From Methylococcaceae bacterium (GTDB lineage Bacteria > Pseudomonadota > Gammaproteobacteria > Methylococcales > Methylomonadaceae), in NCBI GenBank assembly GCA_006844585.1, contig SPJM01000250.1:1-53471 (forward strand): DNA of 53,471 nucleotides. Direction: 5' to 3'. Below, piece by piece: positions 1-53,471 of this stretch (within the stretch, counting starts at the first letter, position 1; each line of letters begins with the position of its first letter). The notes beneath the pieces were generated by a model. That model searched no databases, was not told where the DNA came from, and saw nothing but the letters and a program-made list of their open reading frames with translations. The position numbers were made by a program, and so were the translations under genes.

Positions 1-180
1 GGTTGTGTGTTATTATACTACGTTAATTTTTGGACGATTTTGATGAGAGAAGGATTTCCCGTAGTCATGGAAAATTGCTACATAACTGATTTAATTCTGA
101 ACTAACTCTAAATTCATTAATCACATTAGCTTTTCATCTTCTCTAATCTTACACTCTTACTCTTTTCCCCTTTATTTAAA

Positions 181-810
181 ATGCTGGAAGTCAAAAACCT
201 GTTTTGTGAACGTGATGAGCGCGTTTTATTCGGCGGTCTGGGGTTCACGGTTAATCGTGGAGAGGTTTTGCAAATTGAAGGTCAAAACGGCAGCGGTAAA
301 ACCACTCTGTTGCGAATTTTATGCGGTCTGACTGAAGCTTATGAGGGCGATATTTTTTGGCAGGGACGACCGATAGATGAAGTTCGGGAAGCTTTTTTTC
401 ACGCCTTATTATATGTTGGGCATTTGGCCGGGGTGAAAGCGGCAATGACTGCAGAAGAAAACCTGGCCTGGATGATGCGTTTGGATCCGATGCTGAATAA
501 ATACTCGATTGCCGAAGCTTTGGATAAAGTCGGTTTATACGGTTATGAAGATGTGCCTTGTTATGCCTTATCAGCCGGTCAACAGCGGCGGGTGGGTTTG
601 GCGCGTCTGTATCTGAGCACAGCGCCGATTTGGATTTTGGATGAGCCGTTTACCGCGCTGGATAAAAAAGGCGTTGCTGAAAAAGAAGCCTTGATTGCCG
701 AGCATGTTAATTCCGGCGGCGTTGTTATCCTCACCACCCATCACAACTTACAAATTCCCGGAAAGTCTATTCGTTATATGAATTTAGATCAGCAGGCATC
801 GGCGCAATGA
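181..810 (+). CDS. ccmA: Haem exporter ATP-binding subunit CcmA
   Basis: ATPase of the CcmABCD complex, which releases holo-CcmE so that haem can be delivered for c-type cytochrome assembly. The 209-residue length is normal for CcmA. A Walker A motif (GQNGSGKT, residues 34-41), an ABC signature (LSAGQQRR, near residue 130) and a Walker B motif (WILDEP) are present. It is the first gene of a ccmABCDEFGHI run and its stop overlaps the ccmB start. The start matches the family N-terminus (MLEV), but the upstream bases are pyrimidine-rich and show no Shine-Dalgarno sequence. Identity is firm from motifs and gene order. Confidence 0.96.
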   Translation: MLEVKNLFCERDERVLFGGLGFTVNRGEVLQIEGQNGSGKTTLLRILCGLTEAYEGDIFWQGRPIDEVREAFFHALLYVGHLAGVKAAMTAEENLAWMMRLDPMLNKYSIAEALDKVGLYGYEDVPCYALSAGQQRRVGLARLYLSTAPIWILDEPFTALDKKGVAEKEALIAEHVNSGGVVILTTHHNLQIPGKSIRYMNLDQQASAQ

Positions 811-1475
811 GTTTTCTTGTTGCGGCGATACGTCGAGATTTGTTACTGGCTTTCCGGCGTCGTAATGATATTGTCAATCCGCTGGCCTTCTTCTTAATGG
901 TCGGGGTGATGTTTCCTTTAGGGGTCAGCCCTGAAGCTTCCGTTTTATCCGCATTGGCGCCGGGCGTTATTTGGGTGGCGGCATTGCTGGCTTGTCTATT
1001 ATCTGTAGATGGTATTTTCAGAACCGATTTTGACGACGGCTCTTTGGAGCAAATGCTGGTGAGTCCTCAATCCTTGCATCAATTGGTAATGGCAAAAGTG
1101 ATTTGCCATTGGTTGATCAGCGGTTTTTGTCTGGCGATGATTTCGCCGTTATTGGCGATGATGTTGTTTTTACCGGGCGAGGGCGTGATGCCCTTGGTGT
1201 TGAGTTTGTTATTGGGCACCCCGGCGTTGAGTATGTTCGGCGCTATCGGCGCGGCCTTGACAGTGGGTTTGCGTAAGGGCGGGGTGTTAATCGCTTTATT
1301 GGTGTTGCCGTTATATATACCGGTGTTGATCTTTGGTTCCGGTACGGTGCAGGCGGGGGCGATGGGGTTGCCGATTGCCGGTTATTTGGCCTTGTTAGGC
1401 GCAATTCTGGTGTTTAGTACGCTGTTGTCGCCATTCGCCATTGTCGCCGCCTTAAAAATTAGTGTGAGAAGTTGA
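807..1475 (+). CDS. ccmB: Haem exporter permease CcmB
   Basis: Integral membrane subunit of the CcmABCD complex in the inner membrane. The 222 residues contain about six hydrophobic segments, and the N-terminus carries the basic stretch (RRDLLLAFRRR) typical of CcmB. It starts inside the ccmA stop (ATGA overlap) and ends 9 bases before ccmC, so translation is probably coupled. Family assignment rests on gene order, length and topology. No internal irregularity was seen. Confidence 0.95.
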   Translation: MSFLVAAIRRDLLLAFRRRNDIVNPLAFFLMVGVMFPLGVSPEASVLSALAPGVIWVAALLACLLSVDGIFRTDFDDGSLEQMLVSPQSLHQLVMAKVICHWLISGFCLAMISPLLAMMLFLPGEGVMPLVLSLLLGTPALSMFGAIGAALTVGLRKGGVLIALLVLPLYIPVLIFGSGTVQAGAMGLPIAGYLALLGAILVFSTLLSPFAIVAALKISVRS

Positions 1476-1484
1476 GAGAGAAAC

Positions 1485-2234
1485 ATGAAAATTAAAATGC
1501 CCAGGTGGTTTTATCAATTAGCCTCGCCGCGTTGGTTCTATGATATTACCAGTATGCTGTTGCCCTGGTTTTCTATGATCGCTTTAATATTGATGATCAC
1601 TGGTGCGGTTTGGGGCTTGGTATTCGCTCCGGAAGATTATCAGCAAGGCAATAGTTATCGAATTATTTATATTCATGTGCCGACGGCAATTTTAGCGCAA
1701 TCCTGTTATATGCTGATGGCGGTAGCCGGCGGCATCGGTTTGGTCTGGAAAATGAAAATGGCGCATGTAGTGGCTAAAGCCTGCGCGCCTATCGGCGCTT
1801 CAATGGCGGTGTTGGCGCTGGCGACCGGGGCTATTTGGGGCAAACCGACATGGGGCGCCTGGTGGGTTTGGGACGCGCGGCTGACTTCGATGCTGGTATT
1901 GTTGTTTCTCTATATAGGCGTGATTGCTCTGACCTCGGCTTTTGAGCACGTAGCCAGCGGCGACAAGGCGGCGGCGGTTTTGGCGTTAGTCGGCGTGGTG
2001 AATATTCCGATAATTAAGTATTCAGTGGAGTGGTGGAATACCTTGCATCAGGGCGCGACTTTTACGCTTACCGAGAAACCGGCGATGCCGCCTGAAATGT
2101 GGATGCCGTTATTGATAATGGTGATCGGCTTTTATTGTTTTTTCGGGGCGATTTTAATGAGCCGGGCGCGCACCGAAGTGTTGCAGCGCGAAAGCCGCGC
2201 CGATTGGGTTAAATCATTGGTGGAGCAAAGTTAA
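1485..2234 (+). CDS. ccmC: Haem-handling protein CcmC
   Basis: Inner-membrane protein that presents haem to CcmE during System I cytochrome c maturation. It has 249 residues and six predicted membrane segments. The tryptophan-rich WWD haem-binding signature is visible as WGKPTWGAWWVWDARL, and the conserved periplasmic histidines lie in the IYIHVP and NTLHQG segments. The start is preceded by GAGAG. It lies between ccmB and ccmD, as in other System I operons. Confidence 0.96.
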   Translation: MKIKMPRWFYQLASPRWFYDITSMLLPWFSMIALILMITGAVWGLVFAPEDYQQGNSYRIIYIHVPTAILAQSCYMLMAVAGGIGLVWKMKMAHVVAKACAPIGASMAVLALATGAIWGKPTWGAWWVWDARLTSMLVLLFLYIGVIALTSAFEHVASGDKAAAVLALVGVVNIPIIKYSVEWWNTLHQGATFTLTEKPAMPPEMWMPLLIMVIGFYCFFGAILMSRARTEVLQRESRADWVKSLVEQS

Positions 2235-2238
2235 ACTT

Positions 2239-2421
2239 ATGGGACATTTCGCATCATTTTCTGAATTTATACAAATGGGCAATCACGGCTTGTACGTCTG
2301 GTCATCTTACGGATTGACCCTTGCGGTGATTCTCTACAATATCCTGGCGGCCTATTTTGCCAGACGCCGGTTTTTCAATACAGCTAAACGTCGCTTAAGA
2401 CGAGAATCAAGATCATCATGA
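2239..2421 (+). CDS. ccmD: Small membrane protein CcmD
   Basis: A 60-residue protein with a single membrane segment (about residues 17-38) followed by a strongly basic cytoplasmic tail ([14 protein letters not shown]), the standard architecture of CcmD. CcmD is needed to release holo-CcmE from the CcmABC complex. It starts 4 bases after ccmC and overlaps the ccmE start by ATGA. The protein is short, but position and topology make the call secure. Confidence 0.93.
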
Positions 2422-2855
2422 CTCCAAAACGTAAAAAAAGACTGATTATCATTTTGGCGCTGGTATTCGGCGCAGGGCTTGCCGTGGGTTTAACCATGTT
2501 TGCTCTGAGTCAGAATATCAATTTATTTTATTCCACTAGCCAGATCGCCAATAATGAAGCGCCTGTCGGCAAACGAATGCGGATGGGCGGCATGGTGGTG
2601 GACGGCAGTGTTAAACGCGCTTCGGATACCTTACGGGTAAGTTTCGGTTTGACCGATTATGAAAGTGAAGTCACCGTGGTTTTTAGCGGCATTTTACCGG
2701 ATTTGTTCCGCGAGGGGCAGGGCATTATCGCGCAAGGCAAACTGGATGAAAACGGTGTATTTCAGGCCGATGAGGTGTTGGCTAAACATGATGAAAATTA
2801 TATGCCGCCGGAGATTGCGGAAACTATGAAGAAAAGACAGGAAGCACAACAATGA
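2418..2855 (+). CDS. ccmE: Periplasmic haem chaperone CcmE
   Basis: Membrane-anchored haem chaperone that binds haem covalently through a histidine and passes it to CcmF. Its 145 residues comprise an N-terminal signal anchor (about 8-30) and an OB-fold domain. The haem-attachment motif HxxxY is visible as LAKHDENY (His124, Tyr128). Start and stop overlap ccmD and ccmF by four bases each, consistent with translational coupling. Confidence 0.97.
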
Positions 2856-4813
2856 TTGCAGAATTAGGTGGGTTTTCGTTGATCCTGGCGTTATTTCTTT
2901 CTGTCGTTTTAGCGATTGTACCCTTATCCGGCACAATCACCGGCAATGAGATCTGGATGAATTACGCCAAACCTTTAGCGACAGGACAGTTTTTATTTGT
3001 TTTGGTCAGTTTTCTGTGTTTAGGTTACGCCTTTGTCGTTGATGATTTTTCGGTGGCTTATGTCGCCAATCATTCCAACAGTCAAATGCCTATGCAATAC
3101 AAAATCAGCGCGATTTGGGGCGGTCATGAAGGTTCCTTATTGTTATGGGCGTTGATTTTATCCGGCTGGACGATAGCGGTGGCGATTTTCAGCAACAGTT
3201 TACCCTTGGATATGCTGGCCAGAGTTTTGTCTGTGATGGGCATGGTGGCGATTGGCTTTATCCTGTTTATGTTGATGACATCCAGCCCGTTTGAACGTTA
3301 CTTACCCAATTTTCCATTAGACGGCGGCGACTTGAATCCATTGTTGCAGGATTTCGGGTTAATTGTTCATCCGCCCATGCTTTATATGGGGTATGTCGGT
3401 TTTTCGGTGGCCTTTGCATTTGCTATTGCGGCTTTATTATCCGGTCAGCTGGACGCCGCCTGGGCGCGTTGGTCCAGACCCTGGACGAATGTGGCCTGGG
3501 CATTTTTGGGCATGGGCATCACGCTAGGCAGCTGGTGGGCTTATTATGAATTAGGCTGGGGCGGCTGGTGGTTTTGGGATCCGGTGGAAAATGCTTCATT
3601 AATGCCTTGGCTGGTCGGTACGGCGTTAGTGCATTCGCTGGCGGTGACGGAAAAACGCGGGGTATTTAAAAGCTGGACAGTGTTGTTGGCGATTATGGCG
3701 TTTTCACTGAGTTTGCTGGGGACTTTTTTAGTGCGTTCCGGGGTGTTGACTTCGGTGCATGCCTTCGCTACCGATCCTGAACGGGGTTTGTTTATATTGG
3801 TCTTATTGGCCATTACAATCGGCGGATCGTTAATTTTGTATGCGATTAAAGCGCCGAATGTGCGCAGCGAATCGTCTTTCTCCTGGTTATCGCGGGAGAC
3901 TTTATTACTGATTAATAATGTCTTTTTAACCGTGATGGCGATGACGGTGTTACTGGGTACTTTATATCCGTTATTGATTGATGCTTTAGGGCAGGGGAAA
4001 ATCTCAGTAGGGCCTCCGTATTTTAATGCCGTGTTCGTACCGATTATGGGGCTGATGTCAGTAGCCTTAGGGTTATCGGTGGTTGCCCGTTGGCGAAACA
4101 CCTCGCTGGAAATGGTGCGGCAAAGATTATGGAAACCGGCTGTCGGCAGTTTGCTGATTGCCGCTGTTTTTCCGTTTGTTTATGGCGATGGCTTTGACTT
4201 TTCGGTGTTTTTTGGCATGGCGATCAGTCTTTGGGTGATATTCACGGTTGGGCTGGAGTTTGTTTGGAAGTTTCGTCATTCGGCCAATATCGGCAAACGC
4301 TTATCTCAGTTATCGATGAGCTATTACGGGATGTTGTTGGCGCATTTGGGGGTGGCGGTCACCGCTATCGGTGTTACCTTGGTGTCGGTGTATAGCCAGG
4401 AACGCGATATTCGTATGGCGCCCGGCGATAAAATTGAGGTGGTTGGTTACGAATTTGAATTTCAAGGCAGTCAACGGGTGAAAGGGCCGAATTATTTGGC
4501 CGATCAAGGGCAAATTGTGGTGCGCCTGGATAATGAAGAGTTAACCCGTCTGAAACCGGAAAAACGCCAATATAACGTACAGCGCAACATGATGACCGAG
4601 GCCGATATTGATGCCGGATTATTCCGAGATTTATATGTAGCGCTGGGCGAACCTTTGGGTGGTGGAGCCTGGGCGGTTAGAGTGCATTATAAGCCTTATG
4701 TGCGTTGGTTATGGTTGGGTGGCCTGATGATGACGCTGGGAGGGTTGTTAACCGTCACCGATAAACGCTATCGCAAAAAAGTCATCAATGGAAAAGGAGA
4801 AAAATATGCCTAG
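2852..4813 (+). CDS. ccmF: Cytochrome c haem lyase subunit CcmF
   Basis: Large inner-membrane protein that, with CcmH and CcmI, attaches haem to apocytochrome CxxCH motifs. The 653 residues form about 14 hydrophobic segments. The WWD domain is visible ([19 protein letters not shown], near residue 235), and the conserved histidines are in the HEGS and HPPML motifs. It overlaps ccmE upstream, and its 3' end overlaps the start of ccmG. Length is normal for the family. Confidence 0.97.
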
Positions 4814-5342
4814 GTTGATTTTATTTGTGCCGTTGGTTTTATTTTTAATTCTGGGCGCGTTGCTATGGAAAGGCTTGAGTCTTGATCCGAGAGAATTACC
4901 CTCGGCCTTATTGAATAAGCCGTTTCCTGACTTTAATCTCACTGCTTTGCGTAACCCTGATCAACCGGTGACAAAAAATGATTTTGCCGGTAAGACGGTA
5001 TTGGTGAATGTTTGGGCGACCTGGTGCCCATCTTGCCGGGATGAGCATGCGCAATTGTTAGCGATTGCAAAAGAAGGGATGCCGATTATCGGGTTGAACT
5101 ATAAAGATGAGCGAGATAAAGCCATTACCTGGTTAACGCAACTGGGCGATCCGTATCAATTCAATATTTTTGATCAAATCGGCATGTTGGGTCTGGATTT
5201 AGGCGTTTATGGCGCACCTGAAACATATATTGTCGATGCCCAAGGCATTGTTAGACATCGGCATGTCGGGGTGGTGACGCCGGAAGTTTGGACTGATATG
5301 AAGGCGATGATCGCCAAGGGGTGGGCGGATGCTGTTCAATAA
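4806..5342 (+). CDS. ccmG: Thioredoxin-like c-type cytochrome biogenesis protein CcmG/DsbE
   Basis: Periplasmic membrane-tethered thiol reductant that keeps apocytochrome CxxCH cysteines reduced. From this start it has 178 residues: a signal anchor (about 4-24) and a thioredoxin fold with active site WCPSC (Cys74, Cys77). An upstream in-frame ATG at 4788 exists, but AAGGAG at 4794-4799 sits 6 bases before 4806, which favours the later start. The start lies within the last codons of ccmF, and the 3' end overlaps ccmH. Confidence 0.95.
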   Translation: MPRLILFVPLVLFLILGALLWKGLSLDPRELPSALLNKPFPDFNLTALRNPDQPVTKNDFAGKTVLVNVWATWCPSCRDEHAQLLAIAKEGMPIIGLNYKDERDKAITWLTQLGDPYQFNIFDQIGMLGLDLGVYGAPETYIVDAQGIVRHRHVGVVTPEVWTDMKAMIAKGWADAVQ

Positions 5343-5820
5343 AGCTTTACTTGGTTTGCTGTTATCGCTGTCGGCGGCAGCACCGGCCTGGGCGGCTATT
5401 GATGTTTATCAGTTTGAAAATGCACAGCAAAATGAACGCTTCAATCAATTGGTTGATGAGCTGCGTTGCCCTAAATGTCAAAATCAAAATTTAGCCGATT
5501 CCAACGCGGAAATTGCCAAAGATTTACGCACCAAGGTTTATCAAATGATACAGGCCGAAAAAAACGATGAGGAAATCGTTGATTATATGGTGGAGCGCTA
5601 TGGTGATTTTGTGCTCTATGAACCGAGGGTTTCAGCGCAGACCTTTATGCTTTGGTATGGGCCAACCATTCTATTGGTTTGCGGTTTGATAACGGTGTTT
5701 TTTATTATTCGTTCGCGCAAAAAGAAACCGCTTCTGGAAAAGGGGGGACAAACCTTGGATGAACTTCAGCAAAAACAATTAGACGCTTTACTCACTGAAA
5801 GCAAGGATATAAAGAAATGA
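5329..5820 (+). CDS. ccmH: Cytochrome c maturation protein CcmH
   Basis: Periplasmic thiol-disulphide component of the haem lyase. It has a signal peptide (cleavage probably after AWA, residue 22), the conserved LRCPKCQNQ motif (Cys47, Cys50) with the three-helix domain, and a C-terminal membrane segment (about 105-125). At 163 residues it is the short CcmH form. The TPR part is encoded separately by the next gene (CcmI) rather than fused. It overlaps both ccmG and ccmI. Confidence 0.96.
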   Translation: MLFNKALLGLLLSLSAAAPAWAAIDVYQFENAQQNERFNQLVDELRCPKCQNQNLADSNAEIAKDLRTKVYQMIQAEKNDEEIVDYMVERYGDFVLYEPRVSAQTFMLWYGPTILLVCGLITVFFIIRSRKKKPLLEKGGQTLDELQQKQLDALLTESKDIKK

Positions 5821-7124
5821 CAGGTTTGTGGTTAGGCATCATAGCGTTATTGTTGTTGGCGTGTCTGATTTTGTTTTTGCCGTTAATGCCGTTTTATCGA
5901 CGCAGAGTTTTTGAAAAGACCGGTCATCAACAAGAAAATATAGGCATTTTCAAAGATCGACTGGAAGAGCTGGAAATTGAAAAAGATCAGGGGAATATAG
6001 ATGAAACCGCTTTTCAGCTATTGAAGACAGAGCTGGAAAAATCGTTATTGCAAGATGCCGGTTCAGCTGAAATCAAAACTTTACAGCATCATCAAGTGAG
6101 CGGGCAGCATTGGATGGTGATCAGCTCTATTGCTTTAGCCGTGGGCGTTGGTAGCTTGGGTATGTATGTTAAGATAGGTCGTAGCGATGATTTAGCGATC
6201 TTTATGGCGGTTGGCAATCAGGCGACGCACAATCAAACGGTTGCCACAAAAGAGCCACAGGGCGGTCAGGCAGCTCCGGATATGACACAAGCAGTGGCTA
6301 TGCTGGAAGCCAAGGTTAAACAAAATCCTGAAGATACACAAAAGCAATATTTGTTAGCCAATAGTTATGCTGCTATCGGCCAATTTGATAAGGCGGCTGT
6401 ACTCTATGCAAACATGGCGGAAAAAGCCGGTGCTAATAGTGAAGAATATGCAAAATTATTAGGCGCCCGTGCGCAGGTGGTCTATCAGGCTCAGGGCGAA
6501 CGCTTTACCGATGAAGTTAAACAAGCGATTGATCAAGCCTTGGCGGCTGATCCTCAAGAAAGTTCAGCGTTAATGATCCTGGGCATTCAGGCATTTAGAA
6601 CTGAGCAATATGAGCAGGCGGTTGAGTTTTGGGAACAATCTTTGGTAAAGGCGCATCCCGGCCAGAAATCTCAGTTTATCGAGCCAGCTATTGCAGCGGC
6701 TAAGAATAAGTTGGGGCTTGCTCAACAGCCCACAACCGTGGCAGCGGCTAAGCAGACTACTGACAATAGCGCAACAGCCGCTAAATCAGTGGTGATTGAT
6801 TTGTCTTTGGCGGAAGCTTTGCGTTCCAAGGTGAGTCCGGAGGCGGTGATTTTTGTTTTCGCTAGACCAGTAGGCGGACGTATGCCGTTAGCTGTTGAGC
6901 GGATCAAAGTGCGCGATTTGCCCAGACAAATAATTCTGGATGACAGTAAAGCCGCTATGCCGACCGCTAAATTATCATCTGTGAATGAAGTTGATATTAC
7001 GGCTCGGGTTTCTTTATCCGGCCAGCCGATGGCGCAAAAAGGCGATTTGTATACTTCAGTGGAAAAGTTGGCGCTTGTCGGGCGAATGCAAATGCAGTTG
7101 GTGATTGATAAAGTAGTTGAATGA
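5817..7124 (+). CDS. ccmI: Cytochrome c maturation TPR protein CcmI
   Basis: Apocytochrome-binding chaperone of the haem lyase. Its 435 residues contain two membrane segments (about 3-25 and 95-120) flanking a cytoplasmic coiled-coil loop, then periplasmic TPR-like repeats (about 155-300) and a beta-rich C-terminal domain. It overlaps ccmH by four bases and is the last ccm gene. The layout matches the long, two-domain CcmI of gammaproteobacteria. Confidence 0.93.
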   Translation: MTGLWLGIIALLLLACLILFLPLMPFYRRRVFEKTGHQQENIGIFKDRLEELEIEKDQGNIDETAFQLLKTELEKSLLQDAGSAEIKTLQHHQVSGQHWMVISSIALAVGVGSLGMYVKIGRSDDLAIFMAVGNQATHNQTVATKEPQGGQAAPDMTQAVAMLEAKVKQNPEDTQKQYLLANSYAAIGQFDKAAVLYANMAEKAGANSEEYAKLLGARAQVVYQAQGERFTDEVKQAIDQALAADPQESSALMILGIQAFRTEQYEQAVEFWEQSLVKAHPGQKSQFIEPAIAAAKNKLGLAQQPTTVAAAKQTTDNSATAAKSVVIDLSLAEALRSKVSPEAVIFVFARPVGGRMPLAVERIKVRDLPRQIILDDSKAAMPTAKLSSVNEVDITARVSLSGQPMAQKGDLYTSVEKLALVGRMQMQLVIDKVVE

Positions 7125-7136
7125 TAAGGATTTGAG

Positions 7137-7325
7137 TTGAAAAACAGATCAATAATCAGCGTGTATGCGGCAGCTTTGTTTTTACAAGGTTGCTTTTTAA
7201 CCAAAGCGGTTACCGTCCCTATGCGCGTTGGCGGAGCGGTGTTATCAGTCGTGCCGGTGGTCGGCGATGCTTTGGATGAGGGCATCGATACCGCCGCCGA
7301 TGCAGTGGATGAAGTGCCAATTTAG
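7137..7325 (+). CDS. Small lipoprotein, possibly DUF6726-like
   Basis: A 62-residue protein that starts at TTG behind AAGGA. The N-terminus is a lipoprotein signal with lipobox LQGC (Cys19 by this start), so an acylated product is expected. The mature part is short, with a VVPVVGDALDEG segment and acidic repeats ending in EVPI. It resembles the small DUF6726-type lipoproteins as I remember them, and no function is known to me. It is 12 bases behind ccmI and probably co-transcribed. Confidence 0.6.
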   Translation: MKNRSIISVYAAALFLQGCFLTKAVTVPMRVGGAVLSVVPVVGDALDEGIDTAADAVDEVPI

Positions 7326-7372
7326 ATCAAGTCGTGTTTAATCGGTGAAAGCAGGTATGTTAAGATTAGCTC

Positions 7373-7492
7373 ATGAATCAACCCCACGACCAAGCCAATA
7401 AACTGCTGTTTTCCGATCGCATACCAGATTGGATTAAAGAAGGAGAGGCCAGAGGCAAAGTCCTGGGTGAAGCTGAAACTTTGCTAAAGTGA
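7373..7492 (+). pseudogene. Relic of an Rpn-family nuclease/transposase gene, internally deleted
   Basis: The first 47 bases (7370-7416) match the start of the Rpn-family gene at 52930-52976 with one mismatch. The frame then jumps directly to a C-terminal-type segment (IPDWIKEGEARGKVLGEAE) and stops after 39 codons. The whole PD-(D/E)xK core is missing. This is the expected footprint of an in-frame internal deletion. The stretch from here to 7586 otherwise has no gene. Confidence 0.75.
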
Positions 7493-7586
7493 CTGACTTT
7501 AAAATTGGGTGAATTGTCGGATGCCAACAGAATGAAATGCAGTTCCTTAACTATCCTTTTGCATTAATCGAACCCTATCATTTTCT

Positions 7587-8894
7587 ATGCAGTTGAGATC
7601 AATCTTTCGGCAATTTAGATGGATTTACGGAATCATGTTGACGGTTTTCGTTATTTCTCTATCGCTCTGGTGGCAAAGCCGCGATTTGATTCCCGACAAA
7701 ATTACCCTGGCCGCCGGGATTAAAGGCGGTCAATATTATGAGTTGGCTAATTATTTAAAAAGTCATTTAGCCGAGCGCACCGGCAGCGCTGTGAAGGTTT
7801 TGGAAACCGTCGGCTCACAAAATAATACCGAATTATTATTAAGCGGCGAGGCGGATTTTGCTATATTGCAGCTTGGCCCTTCCGGGATTCAAGACTTGCC
7901 GTTATTAACGCCTTTGTTCGCCGAACATGTTTATATCATTGCGCGCAAACAAACGGGCATTCATCAACTGACTGATCTAAGCGGTCAGCATGTGGTGCTT
8001 AATGCCTTGGGTTCAGGAATGTTGGCCAGCGCCAAGCAATTAATTCGTCATTACAGCGGCGACTTAAACGCTATTCAAATCAGTTATGAACATTTTTCCG
8101 CCTTAGCAATCAATGAAGAATTGGATGCGGCGATTATTACTTCAGGCGTGATGAACCCCGGCCTGGAAAAATTACTGTTAAGCGGCGAATTTCAATTATT
8201 GTCCATTCCGGAAGCTGAAGGTTTAGCTTTAAGGCAGCCGTTTTTTTCCGCATACACAATTCCGCAAGGCGTTTATCGAGGCGGTAACCCGGCGATTCCC
8301 GCACAGCCGGTAAAAACAATTTCTACAATAGCGGTGCTGGCGGCCCGAAAAAACATATCGCCAAATATGGTTGAGGCGATGCTCGATGCGCTATATCTTT
8401 CCGATGCTTTTTTCAAATTTCCCGGCGTATACAATAAAGGCGAAGCGAAAGCATGGGATGTTTTGCCCAAGCATCAATATTCAGCGGCCTATTTCAATCC
8501 CTATGAAGGCATTGATTTATTAGCTTCATTTATGGAATCGATGGCGGCTGGAAAAGAGTTGTTATTTGCAATCGGGGCGGCTTTTTATATGATTTGGGAG
8601 CGTAACCGGCGTAAAAAAGAAATCGCTCTTCTAAAGGCGCTTAAGCAGCAAAAAGAACGCTTGGATTATTTTCTGGATAAAACCATTGTAATTGAACGTC
8701 AACAATTGCACGAAAAAAACCCTCAACATTTATATCAGTATCTTGAAGAAGTCACTAAAATTAAATTGGAAGCTTTGGAAGAGTTAACTGATGAGGATTT
8801 ACGCGCCGATAGGGCATTTTCGATTTTTTTGATGCAGTGCGCGAATTTAACCTTGAAAATCCAGAATCGGATTCATCATTTGTCTCAGCATTAA
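7587..8894 (+). CDS. Membrane-anchored TAXI-family solute-binding protein
   Basis: 435 residues. There is an N-terminal membrane segment (about 11-30), then a TAXI/NMT1-like substrate-binding domain (about 38-310) with the characteristic GIKGGQYYELANYL opening and a VLETVGSQNN segment. A second membrane segment (about 325-345) is followed by a basic stop-transfer (RNRRKKE) and a roughly 85-residue helical cytoplasmic tail. No TRAP permease gene is adjacent, so it may act as a sensor or orphan binding protein rather than in transport. The ligand is unknown. Confidence 0.8.
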   Translation: MQLRSIFRQFRWIYGIMLTVFVISLSLWWQSRDLIPDKITLAAGIKGGQYYELANYLKSHLAERTGSAVKVLETVGSQNNTELLLSGEADFAILQLGPSGIQDLPLLTPLFAEHVYIIARKQTGIHQLTDLSGQHVVLNALGSGMLASAKQLIRHYSGDLNAIQISYEHFSALAINEELDAAIITSGVMNPGLEKLLLSGEFQLLSIPEAEGLALRQPFFSAYTIPQGVYRGGNPAIPAQPVKTISTIAVLAARKNISPNMVEAMLDALYLSDAFFKFPGVYNKGEAKAWDVLPKHQYSAAYFNPYEGIDLLASFMESMAAGKELLFAIGAAFYMIWERNRRKKEIALLKALKQQKERLDYFLDKTIVIERQQLHEKNPQHLYQYLEEVTKIKLEALEELTDEDLRADRAFSIFLMQCANLTLKIQNRIHHLSQH

Positions 8895-8950
8895 TCTGAG
8901 TGCAAAATTGTTTGAATATATTTTACTTTTATACTTCACGCCGAAATGTT

Positions 8951-8978
8951 AATAGGTCGGACTGAAGTCCGACCTATT
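8951..8978. repeat. Short palindromic repeat (GGTCGGACT family)
   Basis: Perfect inverted repeat with 13-base arms and a 2-base loop (AATAGGTCGGACT / GA / AGTCCGACCTATT). The same core occurs at 46516-46535, and a variant at 51801-51823. It lies between the TAXI gene and the convergent glnS and could also serve as a bidirectional terminator. Confidence 0.8.
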
Positions 8979-9033
8979 TTAATGATTTATCTTTTTCCTA
9001 TTGAAAAAGGAGAAAAGTCAATGCGGTTATAGA

Positions 9034-10695
<1,662 letters not shown>

Positions 10696-10934
10696 TAAAT
10701 TTTCCGAAATTGAAAGTTGCAATTTGTTGACTACGCAAGAAAAACGGTCAATTTTAACTTTTTTCCTTGTGCAGCACCATTCTTTTTAATCAGTCAGGCT
10801 GGAGAATCTAATGGCTAAACGTAGGCTTGTGAATTATCGATGAAAGTCGAAAAATAGCGCTGCGCAAGTTCGCGGTAAAGCCTTCGAAAAGTTATAATGA
10901 ATGAAATTTTGTACCGTGGCCGCGCGAAGTATAT

Positions 10935-11765
10935 TTATAAAGGCGGCTGCTTAGGCCCGGTGGTGAGGATTTTAACCTGATCGCCGCAAGATAATTGGCC
11001 TGTATGGCTGTGTAAGGCATTTTGACCGAAATAAACCTGTTTATTCCATTTGCGTGATCGACTTAAGGTGAGCAAAGGTTCTTTGCCTTGTTCGGCGGTT
11101 TCTTGATTAATGGTCGGGACAGCGCAACGAGAGCACGGTTTAGGGAGTCTGAAATTAATACCGCTGATGCTGACTTCCCGCCAACTGTCTTCGGCATAAG
11201 GTTCGCAACCCGAAATGACCAGATTCGGGCGAAAACGGTTCATCGGTAAATCTTCTTGCATGGCGTGGTTAAGCGCATCTAGTGAAGATTGTGAAATAAT
11301 TAAAAAAGGAAAGCCATCTGAAAAAGCGGTCTGATCGCTTGCTAGCGCATAATTCGGGTCAACGCTGCGTTTTTCTGTTTCGGGGAGATAAACCAAACGA
11401 CAGGGTGTATTGAGAAAATCGCTAAACCATTGGTCAATTTCAAGACTTACTGGATTGGCCAGGCATTGGTCTTTCCAAATATTAACGGAAATTTGTTCGG
11501 AATCGTGTTCGGTCTTATCTAAAGGGATGCTAATCTTGTCATTAGCCGGGGCGCTCAAGATTAAGTTGTTATCGTCGATTTGCGTTTTAATCAAAGCCAT
11601 TTCGGGTAGTCGGCGTTGACTTAAAAATTGCTTGTTTTCATCAATCAGCATCCATTTACGATCATAGCGCAGACCCTTGTCATCAACATCCCAGCTTTCT
11701 ATATTGATGCCGGCTAAAGATTTTACGGGGTAGATAATTATCTGACTGAGAGTGGGTGAAGCCAT
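10935..11765 (-). CDS. MOSC domain protein (YcbX/mARC-like)
   Basis: 276 residues with an N-terminal MOSC beta-barrel domain (IIYPVKSLAGI, about residues 8-110) and a C-terminal MOSC domain containing PCSRCAVPTINQ, where the conserved cysteine would bind the molybdenum cofactor. Family members reduce N-hydroxylated compounds. Unlike E. coli YcbX, no C-terminal 2Fe-2S ferredoxin domain follows, so an external electron donor is needed. The gene stands apart from its neighbours. Confidence 0.88.
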   Translation of the reverse strand: MASPTLSQIIIYPVKSLAGINIESWDVDDKGLRYDRKWMLIDENKQFLSQRRLPEMALIKTQIDDNNLILSAPANDKISIPLDKTEHDSEQISVNIWKDQCLANPVSLEIDQWFSDFLNTPCRLVYLPETEKRSVDPNYALASDQTAFSDGFPFLIISQSSLDALNHAMQEDLPMNRFRPNLVISGCEPYAEDSWREVSISGINFRLPKPCSRCAVPTINQETAEQGKEPLLTLSRSRKWNKQVYFGQNALHSHTGQLSCGDQVKILTTGPKQPPL

Positions 11766-11805
11766 ATTTAGAGAGTTACAAAAAGTTTTGTAAACGAGTG
11801 CTGAC

Positions 11806-12165
11806 CTAACTGAAAACTAAATTGCTTTGGGTCGATAGCAAATAATTACCGAGAGAGTTCTGGTAGCGCTGGAATTTCAGACCGTATTGCAGTTCAGGGA
11901 TATTTTGTTTGCGTACAATGATCGATTCAACCTCGAATTTTCGGCCGTCTGAAAAAAAGATTTGTAAATTAACCTTTTTATTCACTGCTAATTTTTCCGC
12001 GCAGCTAATAGATACGCCTTTGCTGCCAATGTCTAAAAGCTTGACCATAATTCTATTTGTGCTGAACATCTTCTTTTCGATCAGGATGACAGTAATATCC
12101 TCGCGGACGTAGCGGACAGTCGTTCGGCGGTTATTATCGGTGATATCAGCATCAAAATATAGCAT
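11806..12165 (-). CDS. PilZ domain protein
   Basis: A 119-residue single-domain protein. The N-terminus has an arginine cluster (NRRTTVRYVRED) fitting the PilZ RxxxR motif, followed by a DIGSKGVSIS segment in the place of the second c-di-GMP motif (usually [D/N]xSxxG), with beta strands to the end. PilZ proteins are c-di-GMP effectors. The second motif has Gly where Ser is usual, so binding is likely but not certain. No obvious partner lies next to it. Confidence 0.82.
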   Translation of the reverse strand: MLYFDADITDNNRRTTVRYVREDITVILIEKKMFSTNRIMVKLLDIGSKGVSISCAEKLAVNKKVNLQIFFSDGRKFEVESIIVRKQNIPELQYGLKFQRYQNSLGNYLLSTQSNLVFS

Positions 12166-12360
12166 TCGTTTTTCCCTGCTTTGGTGTTAGGCCGCTTTAA
12201 AGTCTGATGTTGGGGTTACTTGTTTCGATTAGGCGAAACAAGATACACAACGACTATTCTTATTAAGCCGGAGTTTTATAAGAAAAAGGCTGTGAAAATA
12301 TATTCAATGCACCATATTAATGAGGCTGAAAAAATATTCAATAACTATTCCGCTATTTTT

Positions 12361-12389
12361 TTTACACAATCCACTATGCGGATTACACT
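12361..12389 (+). promoter_or_regulatory. Candidate sigma-70 promoter for the PQQ-associated ABC operon
   Basis: TTTACA (12361-12366) and TACACT (12384-12389) are separated by 17 bases, about 30 bases upstream of the ABC binding-protein start. The match is moderate and was found by eye only. The rest of the 12166-12421 gap shows nothing else recognisable. Confidence 0.4.
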
Positions 12390-12421
12390 ATAGCGTTTGG
12401 ATACATTATCATTATTGATCT

Positions 12422-13603
12422 ATGTCGGATTTTAACAAAATTATTACAACTTCATTTTTCTTCATTATTCTAGGCGTTTTTGGAAGTTTGTCCGCCAAAG
12501 CTGCCGAAAACAAAGCATTAAATGTCGTTTATTTGACACAGATGCTGGAAATTCCTGCAGCTTTATCGAATTTAGATCCGGTAATTCAGGGTAAAGGAAG
12601 GCTAGGGGCGGAATTAGCGACTGATGATAATAATACTACCGGTAAATTCACCGGGCGCCAGTATAACTTGAAAATCGTTAATGTTGCTTTGGATGAAGAT
12701 TTATCCGCTGTGTTTAAACAACAAGTCTCAACTGAAGATCAGTTGATTATCGTTAATTTAAAAGCTGATGCTTTACGTTCTATTTTGAAACTTCCTGAAG
12801 CACAGGGAAAGTTATTTTTTGATGCGGCAACGCGTGACGATAGCTTTAGAAATGCTCAATGTGCGGGTAATGTTTTACATTTATTGCCCAGTCGAGCGAT
12901 GCGCGCCGATGCATTGGCGCAATATATGTTGAAAAAAAGATGGCGGAAATGGTTTTTAGTCATCGGTTCGCAACAGGAAGATCGTCTATTCGCGGCGGCT
13001 GTTAAACGTTCGGCGAAAAAATTCGGAATGAAAATTATTGCTGAAAAAGTATGGGAACATAGCTATGATGCTCGCCGGACAGCACAATCCGATGTGCCGG
13101 TGTTTACTCAGGTAGGTGATTATGATGTATTGGTCGTAGCGGATGAACAAGGCGTGTTCGGCGAATATTTGGATTACCGAACCTGGTTGCCCAGGCCGGT
13201 AGTCGGAACCCAGGGTTTAGTAGCGACATCCTGGCATAGAACACATGAGCAATGGGGCGCCGTGCAAATGCAAAATCGCTTTAAAGAACAAGCCGGGCGG
13301 TGGATGGAAGAAGAAGATTACGCTGCCTATTTGGCGGTTAGAGCCATTGGGGAAGCTGCGGTTAGAACGCAGTCTAACGATTTGACGACAATAAAAAATT
13401 ATTTGTTGGGGGATCAATTAGCGCTGCAAGGTTATAAAGGCAAGGCTTTGTCATTTAGGCCTTGGAACGGCCAGCTGCGACAACCGGTTTTATTGGCCGC
13501 GCCTCGCTCTTTAGTCGGCGCGGCGCCGATTGAAGGATTTTTACATCCGCTTACGGAAATGGATACGCTGGGCTATGATAAGCAGGAATCTAATTGTCAT
13601 TGA
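12422..13603 (+). CDS. ABC transporter substrate-binding protein, PQQ-dependent alcohol dehydrogenase-associated
   Basis: 393 residues with a Sec signal peptide (about 1-28, cleavage near SAKAA). The remainder is a branched-chain-amino-acid-type periplasmic binding fold. It matches the family found beside PQQ-dependent alcohol dehydrogenases (TIGR03863 type), recognised from its phrases (LGAELATDDNNTTGKF; LLPSRAMRADALAQYM) and from the ATPase and permease that follow. The ligand is not established. No convincing Shine-Dalgarno precedes the ATG. Confidence 0.85.
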   Translation: MSDFNKIITTSFFFIILGVFGSLSAKAAENKALNVVYLTQMLEIPAALSNLDPVIQGKGRLGAELATDDNNTTGKFTGRQYNLKIVNVALDEDLSAVFKQQVSTEDQLIIVNLKADALRSILKLPEAQGKLFFDAATRDDSFRNAQCAGNVLHLLPSRAMRADALAQYMLKKRWRKWFLVIGSQQEDRLFAAAVKRSAKKFGMKIIAEKVWEHSYDARRTAQSDVPVFTQVGDYDVLVVADEQGVFGEYLDYRTWLPRPVVGTQGLVATSWHRTHEQWGAVQMQNRFKEQAGRWMEEEDYAAYLAVRAIGEAAVRTQSNDLTTIKNYLLGDQLALQGYKGKALSFRPWNGQLRQPVLLAAPRSLVGAAPIEGFLHPLTEMDTLGYDKQESNCH

Positions 13604-13612
13604 GGAGAAACG

Positions 13613-13684
13613 ATGATTCGGGGAGAAAAGCCGAAAGGCATTCGGGTTACAACGTGTTGCGATCGGTTAAGAGGATGGGTTTAG
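13613..13684 (+). CDS. Possible 23-residue small ORF inside the ABC operon
   Basis: ATG preceded by GAGGAG with normal spacing. It encodes 23 residues (MIRGEKPKGIRVTTCCDRLR...) and ends 3 bases before the ATPase start. It could be a genuine small protein, or simply the leader that couples translation to the ATPase gene. It contains a Cys-Cys pair and is basic. There is no homology evidence, so I list it because its ribosome-binding site is better than those of its neighbours. Confidence 0.3.
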   Translation: MIRGEKPKGIRVTTCCDRLRGWV

Positions 13685-13687
13685 GCG

Positions 13688-14428
13688 ATGAGTATAATTG
13701 ATGCTTTAAGCGTTGAAAATTTGAGCTTTGCGTACGGAAAAAAGAAAGCGTTGGATAATGTCAGTTTTGCCGTGGGTTCAGGGCAATGTAATATTTTGTT
13801 GGGGCCGAATGGCGCCGGTAAAAGCACATTATTTGCATTGATTACCCGTTTATATGATAGCCGAGAAGGCAAGATTACCTTGTGCGGCTATGATATCAAA
13901 AAACAAAGCCGACTAGCCTTGGCGCAACTGGGCGTGGTGTTTCAACAAACCACATTAGACCCGGATTTATCGGTGTTGCAAAATTTACGCTACCATGCCG
14001 CCTTGCATGGTTTAAACGGTAAAATAGCCCGGCAGCGTATCGAAGAAGAGTTAACTCGGCTGGATATGTTTGAGCGTCGTAAAGAAAAAGTGCGGCATTT
14101 GAATGGCGGTCATAAACGTCGGGTGGAAATTGTCAGAGCTTTATTGCATAAGCCGCAGCTATTATTATTGGATGAGCCGACTGTTGGATTGGATGTGCCG
14201 AGCCGCAAGGCGATTGTCAAACATGTTCATTCACTGGCGGAAGATTATGGTCTGGCGGTGTTTTGGGCGACCCATTTGATTGATGAAATTTATTCGGAGG
14301 ATTTTTTGACCGTGATTCACCAGGGGCGAGTGAAAGCGAACGGCGATATTAATACCGTTTTAGCGCTGACCGGAGCTGATAATATTCACCAGGCGTTCGC
14401 GCAGTTAACCGGTCGGGAGGCGGCATGA
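13688..14428 (+). CDS. ABC transporter ATP-binding protein, PQQ-dependent alcohol dehydrogenase-associated
   Basis: 246-residue ABC ATPase with Walker A (GPNGAGKST), Walker B (LLLLDEPTVGLD) and a signature that reads LNGGHKRR instead of LSGGQ. The asparagine variant is, from memory, usual in the TIGR03864-type ATPases of PQQ-alcohol dehydrogenase loci. The downstream permease starts in the stop codon (ATGA). With the flanking genes it forms an ABC-2-like export system whose cargo is unknown. Confidence 0.88.
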   Translation: MSIIDALSVENLSFAYGKKKALDNVSFAVGSGQCNILLGPNGAGKSTLFALITRLYDSREGKITLCGYDIKKQSRLALAQLGVVFQQTTLDPDLSVLQNLRYHAALHGLNGKIARQRIEEELTRLDMFERRKEKVRHLNGGHKRRVEIVRALLHKPQLLLLDEPTVGLDVPSRKAIVKHVHSLAEDYGLAVFWATHLIDEIYSEDFLTVIHQGRVKANGDINTVLALTGADNIHQAFAQLTGREAA

Positions 14429-15228
14429 GTTTTTTACATTATTGGCGGGCGATGTGGGGTATTATCGGTCGTGAATTATGGCGTTTTGTCAGGCAGAAAG
14501 AGCGTTTTATTTCTGCCTTAGTGCGGCCTTTGGTGTGGTTATTTGTTTTTGCCGCCGGGTTCCGGGCGGCTTTGGGGATTGCTATTGCGCCGCCATATGA
14601 GACTTATATCCTCTATGAAGTATATATTACGCCGGGCTTAATCGGCATGATTCAGTTGTTTAACGGTATGCAAAGTTCCTTATCAATGGTTTATGATCGC
14701 GAAATGGGCAGTATGCGCATTTTAATGGTGGCGCCGTTGCCGCGTTGGTTTTTATTGCTGTGTAAATTGATCGCCGGAACCGCCGTTTCCATTCTGCAAG
14801 TTTACGTGTTTTTAACGATCGCCTGGTTTTATGAAATACAAGTGTCGTGGGTGGGTTATTTGTGGGTTTTGCCTGCTCTAATGCTTTCAGGAATGATGTT
14901 GGGGGCTTTGGGTTTGTTGTTGTCTTCTTTCATTAAGCAATTGGAAAATTTTGCCGGGGTAATGAATTTTGTTATTTTTCCGATGTTTTTTATGTCTACC
15001 GCGCTTTATCCGTTGTGGAAACTGAAAGAATCCAGTGAATTGCTGCATAATTTGGCGATGTACAATCCTTTTTCGCAAGCGGTTGAATTGATCCGTTTCG
15101 CCTTGTATGAGCAATATAATGAGTATGCCTTGATTTATACCTCGGTCGCTTTTGTTATTTTTATTGCGATCGCCATCGTCGGTTACAATCCGTCTAAGGG
15201 GATGATGGTGCGTAAGGGGAGAGGGTAA
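14425..15228 (+). CDS. ABC-2 type permease, PQQ-dependent alcohol dehydrogenase-associated (PedC-like)
   Basis: 267 residues with six predicted membrane segments and the ABC-2 permease pattern, including a conserved MVYDREMGSMRILMVAPL cytoplasmic loop. It overlaps the ATPase gene by four bases. Family members of this size and position (TIGR03861/PedC type) accompany alcohol-oxidation gene sets in pseudomonads and methanotrophs. Export is more likely than import because the permease is ABC-2-like, even though a binding protein is encoded upstream. Confidence 0.86.
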   Translation: MSFLHYWRAMWGIIGRELWRFVRQKERFISALVRPLVWLFVFAAGFRAALGIAIAPPYETYILYEVYITPGLIGMIQLFNGMQSSLSMVYDREMGSMRILMVAPLPRWFLLLCKLIAGTAVSILQVYVFLTIAWFYEIQVSWVGYLWVLPALMLSGMMLGALGLLLSSFIKQLENFAGVMNFVIFPMFFMSTALYPLWKLKESSELLHNLAMYNPFSQAVELIRFALYEQYNEYALIYTSVAFVIFIAIAIVGYNPSKGMMVRKGRG

Positions 15229-15259
15229 TGTATTTTTTGATCTGAAAAAAGGAGGACGT

Positions 15260-15607
15260 ATGCCTTACTTAAAGCTAAAAACCAATTTAGAGTTAGATAA
15301 ACAACAATCGCCGGAATTATTGGCTAAATTGTCGAAGTTGATGGCCTCGGAAACCAGTAAGCCCGAGCGTTACGTGATGGCGGAATTGTCATCCGGTCAC
15401 GATATGTTGTTTGCAGGCAGCGATGCGCCGTTGGCATATTTGGAATGTAAGAGCATCGGATTGACATCCACTCAAGCCAAATCCATATCTTCGGCAGTGA
15501 CCCAGTTGCTCAATGCCGACTTACAAGTGGATGCAGACCGGATTTATATCGAATTCAGCTCTTGTTCCGGCGAGTTTTGGGGATGGAATGGCGGAACGTT
15601 TGCTTAA
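15260..15607 (+). CDS. MIF/phenylpyruvate tautomerase-like protein
   Basis: 115 residues, the standard MIF length. Pro2 follows the initiator Met and would be the catalytic N-terminal proline after Met removal. The conserved DRIYIEFSS strand and the GWNGGTF C-terminus are present. The start is preceded by an excellent AGGAGG. It sits 31 bases behind the ABC permease and may be co-transcribed. Its substrate in bacteria is unknown, and phenylpyruvate tautomerase activity is only the family default. Confidence 0.87.
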   Translation: MPYLKLKTNLELDKQQSPELLAKLSKLMASETSKPERYVMAELSSGHDMLFAGSDAPLAYLECKSIGLTSTQAKSISSAVTQLLNADLQVDADRIYIEFSSCSGEFWGWNGGTFA

Positions 15608-15672
15608 CCCGGCTTTGTCTTGGATAAGTTATAAGCTACGTTCGTATGGCGCTAGAGTGACAAGGCTGGGTT
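15606..15672. terminator. Inverted repeat between convergent genes, probable terminator
   Basis: Arms at 15606-15619 and 15659-15672 (AACCCGGCTTTGTC and GACAAGGCTGGGTT) pair at 12 of 14 positions around a 39-base loop. The structure sits between the convergent MIF-like gene and the citramalate synthase gene and reaches into the last codon of the latter. There is no U-tract, so the terminator role is inferred from position. Confidence 0.35.
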
Positions 15673-17230
15673 AATTAAAGTTATTCAAATTATTTTGATT
15701 ACGCTCATGTAATTGAATATTGATAATTTTCAACGCTGCTGAAACGGCTGCGAACACCTGGTTGGCATGTACGCCCCGCGTTTTTCGAAGACCGTCAACA
15801 CAATCCCAGGTGATGATGCATTCCGTTAAGGCATCGCTGTGGCCGCCGCGGGGTATTCTCACTTCATAATCAGCGAGATCAGGAAGCTTATAATGATGAT
15901 GTTCTTCTAAAATTTTGTTGATGGCGGCCATGAATGCATCGAAGCCGCCGTTGCCTGAACCCGCTTTATAATGCGATTCACCGTTAACGATGACATGGAT
16001 GCTGGCGGTGGCCGGTAGATCGTAACCGCTGGAAATAGAACAATTCAATAATTTGATATGCTGATAGCTGTTGCTTTCTAAAACATCAGCAATGATAAAA
16101 GGCAGATCTTCGGTGGTGATGATTTGTTTGGAATCGCCTAAATGAACAATTTGCGCCAATACTTTCTTCTGGTTTTCTTCGGAAAGTTCTAAGCCCAATT
16201 GTTCCAGGTTTTTTAATAATGAAGCCTTGCCGCTCATTTTACCCAATGCGTAGCTGTGGCTGCGGGAAAAACGTTCGGGTCCTAACTCGGTTTTATAAAG
16301 TCCGCCCTTATTATCGCCGTCTGCATGAATGCCGGCTGTTTGGGTGAAAACATCGGCGCCGATCACCGGCGCATTGGCGGCGACCCGTTTACCGGAGAAG
16401 TTTTCCACCATATTGCTGATTCTAAACATATGACTTTCGTCTATGTTGATATCCATATTCATCTTATCGCGCAGCACTACTGCGACTTCTGCAATAGATG
16501 CATTGCCAGCGCGTTCTCCCAGACAATTGACTGTGCAATGGATAGCGCTGACCCCGGCGCGCACCGCCGCCATAACATTAGCAGTGGCCAAGCCGTAGTC
16601 ATTATGCGGGTGAAAATCGAATTGTAAATCCGGGTAACGCTGGCACATGTCATGCAGGCTGTCGTAAACTTCGTCCGGCGACATGACCCCTAAGGTATCG
16701 GGCAGCATAAAATGATTAATACCGGCGTTCTTTAAGCTATCCATTAGCTTGAAAACATAGTCGGGGCTGTTTTTATAGCCGTTCGACCAGTCTTCCAAAT
16801 AGACATTGACGGTTAAACCTTTACTGATGGCGTATTCTATTGTTAACAGAATTTCCGCTACATGTTCGGCCAAACTCTTTTTTAATTGTTCCCGACAATG
16901 TTTCTCGCTGCCTTTAGTCAGCAAATTGATGACTTGTCCCCCGGCTTCAATAATCCAATCAACGCTGCGATGATGATCGACAAACCCGAGCACCTCGACG
17001 CGACCGTCAAAGCCTTCTTGCTTTGCCCATTTGTTGATTCGACTGACCGCATCTTTTTCGCCGTCGGAAACGCGCGCCGAAGCGACTTCAATGCGATCAA
17101 CCCGTAACGATTGCAATAAGACTTTCGCAATATTTTCCTTCTCATCTGGCGAGAAAGAAACCCCTTGGGTTTGCTCGCCGTCGCGCAGGGTGGTATCCAT
17201 TAATTGGATGTGACTAGGGGTGCTGCTCAT
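15671..17230 (-). CDS. cimA: (R)-citramalate synthase, Leptospira CimA type
   Basis: 519 residues: a DRE-TIM catalytic barrel (about 8-270), a linker and a C-terminal LeuA allosteric domain (about 380-505). The metal ligands are Asp17, His207 and His209 (DTTLRDGEQ; FHPHND). From memory, Leptospira interrogans CimA recognises pyruvate through Leu81, Leu104 and Tyr144. Here the same residues occur at the same numbers (VLGFVD, INLL, VNVY). I therefore prefer citramalate synthase (pyruvate + acetyl-CoA) over 2-isopropylmalate synthase. It follows leuCD closely, whose products can convert citramalate onward towards 2-oxobutyrate. Automated tools may call it LeuA. Confidence 0.85.
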   Translation of the reverse strand: MSSTPSHIQLMDTTLRDGEQTQGVSFSPDEKENIAKVLLQSLRVDRIEVASARVSDGEKDAVSRINKWAKQEGFDGRVEVLGFVDHHRSVDWIIEAGGQVINLLTKGSEKHCREQLKKSLAEHVAEILLTIEYAISKGLTVNVYLEDWSNGYKNSPDYVFKLMDSLKNAGINHFMLPDTLGVMSPDEVYDSLHDMCQRYPDLQFDFHPHNDYGLATANVMAAVRAGVSAIHCTVNCLGERAGNASIAEVAVVLRDKMNMDINIDESHMFRISNMVENFSGKRVAANAPVIGADVFTQTAGIHADGDNKGGLYKTELGPERFSRSHSYALGKMSGKASLLKNLEQLGLELSEENQKKVLAQIVHLGDSKQIITTEDLPFIIADVLESNSYQHIKLLNCSISSGYDLPATASIHVIVNGESHYKAGSGNGGFDAFMAAINKILEEHHHYKLPDLADYEVRIPRGGHSDALTECIITWDCVDGLRKTRGVHANQVFAAVSAALKIINIQLHERNQNNLNNFN

Positions 17231-17240
17231 GATTTAGCGC

Positions 17241-17852
17241 TTATGTCCAAAGCCAAGGGAAGTTTTGTTTATGCATTTCTTCGTATTGGCTGATTTTGTC
17301 TTCATGCTTTAAAGTCAAGCCTATATCATCCAAACCGGCGAGTAGGTTTTCTTTTCTGAACGCATCGAGTTCGAAACTAAAACCGTTGCCGCCCGGCGTC
17401 GTAATGGTTTGTTGCTCCAAGTCAATTTCAAAAGAAACGCCTTCATTGCCGGTAATTTCTTCCATTAATGCGTCCAATTGGTGTTGGGCGGCGATAATGG
17501 GCAAAATGCCGTTTTTAAAACAGTTGTTATAAAAAATATCGGCATAGCTGGTGGAGATGATGGTATTAAAGCCGTAATCAGCAATCGCCCACGGAGCGTG
17601 TTCACGGGAAGAACCGCAACCGAAATTATCGCCGACCACTAAGATTTTCGCATCTTTAAACACGGCTTTGTTTAATTCAAATTCCGGGTTGTCGCCGCCG
17701 TCGGCATTAAAGCGCCAATCATGGAACAAGTGTGCGCCGAATCCGCTGCGTTCAACTTTTTTCAAAAATTGTTTGGGGATGATTTGGTCGGTATCGACAT
17801 TGCTGCGGTTCATTAATGCGGCAATGCTGTTATGTTTTGTATAGGGTTGCAT
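17241..17852 (-). CDS. leuD: 3-isopropylmalate/citramalate isomerase small subunit LeuD
   Basis: Small (swivel) subunit of isopropylmalate isomerase, 203 residues, with the conserved NVDTDQIIPKQFLKK segment and the GCGSSREHAPWA substrate loop. It lies 9 bases behind leuC and 10 bases ahead of the cimA-like gene, so all three should be one transcript. With LeuC it isomerises 2-isopropylmalate and, by known promiscuity of the family, citramalate. Confidence 0.96.
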   Translation of the reverse strand: MQPYTKHNSIAALMNRSNVDTDQIIPKQFLKKVERSGFGAHLFHDWRFNADGGDNPEFELNKAVFKDAKILVVGDNFGCGSSREHAPWAIADYGFNTIISTSYADIFYNNCFKNGILPIIAAQHQLDALMEEITGNEGVSFEIDLEQQTITTPGGNGFSFELDAFRKENLLAGLDDIGLTLKHEDKISQYEEMHKQNFPWLWT

Positions 17853-17861
17853 TATGATCTC

Positions 17862-19259
17862 TTACAGTTCGCGAATATCAACAAAATGACCAGCTGCGGC
17901 CGCTGCCGCCGCCATTGCCGGAGAAACTAAATGGGTGCGGCCGCCTTTACCTTGGCGACCCTCAAAGTTTCTATTTGAAGTCGAAGCGCTGCGCTGACCG
18001 GGAGACAATTCATCGCCGTTCATCGCTAAACACATGGAGCAGCCGGGTTCGCGCCATTCCCAACCGGCTTCGGTCAGTATTTTATCCAGGCCTTCTTGTT
18101 CTGCTTGCTCTTTAACGTGATAAGAACCGGGTACGGCAATAGCAGTTACGCCATCGGCGACTTGTGTGCCTTTGGCGACTTCGGCGGCGGCTCGAAGATC
18201 TTCAATACGACCATTAGTGCAAGAGCCGATAAATACCAAGTCGATTGTAATATCAGTGATTTTGGTATTAGGCTGCAAGTCCATATATTCCAAGGCGCTG
18301 CTGCAGGCGAGTTTTTTACCGTCATCATCAAAAGAGTTCGGATCCGGCACAACACTGTTGACAGCCGCAACTTGTTCGGGCGAGGTGCCCCAAGTGACTT
18401 GCGGTGCAATTTCTTCACCGTTTAATTCCACTACAGCATCGAATTCAGCGCCTTCGTCGCTAGGTAAGCTTTGCCAGTAGGCCATTGCCTGTTCCCAAGC
18501 ATCGCCTTTAGGCGCAAATTCCAAACCGTTCAAGAAATCATAGGTTTTTTGATCCGGCGCAATCAAACCGGCGCGCGCGCCTGCTTCAATCGCCATATTA
18601 CAAAGCGTCATACGGCCTTCCATGCTTAAATCCGAAATGGCTTCGCCGGCATATTCAATCACATAGCCGGTGCCGCCGGCGGTGCCGATTTTGCCGGTGA
18701 TCGCCAAAGCAATATCTTTAGCGGTGGCGAATTTAGATAATTTGCCGTTGATTTTAACCAACAGGGTTTTGGATTTTTTCTGCGGCAAAGTTTGAGTCGC
18801 CATCACATGCTCAACCTCAGAAGTGCCGATGCCGAAAGCCAATGCCCCGAAAGCGCCGTGAGTCGCGGTATGACTGTCGCCGCAAACCACCACCATGCCT
18901 GGATGAACAAACCCATGTTCGGGAACAACAACGTGAATAATGCCGTTGTTCGGGTTTTTCATGTCATACAGATTTAAACCGTTTTCATGGCAATTATCGG
19001 CCATGGTTTCGATTTGTTTTTTGGCGATAGGGTCGGCAATCGGCAGATCGCGATCTTTGGTCGGAACGCAGTGATCCATCGTAGCGAGAATACTATGAGG
19101 GTTGCGAACTTTCAGGCCCGAAATGCGTAAACCTTCAAACGCTTGAGGGCTGGTGACTTCATGCATCAGATGGCGGTCGACATAGATCAAGGGCGCTTTC
19201 CCTTCTTCATCGACAACCAAATGCGCATCCCAAATTTTTTCATACATGGTTCGTTTCAT
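17862..19259 (-). CDS. leuC: 3-isopropylmalate/citramalate isomerase large subunit LeuC
   Basis: Large aconitase-family subunit with a 4Fe-4S cluster. The cluster cysteines are in FIGSCTNGR and [10 protein letters not shown], and the [19 protein letters not shown] motif is present. The frame can be extended to a TTG at 19358, but the ATG at 19259 gives [13 protein letters not shown], matching the normal N-terminus and the 465-residue family length, and GGGAT precedes it. leuB is not in this window. It is the first gene of the leuC-leuD-cimA operon. Confidence 0.96.
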
Positions 19260-19489
19260 AGAATATCCCAATACTTTGTAACAGGCTTTAGTCAACCTGT
19301 GGTGATGCAGTGTAAAATTTAACCCGTTATTATCGCTTATTTTTAGGTGGGTTTGCAATTTATTGGGATTTGGTTTTTGTTAACCGATCTATTTTCTTTT
19401 TTGTTCAATTGTGATTCTAGTCATTGACTTAATTCTTTATCATAAAGAAAGTATTATCAATCTAAGTATAATGTCTATAATATATCGGC

Positions 19490-19558
19490 ATGGCGGATTT
19501 ATTAGGCTTCGTATTTACATCAGTAAATCAGTTTTTTAGAATTCCGCTTTCGCGTTAA
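19490..19558 (+). CDS. Possible 22-residue small ORF upstream of leuC (divergent)
   Basis: ATG to TAA, encoding MADLLGFVFTSVNQFFRIPL plus two residues, a mildly amphipathic peptide. TATAAT-like hexamers lie just upstream (19467-19472 and 19476-19481). The Shine-Dalgarno is poor. It sits in the 440-base gap between leuC and the CsgG-like gene, ending 2 bases before a hairpin. It could be chance, and I keep it only because the gap is otherwise without genes. Confidence 0.2.
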   Translation: MADLLGFVFTSVNQFFRIPLSR

Positions 19559-19560
19559 TG

Positions 19561-19586
19561 AAAAAAACAGCTTTTTTCAAAAGCTG
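19561..19586 (-). terminator. Hairpin with U-tract reading toward leuC, possible attenuator
   Basis: CAGCTTTT (19568-19575) and AAAAGCTG (19579-19586) form an 8-base stem with a 3-base loop. On the minus strand the stem is followed by seven T (complement of 19561-19567). No minus-strand gene ends here, and the structure lies about 300 bases upstream of the leuC start. It may therefore be a transcription attenuator of the leuCD-cimA operon. I found no clear leader peptide rich in branched-chain codons. Confidence 0.4.
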
Positions 19587-19698
19587 AAAAAATTGACTCG
19601 TGATATTTAGACTTTAGACGGTGAACCCCGTGTTCTTTTATTAATAAAGGTTCATTTTTTATCTACGACTACTTAACTAACCAGTTAGGAGCTTAATA

Positions 19699-20577
19699 AT
19701 GTTGAGAGCATTACTATTACTTTGCTTAGGCCTTTTCTTTTCAAATCCCTTATGGGCAAATTCAACGCAACCTGCAGTGGCTATCAAAGATCCGATTATA
19801 GGCGACTCTATTAATAAACATCTTTTAAAAAGATTGGATACCGATATTATCCGTTCTGAAATGGAGGCATCGATTAGGGCGACTCGGAAATTTCGGGTTT
19901 TAAGTCGGGATAAGCAGACTTTAAAAGCAGTTCTTGATGAGCAGGATTTTGCTAATTCGGATCTTGCCAAGGGAGATGCAGCAGGTTCGGGGCAGTTAAA
20001 TAATGCCCATTATTTATTAATTCCCACGGTGCAAGATTTCAAGTTTTATCGAAAGCATACCGCGCTTCCTAATTTTGACAGCAAATATAAACGCAAGGAT
20101 TGGGGCTTGTTACAAATCAGCGCACAAATGATAGATACCAAATCCGGACAAATAGTGACGACATTTGCTATGAAAGGTAGTTTTGCGACTAAAAATAAAG
20201 TAGTAAACAGTAATAGCGGAGCGCCTAGCAGCGTTTATTTTGCAAAAATGTCGAAACAAATTTCCGAGCAACTTGCCAATAAATTTGTCGCCCAAGTTTA
20301 TCCAATGAAAATTGTTAAGCGGACGCGGACGAACCAAGTCATAATTAATCGAGGTAATGATGGCGGGTTAAAAGTGGGTGAAAAACTCAATGTATATTTT
20401 GCAGGTGAAGCCTTAATTGATCCGGATACTGGGGAGTCGTTAGGTTCAAGTGAAGAATATATCGGCGCGGTAAAGGTTGTTCGAATCTTGCCTAAAGTCA
20501 CTTATGCAAAAGTAGTATCTGAAGAAGATCCAGAAGGTTTTCCTATGGGCGCGGGCAATATACTCAGAAAACCGTAA
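19699..20577 (+). CDS. Exported CsgG/FlgT-like protein
   Basis: 292 residues with a Sec signal peptide (about 1-21). Residues about 30-205 resemble the CsgG/LpoB-type nucleotide-binding-like fold (MEASIRATRKFRVLSRD, then HYLLIPTVQDF). The C-terminal about 75 residues match the FlgT C-terminal type, with VIINRGNDGGLKVGEKLNVY and ALIDPDTGESLGS. FlgT belongs to the Vibrio flagellar H-ring, but no flagellar gene is present here. AGGAG precedes the start. It opens the 19.7-26.3 kb exported-protein cluster, and a terminator follows it. Precise function unknown. Confidence 0.7.
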   Translation: MLRALLLLCLGLFFSNPLWANSTQPAVAIKDPIIGDSINKHLLKRLDTDIIRSEMEASIRATRKFRVLSRDKQTLKAVLDEQDFANSDLAKGDAAGSGQLNNAHYLLIPTVQDFKFYRKHTALPNFDSKYKRKDWGLLQISAQMIDTKSGQIVTTFAMKGSFATKNKVVNSNSGAPSSVYFAKMSKQISEQLANKFVAQVYPMKIVKRTRTNQVIINRGNDGGLKVGEKLNVYFAGEALIDPDTGESLGSSEEYIGAVKVVRILPKVTYAKVVSEEDPEGFPMGAGNILRKP

Positions 20578-20600
20578 TGTTGTTTAGTGTACTCAATTTT

Positions 20601-20629
20601 TGCGCAGCGTTATTGCTGCGCATTTTTTT
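20601..20629 (+). terminator. Rho-independent terminator
   Basis: Stem TGCGCAGC / GCTGCGCA with a 6-base loop followed by seven T. It lies 23 bases after the CsgG/FlgT-like gene, so the next gene probably has its own promoter or depends on read-through. Confidence 0.88.
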
Positions 20630-20676
20630 ATTAACGGATTAAGCAGTTAAATTTTTAACTTGATTTTGGGGCTGGT

Positions 20677-22560
20677 ATGAATTTACAAACATTTATTCGT
20701 TTCAAACATTTTTTCATTTTCCTGATTTTCGGATTCGTTCTTGTTGCTTGTGAAAATAAAGAAACCGACAAGGATTCGGCAGGATTATCGGGTTCGAACA
20801 ATGGGCCGATAAATATCATTGTATTGGGAAACAATGATTTTTTTCCAGACCGGGCTGTTCAGCAAAATTTAGGGTTGCCGGAGAGTTTGGCTGCGCGCAT
20901 TATTGAGAATTTGCAGCAGAGCAAGCGATTTAATGTTTTAGAGCGTACGGCGCTAAGAAAAGTTGTTAATGAGCAGCAATTTAATCAAGAAGAAAAACAA
21001 TCTTTTTTGGATAAAACACTTGATGCTGTTACCGATAATATTTCAGATGTGAGCGGCTACACAGTTAAGTGGGCGAGTATTGCATCAGATCATAATGACA
21101 TTGTCAAAGAGTTTCAGGATTTGGGAACGGCTTTAGGCTCAGATTATATTGTTTTTGCGGTATTAGAGAAGGTTGTTGAAAAAGTCAAAAGCACAGCGAT
21201 TCCATACAGTCAAAGTGATAAAAAAATTCATCATGAAACTTTGGATGCCCGCTTAAGATTAAGAGTGATTAACTCCAAAACCGGCATGATAGTTGGCGCC
21301 ACCAGTTTCAGAACCAAAGTGAAACAAAGTTTATTAGCGGGTCGGGAGTCTAAAAACGATCAATATTCCAGTTATGATCATATCGGCGTTATCGCCTCCA
21401 GAAAGATTTTGGACATAGTCACTCCCGCCAGAATTGTCAGCTCTGATCCTTTTGTAATTAACAGGGGGGCAAATGACGGTTTTAATACCGGTGATAGTTA
21501 TGAAGTCGTACGGGAAGGAAAAGAAATCAGCGATCCTAATGGCTTGGTCTTGGGGAAGCTGACCATGCCGGTTGGAAGTCTTAAAGTTATCGATGTTCAA
21601 GAAACCATATCTGTTGTAGACAGTGAAGATGCGGCGCTGCAAATCGGTGATATGTTAAAAATGAAAGATGATGTAACATCTTTGGCGCAAAAAAACAATA
21701 AACCGGTAGAGAGGTCTTCAAAAGACGGTAAATTAACGATTGCGATTGGAAAGGTTCGTTTTAATTTAATCGGTCGTAATATTTTGTTGTCGGCCGACGA
21801 TTATCCAAGGATAAAAAGCGATTTGATGGTGAAATTACATAACACCAATCGTTTTGATGTTTTGGAAAGACAGGAAATGGATCAGGTTATCGATGAAAAA
21901 ACCTTTAATGCACTCATGCAAGATGATGAAATAGAACCTCATTTGCGGGAACTAATGGGCGCCGATTATATGGTTTTTACTCATGTTGATAAGTTCGCAA
22001 TTCGTTCGGAAAGTAAAAAAGTGCCGTATGTCGATAAAATACAAACCAGACATTACGGAGTGGTAGAGGCAACGCAAAGAATAGTTGATAGCCATACCGG
22101 AAAAATGCTGGCTGCTGATAAAATCCGTATTAATAAAAAACTGGATTATGAGACTAAAGGAAAGTCTGTAAATACTTATAGCAATTTAATTGATGAATTT
22201 ACCGATTTATTGGTCAGTAGAATAGTTGGACGTATTTATCCCATTAAAGTGCTAGCCGCGCTTCCGGATGGAACGGTATATATTAATCGAGGGGAAGATG
22301 GCAACTTAATAGTCGGCGGCGAATATGCTGTGATGAGACCCGGACAGGAGTTGATTGATCCTGATACAGGTATTTCCTTTGGTTCAGCAGAAGCCGAGAT
22401 AGGGCGAATTGAATTAACTTCGGTAGAGTCAGCGCGTTCTAAAGCGAAAATTGTTAAGGGAGAAGACTTTAAAGCGGGCGATATAGTGCGCGACATTGCA
22501 GATGATCAGAAGATGGCTAAACAGGAATCTCCTGTGAAGGTAAACCGTCCTAATTTCTAG
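20677..22560 (+). CDS. Lipoprotein with two CsgG/FlgT-like modules
   Basis: 627 residues with lipobox LVAC (Cys25), so an outer-membrane lipoprotein is likely. The protein is an internal duplication. Each half has a CsgG-like part (RFNVLERTALRKVVNEQ... and RFDVLERQEMDQVIDEK...) followed by a FlgT-C-like part (VINRGANDGFNTGDSYEVV and YINRGEDGNLIVGGEYAVM). Both halves resemble the single-module protein encoded upstream, which suggests gene duplication and fusion. Function unknown. Assembly into an envelope ring or scaffold is an inference from CsgG and FlgT. Confidence 0.7.
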   Translation: MNLQTFIRFKHFFIFLIFGFVLVACENKETDKDSAGLSGSNNGPINIIVLGNNDFFPDRAVQQNLGLPESLAARIIENLQQSKRFNVLERTALRKVVNEQQFNQEEKQSFLDKTLDAVTDNISDVSGYTVKWASIASDHNDIVKEFQDLGTALGSDYIVFAVLEKVVEKVKSTAIPYSQSDKKIHHETLDARLRLRVINSKTGMIVGATSFRTKVKQSLLAGRESKNDQYSSYDHIGVIASRKILDIVTPARIVSSDPFVINRGANDGFNTGDSYEVVREGKEISDPNGLVLGKLTMPVGSLKVIDVQETISVVDSEDAALQIGDMLKMKDDVTSLAQKNNKPVERSSKDGKLTIAIGKVRFNLIGRNILLSADDYPRIKSDLMVKLHNTNRFDVLERQEMDQVIDEKTFNALMQDDEIEPHLRELMGADYMVFTHVDKFAIRSESKKVPYVDKIQTRHYGVVEATQRIVDSHTGKMLAADKIRINKKLDYETKGKSVNTYSNLIDEFTDLLVSRIVGRIYPIKVLAALPDGTVYINRGEDGNLIVGGEYAVMRPGQELIDPDTGISFGSAEAEIGRIELTSVESARSKAKIVKGEDFKAGDIVRDIADDQKMAKQESPVKVNRPNF

Positions 22561-22601
22561 TTTTCAATTCATGCCGACAATGATCGAGAGAAGAGTATTA
22601 A

Positions 22602-24149
22602 ATGTATTTTAATTATTGTAAACAAATTATTTACTGGGTTATTTTGCTGATGCCTGTACACCAGGCTTTTGGGTTTGATTTGCTGAATACGCTGCAAACT
22701 ATTCAACAAACGATGCCTAATGCAAATAAATCTGCTACAACGGCTTCCAATAACCAGATTCGCGATTGGCGTAGCCAAACTAATCAACAAATTACCTATG
22801 AGGATTACTCCAAAGATTTTCAAGCGGTAAAAAAGTTAATTGCCGGTGGGCAAATGTCGCAAGCTTATCAAATAAAGAAAAAAGCTTTTGAATCTGAAGA
22901 GCCTGAATTTTTAAATTCCGTAGAATTAGGCCTACTTGCAATGGATACCGCAAATTCTAAGGGTGCTGTTGATGCTTTTTTTAAGGCAGAGAGGCATCTG
23001 AAGGAGATTATGGGAAGATCCGTTATTGAAGATGGTGTGACAGACTTGGGAACGGAGCTTATTAGCGCGGCAACCGGCATTGGTGATTTAACGGAATATA
23101 AAGGCGAGCCTTATGAGCGAATTCTGATGTTGAATTATAAGTCGATTGCCTATTTATTGAATGGCGAGCGAAAAGCCTATAATGTCACTCGTCGAGCTAT
23201 TGATTGGCAAAATATTGAAAAAAAGCAATTTGAGCAAAAAATCGGTGAAGTAAAAAAACAAGTCTCTAAACAGGAAAATGAAGCGACTACTGATGAAGAT
23301 GGTGAAGAGGCATCCAGCGCTTCTTCAAACGCCTTTTCGTTGATTTTTGATCAATATGCTCGTTTCAGAAAAAAAGCTAATAGTGTGAAAAGTGCTTATA
23401 TTAACCCTTTTGGGTACTATATGGCGGGTATTGTTCAGGAGTTTGATAGCTTTGAAGATAGTTCATTACGCGATAATGCGAGGATTTCTTATAAAAAAGC
23501 CGCAGACTTGAACCCCAGAAGTAAGGTCATTAAACAATCCGTCAAGCAAGTTGCTAAAAGGCCGCCAAGAAATAAACGATTAGTGCATGTTATTGCGGCA
23601 GATGGTTTTGCGCCGGAAAAAAAGACTTTTTCTTTTATGTTGCCGGTAGCAGGTCAATTAATTTCAATTAAAACACCGCTTTTTGAGCCGGTGCCGTCAG
23701 CGGTTAAATGGATAGTGATAAAGTCAGGTAAAAAAACCTTGGCGACGCTTTCTCCAATCGCTGATATTGAAGCGATTACGTTGAGGCATCAAATGGATAT
23801 GTTGCCGGTACAGCGTATGCGGGTGATGGCGTCGATTGGTCGCAATATCGGTGAAAATATGGTTTGGAATTCTTTGGGTGCTTTTGGTTCTTTAGGTAAG
23901 ATGATGAGGGAAGATTTTGCTAACCCCGATATGCGCGCCTGGATGTCATTACCAAAGCAAATTTCAGCAGCTCGTTTTTATGTCTCCAAATGGGTGAAAA
24001 ATATTAAGATTATCAGTTACGATAAAAGATGGCGAGTGTTGGCTACTAAAAAGGTGAAACTAAATAAAAAGTCACATAATTTTATTTATGTTCGCAGTAT
24101 TGAAAAAAGTCTTAATGCACAAATCAACAAAAAACTTTGGGTGAACTAA
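22602..24149 (+). CDS. Exported TPR-like protein, COG3014 type
   Basis: 515 residues with a signal peptide (about 1-25, cleavage near AFGFD). Residues 60-330 are helical and TPR-like, with the phrases INPFGYYMAGIVQEF and DNARISYKKAADLNPRSK, which I recognise from the COG3014 family. A charged coiled-coil insertion (about 205-245) interrupts this region. The C-terminal about 190 residues are beta-rich. COG3014 genes often sit beside YcfL and LpoB genes, as here. The signal lacks a lipobox, unlike many relatives. Function unknown. Confidence 0.65.
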   Translation: MYFNYCKQIIYWVILLMPVHQAFGFDLLNTLQTIQQTMPNANKSATTASNNQIRDWRSQTNQQITYEDYSKDFQAVKKLIAGGQMSQAYQIKKKAFESEEPEFLNSVELGLLAMDTANSKGAVDAFFKAERHLKEIMGRSVIEDGVTDLGTELISAATGIGDLTEYKGEPYERILMLNYKSIAYLLNGERKAYNVTRRAIDWQNIEKKQFEQKIGEVKKQVSKQENEATTDEDGEEASSASSNAFSLIFDQYARFRKKANSVKSAYINPFGYYMAGIVQEFDSFEDSSLRDNARISYKKAADLNPRSKVIKQSVKQVAKRPPRNKRLVHVIAADGFAPEKKTFSFMLPVAGQLISIKTPLFEPVPSAVKWIVIKSGKKTLATLSPIADIEAITLRHQMDMLPVQRMRVMASIGRNIGENMVWNSLGAFGSLGKMMREDFANPDMRAWMSLPKQISAARFYVSKWVKNIKIISYDKRWRVLATKKVKLNKKSHNFIYVRSIEKSLNAQINKKLWVN

Positions 24150-24150
24150 A

Positions 24151-24606
24151 ATGACTCATTTAAGAATTATAATGATGTGCTTATTATTTTTTGTATCAGC
24201 CTGTTCGGTGAACAAAGGAGCAAATCAGCAATATCTTGCGCAGAGAACAATTGATGATACACATCCAAGGGCAACTTTGATATTAGGGTCAACAGAATTG
24301 GTTAATAATATATTGATTACTAATGTTAAAGTCGGACAGCTCGGCTTGCTGCCACGAGCTGGCATTGATGTGCAGAATTTAACAGATGATCGTTACAATT
24401 TAGAATATAAAATTGTCTGGCGGGATAAGCAAGGTTTTCCGATCAATGTCAGTAATGTATGGCACCGATTTGTATTAAGCCCTAGGAAAATAAAAAGTTT
24501 CCAAAGTATGGGTAAAACAGAAGATGCTTATTCTATACAGTTCACAGTACGATTTCCGGACGATTTGTTTATCGAATCAGATCGGCAATTAGAAAGAAAC
24601 AGATAA
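24151..24606 (+). CDS. YcfL family (DUF1425) lipoprotein
   Basis: 151 residues with lipobox FVSAC (Cys18). The mature part matches the YcfL/DUF1425 pattern (GLLPRAGIDVQNLTDDRYNL, IVWRDKQGFPI). In E. coli, ycfL neighbours lpoB, and the same adjacency is seen here. It begins one base after the COG3014-type gene and ends 27 bases before lpoB. An immunoglobulin-like fold is expected for the family. The role is unknown but probably linked to the adjacent LpoB. Confidence 0.75.
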   Translation: MTHLRIIMMCLLFFVSACSVNKGANQQYLAQRTIDDTHPRATLILGSTELVNNILITNVKVGQLGLLPRAGIDVQNLTDDRYNLEYKIVWRDKQGFPINVSNVWHRFVLSPRKIKSFQSMGKTEDAYSIQFTVRFPDDLFIESDRQLERNR

Positions 24607-24633
24607 AACTATCAATATTAAGGAATGAAAAAT

Positions 24634-25155
24634 ATGAAAAAATTATTTATCTTTGTTACCAGTGTTTTCATTTTAACCGGTTGTGGCCAGTCACAATTAG
24701 GCAGTCAATCCAGAGTTTCCATTCTGGATGATTCCAGCCGGGCGCATTTGCAAGCGGAATTGACGATGGCGGATTATACGGCTTTTGCCGAGAAAGTCAC
24801 TAATAAAATGATGGCCTCCAGGTTAGTGCAAAGTTGGGGAAATAAACGTCCTCGGTTGGTAGTAGGAAAAATGCGTAACAATACCGACAATGAAAGTATT
24901 AGAATGCAAGATATCTATGACCGCATCTCCGAAACTATCTTGGCATCGGGCTTGGTAAGGTTAATGGATAAATCAGCTACTTCTTTTGAGTATGTGGTTA
25001 ATACGGAATTATCTTCAACTCGTCAATATGGTGCTGGCGGTGAAGAACTGGCGTATTTTAAACTCGAATTTAAGATGTTTAGAATTGATGGCGAAATGGT
25101 CGGTCAATGGTCGGATGTCTTGCCGTTGGGAAAGGCCAGTCGCCGTTTCTTATAA
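24634..25155 (+). CDS. lpoB: LpoB-like penicillin-binding protein activator lipoprotein
   Basis: 173 residues from the chosen ATG. The lipobox is LTGC, followed by an LpoB-type domain (RPRLVVGKMRNNTDNESIRM... and TELSSTRQYGAGGEELAYFK). In E. coli LpoB is an outer-membrane lipoprotein that activates PBP1b. An ATG at 24625 abuts the AAGGA at 24620-24624, so the ATG at 24634, 9 bases downstream, is the better start. No pbp gene is in this window, so PBP1b activation is inferred from the family only. Confidence 0.8.
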   Translation: MKKLFIFVTSVFILTGCGQSQLGSQSRVSILDDSSRAHLQAELTMADYTAFAEKVTNKMMASRLVQSWGNKRPRLVVGKMRNNTDNESIRMQDIYDRISETILASGLVRLMDKSATSFEYVVNTELSSTRQYGAGGEELAYFKLEFKMFRIDGEMVGQWSDVLPLGKASRRFL

Positions 25156-25259
25156 TAAAAACTTTTATGCTTCCAAATTCCGTTGTGTCATGAAAATGAG
25201 GGGGAATTTGGAAAAGGTTTTGTTGTTAAAGTTTTTTGAGTTTTGTAAGGCCTAGGAAT

Positions 25260-26330
25260 ATGAAAATTATTTTCAAAGTTTTTTTGATGTTTTGTCTGAC
25301 ATTTTCGGTACAGGCCGCTCAAAAAACTGCTTTAGTGATAGGGAATTCAAACTATCCGAATCTGGGAAAGCTGGATAACCCGGTCAATGATGCGGCGGAT
25401 ATTTCGGAAAAGTTGCGTATTTTAGGTTTTGATGTCGATGATAAATACGATCTTGATAGACGTCAAATGCGCAACGCGATCCGGGAATACGCTAGAAAGT
25501 TAAAGAAAAAAGGGGGGGGAGGAATTTTTTTTTATGCTGGTCATGGTATGCAGGTTAAAGGAAAAAATTATTTGATTCCAATTAATACGGATATTCAATC
25601 TGAGTTTGAAGTGCCCGATGAAGCGGTTGAGGCGGATATGTTGTTGCGCTCATTAGAAGATGCTGGCAATCCGTTAAATATTGTTGTTTTAGATGCTTGT
25701 CGAAATAATCCGTTTGCCAGAAGTTTCCGCTCTTCGGAAAAAGGGTTAGCGCGTATGGAAGGGGGGTCCGGTACACTGATTGCCTATTCCACTGCGCCGG
25801 GTAAAACGGCTAGCGATGGCGCGCCGGGTGGAAGAAATAGCCCCTATGCCAAACATTTATTAAAAAATATGACTAAAACCGGGTTGTCAATTGAGCAGGT
25901 TTTTAAACGAGTTCGGGTTGGCGTTGAAGACGATACGAATGGGACGCAAACGCCTTGGGAGACTTCTTCATTACGCAGTGATTTTTACTTCGTTCCAAGT
26001 CATATTCCATCACCGGTTCAGAATGTTGAACAATCTAAGCCGGTTCTGCCCGTAAAACAACCGGTTGTTGCAAAGGTTGAAAGTGCTCCTGTTGCAGTTG
26101 AACAGCCTCGCACCCAAATGCAAGGCCCTAAGTTGATTATATACACAAACCCGGAAGAAGCTAATGTAAAGGTTTCCAATGTATCCGGATCTTATCGCCC
26201 CGGTATGATGCTTTCTCCAGGAGATTATCGTATTACAGTCAGTAAAGATGGTTTTCGCAGTACTAAACAATGGATTACCATAGATAAAGATGACGTAAAT
26301 TTACAGGTCACTTTGGTGCCGGAAATGTAA
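25260..26330 (+). CDS. Exported caspase-like peptidase with C-terminal PEGA domain
   Basis: 356 residues: a signal peptide (about 1-20, cleavage near VQAA), a caspase p20-like domain (C14 family, 22-245), a proline-rich linker (250-288) and a PEGA domain (291-356). The catalytic dyad is visible as His95 (FYAGHG) and Cys147 (LDACRNNPF). The signal peptide predicts a periplasmic or envelope location. It ends the LpoB/YcfL/CsgG-like cluster. The TTG at 25236 is rejected in favour of the ATG. The homopolymer run A6-G8-AGGAA-T9 lies just before the His95 codon. Confidence 0.88.
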   Translation: MKIIFKVFLMFCLTFSVQAAQKTALVIGNSNYPNLGKLDNPVNDAADISEKLRILGFDVDDKYDLDRRQMRNAIREYARKLKKKGGGGIFFYAGHGMQVKGKNYLIPINTDIQSEFEVPDEAVEADMLLRSLEDAGNPLNIVVLDACRNNPFARSFRSSEKGLARMEGGSGTLIAYSTAPGKTASDGAPGGRNSPYAKHLLKNMTKTGLSIEQVFKRVRVGVEDDTNGTQTPWETSSLRSDFYFVPSHIPSPVQNVEQSKPVLPVKQPVVAKVESAPVAVEQPRTQMQGPKLIIYTNPEEANVKVSNVSGSYRPGMMLSPGDYRITVSKDGFRSTKQWITIDKDDVNLQVTLVPEM

Positions 26331-26440
26331 AACATTATCTTTGAGTCCAAAAATTGTTCAGGATTAAACGCTTGCTCCAAAGCGTAATTTAACTATTAGG
26401 TTTTGAATGATTCAAAGAGAGTACGAAGGCTTTAAGAAAA

Positions 26441-26746
26441 CTATTTTATGGTTTGAAATGATGTAATTTCTTGATTTTCAGATTTGTTTTTTTTCTCTTT
26501 CTTAGCAAACCCCGCCCCCTTTTTAGTTTTCGCCTCTAACTCCAAAGACTCAATTAGTGCGCGATAATCCTTACCATCCCGATGCATTTGTGCAAAACAT
26601 TGAGCGATCACAGCAATGGTGTTCGGGACTTCTCCTTTCTTTTTATAAGACTGTAAATTTTTTTCACTGACTTTGATCAGTTTACTGAATTTCGGTAAAG
26701 TGATTTCAGCATCTAATAACAGTTTTTTAAATTCAATGAAACTCAT
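26441..26746 (-). CDS. Small HTH-type DNA-binding protein
   Basis: 101 residues. The first about 55 (FIEFKKLLLDAEITLPKFSK, then VSEKNLQSYKKKGEVPNTIA) look like an XRE/Cro-type helix-turn-helix. The C-terminus is highly basic and low-complexity (KKGAGFAKKEKKNK). It is divergent from the histone H1-like gene, and the palindrome between them is a plausible binding site. The specific family was not recognised. The regulatory role is inferred from fold and context. Confidence 0.6.
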   Translation of the reverse strand: MSFIEFKKLLLDAEITLPKFSKLIKVSEKNLQSYKKKGEVPNTIAVIAQCFAQMHRDGKDYRALIESLELEAKTKKGAGFAKKEKKNKSENQEITSFQTIK

Positions 26747-26782
26747 AACGCTTCAAGCAATTGGGAAAAAAGTTCATATATT

Positions 26783-26861
26783 ATAACTTAAATCTATTTT
26801 TCTTGATTAAAAGTCATTTTAAATATATTATCTCTATAACTTATTACTATTAGTAAGTTAT
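26783..26861. promoter_or_regulatory. Three ATAACTTA half-sites, candidate operator
   Basis: ATAACTTA occurs at 26783-26790 and 26836-26843, and its reverse complement TAAGTTAT at 26854-26861. The latter two form a palindrome with a 10-base centre that overlaps the candidate -10 of the H1-like gene. The sites lie between the divergent HTH gene and the H1-like gene, as expected for an autoregulated repressor. Binding is inferred. Confidence 0.45.
26813..26840 (+). promoter_or_regulatory. Candidate promoter of the histone H1-like gene
   Basis: TTGATT (26813-26818) and TATAAC (26835-26840) are spaced by 16 bases, about 45 bases upstream of the start codon. The -10 overlaps the ATAACTTA palindrome, so occupation of that site would block it. 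Confidence 0.45.
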
Positions 26862-26885
26862 TTGTTTAACAAGCCGGAGAAAATC

Positions 26886-27086
26886 ATGTCTAAAGTAATC
26901 AAGAAAAAAACCGCAAAAAAAGTAGCGGCAAAAGCAACAAAAAAAGCAGTCGGTAAAAAAGTGATCGCGAAGAAAAAAGCGTCTTCGCTCGCTAAGAAAA
27001 TTACCAAACAAGTGTTAAAGAAAAAAGCGAGCAATAAAAAGTCTGCGCGTAAAGTCGCTAAAAAGGTGATCAAAAAAGCCGCCTGA
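26886..27086 (+). CDS. Histone H1-like Lys/Ala-rich protein
   Basis: 66 residues, almost half lysine, with repeated KKVAAKATKK-type units similar to bacterial H1-like proteins (HC1, the AlgP C-terminus). Such proteins bind polyanions such as DNA, and AlgP has been linked to polyphosphate granule spacing in Pseudomonas. The start at 26886 follows CGGAG. The upstream in-frame ATG at 26862 lacks a ribosome-binding site. Neighbouring CHAD and ParA genes make polyphosphate a possible ligand. That is an inference. Confidence 0.82.
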   Translation: MSKVIKKKTAKKVAAKATKKAVGKKVIAKKKASSLAKKITKQVLKKKASNKKSARKVAKKVIKKAA

Positions 27087-27107
27087 TTTGTTAAAGAAAT
27101 TTTATAG

Positions 27108-27125
27108 TTTTCATAAAACTGTCAT
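27108..27125 (+). promoter_or_regulatory. Candidate PhoB box upstream of the CHAD gene
   Basis: TTTTCAT-AAAA-CTGTCAT. The second half is a perfect PhoB repeat (CTGTCAT), the first matches at 5 of 7, and the A-rich 4-base spacer gives the correct 11-base period. A weak TTGGCA/TATATC promoter pair (27137-27142, 27159-27164) follows. The first half also lies in a small palindrome (AGTTTT/AAAACT), which weakens the case. Confidence 0.4.
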
Positions 27126-27213
27126 ATTTCAAAACGTTGGCAAGTGTTAACATGCTGATATATCTATGCTAAATTTGAACTAGTATCTTATCCTTTAAAT
27201 AAATGATAGATTG

Positions 27214-27270
27214 AGGCGCTGACTTTAGTCTGCAAGTATTGTTGATTTTGCTGGCTAAAGTCTGAGCCCC
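27214..27270. repeat. Imperfect inverted repeat
   Basis: GGCGCTGACTTTAG near the left end pairs with CTAAAGTCTGAGCCCC at the right, apart from one bulged base, around a loop of about 25 bases. It lies in the 27087-27394 gap, which otherwise holds only the candidate Pho box. It is reminiscent of the short palindromes elsewhere in the window but differs in sequence. Confidence 0.5.
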
Positions 27271-27394
27271 TAATTTTCATAATATTCTATTTAGAGGGTG
27301 GGGTGGCATGTTAACCTTTAAAAACAAGGTGTTAAAATTGAGCAAGTGCGCCCGTTAATATTTTTCGCAGCTTGCTTATAAATTGAAAATACTT

Positions 27395-28930
27395 ATGACA
27401 GAACCTCCCTTATATTTTGAATTGCCTGGCAGTCTAAAAGGTAAAAAGTTTTTTTCTAAAATAGAAAAAAAACTGCTACTGCAAATTACCGGCCAGCATT
27501 ATGCTATTAAAACCTTTTACGATACATTTGATTGGCGTTTATATCGAGCCGGTGTGGTCGCTGAGCATATTCATTCAAAAGATGTATCTCAATTCAACTT
27601 AATAAACCGGAAAACCGGGCGACTCCTAGCTTCTGATAGCCTGGAAACCGCGCCTAACTTTGCGCAGCAGTTTTCCTCTCAGGCTTTAAAATCGATTTTG
27701 TTGCCGATTATGGAAATGAGAGCCTTGTTACAAGTCAGTCATTTGCCGCTGGAAATTTATCGCGCCAATATTCTGAATAAAGATGAGAAGACCGTTTTAC
27801 GGTTACAACTTGATGATTACGAATCATTATCCGGAAGAATTCATTTGTTGCCCTTGAGAGGTTACGGTAAATCTCTTAACAAGGTTGCCGCAGTGCTTCA
27901 GAGTGACTTATCCGTTAAGCCTGCGAGTTGTTCTGTATTGCCTGAAGCGCTTCAATTACAAGGACGTGAAGTCAAAGATTACAGCTCGAAGTTTTCATTG
28001 AAATTAAAGCCTGATATGCGGGCTGATCAGGCGGCCAAACTAATTTTTAAGACGTTATTGGCGGATATTAAATTGAACGAGGCCAATACGATTACCGATG
28101 TTGATACTGAATTTCTACATGATTTTCGGGTGGCGGTGCGGAGAACCCGGTCTGGTTTAAATCAGATTCGTGGGGCGTTGCCTGAAACCGCCGTTAAAAA
28201 ATACAGTGAGTTTTTCGCCTGGTTGGGGCAGATCACCAGTTTAACGCGCGATTTAGATGTCTATTTATTAAGCTATCAGGATTATCGTGGGGTGTTGCCG
28301 ATTGCGATGCAAGACGATTTAGAACCCTTATATGCTTTTTTAAAAGAAAAGCAAATTAAGGCGCAAAAAAATTTGGCTGAAAGATTAGTCAGCGCTAAAT
28401 ACCAGAAGGGTTTGATTGAATGGGAAGAATTTTTAAATAAGCAAGTCTCCAAAAAAGCCAAAGCTAATCAAGGCAATTTGAGTATTAAGGCGTTGGCGGA
28501 TCAACGTATTTGGAAAGTTTATTGTAAACTGATGAGTGAAGGCGGCGTGATTGATGATCAATCGCCGCCGGAATCTCTGCATGATCTCCGAAAGACCTGT
28601 AAAAAGCTGCGTTATTTATTGGAGTTTTTTCAAAGTCTTTATGATGAAACGGAAATGAAAACTTTGATAAAGGCATTAAAAGGTTTGCAAACTGTTTTAG
28701 GCGACTTTCAGGATTATGAAGTGCAGGAGAACAATATCAAAACGTTTAGTCAGGAAATGATGGAGAATCATGTCGGCGGCAATGCCATTTTAGCGATGGG
28801 CGTATTAATTCAGCATTTAGATGCAAAAAAGCGTGACGCTCGGGAGCATTTTTCCGATCAGTTTGCCGGGTTTGCCAATCAGGATATTAAACGAATTTTT
28901 GAAAAATTGTTTTTCCGAAAAAAAGTTTAG
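27395..28930 (+). CDS. CYTH-like/CHAD domain protein
   Basis: 511 residues from the ATG at 27395 (a TTG at 27383 is less likely). The N-terminal about 200 residues resemble a degenerate CYTH tunnel domain (FYDTFDWRLYRAGV), but the ExExK signature is not seen. The rest is a CHAD domain with conserved histidines in FLHDFRVAVRRTRSGL (His242) and LHDLRKTCKKLRYLLEFF (His396). CHAD domains bind inorganic polyphosphate and localise to granules in several bacteria. The gene ends 8 bases before a ParA-family gene and follows a candidate Pho box. Enzymatic activity is doubtful. Confidence 0.85.
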   Translation: MTEPPLYFELPGSLKGKKFFSKIEKKLLLQITGQHYAIKTFYDTFDWRLYRAGVVAEHIHSKDVSQFNLINRKTGRLLASDSLETAPNFAQQFSSQALKSILLPIMEMRALLQVSHLPLEIYRANILNKDEKTVLRLQLDDYESLSGRIHLLPLRGYGKSLNKVAAVLQSDLSVKPASCSVLPEALQLQGREVKDYSSKFSLKLKPDMRADQAAKLIFKTLLADIKLNEANTITDVDTEFLHDFRVAVRRTRSGLNQIRGALPETAVKKYSEFFAWLGQITSLTRDLDVYLLSYQDYRGVLPIAMQDDLEPLYAFLKEKQIKAQKNLAERLVSAKYQKGLIEWEEFLNKQVSKKAKANQGNLSIKALADQRIWKVYCKLMSEGGVIDDQSPPESLHDLRKTCKKLRYLLEFFQSLYDETEMKTLIKALKGLQTVLGDFQDYEVQENNIKTFSQEMMENHVGGNAILAMGVLIQHLDAKKRDAREHFSDQFAGFANQDIKRIFEKLFFRKKV

Positions 28931-28938
28931 AGGCGCCG

Positions 28939-29682
28939 ATGAAGATAATTGCGAGTTACAATATTAAAGGCGGCGTCGGAAAAACGTCTACGGCAGTCAA
29001 CTTGGCCTTTTTGGCTGCTAGTCATCAACATAATACCTTGGTTTGGGATTTGGATCCGCAAGGCGCCAGCAGTTATTATTTTAGAGTAAAACCTAAAGTG
29101 AAAGGCGGCGGAAAGAAACTCATTTCCGGACGACGAGAACTTGATGGCGTCATTAAAGCGACGGATTTTGAGTATTTGGATTTACTGCCGGCGGATTTTT
29201 CTTTCCGAAATTTGGATTTGGCTCTGGACGCCAATAAAAAACCAACCCAACGACTGAAGAGATTGTTAAAGCCCTTGGCGGATGAATATGATTATGTTTT
29301 TTTAGATTGCCCGCCGAATATTTCATTGCTATCCGAAGCTGTGTTTGAGGCCTCCGAAGTGCTGTTATCGCCGATTATTCCGACAACGCTTTCCTTGCGC
29401 ACTCTGGAGCAATTAAAAAAATATATCAAAGATAAGCAGTTAAGCCATTTACAATTGATGCCGTTTTTTTCGATGGTGGATAATCGAAAAAAAATGCATA
29501 AAGAAATGATGCAAACGGTCGTTGAAAAACATCCTGAAATCCTTGCCGCTAGCATACCTTATGCCAGTGATATTGAAAAAATGGGATTGGAGCGTATGCC
29601 TTTAGGCGCTTTTATGCAAAAGGGGCGTTCTTTGTTGGCTTATCAGTCCTTATGGACGGAGTTAATGGAAAAGATGGAGTAA
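28939..29682 (+). CDS. ParA/MinD-family ATPase
   Basis: 247 residues with a deviant Walker A motif (KGGVGKTS, signature Lys10, catalytic Lys15), a Walker A' motif (WDLDPQGASS) and a Walker B motif (YVFLDCPPNIS). ParA-type ATPases position plasmids, chromosomes or protein cargoes. No parB or parS is adjacent, so this is an orphan ParA whose cargo is probably specified by its neighbour. It lies 8 bases behind the CHAD gene, with GAGGCG as ribosome-binding site, so the two are co-transcribed. Confidence 0.92.
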   Translation: MKIIASYNIKGGVGKTSTAVNLAFLAASHQHNTLVWDLDPQGASSYYFRVKPKVKGGGKKLISGRRELDGVIKATDFEYLDLLPADFSFRNLDLALDANKKPTQRLKRLLKPLADEYDYVFLDCPPNISLLSEAVFEASEVLLSPIIPTTLSLRTLEQLKKYIKDKQLSHLQLMPFFSMVDNRKKMHKEMMQTVVEKHPEILAASIPYASDIEKMGLERMPLGAFMQKGRSLLAYQSLWTELMEKME

Positions 29683-29702
29683 TCATCATTAATAAAAGTG
29701 AA

Positions 29703-29736
29703 TTGACATAATTCTGTCATATTTCCGTTGTTTAAT
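29703..29736 (+). promoter_or_regulatory. Candidate PhoB-activated promoter
   Basis: TTGACAT-AATT-CTGTCAT (29703-29720): the second repeat is perfect, the first matches at 5 of 7, and the 11-base period is correct. A TTTAAT -10 element (29731-29736) begins exactly 10 bases after the box, the spacing known at E. coli phoA. It sits between parA and the lipoprotein gene. Confidence 0.5.
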
Positions 29737-29771
29737 AAATGGGTTGTAACTTTTTATTTATGAGGTTTGTA

Positions 29772-30353
29772 ATGATTCATCCATTTATTTCCAAAATTTC
29801 TATTTCTGCATTGATTGCTTTATCGCTGACGGCATGTACACAAAAAGTTGAACAGGTAAAGGCGGCTAAACCAGCGGAAAAGGCGGTTGCTCCGGCTTAT
29901 AATGTTGATGATTACTATCAAGTCTATCAAGAAGGCAGAATTTATGTGTTTGATGATTTTGCCACTTATCAGAGTTTTTTAAAGGTGGGTGAAACGGCTT
30001 ATCGGTTAACGCGTATCGGAACCGGGCCGAACGGCGAAACCGTTGTTTTCGGATTGAGAAAGCAAGATAAAAAGATGCGTTCCGGCATTGGCGGAATTGA
30101 GTTGTATGATGGCCGCGCAGAACCGATCAGCGAAGGTTTTTATGGCGAGGTGATTAAAGAAGGCCGAATTTATGTATTCAATACTTGGGCTGATTTAAAA
30201 AGTTTTATTGCCGTGGGTGAAGCCCCGTATCGCTTTACTCAAATCGGCGCCGGGCCATCCGGCAAAACCGTGGTATATGTTTTAAATAAATCGAATAAAA
30301 AGAAGCAGCCTGTAGATTTGATGGCTGAATTTAAACGCAAGCACGCTTTGTAA
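29772..30353 (+). CDS. Lipoprotein with two repeated domains
   Basis: 193 residues from the ATG at 29772, which has GAGG 6 bases upstream. Earlier in-frame ATGs at 29739 and 29760 lack this. The lipobox is LTAC. Two copies of an about 48-residue unit follow (EGRIYVFDDFATYQSFLKVG... and EGRIYVFNTWADLKSFIAVG...), each ending in GxxGxTVVxxL. The family was not recognised. It lies downstream of a candidate Pho promoter and upstream of a SixA-like gene. Confidence 0.7.
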   Translation: MIHPFISKISISALIALSLTACTQKVEQVKAAKPAEKAVAPAYNVDDYYQVYQEGRIYVFDDFATYQSFLKVGETAYRLTRIGTGPNGETVVFGLRKQDKKMRSGIGGIELYDGRAEPISEGFYGEVIKEGRIYVFNTWADLKSFIAVGEAPYRFTQIGAGPSGKTVVYVLNKSNKKKQPVDLMAEFKRKHAL

Positions 30354-30365
30354 TTGATGATAGGA

Positions 30366-30400
30366 TAATATTGCGGCGTTGATTCATCGTCGCAATATTA
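30366..30400. repeat. Hairpin between the lipoprotein and sixA-like genes
   Basis: TAATATTGCG (30366-30375) and CGCAATATTA (30391-30400) are perfect 10-base arms with a 15-base loop. No U-tract follows, so it may be an mRNA-stabilising or weak terminator structure. Confidence 0.45.
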
Positions 30401-30428
30401 AAATGATGTCGAATTGGGTTGGGCGTAG

Positions 30429-30938
30429 ATGAAACGGTTATTGTTATTAAGGCATGGAAAATCGAATTGGGATGTTGATGTTGATGATTTTCATCGTCCC
30501 CTGAAAAATCGAGGCGTCAAAGCCGCTCAAAAAATGGCGGGGTGGATGATCGAAAACGATTTGATTCCTGATTATATTGTTTGTTCATCTGCAATCAGAG
30601 CAAAATCGACGGTGGAACAGATGCGGAAAATTGCAGGATTTTCTTGTCAGGAAGTTCAATTCAAAAATAAGCTTTATTTTGCCGACATCGAAGATTTTAT
30701 AAATGTTTTGATTAAAATACCTGAGCATTTTCAACGAGTGATGGTGGTCGGGCATAACCCCGGCCTGGAAGAGTTGTTGGAGTTTTTGCACAAAGGCGGC
30801 GTCACCGTTCCGGATGACGGGAAGTTGTTGCCTACAGCAAGTTTGGCTGTTTTTACTCTCAGGCAGGATTGGCAAAAACTTCAAGCAGGCTGTGCTGATT
30901 TGAAATATATTATGCGTCCGAAGCAAATCCGCCAATGA
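30429..30938 (+). CDS. SixA-like histidine phosphatase
   Basis: 169-residue histidine-phosphatase-superfamily protein with the RHGKSNWD motif (catalytic His9) and a second histidine in VVGHNPGLEEL (His109). E. coli SixA dephosphorylates phosphohistidine on PTS or phosphorelay proteins. The substrate here is unknown, and a phosphorylated small molecule is possible. It follows the lipoprotein gene and ends one base before a convergent gene. Confidence 0.85.
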   Translation: MKRLLLLRHGKSNWDVDVDDFHRPLKNRGVKAAQKMAGWMIENDLIPDYIVCSSAIRAKSTVEQMRKIAGFSCQEVQFKNKLYFADIEDFINVLIKIPEHFQRVMVVGHNPGLEELLEFLHKGGVTVPDDGKLLPTASLAVFTLRQDWQKLQAGCADLKYIMRPKQIRQ

Positions 30939-30939
30939 T

Positions 30940-31305
30940 TCAAAACCCGAAGTCAACAATTAATTTCATTGAGATATAAAGGATAAAAACGCAGAAGCCT
31001 AAATAGAGCAGCAGGGTGGCGGGCTTTTCTTTGGCTACATCCAGTATTGTGCGATGTTGCCCGGTTCTTTTCAGTTCTTCATACAGGGCGCGTTGTTCAA
31101 TAGCTCTTTGCTGCTGATATTGGTGCATCAATTCGTTAGCTTTTTCCCATTGCGCCTCATTTTTTAACCAAATAGCCGGCATGGAAACGCCCCAGTTACC
31201 GGCGGATGTTTCATAATAATCGATGACGTGCTCCTCCAGTAGCTGTCGCACCTCTTCCGCTTCATCTTCGGGCACGCCGCGAAGTGAAAAAAACAATTTT
31301 GCCAT
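30940..31305 (-). CDS. DUF6164 family membrane protein
   Basis: 121 residues from the MAKLFFSLRGVPEDEAEEV start. An ATG 15 bases upstream is also possible. The N-terminal soluble domain has the ETSAGNWGVSMPAIWL segment I recognise from DUF6164. A helical stretch and one C-terminal membrane segment (about residues 98-118) follow. It is convergent with the sixA-like gene, with one base between the stops. Function unknown. Confidence 0.78.
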   Translation of the reverse strand: MAKLFFSLRGVPEDEAEEVRQLLEEHVIDYYETSAGNWGVSMPAIWLKNEAQWEKANELMHQYQQQRAIEQRALYEELKRTGQHRTILDVAKEKPATLLLYLGFCVFILYISMKLIVDFGF

Positions 31306-31460
31306 ATTAAAAAATGTCATTGCTTGTTGTGAAATATTTCAATAGTCTACCAATTATTAACTCGGCTTTGCTAATGGTAAGTCATTGCCTGGAAGTAACG
31401 GATCGTCCGCGACTGATTGCTAGAGTGTTTTATCCATTTGTTTTGAAAGGGGAAGTGTTG

Positions 31461-32240
31461 ATGGAATGGTTGATTCGTTTATCAGTGGCGTTAGCCGTGT
31501 TTATCGTCATGGCTTTGTCGGAATTATTTTTCCCTAAAAGAATGACGGTGACGCGAAAAAAGCGTTGGCCTATTAATTTATCGATCGCCGCTTTTAATAT
31601 GCTGATCATGAGGATAACAATCGGCGCAGCTGCTTATTCCGCAGCGATGTGGGCGATGGAGAATCAATGGGGGCTGCTTAACCAACTGGTATTGCCTGAA
31701 TGGTTAAACGTTGTTTTAACCTTACTGGTTTTGGATTTAGCCATTTACTGCCAGCATATCATTTCGCATAAATGGAGTTTGTTGTGGCGCTTACATCAAA
31801 TTCATCATTGTGATCTGGAATTTGATCTAACCACTGCGGTGCGATTTCACCCATTGGAGATTTTTCTATCAATGCTCTACAAGATAATTTGGGTGATAGC
31901 TTTAGGCGCTGACCCTTGGGCGGTGATTGTTTTTGAAATGGTATTAAATGCCTGTGCGACTTTTAATCATAGCAATATCAGTTTGCCGGCCAGGTTGGAA
32001 AGTTGCTTAAGATACATTTTAATTACCCCTGATATTCATCGTATCCATCATTCGACCTTAAGAGATGAAACAGACAGTAATTACGGTTTTTCAATATCTT
32101 TATGGGATCGCTTGTTTAAGACTTTTCGGAATCAGCCTCAACAGGATCAAGGCATTATGTTAATCGGTCTACCGGAATATCGGGATGAAACTCGGTTGAG
32201 TTTTTGGCGATTAATGATCTTGCCATTTCGGTCGAAATAA
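31461..32240 (+). CDS. Sterol desaturase/fatty acid hydroxylase family protein
   Basis: Membrane-bound di-iron oxygenase type, 259 residues from the ATG at 31461, which AAGGGGAAG precedes by 6 bases. The frame is open further upstream, but that part lacks family character. The histidine clusters are HIISH, HQIHH and HRIHH, the eight-His metal-binding pattern of the family. About four membrane segments are present. Substrate unknown. In methanotrophs, relatives act on sterols, hopanoids or lipids. Confidence 0.88.
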   Translation: MEWLIRLSVALAVFIVMALSELFFPKRMTVTRKKRWPINLSIAAFNMLIMRITIGAAAYSAAMWAMENQWGLLNQLVLPEWLNVVLTLLVLDLAIYCQHIISHKWSLLWRLHQIHHCDLEFDLTTAVRFHPLEIFLSMLYKIIWVIALGADPWAVIVFEMVLNACATFNHSNISLPARLESCLRYILITPDIHRIHHSTLRDETDSNYGFSISLWDRLFKTFRNQPQQDQGIMLIGLPEYRDETRLSFWRLMILPFRSK

Positions 32241-32373
32241 GTGATGCTGAATTTATGATTTTAGCCACTTTGAAATGCACAAAATATAAAATTCCCATTC
32301 CGATATTCAAAAGCATAGTATACTGACCAGTTATCTTTAGTATGGCTATGGATTTGTTTTGTAAGATTAGCTT

Positions 32374-33216
32374 ATGAAAAAGTCGGGCGAATCGGTTTAT
32401 CCGCAACACGCTTTATATAAATTTGAAGGGCTTTTGGTTTATGAGAGCCGGAATGAACATGGGGTGGTGGAGATTGTCGATACCCAAGGGGTGCGGGCAT
32501 TGCATTTCGGCAGTCATTCGCGCCAGAGCACCATGTTGTTGGCTGAGCCGGAGCAGCTGCATTCCTTATACGCACGGGCGATGATGGGCGTATTGCTCTT
32601 TAATGATTCCCCGAAAAATGTTTTGATGATAGGTTTAGGCGGCGGCACCATCACCAAATATTTATTAAATCAATTTCCGGATTGCCGGATTGATGTGGTT
32701 GAATTTCAACAAGAAGTCGTCAATGTGGCCCATCATTATTTCGGGCTGCCGACTGATGAGCGTTTGAATATTAAAGTCGGTTGCGGCGCCGAGCATGTCC
32801 ATCAAAACAGCCGACAACATCAGCAAAAATATGACCTGATAATGGTGGATGCATTTGATCATGAAGGCATGGCGCAGGAAATCAATAATGAAGGTTTTTT
32901 TTATCATTGTCAGACTTTGTTGGCGGATGAAGGTGTTTTCGCCATCAATCTTTGGGGCAATAACAAAGATGAATTTCAATCGGTAACCTGGAATTTAGGG
33001 AGCGTATTCGATTGGAAAATTTTATTTTTGCCGGTGCGTAAACGCGGCAATATTGTGGGCTTTGGTTTCGCTGAGAAAACTGAAAAAATGAGCATCAAAG
33101 CCTTGAAAGCCAAAGCTAAACAATTGGAAAAAAAATATCAGCTCGGTTTTCCGGAATTTGTAGCGGATTTCAAACGCAACAACAGCTTTATACTGAATCG
33201 GGTTTTTAAAAAGTAA
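32374..33216 (+). CDS. Spermidine-synthase-like methyltransferase-fold protein
   Basis: 280 residues with the spermine/spermidine synthase Rossmann core: the [12 protein letters not shown] nucleotide loop, the [12 protein letters not shown] acidic strand and the IMVDAFD motif. The fused membrane domain of some relatives is absent. The aminopropyltransferase gate residues are not clearly conserved, so polyamine synthesis is uncertain. The stop codon overlaps the start of the YgiQ gene by one base. Confidence 0.8.
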
Positions 33217-35363
33217 TGCAAACAGCAGACAATATTTTTGGCTATCGAAAGTTTTGGGCTCAACGTTATGGCGTTGCCCCGCAATTACCCATGTCTCAAG
33301 CGGAAATGGATGCTTTGGGGTGGGATAGTTGCGATATTATATTAGTGACTGGCGACGCCTATGTTGATCACCCTAGTTTCGGCATGGCGGTCATAGGACG
33401 GGTGTTGGAAGCGCAAGGATTCAGAGTGGGCATTATTTCTCAACCCGATTGGCAAAGCGCCGAAGATTTTCGACGATTGGGGAGGCCGAATTTATTTTTC
33501 GGGGTCACCGGCGGCAATATGGATTCGATGGTGAATCGTTATACCTCTGATCGAAAAATTCGCTCGAATGACGCTTATACGCCTGATGGCGAAGGCGGAA
33601 AAAGACCCGATAGAGCGGTCAATGTCTATTCGCATCGCTGCCGAGAAGCCTTCAAAAATGTTCCGATCATTGTCGGCGGGATAGAAGCAAGCTTAAGACG
33701 CATTGCCCATTATGATTATTGGCAAGATAAAGTGCGTAAGTCTATTTTATTGGATTCTAAAGCAGATTTATTGGTGTACGGAAACGCTGAACGGCAGATT
33801 GTTGAAATAGCGCATCGTTTAGCTACAGGCGAAGCCATTGCTGATTTGAAAGGCATACGCGGAACCGTGCATTTTGTTAAGCAAATCCCGCAAGGCTGGT
33901 TGGAAAAAGACTCGTCGGACGTAGATCAGATCGGCAAAATTACTCCGCACAGCAATCCCTATCAAGAGCTGCCGGATTGTGAGAAGAAAACTGAAAATAC
34001 GGATCAACAAGAAAAGGTAATCCAATTCCAAAGACATATTCCGAACAAGCAGCGTGCGCAAACTGTGATTCGCTTGCCGGATTATGAAAAAGTTAAAGAT
34101 GATCCGGTTTTATATGCCCATGCTTCCCGGGTAATGCACAGCGAAACTAATCCAGGCAACGCGCGCGCATTGATTCAGCGACACGGCAATCGCCAGGTTT
34201 GGATTAATCCGCCGCCGATCCCATTAACCACCCCTGAGATGGATGGCGTTTTCGGATTGGATTACTCGCGCTTACCGCACAAGGATTATGGGCAAGCCAA
34301 TATTCCCGCATTTGAAATGATTCAGCACTCGGTCAACATTATGCGCGGATGTTTTGGCGGCTGTACTTTCTGTTCAATTACTGAACATGAAGGGCGGATT
34401 ATTCAAAGCCGTTCGGAAGACTCTATTATTAAAGAAATTGAATCGATACGCGATGTTTCGCCGAATTTTACCGGTCATATTTCCGACCTTGGCGGGCCGA
34501 CCGCAAACATGTATCGATTAGCCTGTAAGGACCCTAAGATTGAAGCTTCTTGTCGACGCTTGTCTTGCGTCTTTCCTGGTATTTGTCATAACCTGAATAC
34601 CGATCATACGCCTTTAATCAAGTTGTACAGGCGAGCCAGAAAATTGCCGGGTATCAAGAAAATTCTGATCGCTTCCGGATTGCGCTATGATTTAGCTGCG
34701 GAATCGCCGGAATATATTAAAGAATTAGCGACTCATCATGTCGGCGGTTATTTAAAAATTGCTCCGGAGCATACCGAACAAGGACCGCTGTCTAAAATGA
34801 TGAAGCCGGGTATGGGAACTTATTATCGCTTTAAAAAACTATTCGACAAATATTCCCAAGCAGCCGGTAAGGAGCAATATTTAATTCCTTATTTTATCGC
34901 CGCACACCCCGGCACAAAAGATGAAGATATGTTGAATCTGGCGATTTGGCTGAAGCAAAATGATTTTCGAGCCGATCAAGTTCAAGCGTTTTTGCCGTCA
35001 CCTATGTCGATTGCAACGTCCATGTATCATTCCGGATTAAATACGCTGGAAAAAGTTAACCGAAAAGCGGCGGAAATGTCGATTCCGAAAGGTATAAAGC
35101 AAAGGCGCTTGCACAAAGCGTTTCTGCGTTATCATGATCCCAACAATTGGCCGATACTGCGAGAAGCGTTAAAAAAAATGGGCCGAGCGGATTTAATCGG
35201 CAATGGCAAACAACATTTGATTCCCAGTTATCAACCAAAAGGCGCTACGGATAAGAAAAGCGGGAAAGTTGTCAAGCCGCAGTTCCGGAAATTTAAAACC
35301 AAATACACTCAGGAAAATTCACGAAAAAACACAAGAAATAAAAAAAAGGCTAGACAAAATTGA
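33216..35363 (+). CDS. YgiQ family radical SAM protein
   Basis: 715 residues. A long N-terminal domain carries [17 protein letters not shown], and the radical SAM core has the cluster motif [11 protein letters not shown] (Cys379, Cys383, Cys386, the CxxxCxxC pattern). The C-terminus is basic and Lys/Arg-rich. The YgiQ/UPF0313 family is widespread, with no reaction assigned to my knowledge. Length is typical. It is translationally coupled to the methyltransferase-fold gene. Confidence 0.93.
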
Positions 35364-35378
35364 ATTAGATTGTATAAT
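35351..35378 (+). promoter_or_regulatory. tRNA-Thr promoter
   Basis: TAGACA (35351-35356) and a perfect TATAAT (35373-35378) are spaced by 16 bases, ending 15 bases before the tRNA. It overlaps the end of the YgiQ gene. Confidence 0.7.
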
Positions 35379-35393
35379 ATTCGGATCAACTTC

Positions 35394-35469
35394 GCTGGTG
35401 TAGCTCAGTTGGTAGAGCAGCTGATTTGTAATCAGCCGGTCGCGGGTTCGAGTCCCATCACCAGCTCCA
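35394..35469 (+). tRNA. tRNA-Thr (TGT anticodon)
   Basis: 76 bases including an encoded CCA. The acceptor stem GCTGGTG/CACCAGC is perfect, and the D-arm is GCTC/GAGC. The anticodon stem GCTGA/TCAGC holds loop TTTGTAA with anticodon TGT. The T-stem GCGGG/CCCAT contains a C-A mismatch and a G-T pair. A promoter precedes it and a terminator follows. Confidence 0.95.
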
Positions 35470-35477
35470 TACAAAAT

Positions 35478-35511
35478 AAGGACTTACAAGGATTTGTAAG
35501 TCCTTTTTTTT
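35478..35511 (+). terminator. Rho-independent terminator of tRNA-Thr
   Basis: Perfect 12-base stem AAGGACTTACAA / TTGTAAGTCCTT with a 4-base loop, running into eight or more T. Confidence 0.92.
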
Positions 35512-35582
35512 ATGCCTGAAAGAAAAAATACTGGAAACTGTGTTCTTGATGATGCAGTTAATGCAGGGATGGGTCGGTGGTA

Positions 35583-36098
35583 TTAAGCATTTTGTTGGGA
35601 TAAAAGCTTGTCCAGATTTGTGTTTTCTCTGATGATGTTAAGTTGCATATTAACTTGAGCAACATCAAACATGGTTGGTTCGACATGCCTTTTCATCTTA
35701 GTTCGATACCATTGCAAAACATTCGCTAAATGCCAGATAGATGTTCTTCCGGAATGTGCAGGGGTAGGGAAGGACTGGTAATGTGAATTAATCAGTTTGC
35801 GCATATTCTGCCGCGAGAATCCTAAAATTTCAGCTAAGTCTGAGACTCCAACGAAATCAGGGGATGATTCAATTAGCTTAGCATCTGGGATTACGCTCAG
35901 TACGTCATCGATTGCAGAACTAATCGCTTTAATTGCACTTTCAGCTTCACGATTAAATTGCAAGGCAATACGGCCTTTTTGGCCAATGCCGATAATCGCA
36001 TCATCACAACCGGCTGCTCCGAGTTGATCTACATATTTTTCAGCATCCTGGGGTGCATCAGAGAAAGCGAATTGTAGTGTAAATTCATATTCGTTCAT
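35583..36098 (-). CDS. HTH DNA-binding protein of an accessory pair
   Basis: 171 residues. The N-terminal about 85 (FTLQFAFSDAPQDAEKYVDQ, CDDAIIGIGQKGRIALQF) form a small alpha/beta domain. Residues 86-135 are an AlpA/MerR-like helix-turn-helix (VSDLAEILGFSRQNMRKLI... SIWHLANVLQWY). I recognise the arrangement as a widespread, unnamed DNA-binding family. The start overlaps the upstream small ORF by ATGA, suggesting a two-gene unit, possibly a toxin-antitoxin or regulatory pair. Confidence 0.72.
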   Translation of the reverse strand: MNEYEFTLQFAFSDAPQDAEKYVDQLGAAGCDDAIIGIGQKGRIALQFNREAESAIKAISSAIDDVLSVIPDAKLIESSPDFVGVSDLAEILGFSRQNMRKLINSHYQSFPTPAHSGRTSIWHLANVLQWYRTKMKRHVEPTMFDVAQVNMQLNIIRENTNLDKLLSQQNA

Positions 36099-36304
36099 TT
36101 CAATTTATCCTTGTTTTGGAATATACAATTATCAACAACCCGCTTGATTTGTTTAGCGTGATTGGCCGGGTCTTTTGGTGTACTCCAAATGCTGACAATA
36201 CAAAATTCACCACAGTGACAATCTATATCGTTAAAAGGGCAATACATTTTCCCCCAAGCAAGGCTGCCACTCGCAATGATTTTTCCAACCTTGATTCTCC
36301 GCAT
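36095..36304 (-). CDS. Small Cys-rich hypothetical protein
   Basis: 69 residues, coupled to the HTH gene by a 4-base overlap. It contains the cysteine/histidine-rich segment MYCPFNDIDCHCGEFC, which could bind a metal. An internal ATG at that Met would give a 50-residue form. No family was recognised. The overlap with a recognised gene is the main argument that it is real. Confidence 0.45.
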   Translation of the reverse strand: MRRIKVGKIIASGSLAWGKMYCPFNDIDCHCGEFCIVSIWSTPKDPANHAKQIKRVVDNCIFQNKDKLK

Positions 36305-36355
36305 AAGTTAAGGCTTCTTCAACTTCCTTTTTTGAATGTTTTTAACGAGACATAA

Positions 36356-36652
36356 TCAAGTGTAAATGTGCTTAGGAAGGTTGTCAAATGACAACTTTGA
36401 GGGGGTTGCGTAATTATCAGTTTCATCGTTAGGAACACGCTGTAAAAATTCATTCGACTGCGTCATCGCTAAGCGTCTTTCCTGTAAGTAATCGTATCGG
36501 TCATAATGTTGGCGGATTCGCTCAATACCTGAACCGAAATAACCGATTTCTTTGATAATAAATGTTAAGCCAATATCCTGTTTGGCATAACCCTGACCCA
36601 AACAATAAATGATAATGTTGGTATCCGGAAAACTAACGAGCATTGGCTTCAT
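36356..36652 (-). CDS. Hypothetical ORF, possibly a 5'-truncated gene
   Basis: 98 residues with hydrophobic-core composition (SFPDTNIIIYCLGQGYAKQD, GLTFIIKEIGYFGSGIERIR). The frame stays open about 90 bases upstream of the ATG and still reads like protein (CDNGKFWNRPARKTELSDYR) but has no start codon before a TAG, so the ORF could be a relic. There is no Shine-Dalgarno. Family not recognised. Confidence 0.35.
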   Translation of the reverse strand: MKPMLVSFPDTNIIIYCLGQGYAKQDIGLTFIIKEIGYFGSGIERIRQHYDRYDYLQERRLAMTQSNEFLQRVPNDETDNYATPSKLSFDNLPKHIYT

Positions 36653-36752
36653 TCCGATAAACCGGTAGTCGCTTAACTCTGTTTTTCTGGCCGGTCTGTT
36701 CCAAAATTTGCCATTGTCGCACCTGAATTGCTAAAGTTTTTTGGCCTATTTG

Positions 36753-36959
36753 TTATTCATCCGGACAAAGTTCACCGATAGTTTGGAATCGGTTTTCACC
36801 TGTACACATATTGATAACGCCCTTTGTCGTTGCGTTGCCTGTGTATTCTTCAAATTTACCTGTTCCATCAAAAATAACGGATGATTCAACTATTTTTGCT
36901 TCGCAGTCGTTTAGCTGGGTGAGTTCTGTCACTGAATCTTCAGTTTTATAACAATTCAT
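36753..36959 (-). CDS. Small hypothetical protein
   Basis: 68 residues, acidic, with four cysteines, ending in GELCPDE. GAAAG precedes the ATG. No signal peptide or recognised domain. It lies in the accessory islet after tRNA-Thr. Coding status is uncertain. Confidence 0.35.
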   Translation of the reverse strand: MNCYKTEDSVTELTQLNDCEAKIVESSVIFDGTGKFEEYTGNATTKGVINMCTGENRFQTIGELCPDE

Positions 36960-37070
36960 TTTCTTTCATTTAATAAATGAACCAAGTATTAGGGTGATTC
37001 ATTTTTGGGTAAAATAACAATCAACAAATATTGATGTAAAACACAATTTGATAGTTTGGAAGGATAATCT

Positions 37071-38249
37071 ATGCAAAAACAAAAGATTCAGGTGATTGCT
37101 GTCGATCAAGAGGATGCTGTTTTATTGGAAGATATGCTGAATGACGACTACGTTATTATTGCCTCTGAATTAAATGAAGATAGCATTTCTTTCATCAAAA
37201 AGAATGAGCCTGATTTAATTTTGTTGGATCAAGATCGCGCTAAGACTCAAATTATCAGTTTGTGCATCAAATTGAAAATGGACGCTTTCACTGAAAAAAT
37301 ACCGATAATGATTTTATCTGCGGATTCTTCACTGACGGATCGTTTGCAAGGTTATGAAGCTGGTGTGGCGAGTTTTGTTCAAAAACCGATCAAGCATTCG
37401 GATTTACGCATAAAATTTCAGTTGGCATTGGAAAGGGAGTCCAAAATAAAGCAGATACAGCAGGAATCCGAGTCTGCAATGGCTTTGGCGATGGCTTCCA
37501 GTCGTTACAGCGGTGATAACGCTATCGTCATTAACTTTTATCTAAAATGCTTCAATATCCAAACAATCGGCAGGTTGGCTGATGTTTTTTTAAAAGTACT
37601 GCAAGATATGGAGTTGTCCGCCACAGTGTTTATTTTTTCGGAAGGCGAGGAGTTGTTTCTTTCTAATCATACTGATGAAGTATCAGAGCAGGATAAGCAG
37701 GAAATTCAAATTAAATCCGATAAGGAAAAAATTCATAGTTACGGCCGTAAAACGATTTTTAATTTTAGAAATTTCAATTTATTGGTTAATAACATGAAAG
37801 TGGAGGATGAAGAGCAATATGGTCGCATTAAAGATGTTATCGCCATGTTGGGGGAAGGGATCGACGCCAGAGTAGAAGCGCTCAACTATGAGCAACAACT
37901 ATTGGGAAATTCCATTCATTGTAAAGAAATATTAGATAGAGCAAATATGGAATTGGCTGAAATAATGGAAAATCATGAGGCGCAACAAAAACAGTCTTCG
38001 GAGTTGGTCGACTGGTTGGAACAGAGCATTGAGGAGTCTTTGGTATCGCTTGGCTTATCGGTTGGGCAGGAAGATATTTTGATGGAGCTGATGCATCATC
38101 TGCAAAAAAAATCATTTACCTTACAGAACAACAAAATCAATTTGTTTAAAAAAATGGAAACTTTGTTTGATTATCTGCAAGAGAGTGATGTAAAACCGCA
38201 GTTGCGGTCAGAGCAGTTAATTGATGATGAAGACGATATTTTGTTTTAA
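37071..38249 (+). CDS. Response regulator with unrecognised C-terminal region
   Basis: 392 residues with an N-terminal receiver domain (about 5-125): phospho-acceptor Asp in LILLDQDRAK, conserved Lys in FVQKPIKH. The usual acidic pair at the N-terminus is reduced to VDQED. Residues 130-290 form an alpha/beta region with no family recognised by me. Then come a coiled coil (about 290-330) and a helical acidic tail (ending DDEDDILF). There is no DNA-binding or GGDEF domain. No histidine kinase is adjacent. AAGGA precedes the start. Confidence 0.78.
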   Translation: MQKQKIQVIAVDQEDAVLLEDMLNDDYVIIASELNEDSISFIKKNEPDLILLDQDRAKTQIISLCIKLKMDAFTEKIPIMILSADSSLTDRLQGYEAGVASFVQKPIKHSDLRIKFQLALERESKIKQIQQESESAMALAMASSRYSGDNAIVINFYLKCFNIQTIGRLADVFLKVLQDMELSATVFIFSEGEELFLSNHTDEVSEQDKQEIQIKSDKEKIHSYGRKTIFNFRNFNLLVNNMKVEDEEQYGRIKDVIAMLGEGIDARVEALNYEQQLLGNSIHCKEILDRANMELAEIMENHEAQQKQSSELVDWLEQSIEESLVSLGLSVGQEDILMELMHHLQKKSFTLQNNKINLFKKMETLFDYLQESDVKPQLRSEQLIDDEDDILF

Positions 38250-38415
38250 TAACTTATTTATTAAAAAATACGTTGATTCAACTGGTACAATGCTTCAGAC
38301 TATTTCAGTTACATAAAAGAGCGTGGCTACTGTGGTTTTTATAGCTTGCTTTATTTTCATAATGAGTTTTAAAATCCGCATATGTGATGGCCCGATGCAT
38401 TGCTGTTGTTGATAA

Positions 38416-38617
38416 GGAACGTGAATTTTATAACATCCGAAACTGACTGGCCTTTCTGTCCATCTTCGGCGTTGCCTACATGGATGTAGGTAAGGGGCGT
38501 GAGCAGGAGCGGAAGCTTTGCGGAAACAGTTACATAGCTTGCTATGCGCCTGTTTCCGCGCCTTGAATATGAACAGAAATTCTGCGCCAGTTTCGGATGT
38601 TATTTTATCCCCGTTCC
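38416..38617. mobile_element. 202-bp MITE-like element
   Basis: Terminal inverted repeats start GGAACG/CGTTCC and include a perfect 15-base pair (38431-38445 TAACATCCGAAACTG with 38588-38602). A TAA flanks each end, a possible 3-base target duplication. Inside are two strong hairpins: CCTACAT/ATGTAGG (38475-38490) and GCGGAAACAG/CTGTTTCCGC (38520-38559), the latter nested with CATAGC/GCTATG. There is no coding capacity. It occupies most of the 38250-38692 gap. Confidence 0.65.
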
Positions 38618-38692
38618 TAAATGTGAAATAAAGGGTCACGATTTTGGTTCGAACTATCAAGAAAAATTAACAAAAATAATTCGGAGGAGAGT

Positions 38693-39694
38693 ATGTTGAA
38701 ACTACAATCTTTATTAACCGGGTTGGCTCTTGCGGCCGGTTCTTCTATCGCATTTGCACAAGCCTTGCCGACTACTGCACCGGCGCCAGCTGATAATCCA
38801 ACCACTGCGGCAAAAGTTGCTTTAGGTAAAGTGCTTTATCATGATCCGCGCTTATCATCCAGTGGTACGGTTTCTTGCGCATCTTGCCACAATACCATGT
38901 TAGGCGGTGAGGATAATCGCGGCGGTTCGGTGGGCGTCGAAGGGCAAGTTGGCGGACGTAGCGCGCCGACGGTCTGGAATGCTGCTTTTAACGAGGTGCA
39001 GTTCTGGGATGGTCGCGCGGCCAGTTTGGAAGAGCAAGCCGCAGGGCCGGTCACCAATCCTATCGAAATGGGTATGAAAAGCTGGGATGATGTGGTTGTC
39101 CGTTTAAAAAGCATAGACGGTTATGACAAATTGTTTAGCACAGCTTTCGGCAGAAATTCAATTTCTAAAGATAATGCCACTAAAGCGATCGCTGCTTATG
39201 AAAGAACTTTGATTACACCGAATAGCCCTTTTGACCGTTATGTCAAAGGCAACACTTCAGCGATGAGCAAACAACAAATTCGCGGCATGAATAAAGCGGT
39301 TGAGCTGGGTTGTACCGGATGTCACAGCGGTCCTGCATTTAATGGGCCGGGTACATTCCAAAAATTTCCGGTCATCAGCAACGGTTATTTCGAAGCGCAA
39401 TATGGTTTTAAAGACGATAAAGGTTTAGCGGAAGTCACCGGCAAGGAAGAAGATGAACATTTTTGGAAAGTGCCGACTTTGCGTAATATTGCTTTAACAG
39501 CGCCTTATTTCCATAACGGAAAAGTTAAAACTTTGGAAAGAGCGGTTAAGATTATGGCCAAATTACAATTAGGCAAAGATCTTAATGATCAGGAAGTTGA
39601 AGATATTGTTGCATTTTTGAATGCGTTGACCGGCGAATTTCCAGAGCAAACCATGCCTAAATTACCAGGCATGCCGGGTAAAACTTTTAACTAA
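38693..39694 (+). CDS. Dihaem cytochrome c peroxidase (CcpA/MauG family)
   Basis: 333 residues with a signal peptide (cleavage after AFA, about residue 22) and two haem-binding motifs, CASCH (Cys62-His66) and CTGCH (Cys207-His211). The WKVPTLRNIALTAPYFHNG segment is typical of bacterial dihaem peroxidases. It acts in the periplasm, reducing H2O2 with electrons from a small cytochrome or cupredoxin. The Shine-Dalgarno GGAGGAGAG is strong, and the gene is followed by a good terminator. It depends on the Ccm system encoded earlier in the window. Confidence 0.93.
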   Translation: MLKLQSLLTGLALAAGSSIAFAQALPTTAPAPADNPTTAAKVALGKVLYHDPRLSSSGTVSCASCHNTMLGGEDNRGGSVGVEGQVGGRSAPTVWNAAFNEVQFWDGRAASLEEQAAGPVTNPIEMGMKSWDDVVVRLKSIDGYDKLFSTAFGRNSISKDNATKAIAAYERTLITPNSPFDRYVKGNTSAMSKQQIRGMNKAVELGCTGCHSGPAFNGPGTFQKFPVISNGYFEAQYGFKDDKGLAEVTGKEEDEHFWKVPTLRNIALTAPYFHNGKVKTLERAVKIMAKLQLGKDLNDQEVEDIVAFLNALTGEFPEQTMPKLPGMPGKTFN

Positions 39695-39723
39695 GTCAAC
39701 AAAACCCTACTGATAATTCGTAG

Positions 39724-39760
39724 AAACGCCGCTACTGCGTACGCAGTAGCGGCGTTTTTG
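39724..39760 (+). terminator. Rho-independent terminator after the peroxidase gene
   Basis: Long GC-rich hairpin (AAACGCCGCTACTGC... / ...GCAGTAGCGGCGTTT) running into a T-tract, 30 bases after the stop. The rest of the gap to 40024 shows no feature. Confidence 0.9.
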
Positions 39761-40024
39761 TTTGCGCTTCTCTATTTTTGACTTTCGATGAATACATAGC
39801 TGTCAACCGGGTTGATGGCTTACCTTCCGCTAAAAACTCTTCTTAGCTTTGGTTCTTCCCGCTTTTAAATATCTATTTCTACAGCCGTTTTCTTTTCCAA
39901 TCAGGTTAAGCCTGGGACTTGTTTCACAAAACCATCAATTACTCAGGGATAAATTTTTGCATTAATCAGGATTTAAGTATGTCTCGATAAATTTGGTTCC
40001 ACTTTTGAATCAATTGTGTTGCAT

Positions 40025-40432
40025 ATGAAAATTCAATTTCGGATTTATGTTTTTTTCTGCGGGCTTCTGTTATCGGCGTGCGATGTAGAAAAAACCAAGG
40101 AAACCGAGGCTTCCAATAAGCATTCATCAAGCAGGGACGAGAGTCAAGAAATGCTTGAACAAAACGCACAAGAAATCTTGATTAATGATTTAAAGCATCA
40201 ATTACAACAGGCTTTAACGGCAATGGATGCATTAAAAGCACAGCGAATAAGTCTTGAGCAAGAATTGGCTGCTGTGAAAAAACAACATCAGGATAATCCG
40301 AATGATCAAGAAACAATCTTTGAATTAAGTCAGCGCGTTGAAGATTTGGAAGAACAATTAAGCGAACAAAAACAGTTAACTCAGGTTTTAAAGATTGAAA
40401 ATCAATCCTTGCAAGCCGGGGTCAACCGTTAA
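40025..40432 (+). CDS. Coiled-coil lipoprotein
   Basis: 135 residues from the ATG at 40025 (a GTG 9 bases upstream is possible). Lipobox LLSAC is followed by a polar spacer and one long coiled coil (about 50-130; LEQELAAVKKQHQDNP, RVEDLEEQLSEQKQL). It lies 61 bases upstream of the giant DUF1800 gene and may belong with it. No specific family was recognised. Confidence 0.6.
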   Translation: MKIQFRIYVFFCGLLLSACDVEKTKETEASNKHSSSRDESQEMLEQNAQEILINDLKHQLQQALTAMDALKAQRISLEQELAAVKKQHQDNPNDQETIFELSQRVEDLEEQLSEQKQLTQVLKIENQSLQAGVNR

Positions 40433-40493
40433 CTTATGCACTCAGCTTCATTGAACAAACGCAATTTTATCAGCCGTTTTTAGGGTGGACATT

Positions 40494-43400
40494 ATGAACA
40501 GCTTTCAGAGCAAATCTCATTTTAGTTTTATTGTTTGCGTTTTAATAACGCTATTGGCTTTTAGCTCTCCTCCTCTGCAGGCTGTTGAAAGCAATGTCGA
40601 AGAAGTCAATGTTAATGTGTTTAATGCGTTTACTAATGCCCCGTTAACGAATCTGCGAGTGGATGCTTACGAACAAGTTTCTGAGGAGGAGTTCCAATGG
40701 CGCGCTCGGGGAAATACGGATGATCAAGGTCAAGTGAATTTCACCCTGGAAGGTTTGAGCGTAGGTAAAATCTATTATTTAAGAGCAAAACCTTATCCAT
40801 CAGGTAATGTCTATAGTTCGGCAATCACCGCCGCCGGTCAATTTGATTTTTCGGTAGGGAGCCTGGAAATTCAGGTAAAAGATTATATGACCCAAGCCGC
40901 AATGATCGATCATCGAGTGACGCTTTATGAGCGTTTAGACGATGGAGGGCAGCAATGGGCGGCGAGCGGCAAGACTGATGAAAACGGTTTGATTCAGTTC
41001 ACCCCGCAAGAATTTGAAGAAGGTCGGCGTTATTTTGTTAAAACCGGTTCTTACAATTCAGGCAATATTTACTCAGCCGAGTTTAGCAGCGCCAGCCAAT
41101 ATGTTTTTGAAATCGGTTCTGTCAAACTGACTGTAGAAGATTATTTTTCGGGTTCAGCGTTAGCAGACAGCAAGGTTTATCTTTATAAACGTTTAGCGGA
41201 CGGTAGTGAGCAGTGGGCGGCGCAAGGCTATACCGATGAGAACGGCAGTATTTTGTTTACTCCGACTGAACTGGATAGCGGCCAGGTTTATTTTGCCAAA
41301 ATCAAACCCTATAACACCGATTATGCTTATAGTCAGGATATAACTGAAAAAGGCGCATTAACCTTTAATGTCGGCGCCTTAAAAGTGAACCTGAAAGATC
41401 ATTTCAGCCAAACAGCATTCGCCGATACCAAAGTCTATTTGTATCAGTTATTGGATGACGGTTCCGAGCAATGGGCGGCGAATGGCTATACCGATGCGAA
41501 TGGTCAAATTCGTTTCAGTCCGTATGAACTGGGTCAGGGGCGGCGATATATTGTTAAATCAAAACCTTATCGCAGCGGCTATGTAGTCAGTGAGGTTATT
41601 GACGCGCCGACCGACATTGATTTGAATGCCGGAACGGTGAAGGTGCAGGTGGTGGATTTCCAAACGCAGGATCCGCTCACGGAATTAAAAGTCTATCTTT
41701 ATCAAAAACAGGCCGATGGTTCGGAAAAATGGGCGGCGAATGGTTATACCGATAACCAGGGCATAATCTATTTCACCCCGCAAGGTTTAACTGAAAGCGT
41801 TGAATATATTGTTAAAACCAATCCTTATGACAGCGGATACGCTTATTCCAATATCATTAGCGCCGCCCAGGAAGTTCAGCTCAATGTCGGCACCTTAACG
41901 GTTAATGTGTTAGATCATTTCAATCAAACTCCGCTGCAAAACGGCAAGGTTTATTTGTATAAACGATTGGCCGACGGCAGTGGCGAGTGGACGGCCAAAG
42001 CATATACCGACGATCAAGGAAAAGTGCGTTTTACCCCGCCCGGTTTGGAATCCGGCGAAGCTTATTTTGTAAAAACCAAACCTTACAACAGTGATTACGC
42101 CTTTAGTGATGACACTATCGAACCGGGGAATATTGATCTTTCTGTAGGTGCTTTGAATGTGACCTTGGTCGATTATCTGAGTCAATCGACAATAGCGGAT
42201 AGCAAAATATCGCTTTACCATCGCCAGGCGGACGGCAAACTGAAATGGGCAGGGCAGGGCTATTCCGATGCGCAAGGTAATGTAAAGTTTTCTCCGCCTG
42301 GCATATTTAGCGGAGAAAGCTATGTGCTCAAAACAACTCCATTTTCTGATATAGACGCCTATAGCCGGGACTTGAGCGCTCCCGTACAAATGGATTTTGA
42401 AGTGGGCGCCTTACAAGTCAAAATTGAAGACTATTGGAAAAATACGCCGCTGACTGGTTTGAAAGTTCATCTCTATGAAAAATCTGCGGATGGCTCTGAG
42501 CAATGGCAAGCGAAAGGTAATACTGATGAGCAAGGATTGTTGCGTTTTTCGCCGATGGGATTGGGGGACGATAAAACATATTTTTTGAAAACTGAACCGT
42601 TTGATGCCGGTTATGCCTATAGTTCTGAAATTTCAGCAAAAGGTGAAATGACTTTGCCGGTAGGCACTTTGGATGTGGTTCTTACGAACTATATTTCCAA
42701 ACAAGCTTTAATTGAAACGCGCCTGGATTTGTATGAAATGCTGGCCGACGGGACAAAGAAATGGCGCGCCAGAGGCAACACCGATAATCAGGGCAAGGTA
42801 CGCTTTACTCCTTATGAATTGGGCCAAGGTCGGCAGTATATTGTGAAAGCCAAGCCTTACAATGGCGGCAATGTTTACAGCATGAATTTAAGCGATCCGC
42901 AACAATTAAATATGGAAGTGGGTTCCAGCCCGGTGACGCTGATTAATGGCGATACCGGCGCAGCAATGGCGGATCATAAAATGACCGTCTATCGAAAACT
43001 AGCCGATGGTAAAAAGGAATGGGTAAAAAGCGGAACCAGTAATGAACAAGGGGTTGTGCATTTTGATCTGGACTTCATGAATGGTGAAACCTATGTTTTT
43101 TATGTGAAAAACGCCTTTGGTCAGAATAAAAAATACTATAGCCAGGTGGTGACTGAAAAAGGCGCAGTCGAATTTATTATCACAGTTGACGGAGACAATG
43201 AATTGGATGCGACGCCGCCGGAAATCAGTATCAGTTCACCCGCAGACGGCGCAAATGTCACCCTTGACGGATTTAGCGTGACCGGATTAGCCAGTGATAA
43301 CAAAACGGTGGATTCAGTCATCATTGTTATTAATGATCCAATTAAAGGCAGTACACAACAAACAGCAAACTATGATGCCGTTGCCCAAAGTTGGACAGCG

Positions 43401-45194
43401 CAAATATCAGCAGCCGACATCAGCTTAAATCAACAAATTGCGATTACCGCGACAGCGACAGATTTATCGCAAAATCAACAATCGGCCAGTATCAGCGTTT
43501 TTGTTGCCGAAGACATTGAAGGCCCTGAAATTGTCATTGATTCGCATCTGGAAAATGATGAGGTATCGGAAACCGGTTTTCTCTTATCCGGTTTGGCGAC
43601 CGATCAAACCGGTGTGGAAAGCTTAACGGCAACATTAAGCATTATCCAACCCGGCAATCAATTACTGTTTAGCAACAGAGCCGTCAGCGTGGCGGATAAC
43701 GGTCGTTGGACGCTGGTATTGGACAATAAGCTGTTTAACGCCGATGATGTTATCAATATTGCTTTGACGGCTGAGGACAGCGCTAATAATATCGGCCAAG
43801 CGGAAATTAATCTTAATGTTGTAGCGGTCAATTACAGCGGCCTGCAATTGATTAACCGGATTACTTTTGGCGCGACGCCTGCATTATCGGCGGAAGTTGA
43901 AGCTATCGGCGTAACAGATTTTCTGACTCAGCAGCTTAATCCGGATAGCATTGACGATAGCGAGTTTAACGCGATGCTGGGTGGTTCTTTGCCTCAAAGT
44001 AAGGGTGAGCTGCAAGCCTGGACGCTGATGCACATGATCTACAGTAAAAAACAATTACAGGAGGTGATGACCTGGTTCTGGGATAATCATTTCAATACTG
44101 ATATTAATACTGAACGAAATGACGCCAACGATCAGGAACTGAGTAATACCACAGCCTATGAACTGGCGGAAAACCAGGCATTCAGAGCTAATGCCTTGGG
44201 TAACTTCCGAGTTTTATTAGGGATTAGCGCCAAAAGCCCGGCGATGCTGATTTATCTGGACAGCATCAGCAATGTAATCAATGATTCTAATGAAAACTAT
44301 GCTCGTGAAGTTTTGGAATTGCACACCATGGGGGTTGAAGGCGGCTACACCAGCGATGATGTAGAAGCCGGGGCGGAAATCTTTACCGGCTGGCATGTGC
44401 AAAATGGCGCTTTCTTCTTCGACAGCAATCAACACAATTCAGAAGCGCAGAATATTCTTTCCGCTACTATTCCGGGCGGTATCGATATTTCAAGCGGCGG
44501 GGTAAATCAAGGAGAAGCCTTTTTGGATGCTATTGCCGAACATCAGTCCACCGCAGAATTTATTTGCAGCAAATTGGTTGCCGTTTTTGTCAGCGATGAG
44601 ACCCCGGACTCTCTGGTGACGCGATGCGCCGGCAGCTTTCTGGCGAATTCGACGGACAATGACCAAATCAAAACCGTATTGACGACCATTCTGGATTCAG
44701 CGGAATTTTATGATTCGGCTCACTATCGCAATAAAATCAAAACGCCGTTGGAGTTTGTCGTCGGCGCTGTGAGAAATCTGCAAGCAAGCAGCGATGCAAC
44801 GGATTTAATTGCGCCGATTCGGGCAATGGGCATACGTTTGTATGAAAATCCGGTGCCGACCGGTTGGGCCGAAACCGGCAGCGAATGGATTAATTCCAGT
44901 TTGTTAATAGAGCGCATTAAATGGGTGAATGATTATGTCCGCAACCCGACAGGCAGTAATGCAACGCATACCGATCCAGTAACCTTTTATAGCGATCACC
45001 AGCAATTGACTGCAGAAGGCATTACCGGCTTTTTGCTCGGACTAACGGTCGGTGATGATGTCACTGATTTATCCCGAAATACGGCGCTACAGATTTTGGG
45101 GGATGAATTTAATATTGCCGGGCCGGACGCTGAAGCGCAGTTAAGGCGCTTAAATGGTTCAGTGCTTAGTTTTCCACAATATCAATATCAATAA
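40494..45194 (+). CDS. Giant secreted repeat protein with C-terminal DUF1800 domain
   Basis: 1566 residues from the ATG at 40494 (AGGGTGG upstream). The order is: Sec signal (about 1-30), ten tandem repeats of about 86 residues (about 35-905), two Ig-like domains (about 907-1110), and a DUF1800 domain from residue 1113 to the end (LINRITFGATPA, MTWFWDNHFNTD). The repeats resemble transthyretin/carboxypeptidase-regulatory-like beta sandwiches. DUF1800 proteins are usually encoded with a DUF1501 partner, as here. Fusion to so many sandwich repeats suggests an extended envelope or surface protein. Substrate unknown. Confidence 0.88.
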   Translation: MNSFQSKSHFSFIVCVLITLLAFSSPPLQAVESNVEEVNVNVFNAFTNAPLTNLRVDAYEQVSEEEFQWRARGNTDDQGQVNFTLEGLSVGKIYYLRAKPYPSGNVYSSAITAAGQFDFSVGSLEIQVKDYMTQAAMIDHRVTLYERLDDGGQQWAASGKTDENGLIQFTPQEFEEGRRYFVKTGSYNSGNIYSAEFSSASQYVFEIGSVKLTVEDYFSGSALADSKVYLYKRLADGSEQWAAQGYTDENGSILFTPTELDSGQVYFAKIKPYNTDYAYSQDITEKGALTFNVGALKVNLKDHFSQTAFADTKVYLYQLLDDGSEQWAANGYTDANGQIRFSPYELGQGRRYIVKSKPYRSGYVVSEVIDAPTDIDLNAGTVKVQVVDFQTQDPLTELKVYLYQKQADGSEKWAANGYTDNQGIIYFTPQGLTESVEYIVKTNPYDSGYAYSNIISAAQEVQLNVGTLTVNVLDHFNQTPLQNGKVYLYKRLADGSGEWTAKAYTDDQGKVRFTPPGLESGEAYFVKTKPYNSDYAFSDDTIEPGNIDLSVGALNVTLVDYLSQSTIADSKISLYHRQADGKLKWAGQGYSDAQGNVKFSPPGIFSGESYVLKTTPFSDIDAYSRDLSAPVQMDFEVGALQVKIEDYWKNTPLTGLKVHLYEKSADGSEQWQAKGNTDEQGLLRFSPMGLGDDKTYFLKTEPFDAGYAYSSEISAKGEMTLPVGTLDVVLTNYISKQALIETRLDLYEMLADGTKKWRARGNTDNQGKVRFTPYELGQGRQYIVKAKPYNGGNVYSMNLSDPQQLNMEVGSSPVTLINGDTGAAMADHKMTVYRKLADGKKEWVKSGTSNEQGVVHFDLDFMNGETYVFYVKNAFGQNKKYYSQVVTEKGAVEFIITVDGDNELDATPPEISISSPADGANVTLDGFSVTGLASDNKTVDSVIIVINDPIKGSTQQTANYDAVAQSWTAQISAADISLNQQIAITATATDLSQNQQSASISVFVAEDIEGPEIVIDSHLENDEVSETGFLLSGLATDQTGVESLTATLSIIQPGNQLLFSNRAVSVADNGRWTLVLDNKLFNADDVINIALTAEDSANNIGQAEINLNVVAVNYSGLQLINRITFGATPALSAEVEAIGVTDFLTQQLNPDSIDDSEFNAMLGGSLPQSKGELQAWTLMHMIYSKKQLQEVMTWFWDNHFNTDINTERNDANDQELSNTTAYELAENQAFRANALGNFRVLLGISAKSPAMLIYLDSISNVINDSNENYAREVLELHTMGVEGGYTSDDVEAGAEIFTGWHVQNGAFFFDSNQHNSEAQNILSATIPGGIDISSGGVNQGEAFLDAIAEHQSTAEFICSKLVAVFVSDETPDSLVTRCAGSFLANSTDNDQIKTVLTTILDSAEFYDSAHYRNKIKTPLEFVVGAVRNLQASSDATDLIAPIRAMGIRLYENPVPTGWAETGSEWINSSLLIERIKWVNDYVRNPTGSNATHTDPVTFYSDHQQLTAEGITGFLLGLTVGDDVTDLSRNTALQILGDEFNIAGPDAEAQLRRLNGSVLSFPQYQYQ
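40596..43208 (+). repeat. Ten in-frame tandem repeats of about 258 bp
   Basis: Each unit encodes about 86 residues with the pattern KVYLYxRLADGSEQWAAxGY, TDxxGxIxFTPxxL, YxVKTKPYNSGYAYS, ending in VG. Nine are close copies. The tenth (before the Ig-like domains) is divergent. Confidence 0.9.
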
Positions 45195-45225
45195 CGCCGC
45201 TTTCGGTATAGCTAGGAGTCTTATT

Positions 45226-46503
45226 ATGAAACGCAGAACATTCTTAAAAGGCATTGCCGGAAGCGGATTAACGTTGGCGGCAAGCAAAATGGCGGGTATT
45301 CCCTTGATCAGTACTGCTAAAGCCGCTTCTCAACCGGTTTTGGTGGTTATTTTCCAACGCGGTGGTTGTGACGGGTTAAATACTATCGTGCCTTTTGCCG
45401 ATCCCGACTATCAATTGCTTAGGCCGACCATCGGCATAGCAGAACCCAGCGCCGTTGATCCTGAATCAGCATTAAACCTGGATGATTTTTTCGGCATGCA
45501 CCCTAGCATGACGGGGATGAAATCTATTTTTGATAACGGCGATATGGCGGTATTGCCCGCTGTTCATTATCCGAATGCTTCACGCTCGCATTTCACCGGT
45601 CAAGTGTTAATTGAAAGCGCCGATCCCACAACGCCGGTAGACAGTTCCAACGGCTGGTTAAATCGGCGGTTAGCGGATATTCTCCCCGGTCAGCAATTGC
45701 AGACGCCGTTACAAGCAGTGCATTTCGGCTCGACTTTGCCGCACGCCTTAATCGGCTCGGTGCCGGTGCAGAGCTTTTCCTTTATCAACTCATTTAATCT
45801 TGGCTTGAGCGGTGCGGAAGAAAATCAATTGATTAATGATGTCTTGCCTCTATATCAAGATATGCCAGCAAACGCTAATGCTTATCAACAATTAGTGCAT
45901 CAATACGGTCAATTATTGTTTAACAGCTTGGCCACCGTTGATGAAATTGACACATCAACTTATAATCCGACCAACGGCGCTGTCTATCCGGAAACCAGTT
46001 ATGGCCGCCGCTTAAGAGAAACGGCTCAATTGATTAAGGCGGATTTGGGTTTGGAAATGGTTACCATTGATTTGGGCGGTTGGGATACGCATAGTAACCA
46101 GGGCGGCGGCGAGAGCAGCGGGCGTCACGCCAAACGGTTGGCGGAGTTTTCAGATGGAATTAATGCCTTGTATACGGATTTGGGCGCGGAGATGGATAAT
46201 GTGGTGATCTTGACGATGACTGAGTTCGGTCGAACTGCGGAAGAAAACGGCAGTAACGGCACTGATCACGGCCATGCCGGCGTTTGGACGGTAACCGGGC
46301 CGCAAATCAATAGCGGTATTGTCGGCGCCTGGCCGGGGTTGGCGGCCGATGATTTGGTTAATGGGCGCTATCTGCAACACAGTGTGGATTATCGCGATAT
46401 TCTAGGCGATATACTCAATGTGCATTTCGGGCATAGTCTTGCCGACGTATCAAATTTATTGCCGGGGCATGGTTATAATGCTTTGGGCTTGTTTGCTTCC
46501 TGA
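45226..46503 (+). CDS. DUF1501 family protein with twin-arginine signal
   Basis: 425 residues from the ATG at 45226, which AGGAG precedes. The N-terminus MKRRTFLKGIAGSG is a Tat signal, so the protein should be folded before export. DUF1501 members belong to the alkaline-phosphatase/sulfatase-like superfamily: LGGWDTHSNQGG and LTMTEFGRTAEENG are visible, with histidines in the expected metal region. It starts 31 bases after the DUF1800 gene, the usual pairing. The reaction is unknown. Confidence 0.9.
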   Translation: MKRRTFLKGIAGSGLTLAASKMAGIPLISTAKAASQPVLVVIFQRGGCDGLNTIVPFADPDYQLLRPTIGIAEPSAVDPESALNLDDFFGMHPSMTGMKSIFDNGDMAVLPAVHYPNASRSHFTGQVLIESADPTTPVDSSNGWLNRRLADILPGQQLQTPLQAVHFGSTLPHALIGSVPVQSFSFINSFNLGLSGAEENQLINDVLPLYQDMPANANAYQQLVHQYGQLLFNSLATVDEIDTSTYNPTNGAVYPETSYGRRLRETAQLIKADLGLEMVTIDLGGWDTHSNQGGGESSGRHAKRLAEFSDGINALYTDLGAEMDNVVILTMTEFGRTAEENGSNGTDHGHAGVWTVTGPQINSGIVGAWPGLAADDLVNGRYLQHSVDYRDILGDILNVHFGHSLADVSNLLPGHGYNALGLFAS

Positions 46504-46515
46504 TGGGGCGTCGTG

Positions 46516-46535
46516 GGTCGGACTGAAGTCCGACC
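46516..46535. repeat. Short palindromic repeat (GGTCGGACT family)
   Basis: GGTCGGACT / GA / AGTCCGACC, identical in core to 8951-8978. A degenerate relative (GACGGA/TCCGTC, 46582-46599) follows 46 bases later. Both sit between the convergent DUF1501 and hypothetical genes. Confidence 0.8.
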
Positions 46536-46617
46536 TACCCCTAGGTTGTATTCGAACTGAACTTCAACTCCAGATTGGTGGGACGGACTTCACTCCGTCA
46601 TTGACGGCCAGGGAATT

Positions 46618-47865
46618 TTATTGAGTTTGATAAATTTCCAAAGCGTTAATCCTATCGTCAATCATTTTCAACATATTCTGATAGCGTTGGCTGTAAATGG
46701 AACCGTATAGCGTTTTGAACACATGGCTGTTCATGCGCTCCGGCATGTCCCTCACTTCCGGCATAAAGACCCGGTAATCCTTCGTCTCTTTTATGATTTC
46801 TTGTAGGCGGCGGGCGCTTTCCGGGCTGGCTGTGGCGATTTGCCCGAAACGTAAGCCGGCGCGGTCTCCCGCCAAATCGATGAAACTGAATCCGCTGCCT
46901 CTTTTGGCGTCAAATAACTCTTTCTCCTGACCGATCATATCCGCCAATAATGTCGCCCCTGCAGCGGCCAATGCCGCAGAAGTGACAAAATGTTTAGCCA
47001 TATCTTTGCGACGGTATAGATAAACCGGATAATAGTGTGAATTATCAAAGTTGATCGCTAGATAATGCTGCAGTTCCCGTTGATTGACATAACTGCTTAA
47101 GGCGATAATCAAGGCTCGGTTTTCTGCAATCGCATTATTGGCGTCTGATCGCTCATAGGCGTGAGTAAACAATACCTGCATGATTTTCGACAGAGATAAT
47201 AACCATTTAGGATCATGTTGGCGGGCGATTTTATTGATTTCCTGTTGATAGAAAACCATTGATTGATATTGGGGGTTATTTTCCAATTGCGGAGTTTTGG
47301 CGGCTTCTTCAAAATCGGAAAAATAACTAATGCTCAGTTTGTCAGGTTGGATACTGATGCCGCTGATATGATGCGCGGCCAAAATATAATATTGTTTCAG
47401 CGGAGTGTTATTGATGACTCCTTCAATAATTAAACCGGCAAATTCATCAGCTATGGTGAGTCGTCCGATTTTCAATGCTTTGATTATGGGTAGCGCATCG
47501 TTCTTACTGAGGTCAAAGGAAAGATTCAAATATTTACCGAACGGATTTTCAGGCAAAGCCAGAGTAATGTCGAAATTTAATGCATCTTTGCTGAGGGTGA
47601 CTTTGGAGGAGCTTTTTAGCAATAAATTCAATAAATAGTTAATCGCGACATTTAAATCCGCTTCATTGTGATGAATGGTTTGAATCGGCGAATGGGGGTT
47701 AATCGAGGGATGTAAAATTTGTTTTGCGCGATTGATGTCTTGATCATTTAAAGCGACTCGGTCAGGGTTTTGCGGGAAATTATCAGTGGCTAAAAAAATA
47801 ATAACCGCCAAAAAAACAGGCGGCGCCGCTATATAGAAAAAAAATAATCTAAGCGGCGCCAGCAT
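46618..47865 (-). CDS. Conserved hypothetical membrane-anchored protein
   Basis: 415 residues with one N-terminal membrane segment (about 7-26), a mixed extracytoplasmic region, and a second weak hydrophobic stretch (about 293-310, FVTSAALAAAGATLLADMIG). Its ATG directly follows the ppx/gppA stop (TAG-ATG), so it is translationally coupled to that gene. The function is not known to me. The C-terminal part has a GFSFIDLAGDRAGLRFG segment that looks like an active or binding loop. Confidence 0.7.
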   Translation of the reverse strand: MLAPLRLFFFYIAAPPVFLAVIIFLATDNFPQNPDRVALNDQDINRAKQILHPSINPHSPIQTIHHNEADLNVAINYLLNLLLKSSSKVTLSKDALNFDITLALPENPFGKYLNLSFDLSKNDALPIIKALKIGRLTIADEFAGLIIEGVINNTPLKQYYILAAHHISGISIQPDKLSISYFSDFEEAAKTPQLENNPQYQSMVFYQQEINKIARQHDPKWLLSLSKIMQVLFTHAYERSDANNAIAENRALIIALSSYVNQRELQHYLAINFDNSHYYPVYLYRRKDMAKHFVTSAALAAAGATLLADMIGQEKELFDAKRGSGFSFIDLAGDRAGLRFGQIATASPESARRLQEIIKETKDYRVFMPEVRDMPERMNSHVFKTLYGSIYSQRYQNMLKMIDDRINALEIYQTQ

Positions 47866-49374
47866 CTATTTGAATTCCAGTAAATAACGGGAGGAACGTA
47901 GGTATTTTGTTTCCGATTGTAAATCGGCATGGGTCAGCGGCGCTTGCGCCAGCCATTGTGCCGGAAACTCCAGATCAATCTGTTTTTTAGCGCAACGGAT
48001 TGTAAAATCCGGCCTTTGACTGTGGCGGTTGCGATGCAGCAAAACCGCGATGCGTAAAATAATGGTTAAAAACGGCGCTTGATGTTGCCAGGGCGCAGGC
48101 AGATTTTTAAAACGCGATAGGGAAAGCTTTTTGCGGTGACTGCGGATAATGCTGGCTAAAATGTTTTGATCTTTCCGTGAAAAACCGGCCAAATCGGCAT
48201 TTTCAATGATATATGCGCTGTGTTTATGATAACCGCTGTGGGCGATGCTAAGGCCGATTTCATGCAGTTCCGCCGCCCAATGTAGGAATTGCCTGCTTTC
48301 CGGGTTATCGGCGATATAAGGATGATCTTCCAGTTGTTGTAAAATAAAGTCGATGGTGTCTTTCAGTTTATCCGCATGCAGAGCATTGCTGCGATAATGT
48401 TCGGCAATGGTTTTACTGGTTTCTGAGCGTAAATCGTGATTGTAGATGCGGCCTAATAAATCGTGAATTAAACCTTCCCGGACAGCGCCGTCGGAAACGG
48501 TCATTTGTTCAATGCCCAGATCTTTGAAAGTGGCGTAAATAATGGCTACGCCGCCTGCAAAAACTGGGAGCCGCTCTTCGCTGAGTTCCGGTAAATCCAA
48601 TTGTTTAACATTATCATGCTGTAACATGTAGTCGACTAATTTTTCCAGCCCGTCGCGAGTTATGCCGTTATTGCTCCAGCCCGAGGCATGCAGCACATTG
48701 CGAATGGATTTCAAACTGCCGGAAGCGCCGATGGCCTCATCCCAGTTTTGTTGATTGAATTGTTGGGTAAACGGCTCCAGACGTTGCCCAGCCGTTAATA
48801 CAGATTTTTTAAAGGCTTTTTTGGACAAATTTCCATCTTTAAAAAACTGGTTGCTGAAGGTGACGCAGCCCATTCTCAAACTTTCTTTACTGAGCGGCGT
48901 ATCTTCCATGCCGATGATATATTCAGTGCTGCCGCCGCCGATATCCATTACAAATCGTTTGTTGGCGTTACTGCCCAAGCTGTTGGCGACGCCTTGATAA
49001 ATTAACCGAGCCTCTTCTATCCCGGAAATAATATCAATAGGGTGACCTAAAGCTAATTCCGCTTTGGCGATAAAAATATCAGCGTTTTTGGCGGTTCTCA
49101 AGGTATTGGTGCCGACAATGCGAACGCTGTTGGGGGGGAAATTACGGATGCGTTGCCCGAATTTCTCCAGACAGGCCAGCGCGCGTAACTGAGTCATTTC
49201 ATCCAGATTTTTATCTTCATCCAGACCGGCGGCCAAACGCACCATCTCTTTTATTTTATCCAGCGTTTGCAGCTTACCGTCATTAAGGCTGCAAATAATC
49301 ATGTGAAAACTGTTGGAGCCAAGGTCAATGGCGGCAACGCTGCTGGGGACTTTTTGTTGTTGTGGCAAGATCAT
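47866..49374 (-). CDS. ppx: Exopolyphosphatase/pppGpp phosphohydrolase (Ppx/GppA family)
   Basis: 502 residues from the ATG at 49374 (a TTG at 49389 is also in frame). The ASKHA phosphatase core is clear: AIDLGSNSFHMII, the catalytic Glu region SGIEEARLIYQGV, and VMDIGGGSTEYIIG. The C-terminal HD-like helical domain (LHEIGLSIAHSGYHKHSAY) makes it full-length. It may degrade polyphosphate, pppGpp or both. The two activities cannot be separated from sequence alone. Confidence 0.92.
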   Translation of the reverse strand: MILPQQQKVPSSVAAIDLGSNSFHMIICSLNDGKLQTLDKIKEMVRLAAGLDEDKNLDEMTQLRALACLEKFGQRIRNFPPNSVRIVGTNTLRTAKNADIFIAKAELALGHPIDIISGIEEARLIYQGVANSLGSNANKRFVMDIGGGSTEYIIGMEDTPLSKESLRMGCVTFSNQFFKDGNLSKKAFKKSVLTAGQRLEPFTQQFNQQNWDEAIGASGSLKSIRNVLHASGWSNNGITRDGLEKLVDYMLQHDNVKQLDLPELSEERLPVFAGGVAIIYATFKDLGIEQMTVSDGAVREGLIHDLLGRIYNHDLRSETSKTIAEHYRSNALHADKLKDTIDFILQQLEDHPYIADNPESRQFLHWAAELHEIGLSIAHSGYHKHSAYIIENADLAGFSRKDQNILASIIRSHRKKLSLSRFKNLPAPWQHQAPFLTIILRIAVLLHRNRHSQRPDFTIRCAKKQIDLEFPAQWLAQAPLTHADLQSETKYLRSSRYLLEFK

Positions 49375-49506
49375 GTTGGTTTTAAGCAATAAGTGTAGCG
49401 GATTTCTGATAGAATCGTGCTTTTTTCTGGTTTATCAGCTTGCGGGGCGGAACAATTGTTCGCGCGGCATCAGCTGAAACATAATGTTGTTTGAATTATT
49501 TATGAT

Positions 49507-50412
49507 ATGCAAGCATTATCAATCAAAAATTTAAAAAAAACTTATCGAAACGGGTTTGTTGCGCTCAAGGGATTAGACTTAAATGTGGAAAGCGGTGATT
49601 TTTTCGCATTATTAGGGCCAAACGGCGCAGGCAAATCCACCGCCATTGGCATTATCAGCTCCCTGGTCACCAAAACCAGCGGTTCGGTGAGCATATTCGG
49701 TCATGATCTGGATAAGCAACGCACTCAGGCCAAAATGAATATCGGCCTGGTGCCGCAGGAAATAAACTTCAACCAATTTGAAACCGTCCGCAATATTGTT
49801 ATCAATCAAGCCGGATATTACGGGATTCCTCGCAAAGAAGCTAAACGCAGAGCGGATCATTGTATAAAGCAAATGGATCTATGGGATAAGCGCGACTCGG
49901 TATCGCGTCGTTTATCCGGCGGCATGAAAAGAAGAGTGATGATCGCCCGGGCAATGGTGCATTCTCCCAAACTGTTAATTTTGGATGAGCCGACCGCCGG
50001 GGTGGATATTGAAATCCGCCGGGCGATGTGGGAAATGATGGAAATGGCCAATCAACAAGGCACCACGATTATTTTAACCACCCACTATTTGGAAGAGGCG
50101 GAAAGTCTGTGTCGTAATATCGCCATTATCAATCAAGGCGAAATAGTTGAAAACTCTGATATGCAGAGTTTATTGGCGAAAATTAATATGCAATATTTTA
50201 TGCTGAATTTATCCGAACCGGTGAAACAAGCGCCGCAAGTCCACGGTTATCAAATGGAAATGTTGGAGCCGAGTGTGTTAAATGTCGGCGTACCTAAGGA
50301 AAAAGGCTTGAATCCATTATTTCACCAATTATCCGAACAGGGCATTAAAGTCCACAGTTTAAAAAATAAATCCAATCGGCTGGAACAACTTTTTCTGGAT
50401 ATCGTTCAATGA
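49507..50412 (+). CDS. ABC-2 transporter ATP-binding protein (YadG-like)
   Basis: 301 residues with Walker A (GPNGAGKST), signature LSGGMKRRVMIARAM and Walker B (LLILDEPTAGVD). The C-terminal about 80-residue extension is usual in this family. It overlaps the permease gene by four bases. It is similar in layout to E. coli YadG/YadH, whose substrate is not firmly known. Confidence 0.9.
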   Translation: MQALSIKNLKKTYRNGFVALKGLDLNVESGDFFALLGPNGAGKSTAIGIISSLVTKTSGSVSIFGHDLDKQRTQAKMNIGLVPQEINFNQFETVRNIVINQAGYYGIPRKEAKRRADHCIKQMDLWDKRDSVSRRLSGGMKRRVMIARAMVHSPKLLILDEPTAGVDIEIRRAMWEMMEMANQQGTTIILTTHYLEEAESLCRNIAIINQGEIVENSDMQSLLAKINMQYFMLNLSEPVKQAPQVHGYQMEMLEPSVLNVGVPKEKGLNPLFHQLSEQGIKVHSLKNKSNRLEQLFLDIVQ

Positions 50413-51173
50413 ATTTTTTCATTCCTTTTTGGACTATTCTCACTAAAGAAATCCGTCGGTTTACCCGAATTTGGCCGCAAACCTTGTTGCCGCCTGCTAT
50501 TACCACATCGCTGTATTTTTTGATATTCGGCAAATTGATCGGCGATCGGATCGGACTCATTAACGGCGTCAGCTATATGGACTATATCGTACCCGGCGTC
50601 ATCTTAATGTCGGTGATCAGCCATTCCTACGCCAATGTGGTTTCTTCCTTTTACTCGACTAAATTTCAGCGCCATATCGAAGAATTATTAGTCGCGCCGG
50701 TGCCCAATTTTGTGATACTGAGCGGTTACGTCGGCGGCGGTGTGGCCAGAGGGGTGTTGGTGGGAACCGTGGTGGCCTTGATTTCCACTTTGTTTGCCAA
50801 AATACAAGTGCAAAACTGGATGGTGGCGATGTCAGTGTTTTTTTTGACCGCTATCTTGTTTGCCTTGGCGGGCTTTATTAATGCGGTGTTCGCCGACAGT
50901 TTCGATGATATTTCCATTATCCCGAATTTTATTTTGACCCCGTTAAGTTATTTAGGCGGGGTGTTTTATTCAGTATCCATGTTGCCGGACATATGGCAGA
51001 CTATCTCATTAGGGAATCCGATACTCTATATGATTAACGCTTTTCGTTTCGGCTTGATCGGGGTCAGCGATATTGATGTGATTATGGCCTTTTCGATTAC
51101 CGGCGGCTTTATTGTTTTCCTCACTTTGTTGAGCTTGTTACTGCTATACAAAGGCGTTGGCATTAAAAATTAG
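50409..51173 (+). CDS. ABC-2 transporter permease (YadH-like)
   Basis: 254 residues, six membrane segments, ABC-2 permease pattern with SFYSTKFQRHIEELLVAPVP and the GGVFYSVSMLPDIWQ loop. Its start codon overlaps the ATPase stop. Together the two genes encode a complete exporter. The cargo is unknown. Confidence 0.9.
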   Translation: MNFFIPFWTILTKEIRRFTRIWPQTLLPPAITTSLYFLIFGKLIGDRIGLINGVSYMDYIVPGVILMSVISHSYANVVSSFYSTKFQRHIEELLVAPVPNFVILSGYVGGGVARGVLVGTVVALISTLFAKIQVQNWMVAMSVFFLTAILFALAGFINAVFADSFDDISIIPNFILTPLSYLGGVFYSVSMLPDIWQTISLGNPILYMINAFRFGLIGVSDIDVIMAFSITGGFIVFLTLLSLLLLYKGVGIKN

Positions 51174-51205
51174 ATGTGTAACTAAGGAAGAACGTTCACG
51201 AATTT

Positions 51206-51254
51206 ATTTCATTCCCGTTCCTAACGCTTTTTTCCAAACTCAAGTTTGGGAAAA
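51206..51254. repeat. Decayed repeat: MITE-like end plus hairpin
   Basis: 51206-51224 matches the right end of the 38416-38617 element and its flank at 17 of 19 positions. A hairpin (CCAAACT/AGTTTGG, 51234-51249) follows. It lies in the 51174-51329 gap and looks like a solo remnant. Confidence 0.4.
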
Positions 51255-51329
51255 TTGAAAGGAATCTCCAGCTTTCGGATTGGAGTTCTCAGTTTAGGAA
51301 ATAGCAAAACATGACGACGAAGTATCAAT

Positions 51330-51785
51330 ATGAAAAAATTGTTAATAACTGCCTTATTGTTAGGAGCTATGATGGAAATACAAGCTGAAGAAGTCGGCTG
51401 TATAACCACTTCATGGAAATTAATCGGCGCTAACCACAAAGTCTGTGTGCAGGCATTTGACGACCCGAAAGTCTCCGGCGTCAGTTGTCATATCAGCCAG
51501 GCCAAAAAAGGCGGCATCAAAGGGGCTTTTGGGTTGGCGGAAGACCCTTCCCAATTTTCTATCGCCTGTCGGCAAGTCGGCCCGATAGTGATTAAAAAAG
51601 AGTTACCCGAACAAGAAACCGCCTTCAGCAGCGATACCTCCTTATTCTTCAAAGAAACCCGAGTCACCCGATTATTTGATGGGAACCGCAATACCCTGAT
51701 TTATGTGGCGATCAGTCGAAAAATAATCGACGGGGCGCCGAAGAATAGCATTTCCACCGTTCCAATTATGCCCTGGTCAAAATAA
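51330..51785 (+). CDS. creA: CreA family protein
   Basis: 151 residues with a signal peptide (cleavage near IQA, about residue 19). The conserved CreA phrases are ANHKVCVQAFDDPKVSGVSC and GLAEDPSQFSIACRQVG. A periplasmic or secreted location is expected. No function is established for the family. It stands as a single gene between repeat remnants. Confidence 0.93.
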   Translation: MKKLLITALLLGAMMEIQAEEVGCITTSWKLIGANHKVCVQAFDDPKVSGVSCHISQAKKGGIKGAFGLAEDPSQFSIACRQVGPIVIKKELPEQETAFSSDTSLFFKETRVTRLFDGNRNTLIYVAISRKIIDGAPKNSISTVPIMPWSK

Positions 51786-51800
51786 AAAATGCACCCCATG

Positions 51801-51823
51801 TAGGTCAGACTTCAGTCTGACTA
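51801..51823. repeat. Short palindromic repeat, variant
   Basis: GTCAGACT / TC / AGTCTGAC with TAG/CTA flanks. It is a variant of the GGTCGGACT-family palindromes at 8951 and 46516. Confidence 0.7.
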
Positions 51824-51878
51824 AGACCGGTATTTGTTCTTCACAGTACGTCTTAGCCAAAAATTTAAGGAAATAACA

Positions 51879-52817
51879 ATGATAAAAAACAAAACTTTAG
51901 GTTTAACGCTAATGTTTGTAGCGCTTTTCAGTCTATCGAACCTGGTTCAGGCGCTTCCTGCCGGACATAACCAGCTACGCTTGCAAACCGGGACGCCGAA
52001 AAGAACGGGTGAAACCGCTTTTTCTTATATGGTCACCTGGCGAAAAGGGGAGGCTAATCTGCGTAGAGCCAATGGTCTGACCTTTATCAATGGAGTGGGT
52101 ACTCAAAACCCCACTTCGGCAACTGAAGTCGCTCGAAAAATCACCAACTCCTTAAACGCCGGCGTTGCCATTGAATCGCCGCATGATCGTGGCGCGGCTG
52201 CTAAATATAATAAAGATAGATCGGAAGTATTGGTCACAAACAAAGAAGGCTTTGATTTATCACAAATCACGGTCAGAGATTATACCAATCAGCCATTACA
52301 TTTTGATCTTCCGGGCGGGGACAGCTTTCAGGATAAATCCATCGCTGTTGCTATAGATTTTGTTTATTCGGCGGCGGTGGAATATGTTGACGGATTTTCA
52401 TCCGGCGTTGATAAAAAAGCGGCTGGAGGCCATGTGACCGTCAAATTAGGCAATGATTCACCCATCGAAATTCAGACCGCCGGAAAGACCACCCAACAAA
52501 TAGAAAAAGAATTAGCGCAAGTGTTGGGCGCTGGGGCACGCTTTTCTGCAACGCCGCTTTACCCAAATTTTGTAGAGCTGAGATCGAAAAACTATAAAAC
52601 TTTCGATGGCGGAGAAATGCAACTGCTCGCCTCAAACTACAACTCTATTACTATAGACGTAAACGATTCCGGTTTGGGCGTACTGACTAAATTCAATTTC
52701 CCCGATGTCAATAAACCGACCGAAATCGCTGAAAATATTAATTATATAATTGCTTTGATCATTGCTGGAATTGGCTTGGCTTTTTTTGTGGTGACGCGCA
52801 ACGCCAAGTCTGCATAG
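51879..52817 (+). CDS. Exported protein with C-terminal membrane anchor
   Basis: 312 residues from the ATG at 51879, with AAGGA upstream (the frame is open earlier without a ribosome-binding site). A signal peptide (about 1-26, cleavage near VQA) is followed by a beta-rich domain (30-280) and one membrane segment (about 287-304) with a short basic tail (TRNAKSA). The topology is that of a periplasmic protein anchored at its C-terminus. No LPxTG, PEP-CTERM or other sorting motif was recognised. Family unknown. Confidence 0.62.
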   Translation: MIKNKTLGLTLMFVALFSLSNLVQALPAGHNQLRLQTGTPKRTGETAFSYMVTWRKGEANLRRANGLTFINGVGTQNPTSATEVARKITNSLNAGVAIESPHDRGAAAKYNKDRSEVLVTNKEGFDLSQITVRDYTNQPLHFDLPGGDSFQDKSIAVAIDFVYSAAVEYVDGFSSGVDKKAAGGHVTVKLGNDSPIEIQTAGKTTQQIEKELAQVLGAGARFSATPLYPNFVELRSKNYKTFDGGEMQLLASNYNSITIDVNDSGLGVLTKFNFPDVNKPTEIAENINYIIALIIAGIGLAFFVVTRNAKSA

Positions 52818-52932
52818 AGAAGCGCAACGTTCAGCCAAAAATGATTAATGATGCGCCTGTCATGATTGGGTGAGATTTTTGATGTGTGCAGCCGGGCGAG
52901 GCCGAATGCTTACTTTGTGATAATATTGACTC

Positions 52933-53471
52933 ATGAATCAACCCCACGACCAAGCCTATAAACTGCTGTTTTCCGAACCGGAATTGATTGTTGATTTATT
53001 ACAAGGATTTGTTGAAGAAGACTGGGTGAAAGCGCTAGACTTCAAGACCTTGGAAAAAGTCTCCGGCAGTTTTATCAGCGACGACCTGCGCAGTCGGGAA
53101 GATGACGTGATCTGGCGAGTCAAATATCAACAAGAATGGATATATGTTTATTTGCTGATTGAATTTCAATCCAGTATTGACCGCTATATGGCGGTCAGAT
53201 TGATGACCTACATCGGCTTACTGTATCAGGATTTGATTAAAAGCAAACAACTCACCGCTAAAAAACAATTGCCGCCTGTGTTTCCCGTGGTTCTGTACAA
53301 CGGCGACCAGCGCTGGACAGCCGCCACCGAACTCAAAGACCTTATCGTCCATGCCCCGGGCGGTTTGGAACAATACCTGCCATCATTAAAATATTTGCTA
53401 CTGGATGAAGGCGCCTACGATACAAAAACGCTAGCGCCGTTAAAAAACTTGGTAGCGGCAATATTTCGGTT
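52933..53471 (+). CDS. Rpn-family recombination-promoting nuclease/putative transposase, cut by window end
   Basis: 179 codons are visible and the frame remains open at 53471, so the gene is partial here. The opening HDQAYKLLFSEPELIVDLL and the core EDDVIW... YLLIEFQSSID fit the PD-(D/E)xK nuclease of the Rpn/transposase_31 family. The first bases are nearly identical to the relic at 7370. These genes occur in multiple copies per genome and move or recombine. The C-terminal part lies outside the window. Confidence 0.85.
   Translation, partial: MNQPHDQAYKLLFSEPELIVDLLQGFVEEDWVKALDFKTLEKVSGSFISDDLRSREDDVIWRVKYQQEWIYVYLLIEFQSSIDRYMAVRLMTYIGLLYQDLIKSKQLTAKKQLPPVFPVVLYNGDQRWTAATELKDLIVHAPGGLEQYLPSLKYLLLDEGAYDTKTLAPLKNLVAAIFR

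Follow-up and report, generated by a model that had tools for sequence, protein, structure and literature searches.

To our knowledge, the biological roles of bacterial caspases are mostly unknown. Metacaspases and orthocaspases resemble the caspase reported here in the Peptidase_C14 domain, the His/Cys dyad, and the N-terminal export signal, and one survey of them assigned cell-surface functions to 16 of the 217 metacaspase operons, flagellar proteins being one of its indicators (PMC3501461). In the section of the survey consulted, a fixed link to a COG3014-YcfL-LpoB gene module is not described. The described envelope systems closest to the locus are FlgT (the H-ring protein of the polar flagellum), CsgG (the curli secretion channel), and the gammaproteobacterial COG3014-YcfL-LpoB cluster. 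With the last of these, the locus has all three families and their order in common, and in the cluster, too, a CsgG-like gene precedes COG3014 in L081, L088, and L093. The locus differs from it in that the LpoB-like product is about 30 aa shorter, a multi-unit CsgG/FlgT-like protein is extra, and a caspase is added. The initial annotation had suggested that an envelope assembly with its own protease would be a new combination. Only the added caspase and the divergence of the core are new, since the grouping COG3014-YcfL-LpoB, whether or not a CsgG-like gene precedes it, is common among gammaproteobacteria. In the open-access literature, we found neither this divergent core, in which FlgT-like units are repeated, nor the fixed position of an exported caspase, nor any paper that treats CsgG jointly with caspase and PEGA, or FlgT jointly with CsgG and LpoB.

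Organization of the six-gene locus

The window, that is, the whole stretch of 53,471 nucleotides that was analyzed, lies on contig C169 of the 3.68 Mb draft genome of a methane-oxidising bacterium, and the named loci of its close relatives are those of Methylococcales. As initially annotated, six consecutive open reading frames occupy positions 19699–26330 on the + strand. By Pfam and NCBIfam, g1 and g2 belong to CsgG and have FlgT_C-like tails, g4 is DUF1425/YcfL, g5 is in part LpoB, and g6 carries Peptidase_C14 and PEGA. The features are as follows.

19699..20577, +: g1, 292-aa CsgG/FlgT-like protein with one unit and an export signal (domains: CsgG/LpoB fold, FlgT_C-like; orthologues in other core loci)
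20601..20622, +: intrinsic-terminator-like hairpin between g1 and g2 (9 pairs, 6 of them GC, followed by a T tract)
20677..22560, +: g2, lipoprotein, 627 aa, two tandem g1-like units at residues ~45–328 and ~353–606 (Pfam; Foldseek match to FlgT 3w1e)
22602..24149, +: g3, exported COG3014-type protein, TPR-like helices and then a mostly beta C-terminal part (profile comparison, model)
24151..24606, +: g4, YcfL/DUF1425 lipoprotein (E = 6e-12)
24625..25155, +: g5, short LpoB-like lipoprotein, 176 aa (Pfam/NCBIfam, profile comparison)
25260..26330, +: g6, exported caspase, Peptidase_C14 with His95/Cys147 and a C-terminal PEGA domain (Pfam E = 1.3e-42; conserved dyad)

The suggestion that all six products carry export signals was confirmed by eye: signal peptides were read in g1, g3, and g6, and lipoboxes in g2 (LVAC), g4 (VSAC), and g5 (LTGC), none of which has Asp at +2. 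The start of g6 is most likely the ATG at 25260, not the TTG at 25236, and the earlier numbering of the catalytic Cys147 is right from this ATG. Flagellar and curli genes had been stated to be absent; the genome does have flagellin genes, which lie outside the window. Downstream of the cluster, positions 27383–29682 of the window encode a CHAD-domain protein and then a ParA-like ATPase.

The hairpin between g1 and g2 is the strongest terminator-like site of the region, and because of this predicted terminator the six genes may not be a single transcript. The interval from g5 to g6 showed no terminator-like site. The number of such sites in the region (5) was not above that expected in shuffled sequences (6.4).

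Relationship of the core genes to known families

In the Pfam search, g1 gave a weak CsgG match above the cut-off and sub-threshold matches to FlgT_C and FlgT_M, and g2 gave CsgG matches in two stretches and a FlgT_C match above the cut-off. The orthologues of g1 at the other core loci compared share 47–80% identity. The g2 protein consists of tandem copies of the g1 unit: there are two copies here and three in Neptunomonas and in the genome G375, while G051 has two complete copies and part of a third. The best Foldseek match of the g2 model (mean pLDDT 65, a moderate confidence) is FlgT (3w1e, E = 3e-13), with the flagellar LPHT ring also at the top; lower matches include CsgG, PelC, and further lipoproteins that share this domain class; when the alignment was inspected again, the FlgT match covered mainly unit 2. 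The kinship with FlgT claimed initially is thus supported by the fold search of g2, and the FlgT_C-like domain is a further likeness. There are also clear differences from FlgT: g2 is not located beside flagellar genes, it has two or three repeated units, and among the FlgT domain set (FlgT_N, FlgT_M, and FlgT_C) only FlgT_C was above the Pfam cut-off, FlgT_M not being reported for g2 and lying below the cut-off in g1, and FlgT_N being unmatched.

No Pfam match was obtained for g3. Its profile matched those of the classic COG3014-type proteins in hhalign (99.95%, E = 1.2e-37), with 18–21% identity in the alignment, and in other gammaproteobacteria the genes of these proteins stand ahead of those of YcfL and LpoB; COG3014 is the name that we take, from gene context, to apply to this family. 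The g3 model is good (pLDDT 81); among its structural matches in the PDB none reached E ≤ 0.001, and the weak ones are TPR proteins. As for g5, the LpoB Pfam match spans residues 52–120, and the profile comparison with LpoB of other gammaproteobacteria gave 97.9% (E = 3.5e-13) with a gap of ~28 residues. The score of g5 was below the cut-off of the LpoB equivalog TIGR02722 in NCBIfam (41.3 vs. 110.55 bits), and its profile search of the PDB by sequence retrieved no LpoB structure. The gene initially called that of LpoB is consequently a homologue, but a short one from which a segment of ~28 residues is absent. A fuller LpoB-family match exists elsewhere in the genome in G127, G612, and G534. 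Tandem duplicates of g5 were seen in G127 (L066:10831-11958) and G612 (L099:4053-5221). The COG3014, YcfL, and LpoB homologues are adjacent in this order in the window, and the core there is a divergent variant of the ordinary gammaproteobacterial cluster; G612 carries both the classic and the divergent versions.

Distribution and history of the core and the caspase

Among 311 Methylococcales genomes, close g3 homologues (at least 44% identity) were found in 12; L016 and L017, which come from the same genomes as G641 and G534, were counted once. The order g1–g5 is kept in 11 of the 12 genomes read, and in G612 it is seen from g2 on, where the contig begins. It is also found in Neptunomonas and in G375 (another order), the latter with a YdjM-like gene between g1 and g2. 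The flanking genes vary between lineages. Beside the core of G127 (L066:1043-5100), divergent envelope genes were observed: a DUF4384 protein (under the cut-off), an MltC_N/SLT transglycosylase, and an LPP20 lipoprotein.

A full-length g6-type caspase (49–65% identity) occurs in 6 of the 311 genomes (G000, G011, G533, G534, G641, and G127), and all six are located directly after g5 on the same strand, with gaps of ~31–104 bases; in G127 the caspase follows the second g5 copy. The next best caspase of the order scores 287 bits, compared with at least 344 bits for these six, and no free-standing full-length g6-type caspase was found in the 311 genomes. By hand calculation, the chance that all six fall within the 12 core genomes is ~8e-10 if genomes are independent, and shared ancestry leaves few true events. 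The core lacks a caspase at this position in G004, G005, G051, G073, and G084, two of these genomes being of the same genus, and also in Neptunomonas; the G084 contig stops ~150 bases past g5. In G612, the contig ends ~240 bases past the second g5. The co-occurrence of all six families, initially put forward as a check, was therefore verified in one direction only: the caspase is always with the core (6/6), but the core occurs without it in five genomes and Neptunomonas. Within the order, the caspase depends on the module and the module does not depend on the caspase, which is accessory because the core occurs without it.

The concatenated core tree has the form ((G000,(G011,G533),(G641,G534)),((G004,G005),(G127,G612)),outgroups), with support of 93–100% throughout. 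The six caspases of the cluster also group together in a 69-caspase tree, five being joined at 100/98 and that of G127 being added at 93/50. These trees fit a putative single gain, in the ancestor from which the family's version of the cluster descends, and a loss in G004/G005; the caspase was lost at least once. Transfer of the cluster between lineages is suggested, because G000 is separated from its genus mates in the core tree: its core is nearer to those of other genera (up to 65% identity in g3) than to those of its own genus (52%).

Caspases of another kind were also found near such genes. In G375, g1 is immediately preceded, on its own strand, by a different caspase, which carries FGE-sulfatase and PEGA domains and belongs to a lineage other than that of g6 (92/93 in the 69-caspase tree). 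Caspases of the G375 lineage in G046, G534, G127, and G033 adjoin lipoproteins of 404–436 aa with SH3_3 and CsgG/FlgO/LpoB-type domains, and in G612 a further such lipoprotein adjoins the apparent end of a caspase gene. The loci at which these lipoproteins (404–437 aa) stand beside exported caspases of this other lineage are as follows.

L103:4063-6725
L107:4954-7823
L108:1758-6103
L109:2155-5046
L167:26-1952 (here with no more than the C-terminal part of a caspase-like sequence, where the contig ends)

Caspase loci adjoining SH3_3-CsgG/FlgO lipoproteins are a minority of the ~60 inspected. A general CsgG-caspase link across the class was also considered and rejected: when the positions of CsgG and caspase genes were compared by coordinates, only G375 and G362 were found besides the window genome. 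The link between caspases and CsgG/FlgT-type genes is recurrent, not general. In G362, an unrelated gammaproteobacterium, a CsgG-family gene (L122, contig C142; 13125-13901, +) lies within ~10 kb of two caspase domains of other types. The window genome has four more caspase-domain genes, on contigs C289, C246, C275, and C179, all outside the window.

Properties of the caspase

Besides the caspase fold domain (Peptidase_C14, PF00656), g6 has the His/Cys dyad, and both His95 and Cys147 are invariant across 12 caspases. Its pairwise dN/dS values are 0.10–0.15 (0.015–0.113 for the core); because of these values, g6 is judged from its sequence to be a functional gene under purifying selection. Of the PDB entries, the paracaspase MALT1, which cuts after arginine, matched g6 best, and the alignment of LDACR in g6 with LDMCR in MALT1 suggests a specificity for basic residues. 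Co-variation did not point to a particular substrate: among the Lys/Arg sites, 6 of 146 were conserved where the caspase is present but not retained in G004/G005, which is no excess over D/E (7/122) or S/T (11/99). A role in anti-phage defence was likewise rejected; PADLOC gave one partial caspase match (35 bits, profile positions 5–130 of 453) and no match for g1–g5.

Proposed function and alternative explanations

The reading that we prefer, with a probability of roughly 0.4, is that g1–g5 would form one periplasm-facing assembly, anchored in the outer membrane and tied to PBP1b via g5, and that the g6 caspase would cut an envelope protein. The FlgT-like units of g1 and of the multi-unit lipoprotein g2 would serve as a ring or scaffold, g3 may be a TPR adaptor, and YcfL (g4) and the LpoB-like g5 would be two lipoproteins of the assembly. 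A protein with a UB2H domain is present in 12 of the 13 core genomes (only core genomes were counted). The g5 product would likely touch the UB2H domain of PBP1b and thereby bear on local peptidoglycan synthesis; we are unsure of this contact, because g5 is without a segment of the canonical LpoB. The caspase would be a later addition exported to the same compartment as g1–g5, where it would most likely cut an envelope protein after a basic residue, so that the assembly is matured, remodelled, or turned over. Points that speak against this reading are the cores that have no caspase, the terminator-like site after g1, the fuller LpoB-family matches elsewhere in G127, G612, and G534, the lack of an excess of Lys/Arg sites, and the moderate confidence of the g2 model.

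The caspase may instead be a passenger that joined a transferable gene block once, has been inherited with it, and acts independently of g1–g5. The apparent movement of the cluster between lineages, its low GC content (39.5%, compared with 42–45% in the flanks), and the persistence of the core without the caspase are in keeping with this. However, adjacency and orientation are conserved even between copies that share 49% identity, and in all of four genera, none of the full-length g6-type caspases in the 311 genomes is free-standing, and a caspase of the other lineage adjoins the same core in G375. We consider this explanation rather unlikely. The fold matches of g2 to FlgT and the LPHT ring, together with the match of its FlgT_C-like region to TsaP of the type IV pilus and the flagellin genes in 13 of 13 core genomes tested (core genomes only), would suit a ring that is accessory to the flagellum or to some other appendage of the cell surface, in which g1 and g2 are FlgT-like and the remaining products provide anchorage to the outer membrane and peptidoglycan. 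Against this, no flagellar gene was recognised by name beside the core loci read, the core is restricted to 12 of 311 genomes, and the FlgT domain set is incomplete as described above; such a ring is rather unlikely.

Export of the caspase or another substrate through a CsgG-type outer-membrane pore made of g1/g2 was also considered, as CsgG is found both among the Pfam matches above the cut-off and among the fold matches. The sequence match to CsgG, however, ends at chain residue 176, and what we take to be the second transmembrane hairpin of CsgG lies after this residue. In the g2 model, whose pLDDT is moderate, the last strand is followed after only ~4 residues by the next helix, which would leave no room for that hairpin. 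An extra FlgT_C-like domain also distinguishes g1 and g2 from the channel, and in other lineages most copies of the core have no caspase. As the match does not reach the second hairpin, a secretion pore is unlikely, and we give it very little credence.

Returning to the envelope assembly with its own protease, the position of the caspase, directly after the module and nowhere else, suggests that the protease works on or with the module. A wider and quite speculative idea is that exported caspases are built-in regulators of gammaproteobacterial envelope assemblies of the CsgG/FlgT/FlgO fold, which would be switched by a cut after a basic residue; signs of it would be the two caspase lineages beside this core, one of which also stands beside SH3-CsgG/FlgO lipoproteins. 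If true, caspases would here be tied to cell-envelope control and not to cell death. An exported, apparently catalytically intact caspase that is confined to one envelope module provides a small and testable set of candidate substrates, and the module may also help to reveal what COG3014 and YcfL do, two families next to LpoB that are widespread but have received little study.
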